Source of the DNA: Candidatus Avelusimicrobium pecoris
Lineage (GTDB): Bacteria > Elusimicrobiota > Elusimicrobia > Elusimicrobiales > Elusimicrobiaceae
NCBI GenBank assembly: GCA_902761975.1
Contig: CACWMG010000005.1
Location: 1-44,212, forward strand
Length of the DNA stretch: 44,212 nt
Direction of reading: 5' to 3'
In this document: positions 1-44,212 of the stretch, piece after piece
Layout of the letters: every line of letters starts with the position of its first letter
How positions within the stretch are numbered: position 1 is the first letter of the stretch
Position numbers and translations under genes: made by a program
The notes under the pieces: generated by a model
The model's database searches: none
What the model saw: the letters and a program-made list of their open reading frames with translations, nothing else
What the model was told of the DNA's origin: nothing

Positions 1-2
1 AC

Positions 3-1160
3 GCCAGCAAATTATACGGGTTAGTGACCAGTTTAATTTACTTAAGCCCTCTCTTAGGCGGTTATATTGCCGATAAATTCTGGGGCCAACGCCGTGCCAT
101 TATTGTAGGCGGTATTTTAATTGCCTTAGGGCAATTTGCTATTGCCTCTAATCCTACGCTTTCGTTCCTATACGCAGGGTTATTCCTCCTTATTTTGGGC
201 AACGGTCTTTTTAAGCCGAACATTTCCACCATTGTAGGGGAACTTTACACGCAAAATGACCCCCGCCGCGACGCCGGGTTCACCATTTTCTATATGGGCA
301 TTAACCTGGGCGCGTTTATCTGCAACTTTGTAGCGGGTACGCTGGCGGAAAAAGTCGGCTTTGGGTGGGGCTTTGCCACCGCCGGGTTTGGGATGATTTT
401 GGGATTGTCTATCTTTATTTGGGGTAAAAACAAACACCTCCAAGGCCAAGGCAAAAAACCCAAACGTCTTACCAAAGAAGAACGGTTGGAACACCCTAAC
501 ACGCCGTTAACCACGGCTGAAAAACAACGTATTGCCGTTATCTTTATTATGGCGTTTTTCAGCATTTTCTTCTGGTCCGCGTTTGAACAAGCGGGGGCCT
601 CGCTTACCATTTTTGCAGAGAAATTTACCGACCGCGTCATTTTTGGTTGGCAGATGCCCACCTCGTGGTTCCAAAGCGTCAACCCCATGTTTATTATCTT
701 GTTTGCGCCTATTTTCTCTAAGATGTGGCTCAACCTGGCTAAGAAAGGGATGGAGCCCTCCACGCCGGCCAAATTTGTATGGGCGTTTATGTCCCTGGCG
801 TTTGGGTTCTTAATCCTGGTGGCGGCCTCGTACGTCATCCAAACCACGGGGCTGAAAGTGGGCATTTTCTGGTTGGTATTTGCCTATATGTTCCACACCA
901 TGGGCGAGCTGTGTTTAAGCCCGGTGGGCCTGTCTTTAGTGACCAAGTTAGCACCGGTGCGCTTTGCCTCCCTACTCATGGGTACCTGGTTTATGGCCAA
1001 CGCACTCGCTAACTTTACGGCGGGTTTCTACTCCGGCTACTTTGGGCATATTTCCAACGTACGTTTCTTTACTACGCTGGTGATTATGCCGGTAGTAGGC
1101 GGGCTAATGCTACTGTGCATTAAGAAATACGTCATCAAATGGATGAACGGTATCCGCTAA
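3..1160 (+). CDS. POT/PTR2 family proton-dependent oligopeptide transporter, 5'-truncated
   Basis: The reading frame is already open at the window edge, so the true start lies upstream; 385 residues are visible. This is a polytopic inner-membrane protein of the POT (PTR2) branch of the major facilitator superfamily, which imports di- and tripeptides with protons. The PTR2 signature region is visible about 90 residues in (FYMGINLGAF followed by the VAGTLAEKVGFGWGF stretch), and the segment SPLLGGYIADKFWGQRR is the MFS loop 2-3 motif. Several hydrophobic helices follow, and the protein ends with a short basic tail (KKYVIKWMNGIR). A GTG at 24 could be mistaken for a start but falls inside a helix. 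A strong terminator follows. Peptide uptake fits a fermenting gut bacterium. The family is clear; the substrate is inferred. Confidence 0.9.
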   Translation, partial: ASKLYGLVTSLIYLSPLLGGYIADKFWGQRRAIIVGGILIALGQFAIASNPTLSFLYAGLFLLILGNGLFKPNISTIVGELYTQNDPRRDAGFTIFYMGINLGAFICNFVAGTLAEKVGFGWGFATAGFGMILGLSIFIWGKNKHLQGQGKKPKRLTKEERLEHPNTPLTTAEKQRIAVIFIMAFFSIFFWSAFEQAGASLTIFAEKFTDRVIFGWQMPTSWFQSVNPMFIILFAPIFSKMWLNLAKKGMEPSTPAKFVWAFMSLAFGFLILVAASYVIQTTGLKVGIFWLVFAYMFHTMGELCLSPVGLSLVTKLAPVRFASLLMGTWFMANALANFTAGFYSGYFGHISNVRFFTTLVIMPVVGGLMLLCIKKYVIKWMNGIR

Positions 1161-1178
1161 AAATAGTTTAGTTACATA

Positions 1179-1209
1179 CAAAACCCCCGGTATAAACCGG
1201 GGGTTTTGT
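1179..1209 (+). terminator. Intrinsic terminator after the peptide transporter
   Basis: A GC-rich stem (AAAACCCCCGG pairing with CCGGGGGTTTT) with loop TATAAA and a trailing T-run lies 20 bases after the stop codon. Confidence 0.85.
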
Positions 1210-1293
1210 ATTTGAGTACCCAGGCGGTACCACGTGCCGCGAGTACGTAAGGAGGCTCGCAACAACGAAATGTGCGAAATTAGGAAAAAATTA

Positions 1294-1302
1294 TGTTAAA
1301 AT
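1294..1302 (+). promoter_or_regulatory. Extended -10 promoter of pilin gene 1
   Basis: TGTTAAAAT is an extended -10 element (TG, one base, then TAAAAT) inside ATTATGTTAAAATAGA. The same arrangement, ATTATGTTACAATAGA, stands before pilin gene 2. No good -35 is visible, as is usual for extended -10 promoters. The start would be near 1309, giving a leader of about 280 nt. Confidence 0.5.
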
Positions 1303-1308
1303 AGAAGT

Positions 1309-1588
1309 GCAGTAAAAAAACAATTTGATCTGTTTTTGGAACCGTATGAAGAATACGGACGGTACCTGTGAAGGTTCGTTATCCCTCCAAAAACAGCCGA
1401 TATAATAAGCATAACACAAAGGGAATTGCAAACCTGGCGTGTTGTGCTGAATGTTTGCCACCTTTAGGTGGCAAACTACGGCTGTTTGTGGTTTAGGACT
1501 AGGGATAACGACTTAAACTATGAATTGCCGTCATTTATTTCATACTTTCCGGCAGTGCAAATTGAAACTTATGCTTAGGAGAAAAAGT
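1309..1588 (+). promoter_or_regulatory. Long structured 5' leader of pilin gene 1 (candidate cis-regulatory RNA)
   Basis: This 280-base stretch holds no gene but several paired elements: hairpin CCGTAT/ATACGG (1342-1358); a long closing stem CGTTATCCCT (1377-1386) with AGGGATAACG (1501-1510), continued by CCAAAAACAGCCG (1387-1399) with CGGCTGTTTGTGG (1479-1491); an inner stem AGCATAACAC (1408-1417) with GTGTTGTGCT (1439-1448); and hairpin TTTGCCACCT/AGGTGGCAAA (1454-1475). Together they form a three-way junction. The leader of pilin gene 2 has the same order of elements with different bases. I could not match it to a riboswitch class I know. Confidence 0.55.
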
Positions 1589-2149
1589 ATGAAAAAAAGA
1601 AATAAAACCGGGTTCACCTTAATAGAACTCTTAGTCGTAGTTCTTATCATTGGTATTTTGGCGGCGGTGGCACTGCCGCAATACCAAAAAGCCGTCCTCA
1701 AAAGCCGTTTTACGCAATGGGTTAGTTATGTGGATAGCATAGATAAGGCCTTAGAGGTGTGGCTGCTCACCAACGGGATGCCGGACCATACTGTTTATTT
1801 TACGGGGGAAGAGCCCGAGGGCACGCTGGATGTGGACATGCCTTGTACCAACGTGGACAGAAATCATTGTTACACAGACATAGGACGTTTTGTAGTCGGT
1901 TGTGGAGGCGATAATTGTTGGATTGATATGGGGAACACTTATGATGGTTATAACGGGCCTTTCCCATCAGGGTCGTCTATTTGGACTTCCAAATATACAG
2001 ACGGAAGTTTTAATGGAGAACGGGCTCTCATCAAAGTACCCACGGACCCGGCGTTTCGTAAAATCGTATGTGAATGGGGTGCCACGCATTGGGGTAAAAA
2101 CCGGATGAACGAAGAAGTAATTACCAGTTGCACAGAAGTAGGCATCTAA
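1589..2149 (+). CDS. Type IV pilin-like protein 1 (prepilin, N-methylation motif)
   Basis: A 186-residue prepilin. After a short basic leader (MKKRNKTG) comes the class III signal with cleavage between G8 and F9 (G|FTLIELLVVVLIIGILAAVA), with Glu+5, then one hydrophobic N-terminal helix and a variable globular domain containing about seven cysteines that could form disulphides. A prepilin peptidase would cut and methylate it before assembly into a type IV pilus or pseudopilus; no assembly genes are in this window. The ATG at 1589 is chosen over an in-frame ATG at 1520 because TAGGAG lies at 1576-1581 and the leader length fits prepilins. Solitary, with its own promoter, leader and terminator. 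The C-terminal two-thirds differ from pilins 2 and 3. Confidence 0.9.
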   Translation: MKKRNKTGFTLIELLVVVLIIGILAAVALPQYQKAVLKSRFTQWVSYVDSIDKALEVWLLTNGMPDHTVYFTGEEPEGTLDVDMPCTNVDRNHCYTDIGRFVVGCGGDNCWIDMGNTYDGYNGPFPSGSSIWTSKYTDGSFNGERALIKVPTDPAFRKIVCEWGATHWGKNRMNEEVITSCTEVGI

Positions 2150-2151
2150 GC

Positions 2152-2187
2152 AAACTGCCCCCCGTTATAAGCGGGGGGCGGTTTTCA
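2152..2187. terminator. Bidirectional intrinsic terminator between pilin 1 and the YtxH-like gene
   Basis: GCCCCCCG and CGGGGGGC form a GC-rich stem with loop TTATAAG, with T-rich sequence on the plus side and matching A-rich bases on the other. It serves the converging genes on both sides. Confidence 0.8.
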
Positions 2188-2199
2188 ATAGAGCGTTGT

Positions 2200-2520
2200 T
2201 TATTTCTCTTCGTCTTTTTTAAATCTAGCCACCACTTCGTCTTTGCGGCGGTTAAATTCTTTGGCTACTTTGTCCTTGCCTTCGTTGAATTTGTCGCGGG
2301 CATCTTCAAAGTGGCCTTTTACTTTTTCTTTTAAGTCTTGCGCGTGTTCCAACATATATTCTTTGTTATCTTCATACGTATCGTTGGCCCAGCGTTTAAG
2401 GCGTTTGCGGGTGGTTTCCCCTTTGTTAGGTGCGTATAACAACCCCACGGCGGCCCCTACTACGGCCCCCAATAAAAAAGCGGCTAAACCCGCGCCGGCG
2501 GCTTTGCATCTGTCACACAT
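2200..2520 (-). CDS. YtxH-like small protein
   Basis: A 106-residue protein with one glycine/alanine-rich hydrophobic segment near the N-terminus (residues about 9-30, with the LLYAPNKGE signature typical of YtxH proteins) and a long, highly charged, predicted coiled-coil tail rich in Lys, Glu and Asp. Two cysteines (C2, C5) form a CxxC at the start. YtxH/GvpP-like proteins are associated with envelope stress in other bacteria, but no biochemical role is established. The start has a strong AGGAGG. It is divergent from nfnBA and converges on pilin gene 1. Family by motif; role unknown. Confidence 0.75.
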   Translation of the reverse strand: MCDRCKAAGAGLAAFLLGAVVGAAVGLLYAPNKGETTRKRLKRWANDTYEDNKEYMLEHAQDLKEKVKGHFEDARDKFNEGKDKVAKEFNRRKDEVVARFKKDEEK

Positions 2521-2534
2521 AGTTTCCTCCTATT

Positions 2535-2563
2535 TTGCTAAATTTCTATATATATTTTACAAT
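2535..2563 (+). promoter_or_regulatory. Sigma70-type promoter of nfnB-nfnA
   Basis: TTGCTA (2535-2540) and TACAAT (2558-2563) are separated by 17 bases, 60 bases ahead of the nfnB start, in an AT-rich divergent intergenic region. Confidence 0.6.
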
Positions 2564-2622
2564 ATAAGTATAAGTGGTAAAGTGTTTTTTTGCCAGTCAA
2601 TTTTTAATTAGAGAGGTTTTTT

Positions 2623-4011
2623 ATGCCTAATCCAGCCGCGCCGCGTAATAACGGCCACCAAGAAGCGCCCGACGTGCGCAAACATACCTTTGACGAAGTC
2701 GCCCATATTTTTACCGACGAAGAAGCCCAAGCCGAGGCCAACCGCTGTTTGCATTGTAAAAATGCCCGCTGTCAGGCCAACTGCCCCGTGGGCGTGCAAA
2801 TCCCCGATTTTATTGCCTTTGTAAAAGACGGTAAAATTGGCGAGGCCGTGAGCAAAATTATGGAAACCAGCTTACTGCCGGCTATTTGCGGCCGCGTCTG
2901 CCCGCAAGAAAAACACTGCGAGGGCAACTGCATTTTGCGCGAAAAATTCGGCTCGGTCAACATTGGCATGTTGGAGCGTTACACCGCCGATACCGCCCGC
3001 AAAAAAGGGCTTTTAAAAACCCCGCAAACCGCGCCTAAAACGGGCAAAAGAGTGGTGTGTATCGGCTCGGGCCCGTCCTCTATTGCGGCGGCGGCCGAAC
3101 TGGCGCGCGCCGGGCATGAAGTAACGGTTTTTGAGGCCTTGCACGCTTTTGGCGGGGTACTGCGCTATGGGATTCCGTCGTTTCGCTTACCGCGTGAAGT
3201 AATTGACCACGAGATTGAAACCGTCAAATCCATGGGGGTCAAATTTGTGCCGGATGTACTGGTAGGGGCCACCCAAACGGTGCAAGAATTATTAAAAGAA
3301 TTTGACGCCGTGTATGTAGGCAGCGGCGCCGGCCTGCCCACCATGACCGGGATTCCCGGCGAAAACGCCGTAGGCGTGTATAGTGCCAACGAATTTTTAA
3401 CCCGCATTAACCTCATGCAAGCCTACAAATTCCCGGCTACTGATACGCCTATTAAAATTGGCAAACACGTCATTGTGCTAGGTGCCGGAAACAGCGCCAT
3501 GGACGCGGCGCGCTGTGCCATGCGCTTAGGGCCGGACAGCGTAACCATTGCCTACCGCCGTAGCGCGGCTGAAATGCCTGCCCGCGCGGCCGAGGTGGAA
3601 CACGCCAAAGAAGAAGGCATCCAATTTGAATTTTTACTCACCCCCAAAGAGGTGCTTACGGATGAAACCGGGCGCGTGAGCGGGCTGAAATTTACCCGCA
3701 ACGAATTGGGTGAGCCGGATGCCAAAGGCCGCCGCCGTCCTGTAGAAATCCCGGGCAGTGAATTTGTTATGCCTGCCGACACGATTATTGTGGCCATTGG
3801 TCAGCGTCCTAACCCGATTATCGCCAAAACTACGCCCCAACTTAAAACGACCGAGCGTGGTGTGTTGGAAATGGACGCAGATGGTAAAACCTCTCTGCCG
3901 GGCGTATATGCCGGGGGGGATATTATCCGCGGCGGCGCCACGGTACTGCTAGCCATGAAAGACGGGATTGAAGCCGCCCACCGCATTAACGCTTATTTAG
4001 AGGGGAAATAA
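2623..4011 (+). CDS. nfnB: NADPH-dependent ferredoxin:NAD oxidoreductase large subunit NfnB / GltA-like flavoprotein
   Basis: A 462-residue cytoplasmic iron-sulphur flavoprotein of the glutamate-synthase small-chain family. The N-terminal ferredoxin-like domain carries Cys clusters CLHCKNARCQANC and CGRVCPQEKHCEGNC for two [4Fe-4S] centres. Two Rossmann folds follow: FAD at VCIGSGPSSIAAAAELARAG (about residue 145) and NAD(P)H at VIVLGAGNSAMDAARCA, then AGGDIIRGGATVLLAMKDG near the C-terminus. One base separates its stop from the next gene, an NfnA/SudB-type reductase; that pairing points to the electron-bifurcating transhydrogenase NfnAB (or sulphide dehydrogenase SudAB) rather than glutamate synthase, since no large GltB chain is near. 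It would balance NADPH against NADH and reduced ferredoxin, which the bifurcating-type hydrogenase in this window would also use. Confidence 0.85.
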   Translation: MPNPAAPRNNGHQEAPDVRKHTFDEVAHIFTDEEAQAEANRCLHCKNARCQANCPVGVQIPDFIAFVKDGKIGEAVSKIMETSLLPAICGRVCPQEKHCEGNCILREKFGSVNIGMLERYTADTARKKGLLKTPQTAPKTGKRVVCIGSGPSSIAAAAELARAGHEVTVFEALHAFGGVLRYGIPSFRLPREVIDHEIETVKSMGVKFVPDVLVGATQTVQELLKEFDAVYVGSGAGLPTMTGIPGENAVGVYSANEFLTRINLMQAYKFPATDTPIKIGKHVIVLGAGNSAMDAARCAMRLGPDSVTIAYRRSAAEMPARAAEVEHAKEEGIQFEFLLTPKEVLTDETGRVSGLKFTRNELGEPDAKGRRRPVEIPGSEFVMPADTIIVAIGQRPNPIIAKTTPQLKTTERGVLEMDADGKTSLPGVYAGGDIIRGGATVLLAMKDGIEAAHRINAYLEGK

Positions 4012-4012
4012 T

Positions 4013-4867
4013 ATGCAAGAAAATACCATTTTAGAAAAAGTACAACTAAACGACGTCGTCGTCAAATTTGTCATTTATAAGCCGCTTATTGCCCAATCGG
4101 CGCGTGCCGGGCAATTTGTCATTTTGCGCGGGCGCGAAGGTGGCGAACGGGTGCCGGTAACCTTGGTGGATTGGGACGCACAAAAAGGCACCATTACGGT
4201 CATTATCCAAGCCATTGGCAAATCCACTACCCTGTTTAATAATTTGCAACAAGGGGAGCGGTTTTTAAACGTAGCCGGCCCGCTAGGCACGCCCGTGGAA
4301 ATTAAAAAATACGGCACCGTAGCTGTGATAGGCGGCGGCGTAGGGATTGCCGAAGTGTACCCCATTGCCCGCGCGTTTAAAGAGGCCGGCAATAAAGTGA
4401 TTGCCGTATTGGGCGCGCGCAACAAAGACTTACTGATTTTGGAGCCCGAAATGAAAGCCCTGTGCGACCAAACCGTTTCCACGACGGATGACGGCTCCTA
4501 CGGGATGAAAGGCATGGTCACAGATGCTATCCAAGGACTATATGATAACGGCGAAAAAATTAACGCCGGGTTTATTATTGGGCCGATCCCCATGATGAAA
4601 TTTACTTCGCGCCTGATGGATAAACTGGGCATGGAGCCCCACGCCAGTTTAAACCCCATTATGTTAGACGGCACGGGGATGTGCGGCTGTTGCCGGGTTA
4701 CGGTGGAGGGGAAAGTAAAATTTGCGTGTGTGGACGGGCCGATGTTTCCGTCCAAAACCATTGACTTTGACGAGCTCATCCGCCGCACCAGTGAGTACAA
4801 ACCGCTGGAGCAACAAAGCCTGGAAAATTACCGCAAAGACCACGTGTGTAAGTGCGGGCTACACTAG
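4013..4867 (+). CDS. nfnA: NfnA / SudB-type ferredoxin-NADP reductase subunit
   Basis: A 284-residue protein of the dihydroorotate dehydrogenase electron-transfer / sulphide dehydrogenase beta family. An N-terminal FAD-binding barrel (PVTLVDWD region) precedes an NAD(P)-binding domain with GGGVGIAEVYPIARAF (about residues 103-118). Near the C-terminus DGTGMCGCCRVTV and a later Cys (KFACVDGP) supply the four ligands of a [2Fe-2S] cluster. The last residues contain a CKCG pair. GAGGGG inside the end of nfnB is the ribosome binding site. It is the partner of NfnB; order B-A and one-base spacing indicate translational coupling. A bidirectional terminator follows. Confidence 0.85.
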   Translation: MQENTILEKVQLNDVVVKFVIYKPLIAQSARAGQFVILRGREGGERVPVTLVDWDAQKGTITVIIQAIGKSTTLFNNLQQGERFLNVAGPLGTPVEIKKYGTVAVIGGGVGIAEVYPIARAFKEAGNKVIAVLGARNKDLLILEPEMKALCDQTVSTTDDGSYGMKGMVTDAIQGLYDNGEKINAGFIIGPIPMMKFTSRLMDKLGMEPHASLNPIMLDGTGMCGCCRVTVEGKVKFACVDGPMFPSKTIDFDELIRRTSEYKPLEQQSLENYRKDHVCKCGLH

Positions 4868-4878
4868 CTTATCTACTT

Positions 4879-4909
4879 AAAAAAGCCTCGGTTTATGCCG
4901 GGGCTTTTT
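4879..4909. terminator. Bidirectional terminator between nfnA and the 1293-residue gene
   Basis: AAAAAGCCTCGG pairs with CCGGGGCTTTTT (one G-T) around TTTATG; A-run and T-run flank both sides, between convergent genes. Confidence 0.85.
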
Positions 4910-4924
4910 GCTGTGTAATCGGTC

Positions 4925-7900
4925 CTATTCGGTGGCTGCGTTGGGGTCAAACTCCGCCCCATATTGCGGCAACGCTGACGTAGGCTGTGCCTGGTAATAT
5001 TCCGGGTGCTTGGTTTGATGATCCTGTTGCATTTGGAGCATAAGTTGTTGGAAAGCCCCGTCCCGTTTGAGTTGAGCCGCCATCGCTTGTTGAACCTGCA
5101 CTTCGGTCGGTTTGGAGAGGTCAATTTTAAGCAAGTCTTGCGCGTAGTTTTTATAGAGTACGCGGATTTGTTTTTCCACCTTAGGGGTAAAAAAGTCTGG
5201 CGTTTGGGCATACTTTTGGCGGGCCTCTTTAATGAGGGCTTCCGCTTCCGCTAATACATCCTGATACGTGGTCACTTGCGTAAGCACCGGTTGCAACGCC
5301 TGGTTGAATTTATTTTTAGCGGTTTCCACTTGTGCGTCTGTGCGGGCCGCAATCACTTGGTCCGCGTATGTTTCATACGCCTTGTTCACTTTTTTAGTAG
5401 CCCCCGGTACCGCGGCAAACCCAAGCGGATATTGTGCCAAAAGTTGTTGCTCAGCTTGTGCTAAGTCCTGGCGCAATTGTTTGATACTGGCTTTATTTTG
5501 CGCTTCCACTTTTTTGTTTTGCTCTACAATGCTGTGGGTACGCCGTAAAATTGCGCGGTTTAAGTCCGTCTTGCGGGCTTGGTTTTCCAGCATAGCTTTG
5601 GAGGCGTCATCTACAAATTCCATGCCTAGGGCCCGGCGGGTCGCCAAAATCGGGGCCACCACCAGGGTACCCTCCTTTTCCTCTGGTTGGGCGGCTAATA
5701 CGTCGTTATAAGCCGTCATTTCCCGTTTATCGGTCATGTCAGCACCGATTTCTTTAAGTAGCAGTTCATCCATTTTGGCCTGGTGCTCGGAGAACGTATC
5801 CCCATACTTGTCCATTTCCTTACGGTAGTCTTTTTCGGCCTGGTCGTTGATCCACGCTCTAAAGGGCGGATAGACTAAATTATCCGCGCCAATCCACGCG
5901 CCAAAGAAAGCCGTGGTGCTGGCAAAGCGGTTGCGCCACATGAGTTGCGGCACCAGTTGGGCCCCCAATACCGGGTTGGTCCGTACCGATTGCCAGAACG
6001 TTTTAGAGGGCACATAATCGGGCAAGAAAGTTTTAGCCACAGTGGACTTCCAGTTTAGCGGCTTCATATACGCATTAAACATTTGGTTATACACATTGCC
6101 GCTAGCCAGGTCGGCCCCGCTGGTGTAGAAACCGGGTAATACTTCCGAAATATTGGCTATGCCGTCCTGCCGCAAAGCTACCTGATTGGCAGCCCCACGC
6201 CATGTAAATTGTAAGGGTGTTCGGGGGGCTACATACACGGGCATCAGGTCCGAGGTTCCACCCACACCGGCTTTGCCCCACATTTGCCCTTCTGCCAGTT
6301 CACCCCATTTGGCAGGAGCGCCCCACTGGGTTACGTTCCACCAACGCGTTGTTTCGCTGATTTTACCCGTTTCTTGAGCTGTTTTTTCTAGCGGTACCCA
6401 CAAGTCCATTTGGTTTTTAAAGGCACTTTGCAGTCCGCCAAGCGTCCAGCGTTCCTGCTGGGCTTGGGCCAAATTGAGCATACTCCGCCAATAAGGTTGG
6501 CTTTCAAAATACATACGCGAACCATCCGCCAGTTGCAGTTGGCGTGTCATTTGGGCCACTTCTTGTAAATTATGTAGGCCATCAATCGGGGCCCCCAAAC
6601 GCATTTCCCCTACCGTAGCTTGTAAGCCGGGTTCCATACGGGTTACGCGGTAGCCCACCACGGCGTCGCCGGGCTTCATACCCAGCCAGCGTTTCGGGTT
6701 CCAATGAGAATATTTTCCTTCCAATTGATAAGTGTGGTTAATGGGTTTGCTTACAGTAACCGCGGGGATTTCATGTTCCACCGTTTGGGCTACCCCATTT
6801 TCTACCACTATCTGTTTTTCCACGCGCGCAGGCGTTTTTTCCACCACCGCTTCTACAATATAGCCTTGTTGTTTTTTATTCTTATATATCCAGTTAGCAT
6901 ACTTGGCCCCTTCCTGGATTTTGGCATTAAAAGCCGCTACTTTTTCGCCCCGGGCTGCTGTGGTAAAGGCTTTGCCGGCTTTGGGTAACGCCACCACCGC
7001 CCCACGCGTTAAGCGAAAGGCAGTCCCTAAGAGGGAGAAAAGTTCCCCGCCATACACCCAGAAAAGCACTTCTGCGCTAAAGTAGAGGAACGCCGCCGTT
7101 TGCTCATTACTCTTTTTGAGTTTGTTCAGGTTGCCGTGGGTCGTAATGTTGCATTGGGTCTGCGGATAATTAGCGCGTACATGTTGGCTGGCCGGTTTGT
7201 CAGCGTCTTCAAAAAACGGGGTGCGGATATCGTAAAAACCGTCATACATATCCCCCAATTTATCTGCCAAGGCGGCCATTTCGTCGGAAGAAAGGCCATA
7301 ATCTTTCATTTTATAAGAATTGGTGGAAACTAACGGGCAGTACAAATTAGCCACACGCTGAGCAAACACGCGGCGCAAATTTTCATCCGGCAGGTTAAAA
7401 TTGAGCGGTGCAAAGACAGCCGCCAGGGGGGAGTTATTTTGAGGGCGGTTAAATGCGTCCTGGTTAAACGGACGATACAGCAAACTGGCTGCCTCCAACG
7501 CAAATACCTGTGTAGGTAACGAGTATTTTTGCGGGTCCGAAAATTCCTGGAGCAAATTTAACACCTGTTTGGTTTTGGCGGCCCCCATGGTGCTGTAGCG
7601 TGTATTTTCAAACACGGTTACAAAAATAGCATTGATGATAGGGGCATAGTCTTGCTTAAAATCGGTTTTCTTGGGTCCTGGGTCCACGGCCGCCACAATT
7701 TGTTTTAAGTAAGCCGGGTTATATTCTAATGCGTAAGCGGTGGCATATTCAGCCCGCATTTGCGCTTGCTGGAAAGCACTGGAACCCTGTTCAGGTTCTT
7801 CGTTGATAATCCGTTTAAATTCGCTGATAAATTGCCCCATAAACGAAGCTATGTTACCATGATTTTGTACTGCTTTAGCGGCATTTTGACGCACTTGGGC

Positions 7901-8806
7901 TTGAGCCTGTGTATTGGGCCGCGGCTGATTGGGTAGAGGGGTAACTTCTTGATGACGGGTAATCGTCCCCGGTATATTTGCCATTTTTTTTGCTAACATT
8001 TCTTTTTGGTATTCATCCGCCGGGTCCGGCAGTTGTTTAGCTTGGTAAAATTGATGAATTTTCAGTAACGCCATACGCAAACTAGCCACCGCCATGGTTT
8101 TTTGCGTGGAAGTAGGCCCATTAAGGGCCAAGCGGGCCGCCGAAACAGGTTGCTTGCTTTTGTTAGCCGTATAAGAGGGGGCTTCAAACCCTAATAAGGC
8201 CATACGGTATAACAAACGGGCCTGCATTTGTACCAGCTGGGCCTGAAACTCGTTCTGGTCATACAAGGAAGAATCCAACTGCATTGCCTCGCTAACCGTA
8301 TTGCCAATTACTTCTGCCGCGTAGGCAATGGTTAATAAATCCTGGGAGGCCGGGTCCATGGGGTCGGCATACTCAATCAGCTCTTCAAACGTTACTTTAT
8401 TGGCGGCTACTTGTTTTAAGAATAAATCGGCCGCTTTGGCGGATTGATTCATGGTGCGTGGCACTACAATGTGAGGGGCCACATATAAGCTGTTGGGTTT
8501 TTGGATAAAGGCATCTCGTGCGGCAAGGTCCCAATTCTGCGCTCTATCGCGCGCTTCTTTTTGGGCTGCTTGGTCTGCCTGGGCAAAGCGGGCGTTATGT
8601 TGTTGGCGTGCTTCTTGGTCGGCGCGCGCAAATTGGGCGGCAGGTGTGTTTGCTTCTTGTGCTTTTTTTACTTGTGCAGAAACGCGTTTGTCTAACGCGC
8701 CCGGTTTGGCGTTGGAACGGCGCGTAGTTTGTCCCCACCCGGTAGTGGGGGTTAAGCAGTTAAATAAAAATACAAAGGCCATTACACGGCAAAAAAACGA
8801 TTTCAT
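4925..8806 (-). CDS. Large exported protein of unknown function (1293 residues)
   Basis: I do not recognise this protein. Residues 1-25 form a signal peptide (basic start, hydrophobic VMAFVFLFNCLTP, possible cleavage after the GWGQ region), so it is exported to the periplasm or outer membrane. Residues about 30-110 are Gln/Ala/Arg-rich and probably coiled-coil. A hydrophobic pair of segments near the middle (AAFLYFSAEVLFWVYGGELF and the stretch after it) may be membrane-associated. The last 250 residues are again charged and helical, followed by a polar tail. There are few cysteines and no enzyme motif I can see. It is transcribed alone from its own promoter and ends at a bidirectional terminator. 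Its size and single-gene context suggest a lineage-specific envelope protein; that is inference. Confidence 0.8.
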   Translation of the reverse strand: MKSFFCRVMAFVFLFNCLTPTTGWGQTTRRSNAKPGALDKRVSAQVKKAQEANTPAAQFARADQEARQQHNARFAQADQAAQKEARDRAQNWDLAARDAFIQKPNSLYVAPHIVVPRTMNQSAKAADLFLKQVAANKVTFEELIEYADPMDPASQDLLTIAYAAEVIGNTVSEAMQLDSSLYDQNEFQAQLVQMQARLLYRMALLGFEAPSYTANKSKQPVSAARLALNGPTSTQKTMAVASLRMALLKIHQFYQAKQLPDPADEYQKEMLAKKMANIPGTITRHQEVTPLPNQPRPNTQAQAQVRQNAAKAVQNHGNIASFMGQFISEFKRIINEEPEQGSSAFQQAQMRAEYATAYALEYNPAYLKQIVAAVDPGPKKTDFKQDYAPIINAIFVTVFENTRYSTMGAAKTKQVLNLLQEFSDPQKYSLPTQVFALEAASLLYRPFNQDAFNRPQNNSPLAAVFAPLNFNLPDENLRRVFAQRVANLYCPLVSTNSYKMKDYGLSSDEMAALADKLGDMYDGFYDIRTPFFEDADKPASQHVRANYPQTQCNITTHGNLNKLKKSNEQTAAFLYFSAEVLFWVYGGELFSLLGTAFRLTRGAVVALPKAGKAFTTAARGEKVAAFNAKIQEGAKYANWIYKNKKQQGYIVEAVVEKTPARVEKQIVVENGVAQTVEHEIPAVTVSKPINHTYQLEGKYSHWNPKRWLGMKPGDAVVGYRVTRMEPGLQATVGEMRLGAPIDGLHNLQEVAQMTRQLQLADGSRMYFESQPYWRSMLNLAQAQQERWTLGGLQSAFKNQMDLWVPLEKTAQETGKISETTRWWNVTQWGAPAKWGELAEGQMWGKAGVGGTSDLMPVYVAPRTPLQFTWRGAANQVALRQDGIANISEVLPGFYTSGADLASGNVYNQMFNAYMKPLNWKSTVAKTFLPDYVPSKTFWQSVRTNPVLGAQLVPQLMWRNRFASTTAFFGAWIGADNLVYPPFRAWINDQAEKDYRKEMDKYGDTFSEHQAKMDELLLKEIGADMTDKREMTAYNDVLAAQPEEKEGTLVVAPILATRRALGMEFVDDASKAMLENQARKTDLNRAILRRTHSIVEQNKKVEAQNKASIKQLRQDLAQAEQQLLAQYPLGFAAVPGATKKVNKAYETYADQVIAARTDAQVETAKNKFNQALQPVLTQVTTYQDVLAEAEALIKEARQKYAQTPDFFTPKVEKQIRVLYKNYAQDLLKIDLSKPTEVQVQQAMAAQLKRDGAFQQLMLQMQQDHQTKHPEYYQAQPTSALPQYGAEFDPNAATE

Positions 8807-8832
8807 ATTCTTTCTCCTTTCCTCTATATTAA

Positions 8833-8861
8833 AGTATAGGCGGCATTTGTACTGTTTTCAA
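8833..8861 (-). promoter_or_regulatory. Sigma70 promoter of the 1293-residue exported protein
   Basis: On the minus strand TTGAAA (8856-8861) and TATACT (8833-8838) are separated by 17 bases, 27 bases before the start codon, which also has a clear AAGGAG. Confidence 0.7.
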
Positions 8862-8898
8862 GGGCCGCTTGGGCCTACCCAACCAGGGACCAAAAGAC

Positions 8899-10200
8899 CT
8901 AAGCGTCTTTTTCAGCTCGGGTGACCAGCGCTTCCACCAGTTTGTGGCGGCGGAATTTGCGGGTTTCTAATAAAAGGCCGTCGGCTGAAAATTTTTCGTT
9001 TTTAGTGGGGTTGTGCCCTAATTTTTGCTCTACCCATTGGGCCAGGGTGGTATTGGGCATTAGCGTAGGGGGAGGGGGTACCTGCAAAACGGCAAAAATG
9101 TCGGTCATTTTAGCCGCGGCGCTCGCCAGGACGGATTGCCCGAATGGGCGGATATAAGCGGACGCAAAATCATACTCATCTTCAATTTCGCCCACCAATT
9201 CTTCAAAAATATCTTCCAGGGTTAAAATGCCGGTAATTTTTTCGCCGTCTGTTACCAAACAAATATGTTGCTTGGTCTTCATGAGTTGTTGCAACGCGGT
9301 AGAAATGAGGGTGTCCTCACTTAGTTTAATAATAGGGCGCATGATAGAGCGCGTGGAGGTATGGGCACTGCCGGCGGTTTTGGTGGAAGAAAAAATATCT
9401 TTAAAGTTTAGGTAGCCAATAATACTTTGCGGGTCCTGCGGGTTTTGCAACACCGGGAAACGGGTATGCATATCCAGGTGCGCTTTAAGGAAGGTATCGG
9501 CAATAGAGTCGTCCGCATGTAAAAAATACACTTGCGCAAGGGGTACTTGAATTTCGGCAATAGTACGCACGCAAAATTGCGCACTGGCCAGTACTATTTT
9601 TTCTTCCGCTTGCGTGAATAAGCGCGAGGAAGACGCAATCGCGGCCGCGGTGCGCAAATCGGTCAACGCGGCTTTTTTAGCGGTTTTGGGGTCCTCGGTT
9701 TTGGCGGGTGCATTTTGGGTGCAAAAACGCACCAAGTGCTCAATCACTGCTACCACCGGGCGCAAAAACGCATAGGCCACCCGCATCACGGGGGATAATT
9801 TAAGCACCACCCACTCTTTATTTTTAATGGCGTACGTTTTGGGGATGAGTTCGGAAAATACAATGGTTACAAAGCTAAGCGGCAGTACCACACATAAAAT
9901 GGAAACCGCATGTGCCAGTGCCCCCGTAATGCCCATTTGTTCCAGTAAGGGTTTGAGGGCGTCATCCGCCCCGGCGCCGCCCATAGCGGCGGCCACCGCG
10001 CCTACCAGGGTAATGCCAATTTGCACCACTGCCAAACTGCCTTCCAGGTGGTCTTTCATAAACAGGGCGGCTTGCGCGCCGGAAAGATTTTCCTGGAATA
10101 AAACGGCAATTTTGGTACGTGAAATAGACGCCAAGGCCATTTCGTACGCGGCCAGTAGGGCGTTTATTACAAGCATGAGCAGGATGATAAAAAGTGTCAT
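8899..10200 (-). CDS. CNNM/CorC-family membrane protein with CBS pair
   Basis: A 433-residue inner-membrane protein. The N-terminal DUF21/CNNM transmembrane domain (about residues 1-165) contains ISRTKIAVL and FSELIPKTYA, a family hallmark. Two CBS modules follow (about 205-335), including RFPVLQNPQDPQSIIGYLNFKD and ICLVTDGEKITGILTLEDIFEELVGEI, which would bind adenine nucleotides. A CorC/HlyC C-terminal domain completes it. Family members (YfjD, YtfL, CorC, TlyC-type) are linked to Mg2+/Co2+ transport or efflux; older haemolysin names are misleading. Ribosome binding is weak (AAGGG directly before ATG). Upstream lie a short hairpin (10211-10226) and repeat R1. It could be co-transcribed from hydA across R1, because no T-run terminator separates them. 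Confidence 0.85.
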   Translation of the reverse strand: MTLFIILLMLVINALLAAYEMALASISRTKIAVLFQENLSGAQAALFMKDHLEGSLAVVQIGITLVGAVAAAMGGAGADDALKPLLEQMGITGALAHAVSILCVVLPLSFVTIVFSELIPKTYAIKNKEWVVLKLSPVMRVAYAFLRPVVAVIEHLVRFCTQNAPAKTEDPKTAKKAALTDLRTAAAIASSSRLFTQAEEKIVLASAQFCVRTIAEIQVPLAQVYFLHADDSIADTFLKAHLDMHTRFPVLQNPQDPQSIIGYLNFKDIFSSTKTAGSAHTSTRSIMRPIIKLSEDTLISTALQQLMKTKQHICLVTDGEKITGILTLEDIFEELVGEIEDEYDFASAYIRPFGQSVLASAAAKMTDIFAVLQVPPPPTLMPNTTLAQWVEQKLGHNPTKNEKFSADGLLLETRKFRRHKLVEALVTRAEKDA

Positions 10201-10249
10201 CCCTTATATGGTAGCAATTTTTGCTATCACGCAACTATGAAAATCCAAC

Positions 10250-10324
10250 TAGTTGCCCGGAAAGGACAGGGCGGATAAGACTGTATGTCTTACCCGCCCT
10301 GCCTTAAAATGCAACATTACAAGG
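10250..10324 (-). repeat. Dispersed palindromic repeat R1, copy A (after hydA)
   Basis: A 75-bp unit whose reverse complement recurs at 37029-37102 with about five differences. In the gene's direction it starts four bases after the hydA stop with CCTTGTAATGTTGCATTTT, runs into a 15-bp stem (CAGGGCGGGTAAGAC with GTCTTATCCGCCCTG, one G-T) and ends CCTTTCCGGGCAACTA. The loop differs between copies while the stem is kept. There is no T-run after the stem, so it is not a standard terminator. Confidence 0.8.
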
Positions 10325-10328
10325 ACCG

Positions 10329-12071
10329 TTACTTCTTTTTCTGGCCCGTTCTGTCCTTTCTATCGGTATAGTGCGTATGTAACAGCTGGTGCGCTTTTTT
10401 GCCGCCGATCTTGTCAAAAATGCGCCCATATAACGCCATCACCCCGCTGTTATCCTGGGACTTATACGCCAGTTCTGTGTCTTCCTGGTACAAGCCCTCG
10501 GCGCGGCGTTTGCGCGGGGCCCAACCGTCAAACTGCGGCTGACCCGCCCCCGCCACACAACCGCCTTGGCAGGACATTACTTCAATAAAGTCGTACTTGT
10601 TTTTGCCGGCTTTAATGTCGTCTAGCAGTTTGCGGGCATTTTTTAAGCCGCTTACTACCGCTACGCGGATTTGCTTATCGCCAATGTGTACGGTTTTTTC
10701 CTTAAACACACTGCTCTCACGCAGACTGGTAAATTTTACACTGCGGGCGTTTTGCGGGTCCAATTCGGCCAGTGCAAAGCGTAGCGCGGCTTCCATTACC
10801 CCGCCGGACGCCCCAAAGATGACCCCGGCACCCGTTTTGGTACCAAACGGCATATCAAACCATTCGTTTTCCAGGTTGACAAAGTCAATGCCGGCCTCTT
10901 TAATCATACGCGCCAGGCCCACGGTGGTAACCACGTAGTCCGTATCGGGGTTGCCGTTGACGGAAAACTCTTCGCGTGTGGCTTCATACTTTTTGGCCGA
11001 GCACGGCATAACCGCTACTACCACCAAATCTTCGCGCTTGCCGCCTTTTTGTTCAAAGTCCGCCTTGATAACAGGCCCCATCATTTGCATGGGGGAGCGG
11101 GCGGTGGACAAGTTGGGCAAGAACTCGGGCGCGTATTTTTCCACATAGTTGACCCACGCCGGGCAACAGCTAGTGAGTTGCGGCAAATTAACGCCTTTGG
11201 TAAAGCGCTCAATAAATTCAGTGGCCTCTTCTACAATGGTTAAATCGGCCGAGAACGCCGTATCATACACATAGTCAAAACCCAGCATACGTAGCGCGGC
11301 GGCAATTTTGCCGTCCACGTTTTGGCCTTGCGGCAAGCCGAAAATTTCACCTAGTCCCACGCGCACAGCCGGGGCAATATGCACGGCTACTTTTTTCTTG
11401 GGATTATTGATTGCTTCAAATACTTTTTCAATCTCTTGCGAGTTGGGCATCAAGGCTCCCGTCGGGCACACGCGCGCGCACTGGCCGCAAGACACACATT
11501 CGTGGCTTTGGCCGAGCTCTTTGTTAAACGCGGTGGCAATTTTGGAGCGGAACCCGCGGAAGGCAAAGTCAATCGCGCCAATGCCTTGTACCTCGTTACA
11601 AATACGTACACAGTTGCCGCACAAAATACATTTGCTGTGGTCGCGCACTAAGGCGGCGGAGGTAGCGTCTTTGTGGGAATCGATTTTTTTGGATTTAAAG
11701 CGGATTTCCGTTACGTCCATATCCTTTGCCAGTTTCTGCAGTTTGCAGTTGCCGGATTTGGAACACAGTGTGCAGTTGTGGTTACCGGAGGACAGTAACA
11801 ATTCCAAGTTAATGCGGCGCAAGTGGCGGATTTCGTCGCTATTTACGCGCACTTTCATACCGTCTTTGGGTTGCACCGTGCACGAGGCCACAATCCCCAT
11901 GCCCTCTACTTCCACTAAGCACAACCGGCATGCGCCGTAAATAGCTAGTTCCGGGTGGTAGCAGAAAGTTACAATGTTAAAATTCGCCTTGCGGATGAGT
12001 TCTAATAAATTGCGTTCCCCTTCTATGGGGACCCGTTTGCCTTCAATGGTTACAAATTGTTCTTTTTCCAT
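10329..12071 (-). CDS. hydA: [FeFe] hydrogenase catalytic subunit HydA (HndD-type)
   Basis: A 580-residue cytoplasmic catalytic subunit that reduces protons to H2 (or the reverse). The N-terminal [2Fe-2S] domain (YHPELAIYGACRLCLVEVEG) is followed by a His/Cys-ligated [4Fe-4S] site (HNCTLCSKSGNC), two further [4Fe-4S] motifs (CILCGNCVRIC, CVSCGQCARVCP) and the H-cluster domain with L1 TSCCPAW, L2 MPCSAKKYE and L3 EVMSCQGGCVAGAGQP (the family usually has GGGQP). A C-terminal small-subunit-like part (KAHQLLHTHY) ends it. Start at 12071 is chosen because AGGAGA precedes it and it lies 8 bases after the hydB stop; an upstream in-frame Met would overlap hydB. Maturases HydEFG are not in the window. 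With HydB and HydC it should form the trimeric, probably bifurcating enzyme. Confidence 0.93.
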   Translation of the reverse strand: MEKEQFVTIEGKRVPIEGERNLLELIRKANFNIVTFCYHPELAIYGACRLCLVEVEGMGIVASCTVQPKDGMKVRVNSDEIRHLRRINLELLLSSGNHNCTLCSKSGNCKLQKLAKDMDVTEIRFKSKKIDSHKDATSAALVRDHSKCILCGNCVRICNEVQGIGAIDFAFRGFRSKIATAFNKELGQSHECVSCGQCARVCPTGALMPNSQEIEKVFEAINNPKKKVAVHIAPAVRVGLGEIFGLPQGQNVDGKIAAALRMLGFDYVYDTAFSADLTIVEEATEFIERFTKGVNLPQLTSCCPAWVNYVEKYAPEFLPNLSTARSPMQMMGPVIKADFEQKGGKREDLVVVAVMPCSAKKYEATREEFSVNGNPDTDYVVTTVGLARMIKEAGIDFVNLENEWFDMPFGTKTGAGVIFGASGGVMEAALRFALAELDPQNARSVKFTSLRESSVFKEKTVHIGDKQIRVAVVSGLKNARKLLDDIKAGKNKYDFIEVMSCQGGCVAGAGQPQFDGWAPRKRRAEGLYQEDTELAYKSQDNSGVMALYGRIFDKIGGKKAHQLLHTHYTDRKDRTGQKKK

Positions 12072-12079
12072 AAATTCTC

Positions 12080-13963
12080 CTACGCTTGTACGCTGACCGC
12101 CCCAAATTTGCAGGTATTTTTGCAGCTGCCGCATTTGATACATTTTTTGGGGTCAATTTGGTGGGGTTTGCCCACGTTGCCGCTAATAGCTTGCACGGGG
12201 CAAGCGCGTTTGCACATGCCACAGCCTTTGCATTTGGCGGGGTCAATTTCATAGCGGGCGAGAGCTTTGCACACCCCGGCGGGGCAGCGTTTATCTACCA
12301 CGTGGGCGATATACTCGTCGCGGAAATATTTTAAGGTAGAAAGTACCGGGTTGGGGGCCGTTTTACCCAGCGCACATAAGGACGCTTTTTGCACGGCTTT
12401 AGCCAGGTCTTCCAAGTTTTCCAAGGTTTTTAACGTGCCGCGGCCTTCTACAATGTCGTTAAGCATGGTAAGCATTTGCTCGGTCCCTTCGCGGCAGGGC
12501 ACACATTTTCCGCACGATTCGCGTTGCGTAAATTCCAAGAAGAACCGCGCTACGTTGACCATACAGGTTTTTTGGTTCATGACCACCAGCCCGCCGGAGC
12601 CCACCATGGCACCGGCCGCTTTTAACGAGTCATAATCCAGGGGAACGTCCAAATGTTCTTTGGTTAAGCACCCGCCCGAAGGCCCGCCGATTTGCGCGGC
12701 CTTAAAGGCATCTTTATTCACAGTGCCGTCATCTTCGGTCGTACCGCCGGCTACGTCGTTAATTACTTGGCGCAAGGTGGTACCCATGGGCACTTCCACT
12801 AGCCCGGTGTTGGCAATGTGCCCGGTTACGGCAAACGTCTTAGTGCCCGGGCTGGAAAGCGTGCCGATTTTCTTAAACGCTGCGGCTCCCATTTCAAACA
12901 CTTTGGCTACGGTAGCTAAGGTTTCCACGTTGTTAATAACGGTGGGTTTGCCAAAGAGTCCGCTATGGCTGGGGAACGGCGGCTTTACGCGCGGCATGCC
13001 GCGTTTGCCCTCTACAGAGGCGATTAAAGCGGTTTCTTCGCCGCATACAAACGCGCCCGCCCCCTCCATGACGTTAATTTTAAAGTTGAGGCCCGACCCA
13101 AAAATGTTTTTGCCCAAGAGCCCTTTTTCTTCGGCCTGTTCAATGGCTTTGCGGATACGTTTAATGGCTAGCGGATATTCCATACGCACATATACATAGC
13201 CCTCATCCGCGCCAATGGCGCGCGCGGCAATCATCATCCCTTCCAAAACGGCGTTGGGGTTGCCCTCCATGACCGAGCGGTCCATAAATGCGCCCGGGTC
13301 GCCCTCGTCTGCGTTACAAATGACGTATTTTTTCTCGCCGGGTTCAATGCGGGTAAATTCCCATTTTTTCCCGGTAGGAAATCCGGCCCCGCCGCGTCCG
13401 CGCAGGCCCGACTGCGTCATTTCTTTGCATACTTCTTCGGGCGTCATTTGCGTGTAGACGCGTTTGGCCTGGGCGTAACCGCCGTGGGCGATATATTCGT
13501 TAATATCTTCGGGGTTGATGCGTCCGCAATCGTGCAACAAAATGCGCTCTTGCTTGGCATAAAAGGGGATGTCTTCAATGGTTTTGGCTTTTTTGCCGTT
13601 GGCCGGGTTGTGGTATAAAAGGCGGTCAATCACTTCGCCTTTTAAGACAGTTTTTTCCACAATTTCGGCTACGTCTTCGGGTTTTACTTTGGTATAGAAA
13701 ATGTCTCCCACGCTTACTAAGGGGCCCATGGCGCAAAAACCGCGGCAGCCGCTTAAACTGAGATAATTTTCGTGGCAGTCTTTGGTAATTTGCAGGCAAA
13801 AACCTACTTTGCGTTTTTCCATTTCTTTTTGGAAAGCTTCATATACTTTTAAGGAGCCGCCGGCAATACAGCCGGTCCCGCCGCAAATCACTACGCGCCC
13901 GGTAATTTTTTTGTAGGCGGTGTTATAGTCTTTGGCAATTTGTTCAATTTCTTGTTTAGGCAT
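12080..13963 (-). CDS. hydB: Hydrogenase NAD(P)H/FMN subunit HydB (NuoF-like, HndC-type)
   Basis: A 627-residue flavoprotein that passes electrons between NAD(H), ferredoxin and HydA. It begins with a thioredoxin-like [2Fe-2S] domain (Cys residues in GGTGCIAGG, KDCHENY, GCRGFCAMG), continues with the NuoF core (RGRGGAGFPTGKKWEF for NADH/FMN, GAGAFVCGEETALIASVEG), the [4Fe-4S] motif ESCGKCVPCREGT, and finishes with a two-cluster ferredoxin domain (CKGCGMCKRACP and CIKCGSCKNTC). The start at 13963 has GGAGG and overlaps the hydC stop by 8 bases (ATGCCTAA), showing translational coupling; an upstream Met at 13993 lies deeper inside hydC. This layout is that of HydB from trimeric bifurcating hydrogenases. 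Confidence 0.92.
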   Translation of the reverse strand: MPKQEIEQIAKDYNTAYKKITGRVVICGGTGCIAGGSLKVYEAFQKEMEKRKVGFCLQITKDCHENYLSLSGCRGFCAMGPLVSVGDIFYTKVKPEDVAEIVEKTVLKGEVIDRLLYHNPANGKKAKTIEDIPFYAKQERILLHDCGRINPEDINEYIAHGGYAQAKRVYTQMTPEEVCKEMTQSGLRGRGGAGFPTGKKWEFTRIEPGEKKYVICNADEGDPGAFMDRSVMEGNPNAVLEGMMIAARAIGADEGYVYVRMEYPLAIKRIRKAIEQAEEKGLLGKNIFGSGLNFKINVMEGAGAFVCGEETALIASVEGKRGMPRVKPPFPSHSGLFGKPTVINNVETLATVAKVFEMGAAAFKKIGTLSSPGTKTFAVTGHIANTGLVEVPMGTTLRQVINDVAGGTTEDDGTVNKDAFKAAQIGGPSGGCLTKEHLDVPLDYDSLKAAGAMVGSGGLVVMNQKTCMVNVARFFLEFTQRESCGKCVPCREGTEQMLTMLNDIVEGRGTLKTLENLEDLAKAVQKASLCALGKTAPNPVLSTLKYFRDEYIAHVVDKRCPAGVCKALARYEIDPAKCKGCGMCKRACPVQAISGNVGKPHQIDPKKCIKCGSCKNTCKFGAVSVQA

Positions 13964-14438
13964 GGGCGGCCTCCTGTTTGCGTACGTCGTCAATAATTTG
14001 GGCGGCTTTATCCGCGGTAATTTGACCGTGGACGGTTTCGTCCATCACCATCACCGGGGCTAACCCGCACGCACCCAAGCAAGAAACACATTCTAAGGTG
14101 AACAGACCGTCGTCGGTGGTATCCTGCCCGGGTTTTAATTTAAGCACTTCGCGCACCATATTGATAACGGTGGCCGAGCCTTTTACGTGGCAAGCCGTGC
14201 CGTTGCATACACGCACAATATGTTTGCCTTTAGGGGTGATAGCAAAGTGGGCAAAAAAAGTCGCCACACCAAATACACGGGCGGGCGAGATTTCAAGCTC
14301 GTTAGCGACGTAGCGCATAATATCCTCGGGTAGAAATCCGTAAGCATCTTGCACTTTTTGCAAAATGGGAATAAGTTTAGCAGAGTCCTTGCCAAATTCT
14401 TTTAAAATTTTGGCAGCAGGGGCGAAACGGTCTGACAT
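13956..14438 (-). CDS. hydC: Hydrogenase [2Fe-2S] subunit HydC (NuoE-like, HndA-type)
   Basis: A 160-residue thioredoxin-like [2Fe-2S] subunit, first gene of hydCBA. A helical N-terminal part (LIPILQKVQDAYGFLPEDIM) matches NuoE proteins; the cluster ligands are in CNGTACHVKGS and CVSCLGACGLAPVM. It relays electrons to HydB. The start at 14438 has AGGAGA seven bases upstream; ten extra residues from an earlier start are possible but less likely. A -10 (TATAAT) sits about 65 bases upstream. Confidence 0.92.
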   Translation of the reverse strand: MSDRFAPAAKILKEFGKDSAKLIPILQKVQDAYGFLPEDIMRYVANELEISPARVFGVATFFAHFAITPKGKHIVRVCNGTACHVKGSATVINMVREVLKLKPGQDTTDDGLFTLECVSCLGACGLAPVMVMDETVHGQITADKAAQIIDDVRKQEAAHA

Positions 14439-14501
14439 ACATTCTCCTATAATTGATATGCAAAACAACGTAGAAATACTAAGCCAAGTACTTCACTTCC
14501 C

Positions 14502-14507
14502 ATTATA
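14502..14507 (-). promoter_or_regulatory. -10 element of the hydCBA operon
   Basis: TATAAT on the minus strand within TTGTTATAATGGG, about 64 bases before hydC. The -35 is unclear: TTGCCC lies 19 bases further up, which is a long spacer. Confidence 0.45.
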
Positions 14508-14567
14508 ACAAAAACAAGGGAGTAAAGGGCAAGCCGTCAAAAATAAGTATATATTCAAAGCGTTTAA

Positions 14568-15608
14568 CTATTTTTGTGAGCGGCGTAAATATACTTGGGC
14601 TGCTTGAGTAATGCGTAAAACAAAGGGAGTTTTACTGTAGTATTGGTCATCTAAAGAAACTAACCCGTCAAACCCGGCTTGGGCCAGCCGGCGTGCGTAT
14701 GTTTCCGTTTCCGTATAAGAGGTAAGGGCAATGATGGCCCCTTGGTAGCCTCTTTCGCGCAAGCGCGAGGCTATATAGTAACCGTTGCTTTCCCCCAGTT
14801 GGATATCCGTAAAAATGATATCAGGCATGTGTGTGGGGTGTTGCATCCATAGTAAAAACTGAGTGGCGTCCCCGTGCGTATGCAGCGTAGCACTGGGGAA
14901 AAGTACGCCAATATCCGCCAGATGTTCAAAGTGCTCCAACAGGCTCGCGTCGTCATTAACAATTACAATATGTTTGCCGTCTAAATCTACCCAGGGTTCC
15001 GGCAAAGCTTCCTGGGGATAGAGGAAAAAAGAATTTGTTTCAAACGGCGTTGCGTAGGGTTTGGTGAAGGTGGGTAATGTGGCCACCAAAAAAGGATCTA
15101 CCATGGCTACCCCATAGCGTAGGTACGCCAATGCATATTCCAGGGGTGCATTTTGGGTGGTATTGAGATAGAGAGATAATAATTGGTTGTACAACGGGAC
15201 CATTTTGCTTAGCCAATGGCGCTTTTCATCTACAGAAACTTCCCGCGATTCCAACGCTATGGATTGGTAATACAAAAGAGGGTTGATTTCTTTTTTTAAT
15301 TGCTCAAAATCCGCCAAGGTTTGCTCGTAGCGGTTGAGCCAATCTTTTCGTTGGGTAGGGGACAATACAATATCTTCTTTAAAAGCCGGGCGGGCGGAAA
15401 CAGCCGGTGTAGGCGTAAAAATAAGGTCCTGGATGGCATGGGGACTGCGCACGTTAGTAATATGGGTGCGTGCCAGGGAACGTTGCAAATTTTGCTGGAT
15501 TTTACTAGGCAGTGCGCTGTTGCGTAGCAGTTGCACGAAACCCTTTTTAGGTTGTGCGGTACACACCAAAGGCAAAAATAAAAAACATAGGAAGGCCCAC
15601 TTTTTCAT
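14568..15608 (-). CDS. Exported protein with C-terminal receiver (REC) domain
   Basis: A 346-residue protein that begins with a clear signal peptide (MKKWAFLCFLFLPLVCTAQP; cleavage likely after CTA), followed by about 190 residues of helical sequence I do not recognise, and a C-terminal response-regulator receiver fold: HIVIVNDDASLLEHF gives the acidic pair, PDIIFTDIQLGESNGY the phospho-acceptor Asp, IIALTSYTE the Thr/Ser switch, and the usual Lys is shifted or missing (GLVSLDDQYYSKTPF). Receivers are normally cytoplasmic, so the pairing with an export signal is odd. The start at 15608 is the first ATG; a TTG eight codons upstream is possible. Single gene between hydC and mrp. Confidence 0.75.
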   Translation of the reverse strand: MKKWAFLCFLFLPLVCTAQPKKGFVQLLRNSALPSKIQQNLQRSLARTHITNVRSPHAIQDLIFTPTPAVSARPAFKEDIVLSPTQRKDWLNRYEQTLADFEQLKKEINPLLYYQSIALESREVSVDEKRHWLSKMVPLYNQLLSLYLNTTQNAPLEYALAYLRYGVAMVDPFLVATLPTFTKPYATPFETNSFFLYPQEALPEPWVDLDGKHIVIVNDDASLLEHFEHLADIGVLFPSATLHTHGDATQFLLWMQHPTHMPDIIFTDIQLGESNGYYIASRLRERGYQGAIIALTSYTETETYARRLAQAGFDGLVSLDDQYYSKTPFVLRITQAAQVYLRRSQK

Positions 15609-15676
15609 ACCTATAGTGTAGCAAGCGGGCAAGCGGTTTCGCCAGGGTCTTAAGGCCTAAAAGCACCTGGGCCTTT

Positions 15677-16507
15677 TTATTTTTTAAGTGCTAAAATAGC
15701 TTGCAAAACGGGGTCCAAGGTGCTTAGGTGCAACCCTTCCACGCCGCCCCGGTCCGCCGCGGCCGCAATAGCGGGGTCAAGCGGTAAGCGCGCGGTGGTG
15801 CCAATTCCAAATTTTTGGGCGATTTCTTGCACGTGGCTTTTGCCAAAAATATCGTGCTGTTTGCCGCAATCCGGGCAGGTAAAATAGCTCATGTTTTCCA
15901 CCAGGGCCGTTAGGGGCAAGTGCATGGTGCGGGCCATATTGACGGCTTTTTCCACAATCATCCCCACCAGTTCTTGCGGCGTGGTAACAAACACAATGCC
16001 GTCCACGGGCAAACTTTGAAAAACGGTCAGGGTAGTGTCCCCGGTACCGGGCGGCATATCTACAAATAAAACATCTACGTTATCCCATACTACCTCGGTC
16101 CAAAATTGGGTGACCGTGCCGGTAATCAGCGGGCCGCGCCAAAGGACCGGGTCCGTTTCATTTTCTAAGAGTAAATTTAAAGACATCAGTTGCACACCCG
16201 AAGGACTTAAAACGGGATATACGCCGCTTTGGTCGCCCTGGGCGCGTTCGTGCACGCCAAACATTTTAGGGATAGACGGGCCTGTAATATCCGCGTCCAA
16301 TACCCCGGCTTGCAATCCCGCTTTTTGCGTGGCCGCGGCTAACAGTGCCGTTACCATGGATTTACCTACGCCGCCCTTGCCGCTACAAACGGCAATTACT
16401 TTTTGCACACGGGCGTGCGGGTTTAATTTGGCAAGCAGACTTTGCGGGGTTTGGCGTTCGCCGCAGTTTTGCGCGCAGGAACTGCAATCATGGGTACATT
16501 GGGTCAT
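15677..16507 (-). CDS. mrp: Mrp/ApbC-family iron-sulphur carrier P-loop ATPase
   Basis: A 276-residue cytoplasmic ATPase of the Mrp/NBP35 family. A Cys-rich N-terminus (CTHDCSSCAQNC) precedes the deviant Walker A CSGKGGVGKS (about residues 41-50), VLDADITGPSIPKMFG (Walker A'), VDMPPGTGD (Walker B) and the C-terminal CxxC of FTCPDCGKQ that binds the bridging Fe-S cluster between subunits. The family delivers Fe-S clusters to apoproteins, and this genome segment encodes many Fe-S enzymes (HydABC, NfnAB, SdaA). AAGGA precedes the start. Single gene. Confidence 0.9.
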   Translation of the reverse strand: MTQCTHDCSSCAQNCGERQTPQSLLAKLNPHARVQKVIAVCSGKGGVGKSMVTALLAAATQKAGLQAGVLDADITGPSIPKMFGVHERAQGDQSGVYPVLSPSGVQLMSLNLLLENETDPVLWRGPLITGTVTQFWTEVVWDNVDVLFVDMPPGTGDTTLTVFQSLPVDGIVFVTTPQELVGMIVEKAVNMARTMHLPLTALVENMSYFTCPDCGKQHDIFGKSHVQEIAQKFGIGTTARLPLDPAIAAAADRGGVEGLHLSTLDPVLQAILALKK

Positions 16508-16539
16508 ATATATTCCTTAAACGGAGTGTGTAGCGGTTA

Positions 16540-16572
16540 TTAAAAAAATCCGGCGGTTATAACACCGCCGGA
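16540..16572 (-). terminator. Terminator of tRNA-His
   Basis: On the minus strand CCGGCGGT and ACCGCCGG form a stem, followed by seven T, just past the 3' end of tRNA-His and ahead of mrp. Confidence 0.8.
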
Positions 16573-16581
16573 GAAAGTGAC

Positions 16582-16659
16582 TGGGGTGGATGACGAGATT
16601 TGAACCCGCGACCTCCGGTTCCACAGACCGGCGCTCTAACCAGCTGAGCTACATCCACC
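16582..16659 (-). tRNA. tRNA-His (GTG)
   Basis: Cloverleaf on the minus strand with acceptor GTGGATG/CATCCAC, the extra G at -1 opposite C73 that identifies tRNA-His, anticodon loop CTGTGGA (anticodon GTG), T-arm GGTTCAAAT and an encoded CCA. The other four tRNA genes here lack encoded CCA. Confidence 0.95.
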
Positions 16660-16715
16660 ATAAAATCGGTGATAAGTGTTCCGGTCACTTTTAACTTTTA
16701 GCATTTTCTATTTTA

Positions 16716-17741
16716 TCAAATTATGTTTGTATGTGCAACGCTTTGGCCGGTTGGAACGGGGGTATTTAGGGTGTTGGGTGCTAACAGACTTAGGGCATTA
16801 TCTACCCTTTTCCAGTCAAATATATTCACATCTTGCGGGTCCGTTTCTATAATATGTGCCAGCGGATTGTCCGGTGCGTTATATACGGAGAGTGTGTTAT
16901 AAAATACCAAAGTTGGCTTCTTAAACCCTGCTGCAATATGCACGGCTGATGTATCGGGCGTGATTACTACTTGGCAACGGCGCACCCACTCAAATAGTTC
17001 AAACACGCTTTGGGTTGGCTTGAGAAAAACGTGTGGCATATTTTTAAAAATAGGTTGCCAATAAGCATACATATCCGGGACGCACGGAACTACAATCGGG
17101 CAATGCCAGGCCAGCAAGCGTTGGTGAAGTTCTTTTAAGGTAGTTGGATTGAAGCGACGTTGAACTACAGAACCGGACGGATTTAATACGATAAAATGTT
17201 GAAAATTATGTTCGGTTAAAAAGCTGGAAATGATTGCCTGTTCAGTGGGGGTAGTGGGCAAATCGTACGTTTTGTCGGGGTTGGAAATACCTAATAGTTT
17301 TAAGATAGCTTGCTCATGAACACTGCCATGGGCCCCGGGGGCACCAAAGGGCTTAACGGGGCTTGTAAAACAGTCTAGCACCCGGTCCCCGCCTGCCAGC
17401 CACTTAAATAAGCGCCAATTATAAAAATCTTTGTTGGAACTATCCAATACCAAATCAAAATGTTCTTTGCGCAGTTGTAGGCCCGTCCAAATCAGCGAAG
17501 GCCACCGTTGGTGGGGGCGAATACGTGTTTTAACAGGCAGTTTAATAATTTTATCAATGTAGGGGATTCGTTTTAAAAATTCATAACCCGCCCCGTAACA
17601 AGCTACGGAAATTTTAATACGGGGATTGGCTTGCTTGATTCCCCGGTAACAACACGAAGAAATAATAGCATCCCCTAAGGAACCTTCCCCGCGGCAGACC
17701 AGGATATTTTGCAGCGTGTTAATGGCAGGAATTTGTTTCAT
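16716..17741 (-). CDS. Glycosyltransferase family 9 (heptosyltransferase-like)
   Basis: A 341-residue GT-B fold protein of family GT9, which adds heptose or related sugars to the LPS core from an ADP-sugar. The N-terminal motif ILVCRGEGSLGDAIISSC, the central FIVLNPSGSVVQRRFN and the C-terminal VITPDTSAVHIAAGFKKPTLVFY (donor site) are typical. Third gene of the sdaA-Cache-GT9 operon, 15 bases after the Cache gene, with a weak ribosome binding site. Acceptor unknown. Confidence 0.85.
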   Translation of the reverse strand: MKQIPAINTLQNILVCRGEGSLGDAIISSCCYRGIKQANPRIKISVACYGAGYEFLKRIPYIDKIIKLPVKTRIRPHQRWPSLIWTGLQLRKEHFDLVLDSSNKDFYNWRLFKWLAGGDRVLDCFTSPVKPFGAPGAHGSVHEQAILKLLGISNPDKTYDLPTTPTEQAIISSFLTEHNFQHFIVLNPSGSVVQRRFNPTTLKELHQRLLAWHCPIVVPCVPDMYAYWQPIFKNMPHVFLKPTQSVFELFEWVRRCQVVITPDTSAVHIAAGFKKPTLVFYNTLSVYNAPDNPLAHIIETDPQDVNIFDWKRVDNALSLLAPNTLNTPVPTGQSVAHTNII

Positions 17742-17756
17742 GGCGTAACTTAATTG

Positions 17757-18716
17757 TTAAAAATCCGGGGAGTCCCAATTGCGTCGCAATGCCGGCCAGG
17801 CATAGCACATATACGCCCCTAATAGAAAAGCCGCCAGCGCAATAAAAAGGCCCAAAATAGGTAGCATGGTTACCAGGGCCTGGGTTACTTTGACAATGTG
17901 TTTTTCCGGGACCACCGCAATTAAGTACCAATCATTTACGTGAAGCGGTTGGTAGCTAATATACAACGTACCTTGTTTGGCCGATTTATACTTTACAATA
18001 CCGCTTTTGCGGTGTTTAAAATCTTGCAGTACCTGGTGGCGCAGCTGGTGGTCTGGATCGTCGGGCATATCAAAAATATTATACAGCCCGCTAACGGCGT
18101 TTTTGTGGAAGGATTCCACTACTTTGTCCCCATTGCTATCTACCAGTAGCGAGTACCCGGCCCCGTCAAAAGACTGCATGCTTAGCATTTTGCCAAAATC
18201 GGCCGTAGAGCGGGTGGCCAACAAAACGCCCAACGTGTTGTCGCCACGCAGGATTGGTGCGGCTTCCACCAAAATATTTTCCCCATCCAGTAGGTCTGGC
18301 ACCCGTTTGGAAATGTTGGGGGTCCCTTGCAACGCTCGTTGAAAATGTGGTTCTTGGGAAATATCTAAAAACTGGCCGTTATCCAGTTGCGCAGTGCCGC
18401 CAATAGTAGCAAATTCCATGTTTTTAAAATGGTTGTGGTTGCGCTCTGCTTTCAGGAGTGGGTACATACTGTCTTCTGTGTTATCCGAGGAGTGTGCAAT
18501 TGCAATCGCAATAGAAGAGAGAAGGTCTAAATCTTCGGCCACTTGCATTTCAATATGTTTAGCGTCTTGTGCGGCAAATTCTTTTAAAGCCAGTAATGTT
18601 TCTTTAGATAGTGCGCCCGTAAGTTGGTTTAAATAAAGGGCAATGCCGGTAGAAATTAAAGCCGTACATGTAAGAATAACGGCGGCACATTGTACAAACG
18701 AAAAGTTTTTCTTCAT
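17757..18716 (-). CDS. Membrane-anchored Cache sensor without an output domain
   Basis: A 319-residue protein with an N-terminal transmembrane helix (about residues 10-30), an extracytoplasmic region of about 230 residues with double-Cache features (FLDISQEPHFQRALQG, VLLATRSTADFGKML, YSLLVDSNGDKV, WYLIAVVPEKHIVK), and a second helix (about 285-308) that ends in a 12-residue tail. Cache domains bind small ligands such as amino acids in chemoreceptors, kinases and cyclases; here no HAMP, GGDEF, kinase or MCP part follows, and the stop is followed 15 bases on by the GT9 gene, so there is no frameshifted remainder. The operon with serine dehydratase suggests an amino-acid-related ligand; that is inference. 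Confidence 0.7.
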   Translation of the reverse strand: MKKNFSFVQCAAVILTCTALISTGIALYLNQLTGALSKETLLALKEFAAQDAKHIEMQVAEDLDLLSSIAIAIAHSSDNTEDSMYPLLKAERNHNHFKNMEFATIGGTAQLDNGQFLDISQEPHFQRALQGTPNISKRVPDLLDGENILVEAAPILRGDNTLGVLLATRSTADFGKMLSMQSFDGAGYSLLVDSNGDKVVESFHKNAVSGLYNIFDMPDDPDHQLRHQVLQDFKHRKSGIVKYKSAKQGTLYISYQPLHVNDWYLIAVVPEKHIVKVTQALVTMLPILGLFIALAAFLLGAYMCYAWPALRRNWDSPDF

Positions 18717-18723
18717 AGGTTCC

Positions 18724-19986
18724 TCACTTGGTGGGCTTTGAAGTGCGTATTTTACGTAGCACAGCCCGTCTTTTAAAACGTAGTAAATTCTTTTTAAAAA
18801 AGTGCGCCAGTCCGCCTTTGCCGGTTTCGCGGTAATCGGTTTTCATGTCCAGTCCGGTTTGCATCATGGTAGCTAGGACGTCGTCATAAGAAATGCGGTG
18901 TTCCCCGTCGGAAATTAGCGCGTAGGTGGCACAATCTAAGGCGCGGGCGGCCGCTAAAGCGTTGCGCTCAATACACGGGATTTGCACCAGTCCGTCCACC
19001 GGGTCGCACGTCAAACCTAAGTGGTGTTCCAGTCCCATTTCGGCGGCGTAGGCAATACGGCGGTTGTCGCCGCCTTCCAGTTGGCATGCGGCGGCCGAGG
19101 CCATAGCGCAGGCCACGCCAATTTCGCCTTGGCACCCTACTTCCGCGCCGGAAATAGAGGCGTTGCTTTTAGCCAAATTGCCAAATAGTCCCGCTGTGGC
19201 TAACGCATGGATAAGCGTGATGTCTTCAAATTCGTAAATTTCTTTAATCAGGCGGCACACCGCGGGTATTACCCCGCTGGACCCACAGGTAGGGGCGGTT
19301 ACTACTTCGCCGCCGGATGCATTTTCTTCGGCGCACGCCAGTGCATAAGCGTACAAATTATTTTTGCGCCGCAGATACGCGGGGGCATGCTCGGCACTGT
19401 GTAAATAGCGCCGGGCCTTGCGTTCTAATCCCAACGAGCCCGGTAACACGCCGCGTTTTTCCAGCCCGCGGTTCATGGTGCGCATCATGGTATGCCATAC
19501 GGTGGTTAAATACTCCCAAATCTGCGGCCCTTCACACTCTTCCACATATTCCCATAGCAGCATGCGGTTTTTAGCGGTGTAAGCTAAAATATCGGCCATG
19601 GTTTTGTGCGGATAAATGGACTGGTGATGTTCGGGTAAAAAATGGTCGTCGCGCACTTCACCGCCGCCCACACTATATACTGTTTTCTCCGTCAATAGGT
19701 GGCCGGCTTTATCTAACGCTTGTAAGCGTAGCGCGTTAGGGTGTTTGGGTAAAAAGACAGAGGGCTCCCACGCAATGCTAACCGGGCGCGGCTCAAAACC
19801 TTCTTTGACGGCATAATCTGTTAAGTGCCCTTTGCCGGTAGCCCCCAAAGAACCGTATAATGTTACTTTAAAACTGGCGGCCTGCGGGTTAGCGGCGGCA
19901 AATTGTTCAGCCGCTTTGCGTGGCCCCATGGTGTGGCTACTGGAGGGGCCCATCCCAATTTTATAAAGTTGTGTGAGTGATTCCAT
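18724..19986 (-). CDS. sdaA: L-serine ammonia-lyase, iron-sulphur dependent, single chain
   Basis: A 420-residue cytoplasmic enzyme converting L-serine to pyruvate and ammonia. The N-terminal beta domain contains GMGPSSSHTMGP; the C-terminal alpha domain contains APTCGSSGVIPAV, GCQGEIGVACAMASAA and LTCDPVDGLVQIPCIERNA, whose cysteines hold the catalytic [4Fe-4S] cluster. Both domains are fused, as in E. coli SdaA/SdaB rather than the split Bacillus form. First gene of sdaA-Cache-GT9, seven bases before the Cache gene, and divergent from the MntP-like gene 38 bases away. It would feed peptide-derived serine into pyruvate. Confidence 0.93.
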   Translation of the reverse strand: MESLTQLYKIGMGPSSSHTMGPRKAAEQFAAANPQAASFKVTLYGSLGATGKGHLTDYAVKEGFEPRPVSIAWEPSVFLPKHPNALRLQALDKAGHLLTEKTVYSVGGGEVRDDHFLPEHHQSIYPHKTMADILAYTAKNRMLLWEYVEECEGPQIWEYLTTVWHTMMRTMNRGLEKRGVLPGSLGLERKARRYLHSAEHAPAYLRRKNNLYAYALACAEENASGGEVVTAPTCGSSGVIPAVCRLIKEIYEFEDITLIHALATAGLFGNLAKSNASISGAEVGCQGEIGVACAMASAAACQLEGGDNRRIAYAAEMGLEHHLGLTCDPVDGLVQIPCIERNALAAARALDCATYALISDGEHRISYDDVLATMMQTGLDMKTDYRETGKGGLAHFFKKNLLRFKRRAVLRKIRTSKPTK

Positions 19987-20024
19987 ATATCTACCCTACC
20001 TTAAAATGGTATCATAATTTTACC

Positions 20025-20582
20025 ATGAATATCTTATCTTCTTTTTTAGTGGCGCTGGGCCTGTCTATGGATAACCTGGCCGTAACGGTGTCGGCCGGTT
20101 GTAGCCGCAGTACACAGCGTAGCGGCCGTGCCATTTTACAGGTAAGCGTACTGTTTGTGTTAGCGCACTTTATTATGTTTAGCCTGGGGTTTGAAGGGGG
20201 CGTATTGGCCCATGCGGGGCGCGCGGTAGGGGCGTGGATCGCGTGCGGCATTTTAGTATTTATCGGGGTGCGTATGATAATAAATGCGCACGCAGAAGAA
20301 AACGACTCTTCTATTTTTACTTCTTTCAAAACGCAACTGGCCCTGGCGGTGGCCACCAGTTTAGACGCATTATTTGTGGGGGCCGGGTTAGCCCTGGTGC
20401 AAGCTCCGTTTTGGCAAACACAGCTTGCCTTGATGAGTTGTGTGTTTATAACTAGCTTAGGTGGATTTTACCTGGGCCATTATTTAGGCAAACACCTGGG
20501 GCCCAAAATGGAAATAGCAGGCGGTTGTGTATTAGTGATACTAGGGGTAAAGGTATTGCTAGAAGGGGTAGGCATTTGGTAG
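20025..20582 (+). CDS. MntP-like Mn2+ efflux family protein, copy 1
   Basis: A 185-residue protein with six predicted membrane helices and the internal two-fold repeat of the MntP (YebN/DUF204) family: FLVALGLSMDNLAVTVSAG in the first half and AVATSLDALFVGAGLAL in the second, with the conserved Asp residues. MntP proteins export Mn2+. The ATG at 20025 is preferred because the repeat begins there; it has no Shine-Dalgarno and a TATCAT lies only about ten bases upstream, so the mRNA may be nearly leaderless. A shorter-motif relative follows 30 bases on. Confidence 0.8.
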   Translation: MNILSSFLVALGLSMDNLAVTVSAGCSRSTQRSGRAILQVSVLFVLAHFIMFSLGFEGGVLAHAGRAVGAWIACGILVFIGVRMIINAHAEENDSSIFTSFKTQLALAVATSLDALFVGAGLALVQAPFWQTQLALMSCVFITSLGGFYLGHYLGKHLGPKMEIAGGCVLVILGVKVLLEGVGIW

Positions 20583-20612
20583 AATGACGGTATCTTAAAG
20601 CGAGGTGAAGTT

Positions 20613-21170
20613 ATGGGAATTATTTCCGTACTGATTATTTTAATTTGTATTTGTGTGGACAATATGGTTACAGCCAACATGTCCGCGGTCAATATGACCA
20701 AAGAGAACAAAAGTGTGTTCTCGGTAAAAATGGCTCTGTTTTTTACGGCCTTTAACGTGCTGTTTTTTGGACTAGGCTATTTGATTAGCATTATTTTCTT
20801 TCGCAACTGGGTATATTTTGCCCACAACTGGGTGGCGTTTGCGTTCTTGCTACTTTTAGGGATTAAGCTGATGTTAGAGTCTATTGAAAAATCGCCCAGT
20901 TTCCGGGATGAAGACGCCGGGGGACTACGCAAACTAATTAAAGTATCTTGCTTATTAGGGCTAAACAGCTTTTTAGTGGGCTACGCGTTTGAAACTATGG
21001 ACCGGGCCTTCTTCCCCGAAGTACTTTTCTTGTTAGTGCTGACGTTTGTATTGACGCTTTTAGGGAGCCATTTAGGCGGCAAAGAAACCAAAAATTTGCT
21101 GAGCAAAAAAATTGAACTGGTAGCCGGGATTGTGCTAATTATTATGGGTATTCGGCTAATTATTATTTAG
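20613..21170 (+). CDS. MntP-like membrane protein, divergent copy 2
   Basis: A 185-residue six-helix membrane protein with the same length and topology as the preceding MntP-like protein. The family positions are altered: CVDNMVTANMSAVNM in the first half keeps the Asp-Asn pair, while the second half has LNSFLVGYAFETM, where the usual Asp is replaced by Asn. GAGGTG precedes the start. It is in tandem with copy 1 and ends at a strong terminator. The protein may form a heterodimer with copy 1 or have a different substrate; both are inference. Confidence 0.65.
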   Translation: MGIISVLIILICICVDNMVTANMSAVNMTKENKSVFSVKMALFFTAFNVLFFGLGYLISIIFFRNWVYFAHNWVAFAFLLLLGIKLMLESIEKSPSFRDEDAGGLRKLIKVSCLLGLNSFLVGYAFETMDRAFFPEVLFLLVLTFVLTLLGSHLGGKETKNLLSKKIELVAGIVLIIMGIRLIII

Positions 21171-21188
21171 TTTTACGCAGGCAGAAAC

Positions 21189-21222
21189 AAAAACTCCCCG
21201 GGCAATCACCCGGGGAGTTTTT
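21189..21222. terminator. Bidirectional terminator between the MntP-like and CMD-cupin genes
   Basis: A 14-bp perfect stem (AAAAACTCCCCGGG with CCCGGGGAGTTTTT) around CAATCA lies between convergent genes. Confidence 0.9.
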
Positions 21223-21223
21223 A

Positions 21224-22078
21224 TTATTTAAGTTTATTGTAATCTTCCTCACTTACGGGCTCTAGCCACTCGTTGGAGGTGTTATCGCCGGCTATTTCAA
21301 ACGCCAGGTGCGAGAACCAGCTATCCTTCGCCGCCCCATGCCAATGTTTTACGTTGGCGGGAATATGTATTACGGTTCCCGGAGTCATTTCCACGGGCTC
21401 TTTGCCCCACTCTTGGTAATACCCGCGCCCGCCCACAGCTACCAGCAGTTGCCCGCCGCCTTGGGTGGCATGGTGGACGTGCCAGTTGTTGCGGCACTTG
21501 GGCTCAAACGTAACGTTAAAAAAAGTTATTTGCTCGGTAGAAATCGGGGCCAAGTAGCTTTGCCCTACAAAGTATTTTGCATAAGCGTCATTGGGTTTGC
21601 CAATGGGGAAGAAAATGGTTTTTTGGTATTTGTCTTTTTCCGTTAACGCGGGTGTTTTATCTGCCCAAACTTCTTTGGCTAAATTGAACGTAGCCCAGGC
21701 TTTGGGCCAACCCGCATAAAACGCCGTGTGCGTGATAGCCGCGGCCATTTCCGCTTGGGTAACACCGTTATTTTTAGCGTTTTGCAAATGATATTTTAAT
21801 GAGGAATCGGTAATTCCCTGGGACATCAGCGCAATCACGGTAATAAGCGAGCGTGTTTTAAGGTCCAAATCGTGGTTGTTCCAGTTCTCGCCAAAAAGCA
21901 CATCATCATTATAATGGGCAAATTCCGGGGCAAAATTACCCAGCTGGGTTCTGCCGGCAGTTTGTACGATTTTTTTGTTTGTCATGGGTTTAGTCTCCTG
22001 AGATTTTTTGGCATACGTAGCGGCCGGTAGCATACAAAGCGCGGCGCCCAGTGCCACGATAAAAGGCGTTTTTTGCAT
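21224..22078 (-). CDS. Carboxymuconolactone decarboxylase-like plus cupin fusion, with signal peptide
   Basis: A 284-residue protein: signal peptide (about residues 1-23, PFIVALGAALCMLPAATYA), a CMD-like helical domain (about 45-135, with DLKTRSLITVIALMSQG and AAITHTAFYAGWPKAWAT; no CxxC, so no AhpD-type peroxidase activity is expected) and a C-terminal cupin (about 170-260) with metal-binding HVHH and HIPANVKHWHG. Such fusions are usually cytoplasmic. An in-frame ATG at residue 32 (21985) has its own AGGAG nine bases upstream, so a second, cytoplasmic form is possible. The reaction is unknown. Confidence 0.8.
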   Translation of the reverse strand: MQKTPFIVALGAALCMLPAATYAKKSQETKPMTNKKIVQTAGRTQLGNFAPEFAHYNDDVLFGENWNNHDLDLKTRSLITVIALMSQGITDSSLKYHLQNAKNNGVTQAEMAAAITHTAFYAGWPKAWATFNLAKEVWADKTPALTEKDKYQKTIFFPIGKPNDAYAKYFVGQSYLAPISTEQITFFNVTFEPKCRNNWHVHHATQGGGQLLVAVGGRGYYQEWGKEPVEMTPGTVIHIPANVKHWHGAAKDSWFSHLAFEIAGDNTSNEWLEPVSEEDYNKLK

Positions 22079-22155
22079 GGGTAAAAACTCCTATTTTAAG
22101 TTATTTTACTTATTTATTGTAGCAGTTGGAGTGGACTTTAAGTCAAGCGTTTAGA

Positions 22156-22191
22156 AAAATTAAAACCCCGCTTACGCGAGGTTTAAATTTT
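22156..22191 (-). terminator. Displaced tRNA-type terminator, copy of the tRNA-Gln terminator
   Basis: On the minus strand this is AATTTAAACCTCGCG, TAA, GCGGGGTTTTAATTTTT, identical over about 34 bases to the terminator directly after tRNA-Gln (24872-24907). Here it follows not a tRNA but a short copy of a tRNA 3' end at 22194-22204, and so marks the far end of the nuclease island. Confidence 0.8.
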
Positions 22192-22334
22192 ACTGCGCCC
22201 ACCAAGCGGTGTTCCACCGACGGTGGAGTGACCAAAATAGTTCCCTATTTCTTTATAGTTTACTATCGCTAACTTTGCGAAAATTTGCGTAAGTTTTTGG
22301 CAGTTGCCCCGGTTCAACTTTCGGAAGCGCAGAA

Positions 22335-24305
22335 TTAAAGAGGCAATTGTGGTAAACCATGGCAACAAGGGCATTTACTACCTTTGACCTTTCTGTGGAC
22401 TTCTACTTGCCAAATGTGTCCGCAATTAGAACACTTCCACCATACTTTCTTGCCACTACCCGGCAGAACATCTTTAGGCATTAATGGGCCATTCTTTTCG
22501 TAGCACCATTCTTTGGCTATTTCTGGAAATTTGGTCCCGAGGTCATTTACCCCGGTTTTTGGTACTCTTCCGCTACAACAGGGGCATCCAACCCCCTTTT
22601 TGCGGTTATTGGGGCTTGCTTGCCATTCGTAACCACATTTGGAGCATAGCCACCAAACTGGTTTAAATTTCCCCGCAGTGACATTGTGAGGAGTTAGATC
22701 ACCATTTTTTGTAGGATGCCATTCTTTAGCCACATCAGGCATAGTATCTGCTAAAGATCCGACTTTATTTACAACGCCCATTGTAAAAGTTCTTCCTTGG
22801 CGTATCTTGGAACATATAGCACAGCCGTATCTACCTTCTCTAGTCATACTGTTAATACTACTCTGCCATTCATGGCCACAATCTGGGCATTTCCACCAAA
22901 CTCTTTCATTGGAACTAACAGAAAACATATTTGGTTTTAAGTTTCCATTTTTATCATAGTTCCACTTAGCAACGACATCTGGGCGTTCTTTTTCTAGAGA
23001 ATTTTCTATTGTGCAAAGATATTCTTGTATTTTGTTTTTATCTCTTGAAATATTGATATCTGTTTCATTGGCCGGAGAATTCTTCCCTAAATGAGTGTTT
23101 ATATCATTCAAAATAGAAGATATGACACTTTCCAACTGCGAAAAATCCGTTCTTTTCACTTTTTTAAGATAATAAACTTTATCCGCTACATTATCCCAAG
23201 TTTGTTTAGAAATTTCTTTTACTCTAATCAATATGACATTGTGCTTCCGGCATAAAGCATACTTTTTAAGTTCTCTTTTATGTTCTTCCTCTGTATGATG
23301 CCAGTTTACTCCGTCATACTCGATGGCAATTTTAGCCGATGGAATATAAATATCAAATTCCATAGAGGTACCAAAAATCTTTTTATATCTATTACAAGTA
23401 TCTGGGAATACTTGTTGTAAATAGTAAAAAACAGCTTGTTCTGGAAAGGATGTAAATTTTCTAGCACTACAGATAGGACAATTTGTTCCGCCAGTTCCTC
23501 TATCATGCATACTGGCTTTGTACTCATGTCCTATGGGGCATTTCCACCATACTTTCTTTCCGCTTCCAAAAGTTACATCAGAAGGTTTTAATGTGCCATT
23601 TTTTGTAGGATGCCATTCCTTGGCTATCTCAGGATATTTAGTGGCAAAATCGTTATAGCCAGCCAATGCTTTGTGTCCTGAACAAATAGGGCAGGAATAA
23701 TCGCGAGAAGTTCGTTTTATAAGGGACTGCTCGTATTCATGTCCTTCCGGACAGATCCACCAAACCTTTCTTTTACTTCCAGCAATTACATCTTTAGGAG
23801 TTAAATTTCCGTTTTTAATAGGATGCCATTCTTTAGCAATCTTCGGATGAGTAGTGGCTAAATCATTAGATCCCGCCCAAACTTTTTGTCCTGCACAATA
23901 AGGACAACCCGATCCGCGAGTTGTTCTCAACATTATTGCTTGTTGATATTCGTGTTTATGAGGACAAATCCACCACGCTTTTTTATGAGTAGTAGCCTTT
24001 ACGTCCCTAGGAGTGAGTTTTTCATTTTTGGTAGGGTGCCATTCTTTCGCAATTTTAGGGAATTGTGATGCTAAATCATTAAATCCTTGAATTAATATTT
24101 TATTAGCACATGCCGGACAATTTGTATGATCTCTACCGGCTCTATAGACAATTTTAGTCTCCCAAGCGTATCCACACTTCGAGCACTTCCACCATGCTTT
24201 CTTGTTGCTATTATTCAGCAAATGTTCAGGATTGAGATTGGCGTTTCGTTCCCAATCCCATTCCTTCATTAATTCTGCGTTTTCGCTGATATATTTCTTT
24301 GGCAT
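22335..24305 (-). CDS. Zinc-ribbon-repeat protein with central DUF559/VSR-like nuclease domain
   Basis: A 656-residue protein of seven treble-clef zinc-ribbon modules (probable-zinc-ribbon/DUF4379 type) in a 4 + nuclease + 3 layout. Each module reads roughly PxxAKEWHPTKN...LTPxDV...KxWWxCxxCGHxW...CPxC; modules at about 10-68, 76-140, 147-211, 218-282, then 440-500, 517-579, 587-650. In modules 2-4 the first pair is CPxxH rather than CxxC. Residues 284-375 look like a PD-(D/E)XK endonuclease of the DUF559/VSR group: E289, D318 (EFDIYIP), E329 and D331 (AIEYDG), H336. Such proteins probably bind and cut DNA; a defence or element-maintenance role is inference. TATAAT lies 20 bases before the start; the ribosome binding site is weak. 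Sole gene of the island. Confidence 0.8.
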   Translation of the reverse strand: MPKKYISENAELMKEWDWERNANLNPEHLLNNSNKKAWWKCSKCGYAWETKIVYRAGRDHTNCPACANKILIQGFNDLASQFPKIAKEWHPTKNEKLTPRDVKATTHKKAWWICPHKHEYQQAIMLRTTRGSGCPYCAGQKVWAGSNDLATTHPKIAKEWHPIKNGNLTPKDVIAGSKRKVWWICPEGHEYEQSLIKRTSRDYSCPICSGHKALAGYNDFATKYPEIAKEWHPTKNGTLKPSDVTFGSGKKVWWKCPIGHEYKASMHDRGTGGTNCPICSARKFTSFPEQAVFYYLQQVFPDTCNRYKKIFGTSMEFDIYIPSAKIAIEYDGVNWHHTEEEHKRELKKYALCRKHNVILIRVKEISKQTWDNVADKVYYLKKVKRTDFSQLESVISSILNDINTHLGKNSPANETDINISRDKNKIQEYLCTIENSLEKERPDVVAKWNYDKNGNLKPNMFSVSSNERVWWKCPDCGHEWQSSINSMTREGRYGCAICSKIRQGRTFTMGVVNKVGSLADTMPDVAKEWHPTKNGDLTPHNVTAGKFKPVWWLCSKCGYEWQASPNNRKKGVGCPCCSGRVPKTGVNDLGTKFPEIAKEWCYEKNGPLMPKDVLPGSGKKVWWKCSNCGHIWQVEVHRKVKGSKCPCCHGLPQLPL

Positions 24306-24325
24306 AGTGGTGTAGTAATAAATTC

Positions 24326-24331
24326 ATTATA
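24326..24331 (-). promoter_or_regulatory. -10 element of the island nuclease gene
   Basis: TATAAT on the minus strand in GCTATAATGAA, 20 bases before the start codon. No convincing -35. The remaining bases up to the tRNA (24332-24610) form the right arm of the island, with GTGACC and CTTTGCG repeats and no ORF I would support. Confidence 0.45.
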
Positions 24332-24610
24332 GCATTGTAGAAAAGAGTTTTAGTTTGGCTGAACACTAATACAAAAAGTTATACTTTTGGGCACACTATT
24401 TTATAGAATACAGATCCCCTCTGTGGCGGTGAAATGGTGACCATTATAGTGACCAAAAAGTGCCCATCAGTTTCATAGTTTTCTTGCGTAACTTTGCAAA
24501 CTTTGCGAAAGTTCTCGTCGGAAGTGCCAATTTTAATTTTTTAGAGCGGACTTGAACCAAATTTTGGCCCATTTTCGCGCAAATTTTTAATTATTCTCCG
24601 ACGGAGAAAA

Positions 24611-24644
24611 AATAAAGGGCCGCTTAAAAGCGACCCCTTAAATC
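24611..24644 (-). terminator. Present terminator of the CAU tRNA
   Basis: On the minus strand GGGTCGCTT and AAGCGGCCC (one T-G) form a stem followed by TTTATTTTTT directly after the tRNA. It differs from the terminator found at the far island end, so it appears to come with the island. Confidence 0.7.
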
Positions 24645-24718
24645 TGCGCCCACCAGGACTTGAACCTGGAACCCACCGATTATGAGTCGGTTGCTCTAAC
24701 CAATTGAGCTATAGGCGC
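24645..24718 (-). tRNA. tRNA with CAT anticodon (Met elongator, or Ile after lysidine modification)
   Basis: Minus-strand cloverleaf: acceptor GCGCCTA/TGGGCGC, discriminator A, no encoded CCA, anticodon stem ACCGA/TCGGT around CTCATAA. It lacks the initiator features seen in the tRNA at 27933. CAT anticodons with this body can be elongator Met or Ile2; sequence alone does not decide. Confidence 0.9.
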
Positions 24719-24783
24719 TAATATATTTTATTATAACAAATTGGAACTGCTTACACAAAAACGCGCGGCCCCTTAAAATGTGC

Positions 24784-24789
24784 TATAAT
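24784..24789 (+). promoter_or_regulatory. -10 element of tRNA-Gln
   Basis: TATAAT eleven bases before the mature 5' end of tRNA-Gln; no clear -35. Confidence 0.5.
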
Positions 24790-24800
24790 ATAAATGTTAC

Positions 24801-24871
24801 TCCGGGATGGTGTAATGGTAACACGGGTGCCTCTGGAGCATTAATTCTAGGTTCGAATCCTAGTCCCGGAA
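24801..24871 (+). tRNA. tRNA-Gln (CTG)
   Basis: Acceptor TCCGGGA/TCCCGGA, D-arm GTGT/ACAC, anticodon loop CTCTGGA (anticodon CTG), T-arm CTAGG TTCGAAT CCTAG, discriminator A, no CCA. The anticodon stem has two G-T pairs. Its 3' end and terminator are repeated 213 bases downstream. Confidence 0.85.
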
Positions 24872-25113
24872 AAATTTAAACCTCGCGTAAGCGGGGTTTT
24901 AATTTTTAGTGGGAAGCAAGCAAATTGCTTTGCTTGCGTCTAGGATTCGAAAGCCGGAGCCTTATGCGAGTTTGAGCTCGTGCAAAGCGCGGGCGAAAGG
25001 CGAGCATGGCGAGGCGGGGTCGCGAGCGGCGAGGGTCAACGAGCCGACTTGTGACCGAATCCTAAACAACGAGAAGTCCCGGAAAAATTTAAACCTCGCG
25101 TAAGCGGGGTTTT
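24862..25113 (+). repeat. 39-bp direct repeat of the tRNA-Gln tail plus terminator, flanking a 174-bp insert
   Basis: The 39 bases 24862-24900 (AGTCCCGGA of the tRNA, then the CCTCGCG/GCGGGG terminator hairpin) recur identically at 25075-25113. The insert 24901-25074 is GC-rich, starts with a perfect hairpin (GCAAGCAAA/TTTGCTTGC, about 24916-24937) and is bracketed by AGGATTCG (24942-24949) and CGAATCCT (25056-25063), which mimic the T-arm of the tRNA. It has no credible gene. It looks like a small element integrated at the tRNA 3' end or a structured RNA cassette. Confidence 0.7.
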
Positions 25114-25116
25114 TTG

Positions 25117-25122
25117 TATAAT
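25117..25122 (+). promoter_or_regulatory. -10 element of tRNA-Pro
   Basis: TATAAT eight bases before the tRNA-Pro 5' end, directly after the second copy of the tRNA-Gln-type terminator. Confidence 0.55.
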
Positions 25123-25130
25123 ATCTCTAA

Positions 25131-25203
25131 CGGGGCATGGCTCAAGTGGTAGAGCGCCCGCTTTGGGAGCGGGAGGCTCCCGGTTCAAGTCCGGGTGCCC
25201 CGA
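25131..25203 (+). tRNA. tRNA-Pro (TGG)
   Basis: Acceptor CGGGGCA/TGCCCCG, anticodon stem CCCGC/GCGGG around TTTGGGA (anticodon TGG), T-arm CCCGG TTCAAGT CCGGG, discriminator A, no CCA. The start codon of the next gene lies 8 bases after its 3' end. Confidence 0.93.
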
Positions 25204-25211
25204 AAATTTTT

Positions 25212-26165
25212 ATGCATACCCATTTGCGCGCTTGCGTGTTCAATCAGTTTCACTCGCCCAAAGACGTGGCCGAGGAAACTTTTTCAGGGGACATTAAAAC
25301 CGTCACCTCGGGTATTTTCCGCACTCCCTTTCCGTTTGACCGCCTGGTTTTGTCCGCCAATTTCCGCACCGCTAGCGACGGTTGCTTACTGCTTGCCGTG
25401 CAAGTGCAGGTGGGCCAAACGTGGAGCAATTTTTATAAACTGGGCCTCTTGTCGGGCAAGTTTAAAACCAGTTTCCCGGCGCAAAAAGACGCGTTTGGCA
25501 AGGTGGAAACGGACGAGTTGGTCCTTTTTCAACCCGCCCAAGCGTATCGCTACCGGTTGCAATTTTACGGCGACGCCGAGCTTTTGCTCTTGGCCGCCAG
25601 TGCGGTGCGCGCCCCGTTTGTCTATGACGAAAAAACAGCTCTGCATCTGCCTGCCGAGCCAAACATCCAGCAAGTACATCCGCTGAGTCAAATGCAACAA
25701 GATACGCCGCATAAACGCCGCATTTGCAGTCCGTGTTCGCTCTATATGGCGCTTAATTCACTGGGCTACGTGGTGCCGCTCCAACAAATTTTGCCGCGCG
25801 TGTTTGACCAAACGGCCGACGTATATGGCAACTGGCTTTTTAATATGGCGGCGGCGGCCGAATTTGGCGCACAAGCGTTTTTCCGCCGGTTTTCCTCACT
25901 TATGGAACTGCAAGAATTTGTCACGCCGGACAGTTTTGTAATAGCCAGTATTGCATTTAAAAAAGACGAACTGCCCGGGGCCCCGCTGGAAAAAACACCC
26001 GGCCACTTGGTGTTAATCCGCGGTTATAAGGACGGTCAAATTTTAGTGGCCGACCCCGCCGCGCCCGATACGCCTAGCGTCTTGCGCGCTTATGAGGCCA
26101 AAGCCTTTGCCCGCGCGTGGTTGCAACATAAACAAGGGGCTGCTTACGTGGTGAGGCGTACATGA
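25212..26165 (+). CDS. C39-like papain-fold peptidase family protein
   Basis: A 317-residue protein. The first 170 residues are a beta-rich domain I do not recognise. Residues about 180-317 match the C39-like peptidase fold: RRICSPCSLYMALNSLGY supplies the catalytic Cys region, GHLVLIRGY the His and ILVADPAA the Asp. No signal peptide is visible. The frame continues back through tRNA-Pro, but the ATG at 25212 is the first codon outside the tRNA; it has no Shine-Dalgarno, and co-transcription with tRNA-Pro is likely. It overlaps the next gene, an oligopeptide-binding lipoprotein, by 4 bases (ATGA), suggesting a joint role in peptide processing or uptake (inference). Confidence 0.75.
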   Translation: MHTHLRACVFNQFHSPKDVAEETFSGDIKTVTSGIFRTPFPFDRLVLSANFRTASDGCLLLAVQVQVGQTWSNFYKLGLLSGKFKTSFPAQKDAFGKVETDELVLFQPAQAYRYRLQFYGDAELLLLAASAVRAPFVYDEKTALHLPAEPNIQQVHPLSQMQQDTPHKRRICSPCSLYMALNSLGYVVPLQQILPRVFDQTADVYGNWLFNMAAAAEFGAQAFFRRFSSLMELQEFVTPDSFVIASIAFKKDELPGAPLEKTPGHLVLIRGYKDGQILVADPAAPDTPSVLRAYEAKAFARAWLQHKQGAAYVVRRT

Positions 26166-27889
26166 AAAAATTAGGCATTTTACTGTTTGCGTGTTGTTTG
26201 TTTGCGTGTGCCCGGCCGGAACTCAAGGACGCGCTGATTGTAATTCACAAAGGGGAAATGGAATCCTTAGACCCTGTTTACTCGTACGACGGGGTTACAC
26301 ACGGTATGCTCATTAACGTGTATGATACGCTCCTTAAATTTAACGGCAGTTCCCTCACGGAGCTTTTACCCTCTATTTCCACCCAAGTGCCCACTGTACA
26401 AAACGGGCTGTTATCTAAAGACGGGCTTACTTACACGTTCCCTATTCGCAAAGGGGTCCAATTTCACGACGGCACCGAGCTCACGCCCGAAGATGTGCGT
26501 TATTCTCTTCTACGTTTTTTACTTTCGGACGTTTCCGGCGGCCCGTCTAGCTTACTGTTGGAGCCCATTTTAGGCGTTTCCTCCACGCGCGATGGTAACG
26601 GAAACATTACCGTAGATTTTAAGGACGTTGCCCAAGCGGTGCGGGTGGAGGGGGATAACGTCGTCATCACGCTCAAGCGTCCGTTTGCGCCGTTTTTGTC
26701 TATTTTGGCGCGGTGGAGTTATATTGTCAGCAAACCCTGGGCGGTAAGCCGCGGCGCGTGGGATGGCACAGAAGAAACTTGGAAACAATTTAATAATTTT
26801 GCCAAAGACGCCTCGCCCTTTTTCAAGGCGTCCAACGGCACAGGTCCCTTTCAAATTGAACGGTGGGATATTGCCGGCAAAACGCTTGTTTTGCGCGCCC
26901 ATGAAAATTATTTTGCCGGGGCCCCGCAACTAAAAACCATTTTTATGCGCACGGTGGAGGAGCCTTCTACTGTACGCCTGATGTTGGAAACGGGCGACGC
27001 AGACGTAGCGGAAGTTTCCCCCAAATTTATTAACCAACTAAAGGGCAATCCCCAAGTGAGTTTGTACGATAATTTGCCGCGTTTGCGCACGGACCCGGTG
27101 TTATTTTTTACGCTGGATATCAATATGACGGCTAACCCGGATGTGGGCTCCGGCCGCTTGGACGGACAGGGTATCCCGGCTGATTTCTTTGCCGATAAAG
27201 ACCTACGCAAAGCGTTCTTGTACGCCTTTGATTACGACGGATTTTTAAACCAGTCTATGGAAGGCCGCGCCGAGCGTGCTATCGGCCCTGCCCCGCGCGG
27301 GCTTGTGGCACAGGACGCAAGTTGGGGCCGCTACCCGTTTGACTTGCAAAAAGCCGAAGAATACTTTAAAAAAGCCTGGGGTGGCCAAGTGTGGCAGAAA
27401 GGCTTTAAATTTACCATTACGTATAACACCAGTGGCGAAATGCGCCAAATTGCGGCCGAAATTTTAAAACGCAACGTGGAAAAATTAAACCCCAAATTTC
27501 AAATTGATTTGCGCGGGGTTACCTGGCCGGCATTTTTGGAAAAAACGGCCAAGCACCAAATGCCTATTTGGGCGCGTGGGTGGGTGGCCGACTTTGCCGA
27601 CGCGCACAATTTTTATTTCCCCTTTTTGCACAGCCAAGGGCGCTATGCGCTTTCGCAAGGGTACAAAAATCCCCGTGTGGATGCGCTGATTGAGCAAGCC
27701 GTCGCGCAAACGGACCCGGCCAAGCGCAGGGCACTTTACAAACAAGTTCATCAGCTCATGCACGAAGACGCCATGCAGCTCTACACCGTGCACCCTACCG
27801 GGCTGTGGGCCATGCGCAGTAATGTGAAAGGATTTACCGATAACCCGGTGTATATGGGAATCTACTTTTACCCGATGTATAAAGAATAG
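26162..27889 (+). CDS. Family 5 solute-binding lipoprotein (OppA/DppA-like)
   Basis: A 575-residue lipoprotein: signal peptide with lipobox LFAC (Cys16), then the SBP family 5 fold (SYDGVTHGMLINVYDTLLKF, LTYTFPIRKGVQFHDGTELTPEDV, the GTGPFQIERWD motif, and a C-terminal lobe with RALYKQVHQLMHEDAMQLY). Such proteins capture peptides in the periplasm for an ABC importer. No permease or ATPase genes adjoin it, so it must use components encoded elsewhere, or act alone. Translationally coupled to the C39-like peptidase gene by a 4-base overlap. The following tRNA has its own promoter. Confidence 0.9.
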   Translation: MKKLGILLFACCLFACARPELKDALIVIHKGEMESLDPVYSYDGVTHGMLINVYDTLLKFNGSSLTELLPSISTQVPTVQNGLLSKDGLTYTFPIRKGVQFHDGTELTPEDVRYSLLRFLLSDVSGGPSSLLLEPILGVSSTRDGNGNITVDFKDVAQAVRVEGDNVVITLKRPFAPFLSILARWSYIVSKPWAVSRGAWDGTEETWKQFNNFAKDASPFFKASNGTGPFQIERWDIAGKTLVLRAHENYFAGAPQLKTIFMRTVEEPSTVRLMLETGDADVAEVSPKFINQLKGNPQVSLYDNLPRLRTDPVLFFTLDINMTANPDVGSGRLDGQGIPADFFADKDLRKAFLYAFDYDGFLNQSMEGRAERAIGPAPRGLVAQDASWGRYPFDLQKAEEYFKKAWGGQVWQKGFKFTITYNTSGEMRQIAAEILKRNVEKLNPKFQIDLRGVTWPAFLEKTAKHQMPIWARGWVADFADAHNFYFPFLHSQGRYALSQGYKNPRVDALIEQAVAQTDPAKRRALYKQVHQLMHEDAMQLYTVHPTGLWAMRSNVKGFTDNPVYMGIYFYPMYKE

Positions 27890-27897
27890 GGCAAACG

Positions 27898-27927
27898 TTG
27901 CACAAGTAGTAGAAATTTTGCTATAAT
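27898..27927 (+). promoter_or_regulatory. Promoter of the initiator tRNA
   Basis: TTGCAC (27898-27903) and TATAAT (27922-27927), spacer 18. The mature tRNA begins 6 bases after the -10, so the transcript may start at or next to the mature 5' end. Confidence 0.65.
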
Positions 27928-27932
27928 AACCT

Positions 27933-28006
27933 TGCGGGGTAGAGAAGCCCGGTATCTCGCAAGGCCCATAACCTTGAGATCGTTGGTTCAAATCCAACCC
28001 CCGCAA
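27933..28006 (+). tRNA. Initiator tRNA-fMet (CAT), with unusual bases
   Basis: Acceptor TGCGGGG/CCCCGCA, D-arm GAGA/TCTC with the initiator A11-T24 pair, anticodon stem CAAGG/CCTTG around CCCATAA, T-loop TTCAAAT as in bacterial initiators, discriminator A, no CCA. Three departures: a T1-A72 pair instead of the C1xA72 mismatch, A29-T41 in place of the first of the three G-C pairs, and C33 where T33 is nearly universal. Confidence 0.88.
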
Positions 28007-28030
28007 TTTTCTTTTTCATTACACTCCTTT

Positions 28031-28058
28031 AGCCGCTTTTAAGTAAGCGGCTTTTTTT
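28031..28058 (+). terminator. Terminator of tRNA-fMet
   Basis: AGCCGCTT/AAGCGGCT stem followed by a run of T, 25 bases after the tRNA. Confidence 0.8.
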
Positions 28059-28106
28059 ACACCTTTCTAACGCATATTATGTACAATAATAACAAGGGGG
28101 AAAATT

Positions 28107-29105
28107 ATGAAAACGGTTATTTTCTTGGGTTCACATGCAAATTTTTCGGGCTTGCGCTTAGGGGCGGCCTTAGGGACGTTCTTAACCGTCCGCGGACAAA
28201 CGGCTATTTTGGCAGGCGCTAAGAAGGACTTACCTGCGTATTTACAACTTTCTACCTTGCCTTTATCCGCTACGGCTACGGCCAAAACCATCACTACCGC
28301 GCTTCAAAAAATAGGGGCCCAAAAAGTAATTTCCTTGGCGTATTTGCCCGCGTGCGAGGCCGCCGCCACCCTTAAAATACCCTTTGTTTATGTAGAGCCG
28401 GAAGATTTAAAAGAAGCTAAACCCGTTAAAAATAAAAAAGCGCTCCTGGCCAAAGCCACCCGTGTATTTGTCCTGGGCACCAGTGAAAAACCGTTAAACA
28501 AAAAATTATACGGTGCCAACGCTACGCGCGTAACCAACCCGGCCATTTGGGTGGAGCATTATAACTATCATAAACCCGCCTGTTTTAAGAAAGAAAACAA
28601 CATTGTAGCCGCGGGAAACCTAACCAAAAACGGCGGTTTTGACGTGCTACTGGCTACTTGGGCGCGGTTGGCCCCGGCGCATAAAACGTGGCACTTGACG
28701 ATTGTAGGGGACGGCACCCAAAAAGCCACGCTTAAAAAAATCATCACCAAACATCACCTGGGCCCCAGCACGGAGCTTGTCCCGGCGGATACGGATTTGT
28801 ACAGTTTGTTGCGTAACGCCGATATTTATGTATCCCCGGCGCGCACGGCCGAAGGGTTAAACGAACTCTTAGACGCCATGGCCAGCAAACTGCCGGTGGT
28901 AGCTACGGACGTGCCGGGCGTTACGGACCTGGTGGCCAACGGCATTAGCGGCCTGGTCGTGAACCCCGGCGAAGAGGAGCCCCTAACTATGGCTCTGGAT
29001 GAGCTGATGGTCAACTGGGGCAAGCGTGTCGGCATGGCGCTAGAGGCGTGCAAACACAAAGAACGTTTTTCGTTTGAAGATTTTGCCGAATTAGTAACCA
29101 AATGA
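28107..29105 (+). CDS. Glycosyltransferase family 4 (GT-B)
   Basis: A 332-residue cytoplasmic glycosyltransferase. The C-terminal donor domain has the group-1 motifs: AAGNLTKNGGFDVLLATWARL, LTIVGDGTQKATLKKII, and the nucleotide-sugar site ADIYVSPARTAEGLNELLDAMASKLPVVATDVPGVTDLV. The N-terminal domain is short and Lys/Ala-rich. GGGGG precedes the start. It overlaps the next glycosyltransferase by 4 bases (ATGA). The pair probably builds LPS core or another surface glycan near the MurJ-like flippase. Sugar and acceptor unknown. Confidence 0.88.
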   Translation: MKTVIFLGSHANFSGLRLGAALGTFLTVRGQTAILAGAKKDLPAYLQLSTLPLSATATAKTITTALQKIGAQKVISLAYLPACEAAATLKIPFVYVEPEDLKEAKPVKNKKALLAKATRVFVLGTSEKPLNKKLYGANATRVTNPAIWVEHYNYHKPACFKKENNIVAAGNLTKNGGFDVLLATWARLAPAHKTWHLTIVGDGTQKATLKKIITKHHLGPSTELVPADTDLYSLLRNADIYVSPARTAEGLNELLDAMASKLPVVATDVPGVTDLVANGISGLVVNPGEEEPLTMALDELMVNWGKRVGMALEACKHKERFSFEDFAELVTK

Positions 29106-30298
29106 TTGATTGGAACAGCAACCAAACCCGCGTCGCACTGGCCGAAATCCGCTCTTACACGGAGCTGTACGGCCGCGGTAGCCGCGTGGTGCGTTTGGCG
29201 TACGGATACCGTCGGTTGCGTAACGCGGTGTATTATGGGTTGCAACAGCAACTAGCCGGCTTTTTGCGCCGCCCACCGTTGGATAAATCGCGTTTGCATA
29301 TCCTACTTCATCTGCGCGGTGGACTAGGAGATTGTGCGGCGTTATGGGTAGCGGTACGTGCGCTACGCAAACAATTGCCGCAAGCCGTTTTTCATTATTA
29401 TAGCGACTCGCCGGATGCGGTGCGTTTGCTGATGGTGCCGGACGAACAAAATGTCATTTTGCCGCGCCTGCCTTACCGCCGCGCGTATGATTTGGCGTGC
29501 GAGTTGTGCCTTTCTTTTAAAACGGTATATGTAAATTTACCGCGGGTAGAAAAATTGGCTCCGGGTTTTATGCCTACGTTGCAAACGTCGCTCAAACGTC
29601 AACAAGCGCTTCACTTCTTTTTAAACGACAATTATTTGTTGGACGACGCTTTAGGCCGTTTTTTGTATCACCGGGGGGCCTCGCGCTTAGAGGCGGTGCG
29701 CTATTTAAGTGCGCTTGATTTTGACGAGCAGGAAACGGGATTATTGCCCACGCCTATCTTGCAAAAAGATACGTCTAAATTGGGTTTGCGCACGCCCTAT
29801 ATTACGGTGCATAGCGGCATTAACGCGTCGTTTGATATTGGGATGAAAACGCCGCTTAAATGTTGGTCCCATGAAAATTGGGAAACTTTTTTAGTACTTT
29901 TTAAACAGCAATTTCCGCAAGTCCAGGTGGTGCAAGTTGGGGGAAAAAACAGCCCGCGCTTTGCCCATGCGGACGTGTGCTTATTGGGGGAAACGTCGGT
30001 GGAGGAGCTCCCGGCTATTTTGCAAGGGGCACGTTTGCATGTGGACGGCGAGAGCGGCCTGGTGCAACTGACGCGCTGGCTTACCACCAAGGCGGTAGTG
30101 CTGTTTGGCCCCACGGCGCCGTGTTTATTTGCGCTAGAAAAAAATATCAATTTATCGACAGATAAATGTGGCCACTGTATGTGGCTGTTGGGGGCCGCGT
30201 GGCACACCTGTTGCGCGCTGGGTTACCCCGCTTGCCAAAATATGCAGGCCCACACCCCGCAAGAAGTCTTAAAAGTTGTCTCTAAAGAATTGGCGTAG
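29102..30298 (+). CDS. Glycosyltransferase family 9 (heptosyltransferase-like)
   Basis: A 398-residue GT9 protein with an 85-residue N-terminal extension. The family signature begins at ILLHLRGGLGDCAALWVAVRAL; the donor domain has YITVHSGINASF and the C-terminal LHVDGESGLVQLTRWLTTKAVVLFGPT, in which the usual P/S-D-T/S-G is replaced by VDGESG. A Cys-rich stretch near the end (CGHCMWLLGAAWHTCCALGYPACQ) could bind a metal or Fe-S, as in some GT9 relatives. Translationally coupled to the preceding GT4 gene. Its 3' end overlaps the convergent MurJ-like gene by 30 bases, with no terminator between. Confidence 0.85.
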   Translation: MIDWNSNQTRVALAEIRSYTELYGRGSRVVRLAYGYRRLRNAVYYGLQQQLAGFLRRPPLDKSRLHILLHLRGGLGDCAALWVAVRALRKQLPQAVFHYYSDSPDAVRLLMVPDEQNVILPRLPYRRAYDLACELCLSFKTVYVNLPRVEKLAPGFMPTLQTSLKRQQALHFFLNDNYLLDDALGRFLYHRGASRLEAVRYLSALDFDEQETGLLPTPILQKDTSKLGLRTPYITVHSGINASFDIGMKTPLKCWSHENWETFLVLFKQQFPQVQVVQVGGKNSPRFAHADVCLLGETSVEELPAILQGARLHVDGESGLVQLTRWLTTKAVVLFGPTAPCLFALEKNINLSTDKCGHCMWLLGAAWHTCCALGYPACQNMQAHTPQEVLKVVSKELA

Positions 30299-31780
30299 TT
30301 GTTGGGCGTCTTTACTAAGCCACAAAAGTGCGCCATATCCCGCTACAAATACCGTGCCGCACCCTAGAATTTGTACCCAATCAGTTGCCGGTAACACTTG
30401 GCTAAGTAGCCCGGCAGGTACCAAGGCCACGCCGGCTAGCACACTCAAGCGGCCCAACGTGCCAAACGGGGCCCAATAGCTTACAAACGGGAGCTGTTTT
30501 TGAAATAAAAACGCGTTGAGGACAAAGCCAAAGAGTAGCCCTGCTCCCAATACATACGGGTAGCTAAACGCCCCGTAGCGCGCTAGTAGCGCACATAGTA
30601 GCCCACTTAACACAAGCCCGCTTGTTAGGGCATAGGGGAAACTTTCTTTAATTTTACGCGTGGCGGCCAAGGCACTGTTTTGCAAATACCCGGGTACCGC
30701 CAACAGCACCACCCACAGCATGGGCCGCAAAAAGCAAACGGTATCTTGCACCGCTTGCGCGTCAAAATGCCCGCGCTTAAAAAACAGCGCTACAATTTGC
30801 GGCGCAAAATAGCAAGCAAATACTACCAGCGGGGCCAGGAGGGCCGTAAGCACATAGTTAGCTTGCAAGTAAGTTTGGTTAAAATTCCCCGTCTGAGTAG
30901 CGGCGGCTTGTTGGGTCATCTCAATTTTAGCCACGTTGGCCACACGGGCGGTAAAAACTTCGGTTGTGGAATCGGTAAATTGTTTGCAGTAATTGAGTGC
31001 CGTTATGATCCCGGCGTTCATCCCGCTCATGAGGTAAATAGGTAACCAACTGTTTATCATGTCCAGCACGGCCAGGGTTTGCCCGGTCAGCATATGTTGG
31101 CGGGTATCGGTGCGCAAAGGCACCCACGCGGGGGTAAAATGCCAACTGAGTTGCGTGCGCAAAAGTATCCCTAAAATGATAATTTGCACTACATTAGCAA
31201 TTAAAAGCCCATACACCATGCTGATAATGCCCACCTGTCCGCCCACCAGTAATAAACACCCTAGCGGGCACACCGCATTTAGCACGCCCAGCCACGCCGT
31301 TTTAAAAAATTGGTACATTTCGGCTACGGCGGTTAAATAGTACGTAATAATTTGCAACCCAAAGAGCAGAAACCCGCACACCAGGAGTGCCTTATCTTGC
31401 GCTAAAATCGGCCCCCCAAAGCGGGAAAATACGTGCCACAGCGGCTCGGCCCATACACCGCCCGCTAACGTCAGCAGTAGCCCTAGCCCTCCGTATATAT
31501 ACAGCCACATGTTGATAAACCGGCGGGCGGTGGGCTCGTGCGCTTGCCTTAAAAACATAGCTTGCGGGATGAGGACGGTTTGATTTAAGCGTTGCAAAAA
31601 CGCCACGCCAAAGCCCATAAGCATAATCAAATAAAAATACACGTCTGTTTGGCGGTCTGCCCCAAAATACAGGGCCAGTAAAAGCGCATTGGCAAACGAA
31701 ATCACTTTCCACACCAGCGTGGCTCCCACGGCTAGCGTGGCTCCTTTTTTATACGAGGTGGGCTTAAAAAGCGTGTTCAT
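30269..31780 (-). CDS. murJ: MurJ/MviN-like lipid flippase
   Basis: A 503-residue polytopic inner-membrane protein of the MOP superfamily with about 13-14 hydrophobic helices. Family features: an N-terminal Lys-rich GATLAVGATLVWKVISFANALLLALYFGADRQTDVYF, LNQTVLIPQAMF, and IVALFFKRGHFD in the second half. MurJ flips lipid II for peptidoglycan; a related flippase for another lipid-linked glycan is possible given the glycosyltransferase neighbours, and some conserved MurJ residues are replaced. Divergent from gatB with a 32-base gap. Confidence 0.75.
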   Translation of the reverse strand: MNTLFKPTSYKKGATLAVGATLVWKVISFANALLLALYFGADRQTDVYFYLIMLMGFGVAFLQRLNQTVLIPQAMFLRQAHEPTARRFINMWLYIYGGLGLLLTLAGGVWAEPLWHVFSRFGGPILAQDKALLVCGFLLFGLQIITYYLTAVAEMYQFFKTAWLGVLNAVCPLGCLLLVGGQVGIISMVYGLLIANVVQIIILGILLRTQLSWHFTPAWVPLRTDTRQHMLTGQTLAVLDMINSWLPIYLMSGMNAGIITALNYCKQFTDSTTEVFTARVANVAKIEMTQQAAATQTGNFNQTYLQANYVLTALLAPLVVFACYFAPQIVALFFKRGHFDAQAVQDTVCFLRPMLWVVLLAVPGYLQNSALAATRKIKESFPYALTSGLVLSGLLCALLARYGAFSYPYVLGAGLLFGFVLNAFLFQKQLPFVSYWAPFGTLGRLSVLAGVALVPAGLLSQVLPATDWVQILGCGTVFVAGYGALLWLSKDAQQLRQFFRDNF

Positions 31781-31812
31781 ATTTTGTATTATAGTATTTT
31801 AGGAGATTTTTT

Positions 31813-33255
31813 ATGACTGAATTTGAACCTGTAATCGGGCTAGAAATACACGTACAATTAGCTAGCCACACCAAACTTTTTTGCGCCTGCCCCAACGGCG
31901 TGGGCGAAGATACCAAACCCAACACCGCGGTGTGCCCCATTTGTTTGGGTCACCCGGGCGTAATGCCGGTCCTCACAGAAGGCGCCTTGGAACTGGCCGT
32001 GCGGGCCGGGTTAGCCATGCACTGCAAAACCAATGCATATTCGTCCTTTTCGCGCAAGCACTATTTCTACCCGGATTTGCCCAAAGGCTACCAAATTACG
32101 CAGTATGACGAGCCTATAAACGGCGCGGGCTACATTGAAATTACCTACGGTCCTAAAGACAATTTACAAAAGAAAAAAATCGGCATCCATCACGCACACT
32201 TAGAGGAAGACGCCGCCAAATCTTCGCACGAGGCCGACTATTCTTTAGTGGACTACAACCGCGCCGGAGCCCCGTTACTGGAAATTGTGTCCTTGCCCGA
32301 TATGCGCTCTCCCGACGAGGCCTACGCCTATTTGACCGAAATTAAACGCCTGATGCGTTGGGTAGGAGCGTCCAACTGTGATATGGAAAAAGGCGAACTG
32401 CGCGTGGACGTCAATATCTCTTTGCGCCCCAAAGGGCAAGAACAATTTGGCACACGCGCGGAAATTAAAAACTTAAACTCGTTTAAAGGCGTGCGCGAAG
32501 CCCTGATTTATGAAATTAACCGCCAGACGGAAATTTTAAACAACGGTGGCAAAGTAAAACAGGAAACCCGCCAATGGGACAAAGTGGAACTGGTTACCAA
32601 GCCCATGCGCTCCAAAGAGGACGCGCTAGATTACCGCTACTTCCCGGAGCCGGACTTGCCGCCCGTCATTTTGCAAGATGATTGGCTTAAAAAAGTGGCT
32701 GAAAATATGCCTGAACTGCCGGCCAGTAAAGAGGAACGCTTTATGAAAGCGGGTTTATCTGCCTATGACGCAGGCGTGCTGACCTCGTCGCGCGAAATTT
32801 CCAACTATTTTGAAGAAGTTACCCAAAGCGGCAAAGTGTCGTTAAAAACCGCTTCCAACTGGATCCAAACCGATTTGTTGGGGCTACTTCACGCCGAGAA
32901 AAAAGAAATTGAAGATTCCCCGATCCCGGCCGCCAAACTGGCTGAATTGTTGGAGCTAGCCGAGAGCGGCAAAATCAACCGCAAACAAGCGCGCGAAGTG
33001 TTTGAAGAAATCTACAAAAACGGCGGCAACCCGGCGGAAATTGTAGAGAAGCGCGGCATGGTGCAAGTGAGCGACGAAGGCCAACTGGAAGCCTGGGCCA
33101 AAGCCGCGATTGCCGCCAACCCCAAAGCGGTGGCCGATTATCAAAAAGGCAACAAAGCCGCCATTGGCGCGCTAGTGGGGGGCGTGATGAAGCTGAGCAA
33201 AGGCAAGGCCAACCCCCGCGTAATTAGCCAGTTACTTGGTAAATTATTGGGATAA
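31813..33255 (+). CDS. gatB: Asp-tRNA(Asn)/Glu-tRNA(Gln) amidotransferase subunit B
   Basis: A 480-residue subunit of the GatCAB transamidase that forms Gln-tRNA(Gln) and/or Asn-tRNA(Asn) from misacylated precursors. The start VIGLEIHVQL, zinc-ligand cysteines (CACP, CPICLGHPGVMP), KHYFYPDLPKGYQITQYDEP, and the C-terminal YqeY-like helical tail are diagnostic. TTAGGAG precedes the ATG. gatA and gatC are not adjacent here. A 13-bp hairpin with a T-run follows, at the edge of the inverted-repeat pilin unit. Confidence 0.96.
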   Translation: MTEFEPVIGLEIHVQLASHTKLFCACPNGVGEDTKPNTAVCPICLGHPGVMPVLTEGALELAVRAGLAMHCKTNAYSSFSRKHYFYPDLPKGYQITQYDEPINGAGYIEITYGPKDNLQKKKIGIHHAHLEEDAAKSSHEADYSLVDYNRAGAPLLEIVSLPDMRSPDEAYAYLTEIKRLMRWVGASNCDMEKGELRVDVNISLRPKGQEQFGTRAEIKNLNSFKGVREALIYEINRQTEILNNGGKVKQETRQWDKVELVTKPMRSKEDALDYRYFPEPDLPPVILQDDWLKKVAENMPELPASKEERFMKAGLSAYDAGVLTSSREISNYFEEVTQSGKVSLKTASNWIQTDLLGLLHAEKKEIEDSPIPAAKLAELLELAESGKINRKQAREVFEEIYKNGGNPAEIVEKRGMVQVSDEGQLEAWAKAAIAANPKAVADYQKGNKAAIGALVGGVMKLSKGKANPRVISQLLGKLLG

Positions 33256-33287
33256 CAAACAGCGGACGCGATGTTTCATTTAGCGCA

Positions 33288-33320
33288 CAAAAAGCAAACA
33301 CGCAAGATGTTTGCTTTTTG
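33288..33320. terminator. Hairpin after gatB
   Basis: A perfect 13-bp stem (CAAAAAGCAAACA with TGTTTGCTTTTTG) around CGCAAGA; its T-run would end gatB transcripts, and it reads similarly on the other strand after pilin gene 2. Confidence 0.75.
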
Positions 33321-33370
33321 TGGCTTTTAGCGATACAATTTTCCAAAATCTGCCTTCTTGCACGTTCACG

Positions 33371-33465
33371 CCCCTTGACGTACCTGGCAGTACGCCTATA
33401 CGGGGCACTTGACCCGCAAATACGGCTCAAATCTGACAAATCAGCCAACCGAACATTTTACACGG
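33371..33465 (+). repeat. R2-like mosaic repeat, copy C3
   Basis: CCCTTGACGTACCTGGCAGT, then ACGCCTATACGG (33371-33404) corresponds to 37135-37168, and AAATCAGCCAACCGAACATT onward (33438-33465) to 37282-37309 (24 of 28). The small stem differs in sequence but pairs in both copies (CGTAC/GTACG here, CGTGTC/GACACG there). The intervening 100 bases of the other copy are missing here. Confidence 0.6.
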
Positions 33466-33483
33466 CTATATTACGGACGGCAG

Positions 33484-33996
33484 TTAATTTAGATAATGAT
33501 ATGCAAAATAACCGTCCGCAACACTACCACCTGTGTAATTATTCCGCCCCGTTTCCATTTTGCAAATTTGATGTTGAATAGAATTGAGTTCGGTGGATAT
33601 GGCTGTGCAGACACGACTTCCCGGTTCGGTTGAACCAGATAGAAAACGGTGCGAATAATTTAAACCAATGTCATCGTTTTGGCAAATAGCTTGGATGGCA
33701 GTTATTACACAAAAACCCCAGTTGTAATAGTATTTGTTATCGGTACTGGTGTTTAATTTCCCACCAGGCATGTCAATATCCAGTTCTTCAAATTTAGTGG
33801 TATATTGATTGTTGGCTAGATAATAGATTTCTTCTGCCGTTATAATACTTTTAGTTAAGTTTTTAAGTGTAGCGTATCGACTTTTTGCTACCGCTTTTTG
33901 GTATTGCGGTACTGCCACCGCCGCCAAAATACCAATGATAAGTATTACCACTAATAACTCAATTAGTGTGAATCCTGCTTTTGTTTTTTTGTTCAT
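33484..33996 (-). CDS. Type IV pilin-like protein 2
   Basis: A 170-residue prepilin: basic leader MNKKTKAG, cleavage before Phe in G|FTLIELLVVILIIGILAAVA, Glu+5, then PQYQKAVAKSRYATLKNLTK and a globular domain with EEIYYLANNQYTTKFEELDIDMPGG, closely matching pilin 3 in that part. Five cysteines lie in the C-terminal half (near GFCVITAI, AICQND, RVCTAIS, HQICKME). AAGGAGAG (34001-34008) precedes the start. It lies within an inverted-repeat unit and is preceded by a leader with a conditional terminator. Processed by prepilin peptidase; assembly genes are elsewhere. Confidence 0.9.
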   Translation of the reverse strand: MNKKTKAGFTLIELLVVILIIGILAAVAVPQYQKAVAKSRYATLKNLTKSIITAEEIYYLANNQYTTKFEELDIDMPGGKLNTSTDNKYYYNWGFCVITAIQAICQNDDIGLNYSHRFLSGSTEPGSRVCTAISTELNSIQHQICKMETGRNNYTGGSVADGYFAYHYLN

Positions 33997-34213
33997 TTTT
34001 CTCTCCTTGTTGAAAAGTGCAAAAAAAGACGACGTATTGCCTAAGCTATTCCACTAACCCGTGCAATAATCGTCGCCCGCCCACCTCTTGTGAGGTGGGC
34101 GCAAAAGCAGACGACTATTTGTGGAGTGGAATATGCATCACGGACCGCAAGTCCGTCTTGCTTAATGCAGGCTCTCCCTGCACTTCCAACAAATAATCTA
34201 ATGTATTTTACTA
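33997..34213 (-). promoter_or_regulatory. Structured leader of pilin gene 2 with terminator/antiterminator switch
   Basis: Reading on the minus strand: hairpins TGCAGG/CCTGCA (34174-34190) and ACGGAC/GTCCGT (about 34139-34157); then a long stem TATTCCACT (34125-34133) with AGTGGAATA (34047-34055), continued by AATAGTCGTC (34110-34119) with GACGATTATT (34065-34074, one G-T), enclosing hairpin GCCCACCTC/GAGGTGGGC (34079-34100). The strand 34063-34074 can instead pair with 34028-34040, followed by UUUUUUU (34021-34027), forming a terminator. The two folds exclude each other. The architecture matches the pilin 1 leader. Confidence 0.65.
34021..34074 (-). terminator. Conditional terminator inside the pilin 2 leader
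   Basis: GACGATTATTGC pairs with GCAATACGTCGTC (12 pairs, one wobble, one bulged C) across a 22-base loop and is followed by seven T, 25 bases before the pilin start codon. Confidence 0.65.
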
Positions 34214-34220
34214 CTCCTCT

Positions 34221-34229
34221 ATTGTAACA
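34221..34229 (-). promoter_or_regulatory. Extended -10 promoter of pilin gene 2
   Basis: TGTTACAAT on the minus strand, within ATTATGTTACAATAGA, as before pilin gene 1. Confidence 0.5.
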
Positions 34230-34258
34230 TAATTCATACAACCTGTGGAAAGGCCAGC

Positions 34259-34343
34259 ACTTCCCCAAGCACCGGGAATATAGAGGATAAGATGATTTTT
34301 CAAAACGAGGACAATTTGGGCGCATAGGCGTGTCTGGATGACA
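34259..34343 (-). repeat. R2 repeat, copy C1
   Basis: On the minus strand it matches 37145-37243: TGTCATCCAGACACGCCTAT, then GTTTTGAAAAATCATCTTAT and CGGTGCTTGGGGAAGT. It lacks about 12 bases present in the other copy. It lies directly upstream of the pilin 2 promoter, and the other copy lies upstream of pilin 3 in the same relative orientation. Confidence 0.75.
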
Positions 34344-34406
34344 CCTTTTTTCTGTCTTTTGTGCGTCAAATGAAACTTCGCGTCCGCCGTTAATCAATAA
34401 AACTTG

Positions 34407-34435
34407 TTGACCCACAAACATAAAGTTGCTATCAT
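34407..34435 (+). promoter_or_regulatory. Sigma70 promoter of pal-cpoB-tolB
   Basis: TTGACC (34407-34412) and TATCAT (34430-34435), spacer 17, 36 bases before the pal start. Confidence 0.75.
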
Positions 34436-34471
34436 ATCTATGTAGGAGTTCAAATTATCACGGAGAAAGCA

Positions 34472-34978
34472 ATGAAAAACTTACTTAAAGTAGTATTAGT
34501 TCTAGCTGTAGCCGCCGGTTTAACCGCCTGCAGCAAAAACAAAAAAGACAATGCCGCCGCTGACGGCAACGTAGTGGCCGTTTCTGAAATGGTAGTGGCC
34601 GAAGAAAACGTAGAAGTACCTGCCCAAGAAGTAGCTTTAGGCGTAGTACACTTTGCGTTAGACAAATTCAACTTGTCCGCTGACAACCGCAAAATTGTGG
34701 AAGCCAACGCTCAAGCCATCAAAGCCGCTGCGGGTGCCGTAGCCAACTACCAAGTAGTAGTAGAAGGCAACTGCGACGATCGCGGTACCACTGCTTACAA
34801 CATCGCTTTAGGCCAAAAACGTGCCGACGAAGTAAAAGCTTATTATGTACGCTTGGGTATTCCGGCTGACAAAATCGCCACGGTTTCTTACGGCGAAGAA
34901 AAACCGGTTTGCTACGAAGCGAACAACGACTGCTGGGCCCAAAACCGCAGAGCCGATACGCTTTTACAAGCCAACTAA
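34472..34978 (+). CDS. pal: Peptidoglycan-associated lipoprotein Pal
   Basis: A 168-residue outer-membrane lipoprotein. Signal peptide with lipobox LTAC (Cys20), an acidic Val/Ala/Glu-rich linker, then the OmpA C-terminal domain (VVHFALDKFNLSADNRKIVEANA, VVVEGNCDDRGTTAYNIALGQKRADEVKAYY, and QNRRADTLL) that binds peptidoglycan through the conserved Asp and Arg. In this protein two cysteines (CYEANNDC) in the last loop could form a disulphide. First gene of pal-cpoB-tolB. It tethers the outer membrane to the wall; TolQRA are not in this window. Confidence 0.92.
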   Translation: MKNLLKVVLVLAVAAGLTACSKNKKDNAAADGNVVAVSEMVVAEENVEVPAQEVALGVVHFALDKFNLSADNRKIVEANAQAIKAAAGAVANYQVVVEGNCDDRGTTAYNIALGQKRADEVKAYYVRLGIPADKIATVSYGEEKPVCYEANNDCWAQNRRADTLLQAN

Positions 34979-35006
34979 TTATTAGTTAACAGGAGCCCGC
35001 AGACCC

Positions 35007-35717
35007 ATGAAAAATATATTATCACTTATTTTACTAGGGGGTGCGGGCTCTATGCTGTCCGGTTGTTTGCTCGCCAGCCAGCAAGATATGAGCTCTTTGC
35101 AAGGCCAGTTAAAAGAACTCAACGCCACTATCTCTCAAATGCAGGCCAACCAGGCCGAACTGGCCAGTAAAATGGACGAGCTGAACCAAAACTTGTCCGT
35201 TTCTAACGAGAATTTTTCCCAAAACAGCGGCCAAATTGCCAGCTTATCGGCCAAACTGGACGATATTACCGCCTCCCTACGCGGCACCAAACCTGCCGAG
35301 GAAGGAGCCGAAGGGTTGCCGGTGGTGCAACCGGCCAGTGCGGTGCTCCCGTCTGACTTATTTGCCGAGGCAAAAAACCACCTGGACAAAGGTGCTTACG
35401 AGGCCGCCGCTACGGGCTTTAAGCTCTACACTACTAAATACCCGCAAAACGAAAATACCGACCAAGCCTATATTTACCTGGGCGACGCGTACGTGGCTGC
35501 GGGCCAAACCAAAAAAGGGGCTATTGCTTACGCTACATTGTTACAACAATTTCCTAAAAGCAAGCTCGTCCCTACCGCGCGCTTAAAATACGCGCTTAGC
35601 ATTGTTCCCCTAGGCAAAAAGGATGAGGCCAAAAAATACTTGTCCTCCGTCGTGGCCGAATTTCCCACCGCGCCCGAAGCTACCCAAGCCAAAGCGGAAC
35701 TAGCCAAACTAAAATAA
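35007..35717 (+). CDS. cpoB: CpoB/YbgF-like Tol-Pal periplasmic protein, lipoprotein form
   Basis: A 236-residue protein with lipobox LSGC (Cys20), a coiled-coil segment (about residues 28-90, heptads of Leu/Gln/Asn) and C-terminal TPR repeats (LFAEAKNHLDKGAYEAAATGF, QAYIYLGDAYVAAGQTKKGA, ARLKYALSIVPLGKKDEAKK). That is the YbgF/CpoB layout; E. coli CpoB is soluble, whereas this one has a lipid-anchor signal. CpoB links Tol-Pal with peptidoglycan synthesis during division. AGGAG precedes the start; 28 bases after pal and 12 before tolB. Confidence 0.85.
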   Translation: MKNILSLILLGGAGSMLSGCLLASQQDMSSLQGQLKELNATISQMQANQAELASKMDELNQNLSVSNENFSQNSGQIASLSAKLDDITASLRGTKPAEEGAEGLPVVQPASAVLPSDLFAEAKNHLDKGAYEAAATGFKLYTTKYPQNENTDQAYIYLGDAYVAAGQTKKGAIAYATLLQQFPKSKLVPTARLKYALSIVPLGKKDEAKKYLSSVVAEFPTAPEATQAKAELAKLK

Positions 35718-35729
35718 ACGGAAGCGTTT

Positions 35730-37022
35730 ATGTGGAAACGATTTTTTACCTTTTTTATAGCCTTACTATGTGTAACGGCTGCTTATGCGGCTAAACCCAA
35801 AACGGATGTTTATATTGGTATTACCTCAGCCGGCAAACAAAAATTGCCCGCTATTGCCATGCCGGCTTTTACGGCGGACGCGCAAGGCCAAGCCGCGGCT
35901 GAGCAAGTGCACGAAGTGATGCGCGGGGATTTGCTCTTTGCCCGTTATTTTGACGTCACCGAAGACGGCCCGGCGTTTGATACCGCTAACGTCAAAGAAT
36001 CTTTGGCGGCGTGGGCCAAATTACCTGCCCGGCCAAGCTACGTGCTCATGGGCACCGTTACGTACAGCGAACCTTACTATACCATTAAAATTTACGCGTA
36101 TGATATAGTGACCCGTGCGGCGGTATTTGCCAAAGCCTTTAAAGGCACGCAAACCAGCTTACGCCGTTTGGCGCATATCGCGTCGGACCAAATTGTGGCG
36201 GCCTTACTGGGTAAGCGCGGCATTGCAGACACCAAAATTGCTTTTGCCAACAACGCCACCAAGCATAAAGAAATTTACGTGGTAGATTACGACGGTAAAA
36301 ACTTACAACGCTTAACCAAAGACAATTCCATTTCCCTCTTGCCGCGTTGGAGCAAAGACGGGCGCATTTTTTACACCACCTATAAATACCGCAACCCGGA
36401 TATTTTTGCCATTGACTTGCGCGCCGGCAAAATTTCGCCCATTATCATTAAAAAAGGGCTTAGCTTAATTGGTGGTGTCTCTCCGGACGGCAAAGCACTT
36501 GTGTTCACCAGCTCCGGCGGTACGAACCCCAGTATTTACATTTATAATTTGGAAACCCACCAAAAAACGCAAATTACCAACAAAGCCTCGGTGGACGGCT
36601 CGCCGTCTTATTCGCCGGACGGCAAGTATATTACGTTTGTGTCCAACCGGGCGGGCAATCCGCAAATTTATGTGATGGAATTGTCTACCGGGCAAACCCG
36701 GCCGCTCACCAAAAAGTTTAACTGGTCCGATACGCCCCAATGGTCCCCCACCGGGGAGTGGATTGTGTTTTCCGGGCGGGAAAGCCCCTACCACCCCATG
36801 GATATTTTCCTGGTGGACTTGACGGGTACGCAAATTAAACGCTTAACCAGTGATGCCGGCTCCAACGAGGACCCGACCTGGTCTCCCGATGGCCGCTTTA
36901 TTGCATTTACCACCACGCGCAACGGACGGCGCCAGCTGTATATGATGGATATGGACGGCAGTGCGCCGCACTTGTTGGCCGACGTAGCGGGCGACAGCTT
37001 TACCCCGCACTGGAGCATGTAA
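35730..37022 (+). CDS. tolB: Tol-Pal system beta-propeller protein TolB
   Basis: A 430-residue periplasmic protein. Signal peptide (residues 1-20, ends AAYA), N-terminal domain (about 25-160), then the six-bladed propeller with repeated SPDGKxIxFxSxRxGNPQIYVM-type blades (for example LLPRWSKDGRIFYTTYK, SYSPDGKYITFVSNR, QWSPTGEWIVFSGRE, TWSPDGRFIAFTTTR). It binds Pal. Last gene of the operon, whose order (pal-cpoB-tolB) differs from the E. coli tolB-pal-cpoB. Repeat R1 begins six bases after the stop. Confidence 0.93.
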   Translation: MWKRFFTFFIALLCVTAAYAAKPKTDVYIGITSAGKQKLPAIAMPAFTADAQGQAAAEQVHEVMRGDLLFARYFDVTEDGPAFDTANVKESLAAWAKLPARPSYVLMGTVTYSEPYYTIKIYAYDIVTRAAVFAKAFKGTQTSLRRLAHIASDQIVAALLGKRGIADTKIAFANNATKHKEIYVVDYDGKNLQRLTKDNSISLLPRWSKDGRIFYTTYKYRNPDIFAIDLRAGKISPIIIKKGLSLIGGVSPDGKALVFTSSGGTNPSIYIYNLETHQKTQITNKASVDGSPSYSPDGKYITFVSNRAGNPQIYVMELSTGQTRPLTKKFNWSDTPQWSPTGEWIVFSGRESPYHPMDIFLVDLTGTQIKRLTSDAGSNEDPTWSPDGRFIAFTTTRNGRRQLYMMDMDGSAPHLLADVAGDSFTPHWSM

Positions 37023-37028
37023 CAACTC

Positions 37029-37102
37029 CCTTGTAATGTTGCATTTTAGGCAGGGCGGGTAAGACCTAAAGTCTTATCCGCCCTGTCCTTTCCGGGCAAC
37101 TA
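37029..37102 (+). repeat. Dispersed palindromic repeat R1, copy B (after tolB)
   Basis: Same orientation relative to the upstream gene as copy A after hydA; about 70 of 75 positions agree. The stem CAGGGCGGGTAAGAC/GTCTTATCCGCCCTG is kept and the loop changes (CTAAA here). Confidence 0.8.
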
Positions 37103-37134
37103 TTTGCCACATTTGGCCGTCTTTGCGGTCCCTT

Positions 37135-37309
37135 GCCCTTGACGTGTCATCCAGACACGCCTATGCGCCAAACTTGTCCGCCAAACTGACCTCGGTTTTG
37201 AAAAATCATCTTATCCTCTACTTTACGCGGTGCTTGGGGAAGTACTATGTTTTGGTGCAACACTGTACGCAAATAGGGGGGCAATCAGCCAACTGAACAT
37301 TGTACGCGG
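37135..37309 (+). repeat. R2 mosaic repeat, copy C2, upstream of pilin gene 3
   Basis: Bases 37145-37243 match C1 (34259-34343); 37135-37168 and 37282-37309 match parts of C3 (33371-33465). It is the longest copy and shows that C1 and C3 are partial. No gene is present in this stretch. Confidence 0.7.
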
Positions 37310-37320
37310 TGATGTTGTTT

Positions 37321-37377
37321 CTCTCCCCCCTGGAGGGGGAGAACGAGTGCGTTAGCACCGCAGAGAGGGGGAAAAAG
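37321..37377. repeat. Palindromic element before pilin gene 3
   Basis: TCTCCCCC/GGGGGAGA hairpin, followed by GTGC-GTTA-GCAC and a GAGAGGGGG tail. It resembles short palindromic intergenic elements found in many bacteria; no function can be read from it. Confidence 0.5.
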
Positions 37378-37393
37378 TGTCTCCTCAAAAGCC

Positions 37394-37421
37394 TTGACTC
37401 GTTTTTTTTTTTTTTTATCAT
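37394..37421 (+). promoter_or_regulatory. Promoter of pilin gene 3 with T15 tract in the spacer
   Basis: TTGACT (37394-37399) and TATCAT (37416-37421) with a 16-base spacer made of CG and 14 T; the tract of 15 T runs 37402-37416. Its length sets the -35 to -10 distance. The pilin start codon is 33 bases downstream. Confidence 0.65.
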
Positions 37422-37453
37422 TGTACCGTACGACGGAAGCACTGGGAGGTGTT

Positions 37454-37993
37454 ATGTTAAGAAAAATAAACGCGTTTACGCTCATTGAGTTGTTGGTTGT
37501 AGTTCTTATTATTGGTATTTTGGCGGCGGTGGCGTTACCACAGTACCAACTTGCGGTAGAAAAAAGTCGGTTAGCTGCCCTAAAACACATCACAAAGGCT
37601 GTTGCACAAGCCCAAGAAATCTACTATTTGGCCAATGGCACGTATGCAACAAAGTTAAGTGAACTGGATGTGGAATTTCCAGAGGGTGGTGAAATCAATG
37701 CAGAAGAATATGAAATTACGTACCCCTGGGGAAAATGCACCCTTGAAGATCCTCACAATACACAGTGTTATAATACACAAAGTAAGGAAGACTTGAGGTA
37801 TTTGGTATATCATAAATATGGTTTTGAAAATCCAACAACATCTTATATTGGTAAAAGTTTGTGCCAGGCAGTTAATTCAACGCAAGCTATCACGGGTCAG
37901 GAACTACGTTGTAAAGTTTGTCAAAATGATACGGGTACCACAACCGCTATATGGGGATTAGGGGGCACAAATTGTACGTATATGTATGATTGA
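37454..37993 (+). CDS. Type IV pilin-like protein 3
   Basis: A 179-residue prepilin with leader MLRKINA and cleavage before Phe; the residue before the cut is Ala, not the usual Gly (NA|FTLIELLVVVLIIGILAAVA). After PQYQLAVEKSRLAALKHITK, the segment EIYYLANGTYATKLSELDVEFPEGG is close to pilin 2. Six cysteines lie in the C-terminal half. GGGAGGT lies four bases before the ATG at 37454; an earlier in-frame ATG at 37394 lies on the -35 and would break the leader pattern. Own promoter and terminator; no structured leader like pilins 1 and 2. Confidence 0.9.
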   Translation: MLRKINAFTLIELLVVVLIIGILAAVALPQYQLAVEKSRLAALKHITKAVAQAQEIYYLANGTYATKLSELDVEFPEGGEINAEEYEITYPWGKCTLEDPHNTQCYNTQSKEDLRYLVYHKYGFENPTTSYIGKSLCQAVNSTQAITGQELRCKVCQNDTGTTTAIWGLGGTNCTYMYD

Positions 37994-38016
37994 ATGTTCC
38001 AGCCTACTTAATTACC

Positions 38017-38049
38017 AAAAAAGGGAACCTTTTATCGGTTCCCTTTTTG
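38017..38049. terminator. Bidirectional terminator between pilin 3 and the RDD gene
   Basis: AAAAAGGGAACC/GGTTCCCTTTTT stem (12 bp) between convergent genes, with A- and T-runs. Confidence 0.88.
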
Positions 38050-38066
38050 CGCTGTATAAATCAACT

Positions 38067-38897
38067 TTATTCACACGCGGGTACACCGGTGGCGGCACAA
38101 TCGCCAAACGGGAAGGCTTGACAACATACTTGTGTGGCACCGTTTTGCATAAATAGCGTAAATTTGCGCGTAGAAACCGGGTCCGTCACTACGGCACGGT
38201 AGCCCTCGGGCGTGTAAAATAGTGTCATCCCTTCGGTGCGTAACGGCTCAATTAAGCGGGTGCCGTTTTGCGCTAGTTGGGTCATGCGTTGGACGGCCTG
38301 CTCAGCGGCTAGTTGGGTGGGGGTCACACTCAAACGCAAAGACACCAGTAACCCGCCAAATAACAAAAGCATCCATAATACGCACACAATTACCAGCCAC
38401 AAGATGTGGGGCGTTGTGGGGGGGAGCTCTTGCCCTTCTTCATACGATTTTTTGACCACGTACGTTTCGGCAATTACGTCGTGCAAGGCGCGTTTTTGGC
38501 TGGTGAACGCGGCCATAATAAAGCCAATGTAAAAAATAATGTAAGACAGAAATTTGGCAAAAAATCGCCCCGTGGCGCGTGCAAAGCTAATGCGCTCACC
38601 ATGCGCGCCCACTACTTTAATCCCCAGGATGCGTTTGCCCCAGGTGGATTGTTTGGCGCCGCTTTCAAAGAACGCAAAATACAGCCACATCAAGGCAAAA
38701 AACACAAGCTGCCAGCTAAAAATAGTGCCGCCCAGTAAGCTGGCCTGCGCGGTGGAAAGGCTGTTTACGTCTGCCCCGCCTAAGGCCACCAGTTGGGCCG
38801 CAACGACGGGCCCAAAAATAAATAGCGTAGGTACCATTACAATCAGGGTATCTACAATCAGGGCCAAGGCCCGTCTAAAAAAACCTGCATAGATCAT
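38067..38897 (-). CDS. RDD-family membrane protein with Cys-rich C-terminal domain
   Basis: A 276-residue inner-membrane protein. Residues 1-150 form the RDD domain (FFRRALALIVDTLIVMVP with the Arg-Asp pair, STWGKRILGIKVVGAHGERISFARATGRFFAKFLSY), of unknown transport-like function. A fourth helix (about 166-188) leads to an extracytoplasmic tail with VTDPVSTRKFTLFMQNG and five closing cysteines (CCQAFPFGDCAATGVPACE). The tail somewhat resembles pilin C-terminal domains; that similarity is by eye only. Last gene of the topA-to-RDD operon. Confidence 0.8.
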   Translation of the reverse strand: MIYAGFFRRALALIVDTLIVMVPTLFIFGPVVAAQLVALGGADVNSLSTAQASLLGGTIFSWQLVFFALMWLYFAFFESGAKQSTWGKRILGIKVVGAHGERISFARATGRFFAKFLSYIIFYIGFIMAAFTSQKRALHDVIAETYVVKKSYEEGQELPPTTPHILWLVIVCVLWMLLLFGGLLVSLRLSVTPTQLAAEQAVQRMTQLAQNGTRLIEPLRTEGMTLFYTPEGYRAVVTDPVSTRKFTLFMQNGATQVCCQAFPFGDCAATGVPACE

Positions 38898-38925
38898 AAT
38901 TTTTTCCTCCTAATTTTATTGTACT

Positions 38926-39507
38926 TTATTTAGCTTTGGTCGCGCGCGGTTTGCGAAAGCAACGTCGGCAACGTGCTTGGTAAGCGTCGGTCGTACCCAC
39001 CACAATGCGTTTTTTATCTTTGCTCAGGCGCTGGGTAAAACTGGCCGGGTTGCCGCATTTGGTGCACACGGCTAAATTTTTAGTCACAAATTCCGCCTTG
39101 GCTAGTAGCGCGGCGGTTACTTCAAAGGGTTCGGCTCGGTAGTCGGTATCCAAGCCGGCTACAATCACGCGTTTGCCGCGGCGGGCCAGCTCTTCGCACA
39201 CGTCCACAATGCCTTTGTCAAAGAAATTGATCTCGTCAATGGCAACTACGTGCGTGTTTTTTTCCACAAGCGGCAAAATTTCGCTGGAATTTTTCACGCA
39301 CAGTGCGGCCACTTTATTTTGGTTGTGGCTGGTAATGCTGTTAATGCCGTAGCGGGTGTCTATGGACGAATTAAACAGCTGTACCTTTTGCTTGGCAATC
39401 AGTGCCGTGCGTACACGGCGGATGAGTTCCTCGGTCTTGCCCGAGAACATACACCCGCAAATAACTTCTATCCAACCTTGTTTGTGATATAAGAGCGGAT
39501 TTACCAT
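38926..39507 (-). CDS. tdk: Thymidine kinase (type II)
   Basis: A 193-residue cytoplasmic enzyme that phosphorylates thymidine with ATP (pyrimidine salvage). P-loop GCMFSGKTEELIRR, VVAIDEINFFD (Walker B plus lasso base), and a structural zinc site from CTKCG and CRRC. Length and motifs match type II TKs. AGGAAACCT precedes the start. It lies 11 bases after lptD and 28 before the RDD gene. Confidence 0.95.
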   Translation of the reverse strand: MVNPLLYHKQGWIEVICGCMFSGKTEELIRRVRTALIAKQKVQLFNSSIDTRYGINSITSHNQNKVAALCVKNSSEILPLVEKNTHVVAIDEINFFDKGIVDVCEELARRGKRVIVAGLDTDYRAEPFEVTAALLAKAEFVTKNLAVCTKCGNPASFTQRLSKDKKRIVVGTTDAYQARCRRCFRKPRATKAK

Positions 39508-39518
39508 AGGTTTCCTCG

Positions 39519-41699
39519 TTAATTACGTGTGTGGGTGTCGTCCATCCACGGGTAAAAATGCGTGTCTGGCGCCGGGGCTGTTTTGTTGGCTCCGCGTCCA
39601 CACAAAATGTTAAAGCGCACGGCAAACGATAAGTTGTGGTTGCGGTGACGCACGGTGGCTTCTATGCGCAAATCGTGGAACGAGCGCGCAAAACGTGCAA
39701 ATTTGTTAAAGCTGTCAAAGTGTTTGCGGTAGAACGAAAAATCAATCCCCAGGTCGGCGCTCCACAGCGCGTTAGCCGGGTGCAACCCCCACGTGGTGGT
39801 AAAGGTATAACGGTCCGCTTGTGTTTGGTATTTAGAATCGGGCGAGGTATAGTTGGCAAAGTTGTTCAGCCCCAGCCCTAAGGAGTGCTGTTTAATGTTC
39901 CAATACGTTTGGGCAATAAAGTTAATGTTTTTCTTGGTAATATCGTACTGGTCTTGGAAGTAGCCTGTAAATAACCCGTTGGGGGAGGTGTAGCCCGTTT
40001 CTAAGATGAGGGGCTCAATGCGGGTTTTTAAGTGGTCCCAAGGCAGTTCTTCCAAATATCCGGTACGTAAATTGATGGTGGAATCGGACAAGTTAAACCC
40101 GCTTTCAAACCGCACATACGTGCGGGAGGTAGGGCGGAAATAGTGTTTTAAGTAAAGGTGGTTGCGTTCAATGCCTTTGTCTAACGATTCTTGGTCCGAC
40201 GTAAGCGTGCCGGTGGAAAGGCGTTTGGTAAATTCATAACCTACGTCGGTGCTACCTAGCACAGAGCGCGTTTGCAAGTTAACGTCCCCGCCTACGCGGC
40301 TGACCCACGCGTCTTTTTTGTCATACTTGTCATCAGCAAAGGTGGCGGTTTGGTCGTAAAATACGCGGGGCATCAAGGTAAAATGGCGGTTTAATTTAAG
40401 GGATTTTTCCGTGGTCCACTTGGCGTGCAATTGGCGCTGATAAGGGCCCTCGTCGGGGATTTGGTGTGGATCGTATTGCAAGTGAGACGTATTGGTAAAA
40501 TTTACTTCAAAGCGGTTGGCGGTTTTAAGCCACGGGTCATTGACCGGCAGCATCATAAACTTAATTTCCGGAAGGGTGCGTTCCTGCGCCATATATTTTT
40601 GCTTACTCCATACAAAGAGGTCTTTTTGTTGGTAACTTACACGCAAAGTGGTGCGGCGGGTCTGGCGCGAGAGCGAAAAGTTGGTATCCTGGTCCGGCAT
40701 GAAGATATAGGGGTTACTACGGAAAAATGAATCATAGAAATACGGGTCCGACACCATACGAAACTGCGTTTGGAATTGGTACAACGCCCCGGTGGGGTTA
40801 TTAAAATGGTTGGAGGAGTCATACATTTCCCACCAATACCCGCCTTGCACGCCCCAGCGGTTGGAGTTATTGAGTGAAAAATCTTGGTATTTGGCGTGGT
40901 CGTCAATAAAATAGAACTCGCCGGTGCCGCGTAATTTTTCCGAGGACACAGCCGCTAGTTCCGCCCCAATGCCCACGCCGGATTTGGTGTAGTAATCTAA
41001 ATTCAGTTTGGGTTTTAATAGCCACACTTCCGGGAAAGTGGTGGTAGTTAAAAGCCCAAAGCCGGTTTTATTACTTTGGGTAAATTCTACATAGGTGGTC
41101 CAAAATTTTTGCGAATCTAACGAGCGCCAAAACAGCGGCAAATACAGTACCGGGATGTTATTGAGGCGCAACACCGCATTGGTGCCAAAGACGCGCTGTT
41201 GTGGGGAAATGGATAGTTTGCTGACCGAGAGCGTATAGTGCGGGTCCGGCTTGTCGCAACACGTTACGGTGGCTTTACGCAAAATTTTGGAGCCGTTTTT
41301 AGAGGAAATTTCTTGGGCGGACAATACCCGCAGGGGAGGGTATTGCGTAGCCATATTTTCGGCGTGAAAGTCGTTGGTGGTGTAATTGACCGATACGTTA
41401 TTGCCCGTTACTACACTGCCCTTATTATCCTCAATGCGTAGCGGCCCTTGGGAAGAAAACTGGGTGTTTAGCTGGTCCAGGCTAAGCTTTTCGCCCGTTA
41501 CGGTGCGTACCGTACCGTCCGGCGTTTTTTGAATGAGTTTTACGTTCCCGTCCAAAGTAACTTTTTTACTTTGCGGCTCTACTTGGACTTTATCGGCGGT
41601 GAAATAGACAAAACTATCCTCTTGCGGGGCAGGTAAGGAGCGGTCTTGTCCCCAAGCGGGTAATGTCATCACCAGTAGCGCAAGTAGTAGTTTTTTCAT
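39519..41699 (-). CDS. lptD: LPS-assembly outer-membrane protein LptD
   Basis: A 726-residue outer-membrane protein. Signal peptide (ends AWG-Q), a periplasmic OstA/LptA-like jellyroll (about residues 30-170: VYFTADKVQVEPQSKKVTLDGNVKLIQ, KSVLDGN-type repeats) and a C-terminal beta-barrel (RLNNIPVLYLPLFWRSLD, then many alternating strands ending in an aromatic-rich stretch). It inserts LPS into the outer leaflet with LptE. The jellyroll has a Cys pair (VTCCDKP). Its start overlaps the ROK kinase stop by 4 bases. It shows the organism makes LPS or a similar glycolipid. Confidence 0.9.
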   Translation of the reverse strand: MKKLLLALLVMTLPAWGQDRSLPAPQEDSFVYFTADKVQVEPQSKKVTLDGNVKLIQKTPDGTVRTVTGEKLSLDQLNTQFSSQGPLRIEDNKGSVVTGNNVSVNYTTNDFHAENMATQYPPLRVLSAQEISSKNGSKILRKATVTCCDKPDPHYTLSVSKLSISPQQRVFGTNAVLRLNNIPVLYLPLFWRSLDSQKFWTTYVEFTQSNKTGFGLLTTTTFPEVWLLKPKLNLDYYTKSGVGIGAELAAVSSEKLRGTGEFYFIDDHAKYQDFSLNNSNRWGVQGGYWWEMYDSSNHFNNPTGALYQFQTQFRMVSDPYFYDSFFRSNPYIFMPDQDTNFSLSRQTRRTTLRVSYQQKDLFVWSKQKYMAQERTLPEIKFMMLPVNDPWLKTANRFEVNFTNTSHLQYDPHQIPDEGPYQRQLHAKWTTEKSLKLNRHFTLMPRVFYDQTATFADDKYDKKDAWVSRVGGDVNLQTRSVLGSTDVGYEFTKRLSTGTLTSDQESLDKGIERNHLYLKHYFRPTSRTYVRFESGFNLSDSTINLRTGYLEELPWDHLKTRIEPLILETGYTSPNGLFTGYFQDQYDITKKNINFIAQTYWNIKQHSLGLGLNNFANYTSPDSKYQTQADRYTFTTTWGLHPANALWSADLGIDFSFYRKHFDSFNKFARFARSFHDLRIEATVRHRNHNLSFAVRFNILCGRGANKTAPAPDTHFYPWMDDTHTRN

Positions 41700-42667
41700 T
41701 TATGTAGTGTGTTTTGGGCTTGGTGCAAAGCGTACATGGCCGCCCCCACGCCGCCGATATTTGGGTTTTTGGAAACCAGCAATTTTAATTTTTGAAACGG
41801 CGTTTTAATTTGCTGGTTTTCTAATACGTGTTTTAAAGCGGGCATAAAGTAAGGGGCCGCGCCCGATACACCGCCCGTTAAAACCACCGTATCTAAATCT
41901 AAAATTAAGGAAAGGTTGGCAATTCCTAATCCTAAATAATGGCCTGTTTCCTGCCAAATTTTTAGCGCTTGCGGGCAACCTTGCGCGGCGGCCTTAGCCA
42001 CCTGATCTACTTTAAAATCTGTTCCGGTTTTAACCGTTTTAGCCAAACAGGAATCCGGATAGTCCACAATACTTTGTAGCGTGCGGCGTTTAATGCCAAT
42101 GGTGCCTACAAATGCTTCTAGGCATCCACGCGCCCCGCACCCGCACAAGGGCCCCGTGGTAGTATCGGCAATTTTCATGTGTCCAATTTCCCCGGCAGTG
42201 CCGTGGGAACCCTGGTAGAGTTCTTTATTTAAAATCAGTCCGCCGCCTACCCCGGTGCCCAGCGTTACAATGAGCACGTTGGTGCCTTGGCGTTTTAAAT
42301 CGGCTTCATACACGCCCCACGCGGCCAGGGTAGCGTCGTTGACGACCTGTGGGCGCAGGCCGGTGTATTTTTCCAGTTGGTCGGCTAGCGGCCAGGCTTG
42401 CACGTCGGTAAATTTTAAATTAGGATTATAGCGCAGGATGCCGTTTTGGTGATCTACGTCCCCCGGGGCTCCTACCGCCACGCAGACGCGTTGGTCGGCA
42501 AATTGTGTTTTAATTTGGTTAATAAAACCGCCAATTTGGGTGATAAACCCTTTGGTCCCCTTGGAAAAATCCGTTTCCAGTTTTTCCTGGCGGAAAATTT
42601 CCCCGTGGTCGTTCATTACGTAAAGTTTTACAAAAGTACCGCCGATATCTACACCAATTCCAATCAT
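41696..42667 (-). CDS. ROK-family sugar kinase (glucokinase-like)
   Basis: A 323-residue cytoplasmic kinase. ATP site GVDIGGTFVKLYV at the N-terminus, VNDATLAAWG with the catalytic Asp, VTLGTGVGGGLI, the ROK signature region GEIGHMKI and zinc-binding CGCGARGCLEAF. It most likely phosphorylates glucose; ROK members also act on N-acetylmannosamine or other sugars. AAGGAG lies in the end of xerC, two bases separate the genes, and its end overlaps lptD. Confidence 0.9.
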   Translation of the reverse strand: MIGIGVDIGGTFVKLYVMNDHGEIFRQEKLETDFSKGTKGFITQIGGFINQIKTQFADQRVCVAVGAPGDVDHQNGILRYNPNLKFTDVQAWPLADQLEKYTGLRPQVVNDATLAAWGVYEADLKRQGTNVLIVTLGTGVGGGLILNKELYQGSHGTAGEIGHMKIADTTTGPLCGCGARGCLEAFVGTIGIKRRTLQSIVDYPDSCLAKTVKTGTDFKVDQVAKAAAQGCPQALKIWQETGHYLGLGIANLSLILDLDTVVLTGGVSGAAPYFMPALKHVLENQQIKTPFQKLKLLVSKNPNIGGVGAAMYALHQAQNTLHK

Positions 42668-42669
42668 AC

Positions 42670-43548
42670 TTACTCCTTGCTTTTGGGATGTGCCTGATTA
42701 TAGACATTTTTGAGTTGCTCGAGTGATACGTGGGTATATACTTGCGTGGTGGACAAACTTTGGTGGCCGAGCATTTCCTGCAAACTGCGCAAATCGCACC
42801 CGTGGCCTAAGAGGTGGGTGGCAAACGTGTGGCGCAAACTGTGTGGGGTTACCCGCCGTGCCAGGTTAGAAGAAATAGCCGTATTTTTAAACAAATAGGC
42901 TAGTCCGTCGCCGGTGAGCGGGGTGCCGTTTTTGTTTAAGAAAAGGGCCTCCCCCGGTTGGGGATTTTTGCGGGTGGCTAAATAATCCTTGAGCGCTTGC
43001 AGAGCCGTTTGCGTAACGGGTACTAAGCGTTCTTTGCGCCCTTTACCTAGCACTTTTACCAGTCCGTTAAAAAAATCTACGTCGCGCACTTTGAGGCCGG
43101 TTACTTCACTGCGCCGCAGCCCGCTGGAGTACATCAGCTCAAACAGGGCCGCGTTGCGCTGGGCAAAATGTTTGCTGTGCGCGGCGGTATCAATCAAGCG
43201 GTCGGTTTCCGGTTCGGACAGAAATTTGGGCAGTAGTTTTTCCTTTTTGGGGGACGGTAAGAGTTTAAACGGGTTTTTGGTAAGGTGCCCTTTGCGTAGC
43301 AAATACCCCACAAAACTGCGTAACGTGGCAATTTTACGTAGCACGGTATTGCGTTTAGGGTCGCTAAGTTGCACGTTGGCTAAAAACGTACGCAACTGGG
43401 CAGGAGTTAGGGCGTTTTCTTTGGATAGTTTGCGTGCCGTGCAAAATTGGGCAAATTCCCTCAGCGTGGTGCGGTAAGCCCGCACCGTAAGGGGGGAAAA
43501 GTTTTTGTTTTGCAGCTCTGCTAAAAACGCTTCTATCCACGCTTGCAT
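42670..43548 (-). CDS. xerC: Tyrosine recombinase XerC/XerD
   Basis: A 292-residue site-specific recombinase with a SAM-like N-terminal domain and the catalytic residues R (SSGLRRSEV), K (GKGRKERLVP), H-x-x-R (HSLRHTFATHLL), H (LGHQSLSTT) and Tyr (VYTHVSLEQL). Length and lack of extra domains suit a housekeeping Xer protein that resolves chromosome dimers at dif. It sits two bases after topA and two before the ROK gene. XerC versus XerD cannot be told from sequence alone. Confidence 0.88.
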   Translation of the reverse strand: MQAWIEAFLAELQNKNFSPLTVRAYRTTLREFAQFCTARKLSKENALTPAQLRTFLANVQLSDPKRNTVLRKIATLRSFVGYLLRKGHLTKNPFKLLPSPKKEKLLPKFLSEPETDRLIDTAAHSKHFAQRNAALFELMYSSGLRRSEVTGLKVRDVDFFNGLVKVLGKGRKERLVPVTQTALQALKDYLATRKNPQPGEALFLNKNGTPLTGDGLAYLFKNTAISSNLARRVTPHSLRHTFATHLLGHGCDLRSLQEMLGHQSLSTTQVYTHVSLEQLKNVYNQAHPKSKE

Positions 43549-43550
43549 AA

Positions 43551-44212
43551 TTAGTTGGTTTTGGCCTGTTTCTGGGCGTGCGCTTGTTTAATTTGGGCAA
43601 TTTCGTCCGGCGTTACGGTTACAATGGTTTTGCATTTGGGGTAGCCGGAACAGCCTAAAAATTCCCCGCGTTTAGAGGTGCGCAGTACCATAGGTTTGCC
43701 GCACTTTTCGCACAAGCGGTCCGTTACAATGGGCCCTGTGGAAGCCACTTTATTGCCTTGCGCGTCTAGCGAGAACGTGTTTTTACAAGCCGGATAGCCC
43801 GAGCACGCCAAAAATTTGCCGCGCCGCCCCATACGTATAACCATGGGTTTGCCGCATTTATCACAAACTTCGTTGGTTTTTTCGGGTTGGACTTTTTCGC
43901 CGGTGCTGGTAAGGTTGATTTTGCCTTTGCACGTGTCGTCACTGCACACTAAATATTCGCCAAAGCGGCTGCGTTTTTTAAGCATCATTTTGCCGCAAAT
44001 GGGGCATTTTTCGTCGGTTTCTTTAGCGGCCGGGCGTTGCATGCCTTTGTCGGCGGCGTCTAAATCTTTGGCAAAATTTTGGTAGAACGAAGCCATCAGC
44101 TCCACCCATTTCTGGTCCCCTTCGGCAATTTTATCCAGTTTTTCTTCTACGCCGGCTGTATAAGAAAGGTCCATAATTTCTTTAAAAAACCCTTTTAAAC
44201 TGTCGGTTACCG
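43551..44212 (-). CDS. topA: DNA topoisomerase I, C-terminal part (5' end outside the window)
   Basis: The frame is open to the window edge, so only the last 220 residues are seen. VTDSLKGFFKEIMDLSYTAGVEEKLDKIAEG is the end of the TopA catalytic toroid (family: tail of domain II/III), followed by three C-terminal zinc ribbons: CPICGKMM...CSDDTC, CDKCGKPM...CSGYPAC and CEKCGKPM...CSGYPKC. They bind single-stranded DNA. TopA relaxes negative supercoils. Head of the visible operon topA-xerC-ROK-lptD-tdk-RDD. Confidence 0.95.
   Translation of the reverse strand, partial: VTDSLKGFFKEIMDLSYTAGVEEKLDKIAEGDQKWVELMASFYQNFAKDLDAADKGMQRPAAKETDEKCPICGKMMLKKRSRFGEYLVCSDDTCKGKINLTSTGEKVQPEKTNEVCDKCGKPMVIRMGRRGKFLACSGYPACKNTFSLDAQGNKVASTGPIVTDRLCEKCGKPMVLRTSKRGEFLGCSGYPKCKTIVTVTPDEIAQIKQAHAQKQAKTN

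Follow-up and report, generated by a model that had tools for sequence, protein, structure and literature searches.

A pilin-gene leader from Candidatus Avelusimicrobium pecoris as a probable three-state transcription attenuator of a new RNA family

The leader and its locus

The window, i.e. the whole stretch of 44,212 nucleotides of Candidatus Avelusimicrobium pecoris DNA that was analysed, comes from a 1.24 Mb draft genome that is 85.5% complete. A type IV pilin gene on its minus strand is preceded by a leader (34198-34022) belonging to the subfamily that we call type II; the features are collected in Table 1. Judging from the predicted promoter, the RNA is expected to start at ~34214, and homologues have a TACAAT/TATAAT-like box at the position of the −10 element of this leader. 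The score of the leader against covariance model R2 should be weighed alongside its homologues at 69-86% identity, as the leader itself is among the sequences used to build the model.

The strand GACGATTATTGC has two alternative partners, one upstream and one downstream, and both pairings lie on the minus strand, as the first-pass annotation of this DNA had claimed. Upstream, GACGATTATTGC pairs with AAATAGTCGTC to form P1 (10 bp), which together with P0 (TATTCCAC with GTGGAATA, 8 bp) makes up a two-part antiterminator stem. The annotation had the two parts right but gave 19 bp for a stem that has 18 (10 + 8). Downstream, GACGATTATTGC pairs with GCAATACGTCGTC to form a terminator of 6 + 5 bp flanking a small internal loop; this is followed by T7 and then by 24 bases to the pilin ATG. 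The seven U residues and the placement before the pilin start had been correctly noted, but the single 12-bp stem is in fact 11 bp in two parts, and the distance is 24 rather than 25 bases.

A third helix, PA, is absent from the first-pass annotation. It joins GATTATTTGTTGGA, at the 5′ end of the predicted transcript, to TCCACAAATAGTC and occupies the strand that is needed by P1, so that the 5′ strand of the antiterminator is sequestered. The 3′ part of GATTATTTGTTGGA is also common to a further helix, PZ, the other strand of which (GCACTTTTCAACAA) lies immediately ahead of the ribosome-binding site. A conserved TCTGCTTTT stretch is found directly ahead of the P3 hairpin.

Table 1. Features of the pilin leader, its surroundings and a second family member in the window
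Feature	Position	Strand	Basis or remark
Predicted sigma-70-like promoter, TCCACA-17-TACAAT	34221..34249	−	9/12 matches, TG ahead of −10
Whole leader RNA element, type II subfamily	34022..34198	−	Covariance model R2, 181.5 bits, E = 6e-43
PA 5′ strand GATTATTTGTTGGA, anti-antiterminator	34185..34198	−	96.4% of cells paired; 3 pairs with compensatory changes
Hairpin A, AGTGCAGG-GAGAG-CCTGCAT region	34165..34183	−	98.5% paired; both-side changes in 5/7 pairs
Hairpin B, variable inner stem	34135..34161	−	Both-side changes in 5/5 inner pairs
P0 5′ strand TATTCCAC, outer antiterminator	34126..34133	−	96.7% paired; 8/8 pairs with compensatory changes
PA 3′ strand TCCACAAATAGTC	34113..34125	−	Overlaps P1 5′ strand
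P1 5′ strand, inner antiterminator	34110..34119	−	98.4% paired
P3 hairpin, within P1	34079..34100	−	Both-side changes in 8/9 pairs
Shared strand GACGATTATTGC, P1 3′ strand or terminator 5′ strand	34063..34074	−	Alignment and sequential folding
P0 3′ strand GTGGAATA	34047..34054	−	In the terminator loop in the OFF state
Terminator 3′ strand GCAATACGTCGTC	34028..34040	−	97.2% of cells paired, scored inner part
U tract, T7	34021..34027	−	Sequence
Post-terminator strand GCACTTTTCAACAA	34007..34020	−	Complement of 5′ strand 34192-34180 (helix PZ)
Type IV pilin gene, 170 aa, MNKKTKAGFTLIELLVVILIIG..., downstream of leader	33484..33996	−	
Type I core upstream of another pilin	1387..1488	+	91.9 bits, model-building sequence

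Conservation of the alternative folds

A search with the leader DNA found relatives (69-86% identity) in 12 other genomes of the same genus; nearly all of them lie directly upstream of a pilin start. Alignment A2 contains 19 leaders, all from this genus. The ON state (hairpins A and B, P0, P1 and P3) has 95.8% of cells paired and 119 double-change cells compared with 33.5 in shuffled alignments; the OFF state (PA, hairpins A and B, P3 and the terminator) has 95.4% paired and 81 double-change cells compared with 22.7. None of 500 shuffles matched the ON or the OFF score, and slid controls paired 37-50%. The homologues are related to one another and the shuffle control overstates their independence; the slid control preserves the relatedness. 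Both-side changes occur in all eight P0 pairs, in three PA pairs and in two scored terminator pairs. Absence of conserved pairing in homologous leaders had been named beforehand as grounds for discarding the switch; the 19 leaders instead keep all of the alternative helices, with compensatory changes. The observation of two competing folds is confirmed and is larger than first noted. An attenuator is expected to have mutually exclusive helices that share a strand, one of them an intrinsic terminator before a gene, and to conserve both alternatives in homologues through compensatory changes; this leader meets both expectations.

The layout of a terminator and an antiterminator ahead of a gene would also suit ribosome-mediated attenuation through a leader peptide. 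That mechanism calls for a conserved short ORF with a ribosome-binding site, which the homologues do not provide: no leader ORF is conserved, those that occur lack a ribosome-binding site, and frames and lengths vary from one homologue to another. We rejected the leader peptide and regard this explanation as next to untenable.

Energy balance and sequential folding

The leader folds with −89.4 kcal/mol, compared with −55.7 kcal/mol for dinucleotide shuffles (z = −7.4, 0/200). We computed ensembles for both states, as the first-pass annotation had proposed. The ON and OFF ensembles are close in energy in most of the well aligned homologues: with totals of about −80 kcal/mol, they differ by <4 kcal/mol. 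Until the terminator strand has been synthesized, ON is the preferred state in nearly all. The energies of two homologues (L148 and L142) were set aside because they are misaligned in the terminator.

Equilibrium folding of this leader as a function of its length gives PA at 100-140 nt, invasion of PA by P1 at 145-160 nt, P0 and P1 at 165-175 nt, and PA with the terminator once the U tract is reached (185-200 nt). At 205-210 nt the fold returns to P0/P1, as GCACTTTTCAACAA pairs with the 5′ strand. Adding the coding region tips the balance again to PA and the terminator, so this final flip has to be treated with caution; all of these calculations are equilibrium thermodynamics and not kinetics. 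PZ scores better than shuffled sequences in 13 of the 19 type II homologues, with compensatory changes in three of them (L137, L141 and L143). Elsewhere in the RNA family it is weaker or missing, and it is clear in only part of type I. A universal PZ, which we had assumed at first, was dropped accordingly.

A family of leaders

The pilin gene had been described as solitary, which is incorrect: it is one of ~76 pilin-like places in the genome, 40 of which have such a leader. Most of these leaders belong to a sister subfamily, type I, which is longer and has a three-way junction built from P1, P2 (RGGCACAA..UUGUGCC), a conserved J2/3 GARU and P3; type I stands at about half of the pilin genes of this genome. 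Its core covaries, with 94.9% paired and 83 double changes compared with 24.8 in shuffles. Model R1 finds 43 type I copies in the source genome (E < 2e-5) but misses leader 34198-34022, and the second model, R2, was built for this reason. R2 picks up type I copies weakly (E of about 1e-9 to 1e-3), including the one at the other end of the window, which it places at 1327-1538 (+) with 22.6 bits; this weak recovery links types I and II. The E-values of the covariance models are rough. Together with three RNAs found only by R2, the genome contains 46 RNAs of both types, 40 of which lie 26-423 bases upstream of a pilin-like gene on the same strand. The remaining 36 of the 76 pilin-like places (for example G000:C35:4075-4530 and G000:C13:18957-19439) have no detectable R1 or R2 copy. 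Forty-six copies in 1.24 Mb, standing before about half of the pilin-like genes, would mean that one gene class relies on RNA attenuation to an unusual extent.

Tens of copies per genome, a patchy distribution and strong inverted repeats could equally describe a dispersed mobile repeat of the MITE or REP kind that merely resembles a switch. Such repeats should be near-identical and independent of context, whereas these copies differ widely, and 40 of the 46 are in the same orientation directly ahead of pilin-like genes, with a promoter box and a terminator. The P0 helix is the clearest case: 134 type I copies carry 118 distinct P0 8-mers, each of which pairs specifically with its own partner, with −17.2 kcal/mol for the own partner and −7.2 kcal/mol for swapped partners. 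The sequences of PA, P1 and the terminator differ between types I and II, and every shared strand still fits its two partners. The mobile repeat is disfavoured, and we consider it very improbable.

Of 341 genomes of the phylum, 88 have an R1 match, and these fall in six of 100 genera. The source genus and a second one share a family, and the other four come from a distant family. The genomes are drafts, the scan scored only 11 candidates in each, and the copy numbers are lower bounds. The named contigs that carry the element are from rumen and gut Elusimicrobium/Elusimicrobiaceae MAGs. In other genomes the targets include genes for outer-membrane beta-barrels, lipoproteins, glycosyltransferases of families 2, 8 and 9, RgpF, polysaccharide pyruvyl transferase and sulfatase-like enzymes, with LPS and capsule genes among them, as well as restriction-modification genes (EcoRI-type methylase, N6_N4_Mtase, HsdR_N and ResIII). 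That LPS, capsule, outer-membrane and restriction-modification genes are all among the targets points to a common principle by which gut Elusimicrobiota may control their cell surface. Pilin, surface, LPS/capsule and restriction-modification genes are classes that resemble the phase-varied genes of other bacteria.

Some further features of these loci were observed. Type I copies stand ahead of restriction-modification and LPS/capsule genes in genomes G034, G021, G111, G106, G321 and others. Several type I copies of the source genome have a 5′ end, CAATTTGATCTGTTTTTGG, that complements CCAAACAG..AAATTG near the ribosome site, ~55 bases past the terminator; in some type I copies CTCC/GGAG could mask the ribosome site, a possible translational layer. 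In many pilin genes the start codon is separated from GFTLIELL by in-frame, REP-like palindromic repeats, e.g. GTCATTCCCGA...TCGGGAATC and CCCGGCGGGG; they occur at L143, L138, L012, L019 and other pilin loci and extend the segment that processing of the prepilin should remove.

R1 and R2 are covariance models built from Elusimicrobiota leaders, a check proposed with the first-pass annotation. The Rfam covariance models gave no match on the leader at either gathering or permissive thresholds, in agreement with the earlier failure to assign it to c-di-GMP-I, c-di-GMP-II or other classes, and in a scan of the 19 loci with relatives no Rfam family matched the RNA. Sub-threshold matches to Leu_leader and Thr_leader in two loci (L014 and L020) do not overlap the RNA and were rejected. 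No description of this RNA was found in the literature among open-licence papers. On our best reading the RNA family, absent from Rfam and previously unlisted, is new.

Proposed mechanism

The alternative helices are conserved, the two states are balanced in energy and there is no Rfam match, which together support the layout of a riboswitch or protein-controlled attenuator that the first-pass annotation had proposed; the type of effector has not been shown. In our view the leader probably acts in cis as a transcription attenuator with three states and belongs to a new Elusimicrobiota RNA family. According to the folding calculations, PA would form first behind RNA polymerase, enclosing hairpins A and B. 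As the 3′ strand of P1 emerges, it would invade PA from a CGTC toehold and, with P0, build the antiterminator. The 3′ strand of the terminator, once made, could displace P1 and P0, allowing PA to re-form, and PA with the terminator would halt transcription at the U tract, ahead of the pilin gene. Read-through would follow from a signal that keeps P0/P1 in place or works against PA, and termination from one that favours PA. After read-through in type II, the freed 5′ strand and the bases before the ribosome site may form PZ, with the calculated return to ON.

The helices, their conservation, the energy balance and the gene context are established from sequence and calculation. The response of the switch to a signal, and the identity of that signal, are both inferred, as expression and termination data are lacking for these uncultured bacteria. 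Several other points weigh against the three-state attenuator: no ligand pocket has been identified, few unpaired bases are invariant across the two subfamilies, simple metabolite feedback would not suit genes as diverse as those downstream, and PZ is confined to part of the RNA family.

Candidate signals

Most likely the signal is an external one common to many surface genes, either a second messenger, for instance c-di-GMP, or an RNA-binding protein. A new class of ligand-binding riboswitch, responding for example to c-di-GMP or another cyclic dinucleotide, would have as its aptamer PA with hairpins A and B, or the P1-P2-P3 junction. The mutually exclusive folds and the conserved junctions (J2/3 GARU in type I, TCTGCTTTT in type II) are in keeping with this, as is the surface type of the controlled genes. 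With three GGDEF matches and one PilZ match in the genome, c-di-GMP is a possible signal, although this evidence is only circumstantial. There is also a precedent in Clostridioides difficile, where c-di-GMP riboswitches control the major pilin gene pilA1 (PMC6200980). Set against these points are the lack of an Rfam riboswitch match, the restriction-modification targets, which would be unusual for c-di-GMP, and the lack of a defined invariant binding pocket. We hold the ligand riboswitch as a possibility, and only tentatively.

Few conserved unpaired bases alongside a conserved stem geometry would fit an attenuator in which an RNA-binding protein stabilizes the antiterminator or PA, as would the very large set of co-regulated targets within one genome. 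Of the two regulators looked for in the 85.5% complete genome, CsrA was not found, and NusG was seen once, without an RfaH/LoaP-like paralogue. We regard protein control as a possibility, though a weak one.

The P2 loops of type I raise another reading, in which the leaders form symmetric kissing-loop dimers through a palindromic P2 loop and thereby alter the stability of the antiterminator; the partners would be a nascent leader and a released terminated leader, or another copy of the same loop class. Twenty-five distinct P2 loops are carried by 95 type I copies. Every one of the 20 loops that reach 6 nt includes a palindrome of 4 nt or longer, and 15 of them include one of 6 nt, where shuffles average 7.9 and 1.3, respectively (0/20000). 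The cores include UAAUUA, UUAUAA, UUCGAA, UUGCAA, UCAUGA, CUAUAG, GUGCAC, GAUC, GUAC and GGCC. Of 16 P2 loops from the second genus and the distant family, 14 similarly have a palindrome. The loops of P3, hairpin A and hairpin B have no excess of palindromes, with few of them long enough to test. Change from one palindrome to another has been used as evidence of symmetric intermolecular loops in OLE and GOLLD, and the type I P2 loops meet this kissing-loop criterion of a palindrome that is kept while its sequence changes (PMC12286853).

Two short loop classes (GACG and TCGCT) are nevertheless non-palindromic, the P2 loops are related by descent, so that the independent events number fewer than 20, and dimerization might leave termination unaffected. 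The leader 34198-34022, being type II, has no P2, and P2 dimerization is thus not its own mechanism. Type I leaders may dimerize, but this is inferred from the loop sequences in the absence of any dimer data, and control through such dimers we think unlikely. Leader-leader pairing through the palindromic P2 loop is still a serious candidate for the signal in type I, or for part of it, and the palindromic loops make dimerization directly testable. We know of no attenuator for which leader dimerization has been described as a form of RNA-RNA control. A more sweeping proposal, that variable surface and DNA-modification genes are generally controlled by a phylum-specific switch, set in type I by leader-leader P2 pairing, is more unlikely still. 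If it were true, transcripts would sense their own or each other's abundance, with an all-or-none choice among dozens of pilins.

Comparison with known systems

RfaH/ops and LoaP leaders, which represent protein-dependent attenuators and processive antitermination, are known systems in which leader elements control surface polysaccharide and pilus genes. They differ from the present case in that the genome has a single NusG and the present element acts as an alternative fold. The amino-acid operon leaders Leu_leader and Thr_leader share the terminator/antiterminator leader, but the present RNA has no leader peptide. The c-di-GMP-II riboswitch of C. difficile pilA1 is likewise a 5′ leader with mutually exclusive folds ahead of type IV pilin and surface genes; the present RNA differs in having three competing helices, in the post-terminator helix of one subfamily and in its lack of an Rfam match. 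With OLE, GOLLD and ROOL, type I shares the replacement of a loop palindrome by other palindromes (PMC12286853). Those are large non-coding RNAs, whereas the present RNAs are mRNA leaders of ~200 nt with a terminator.
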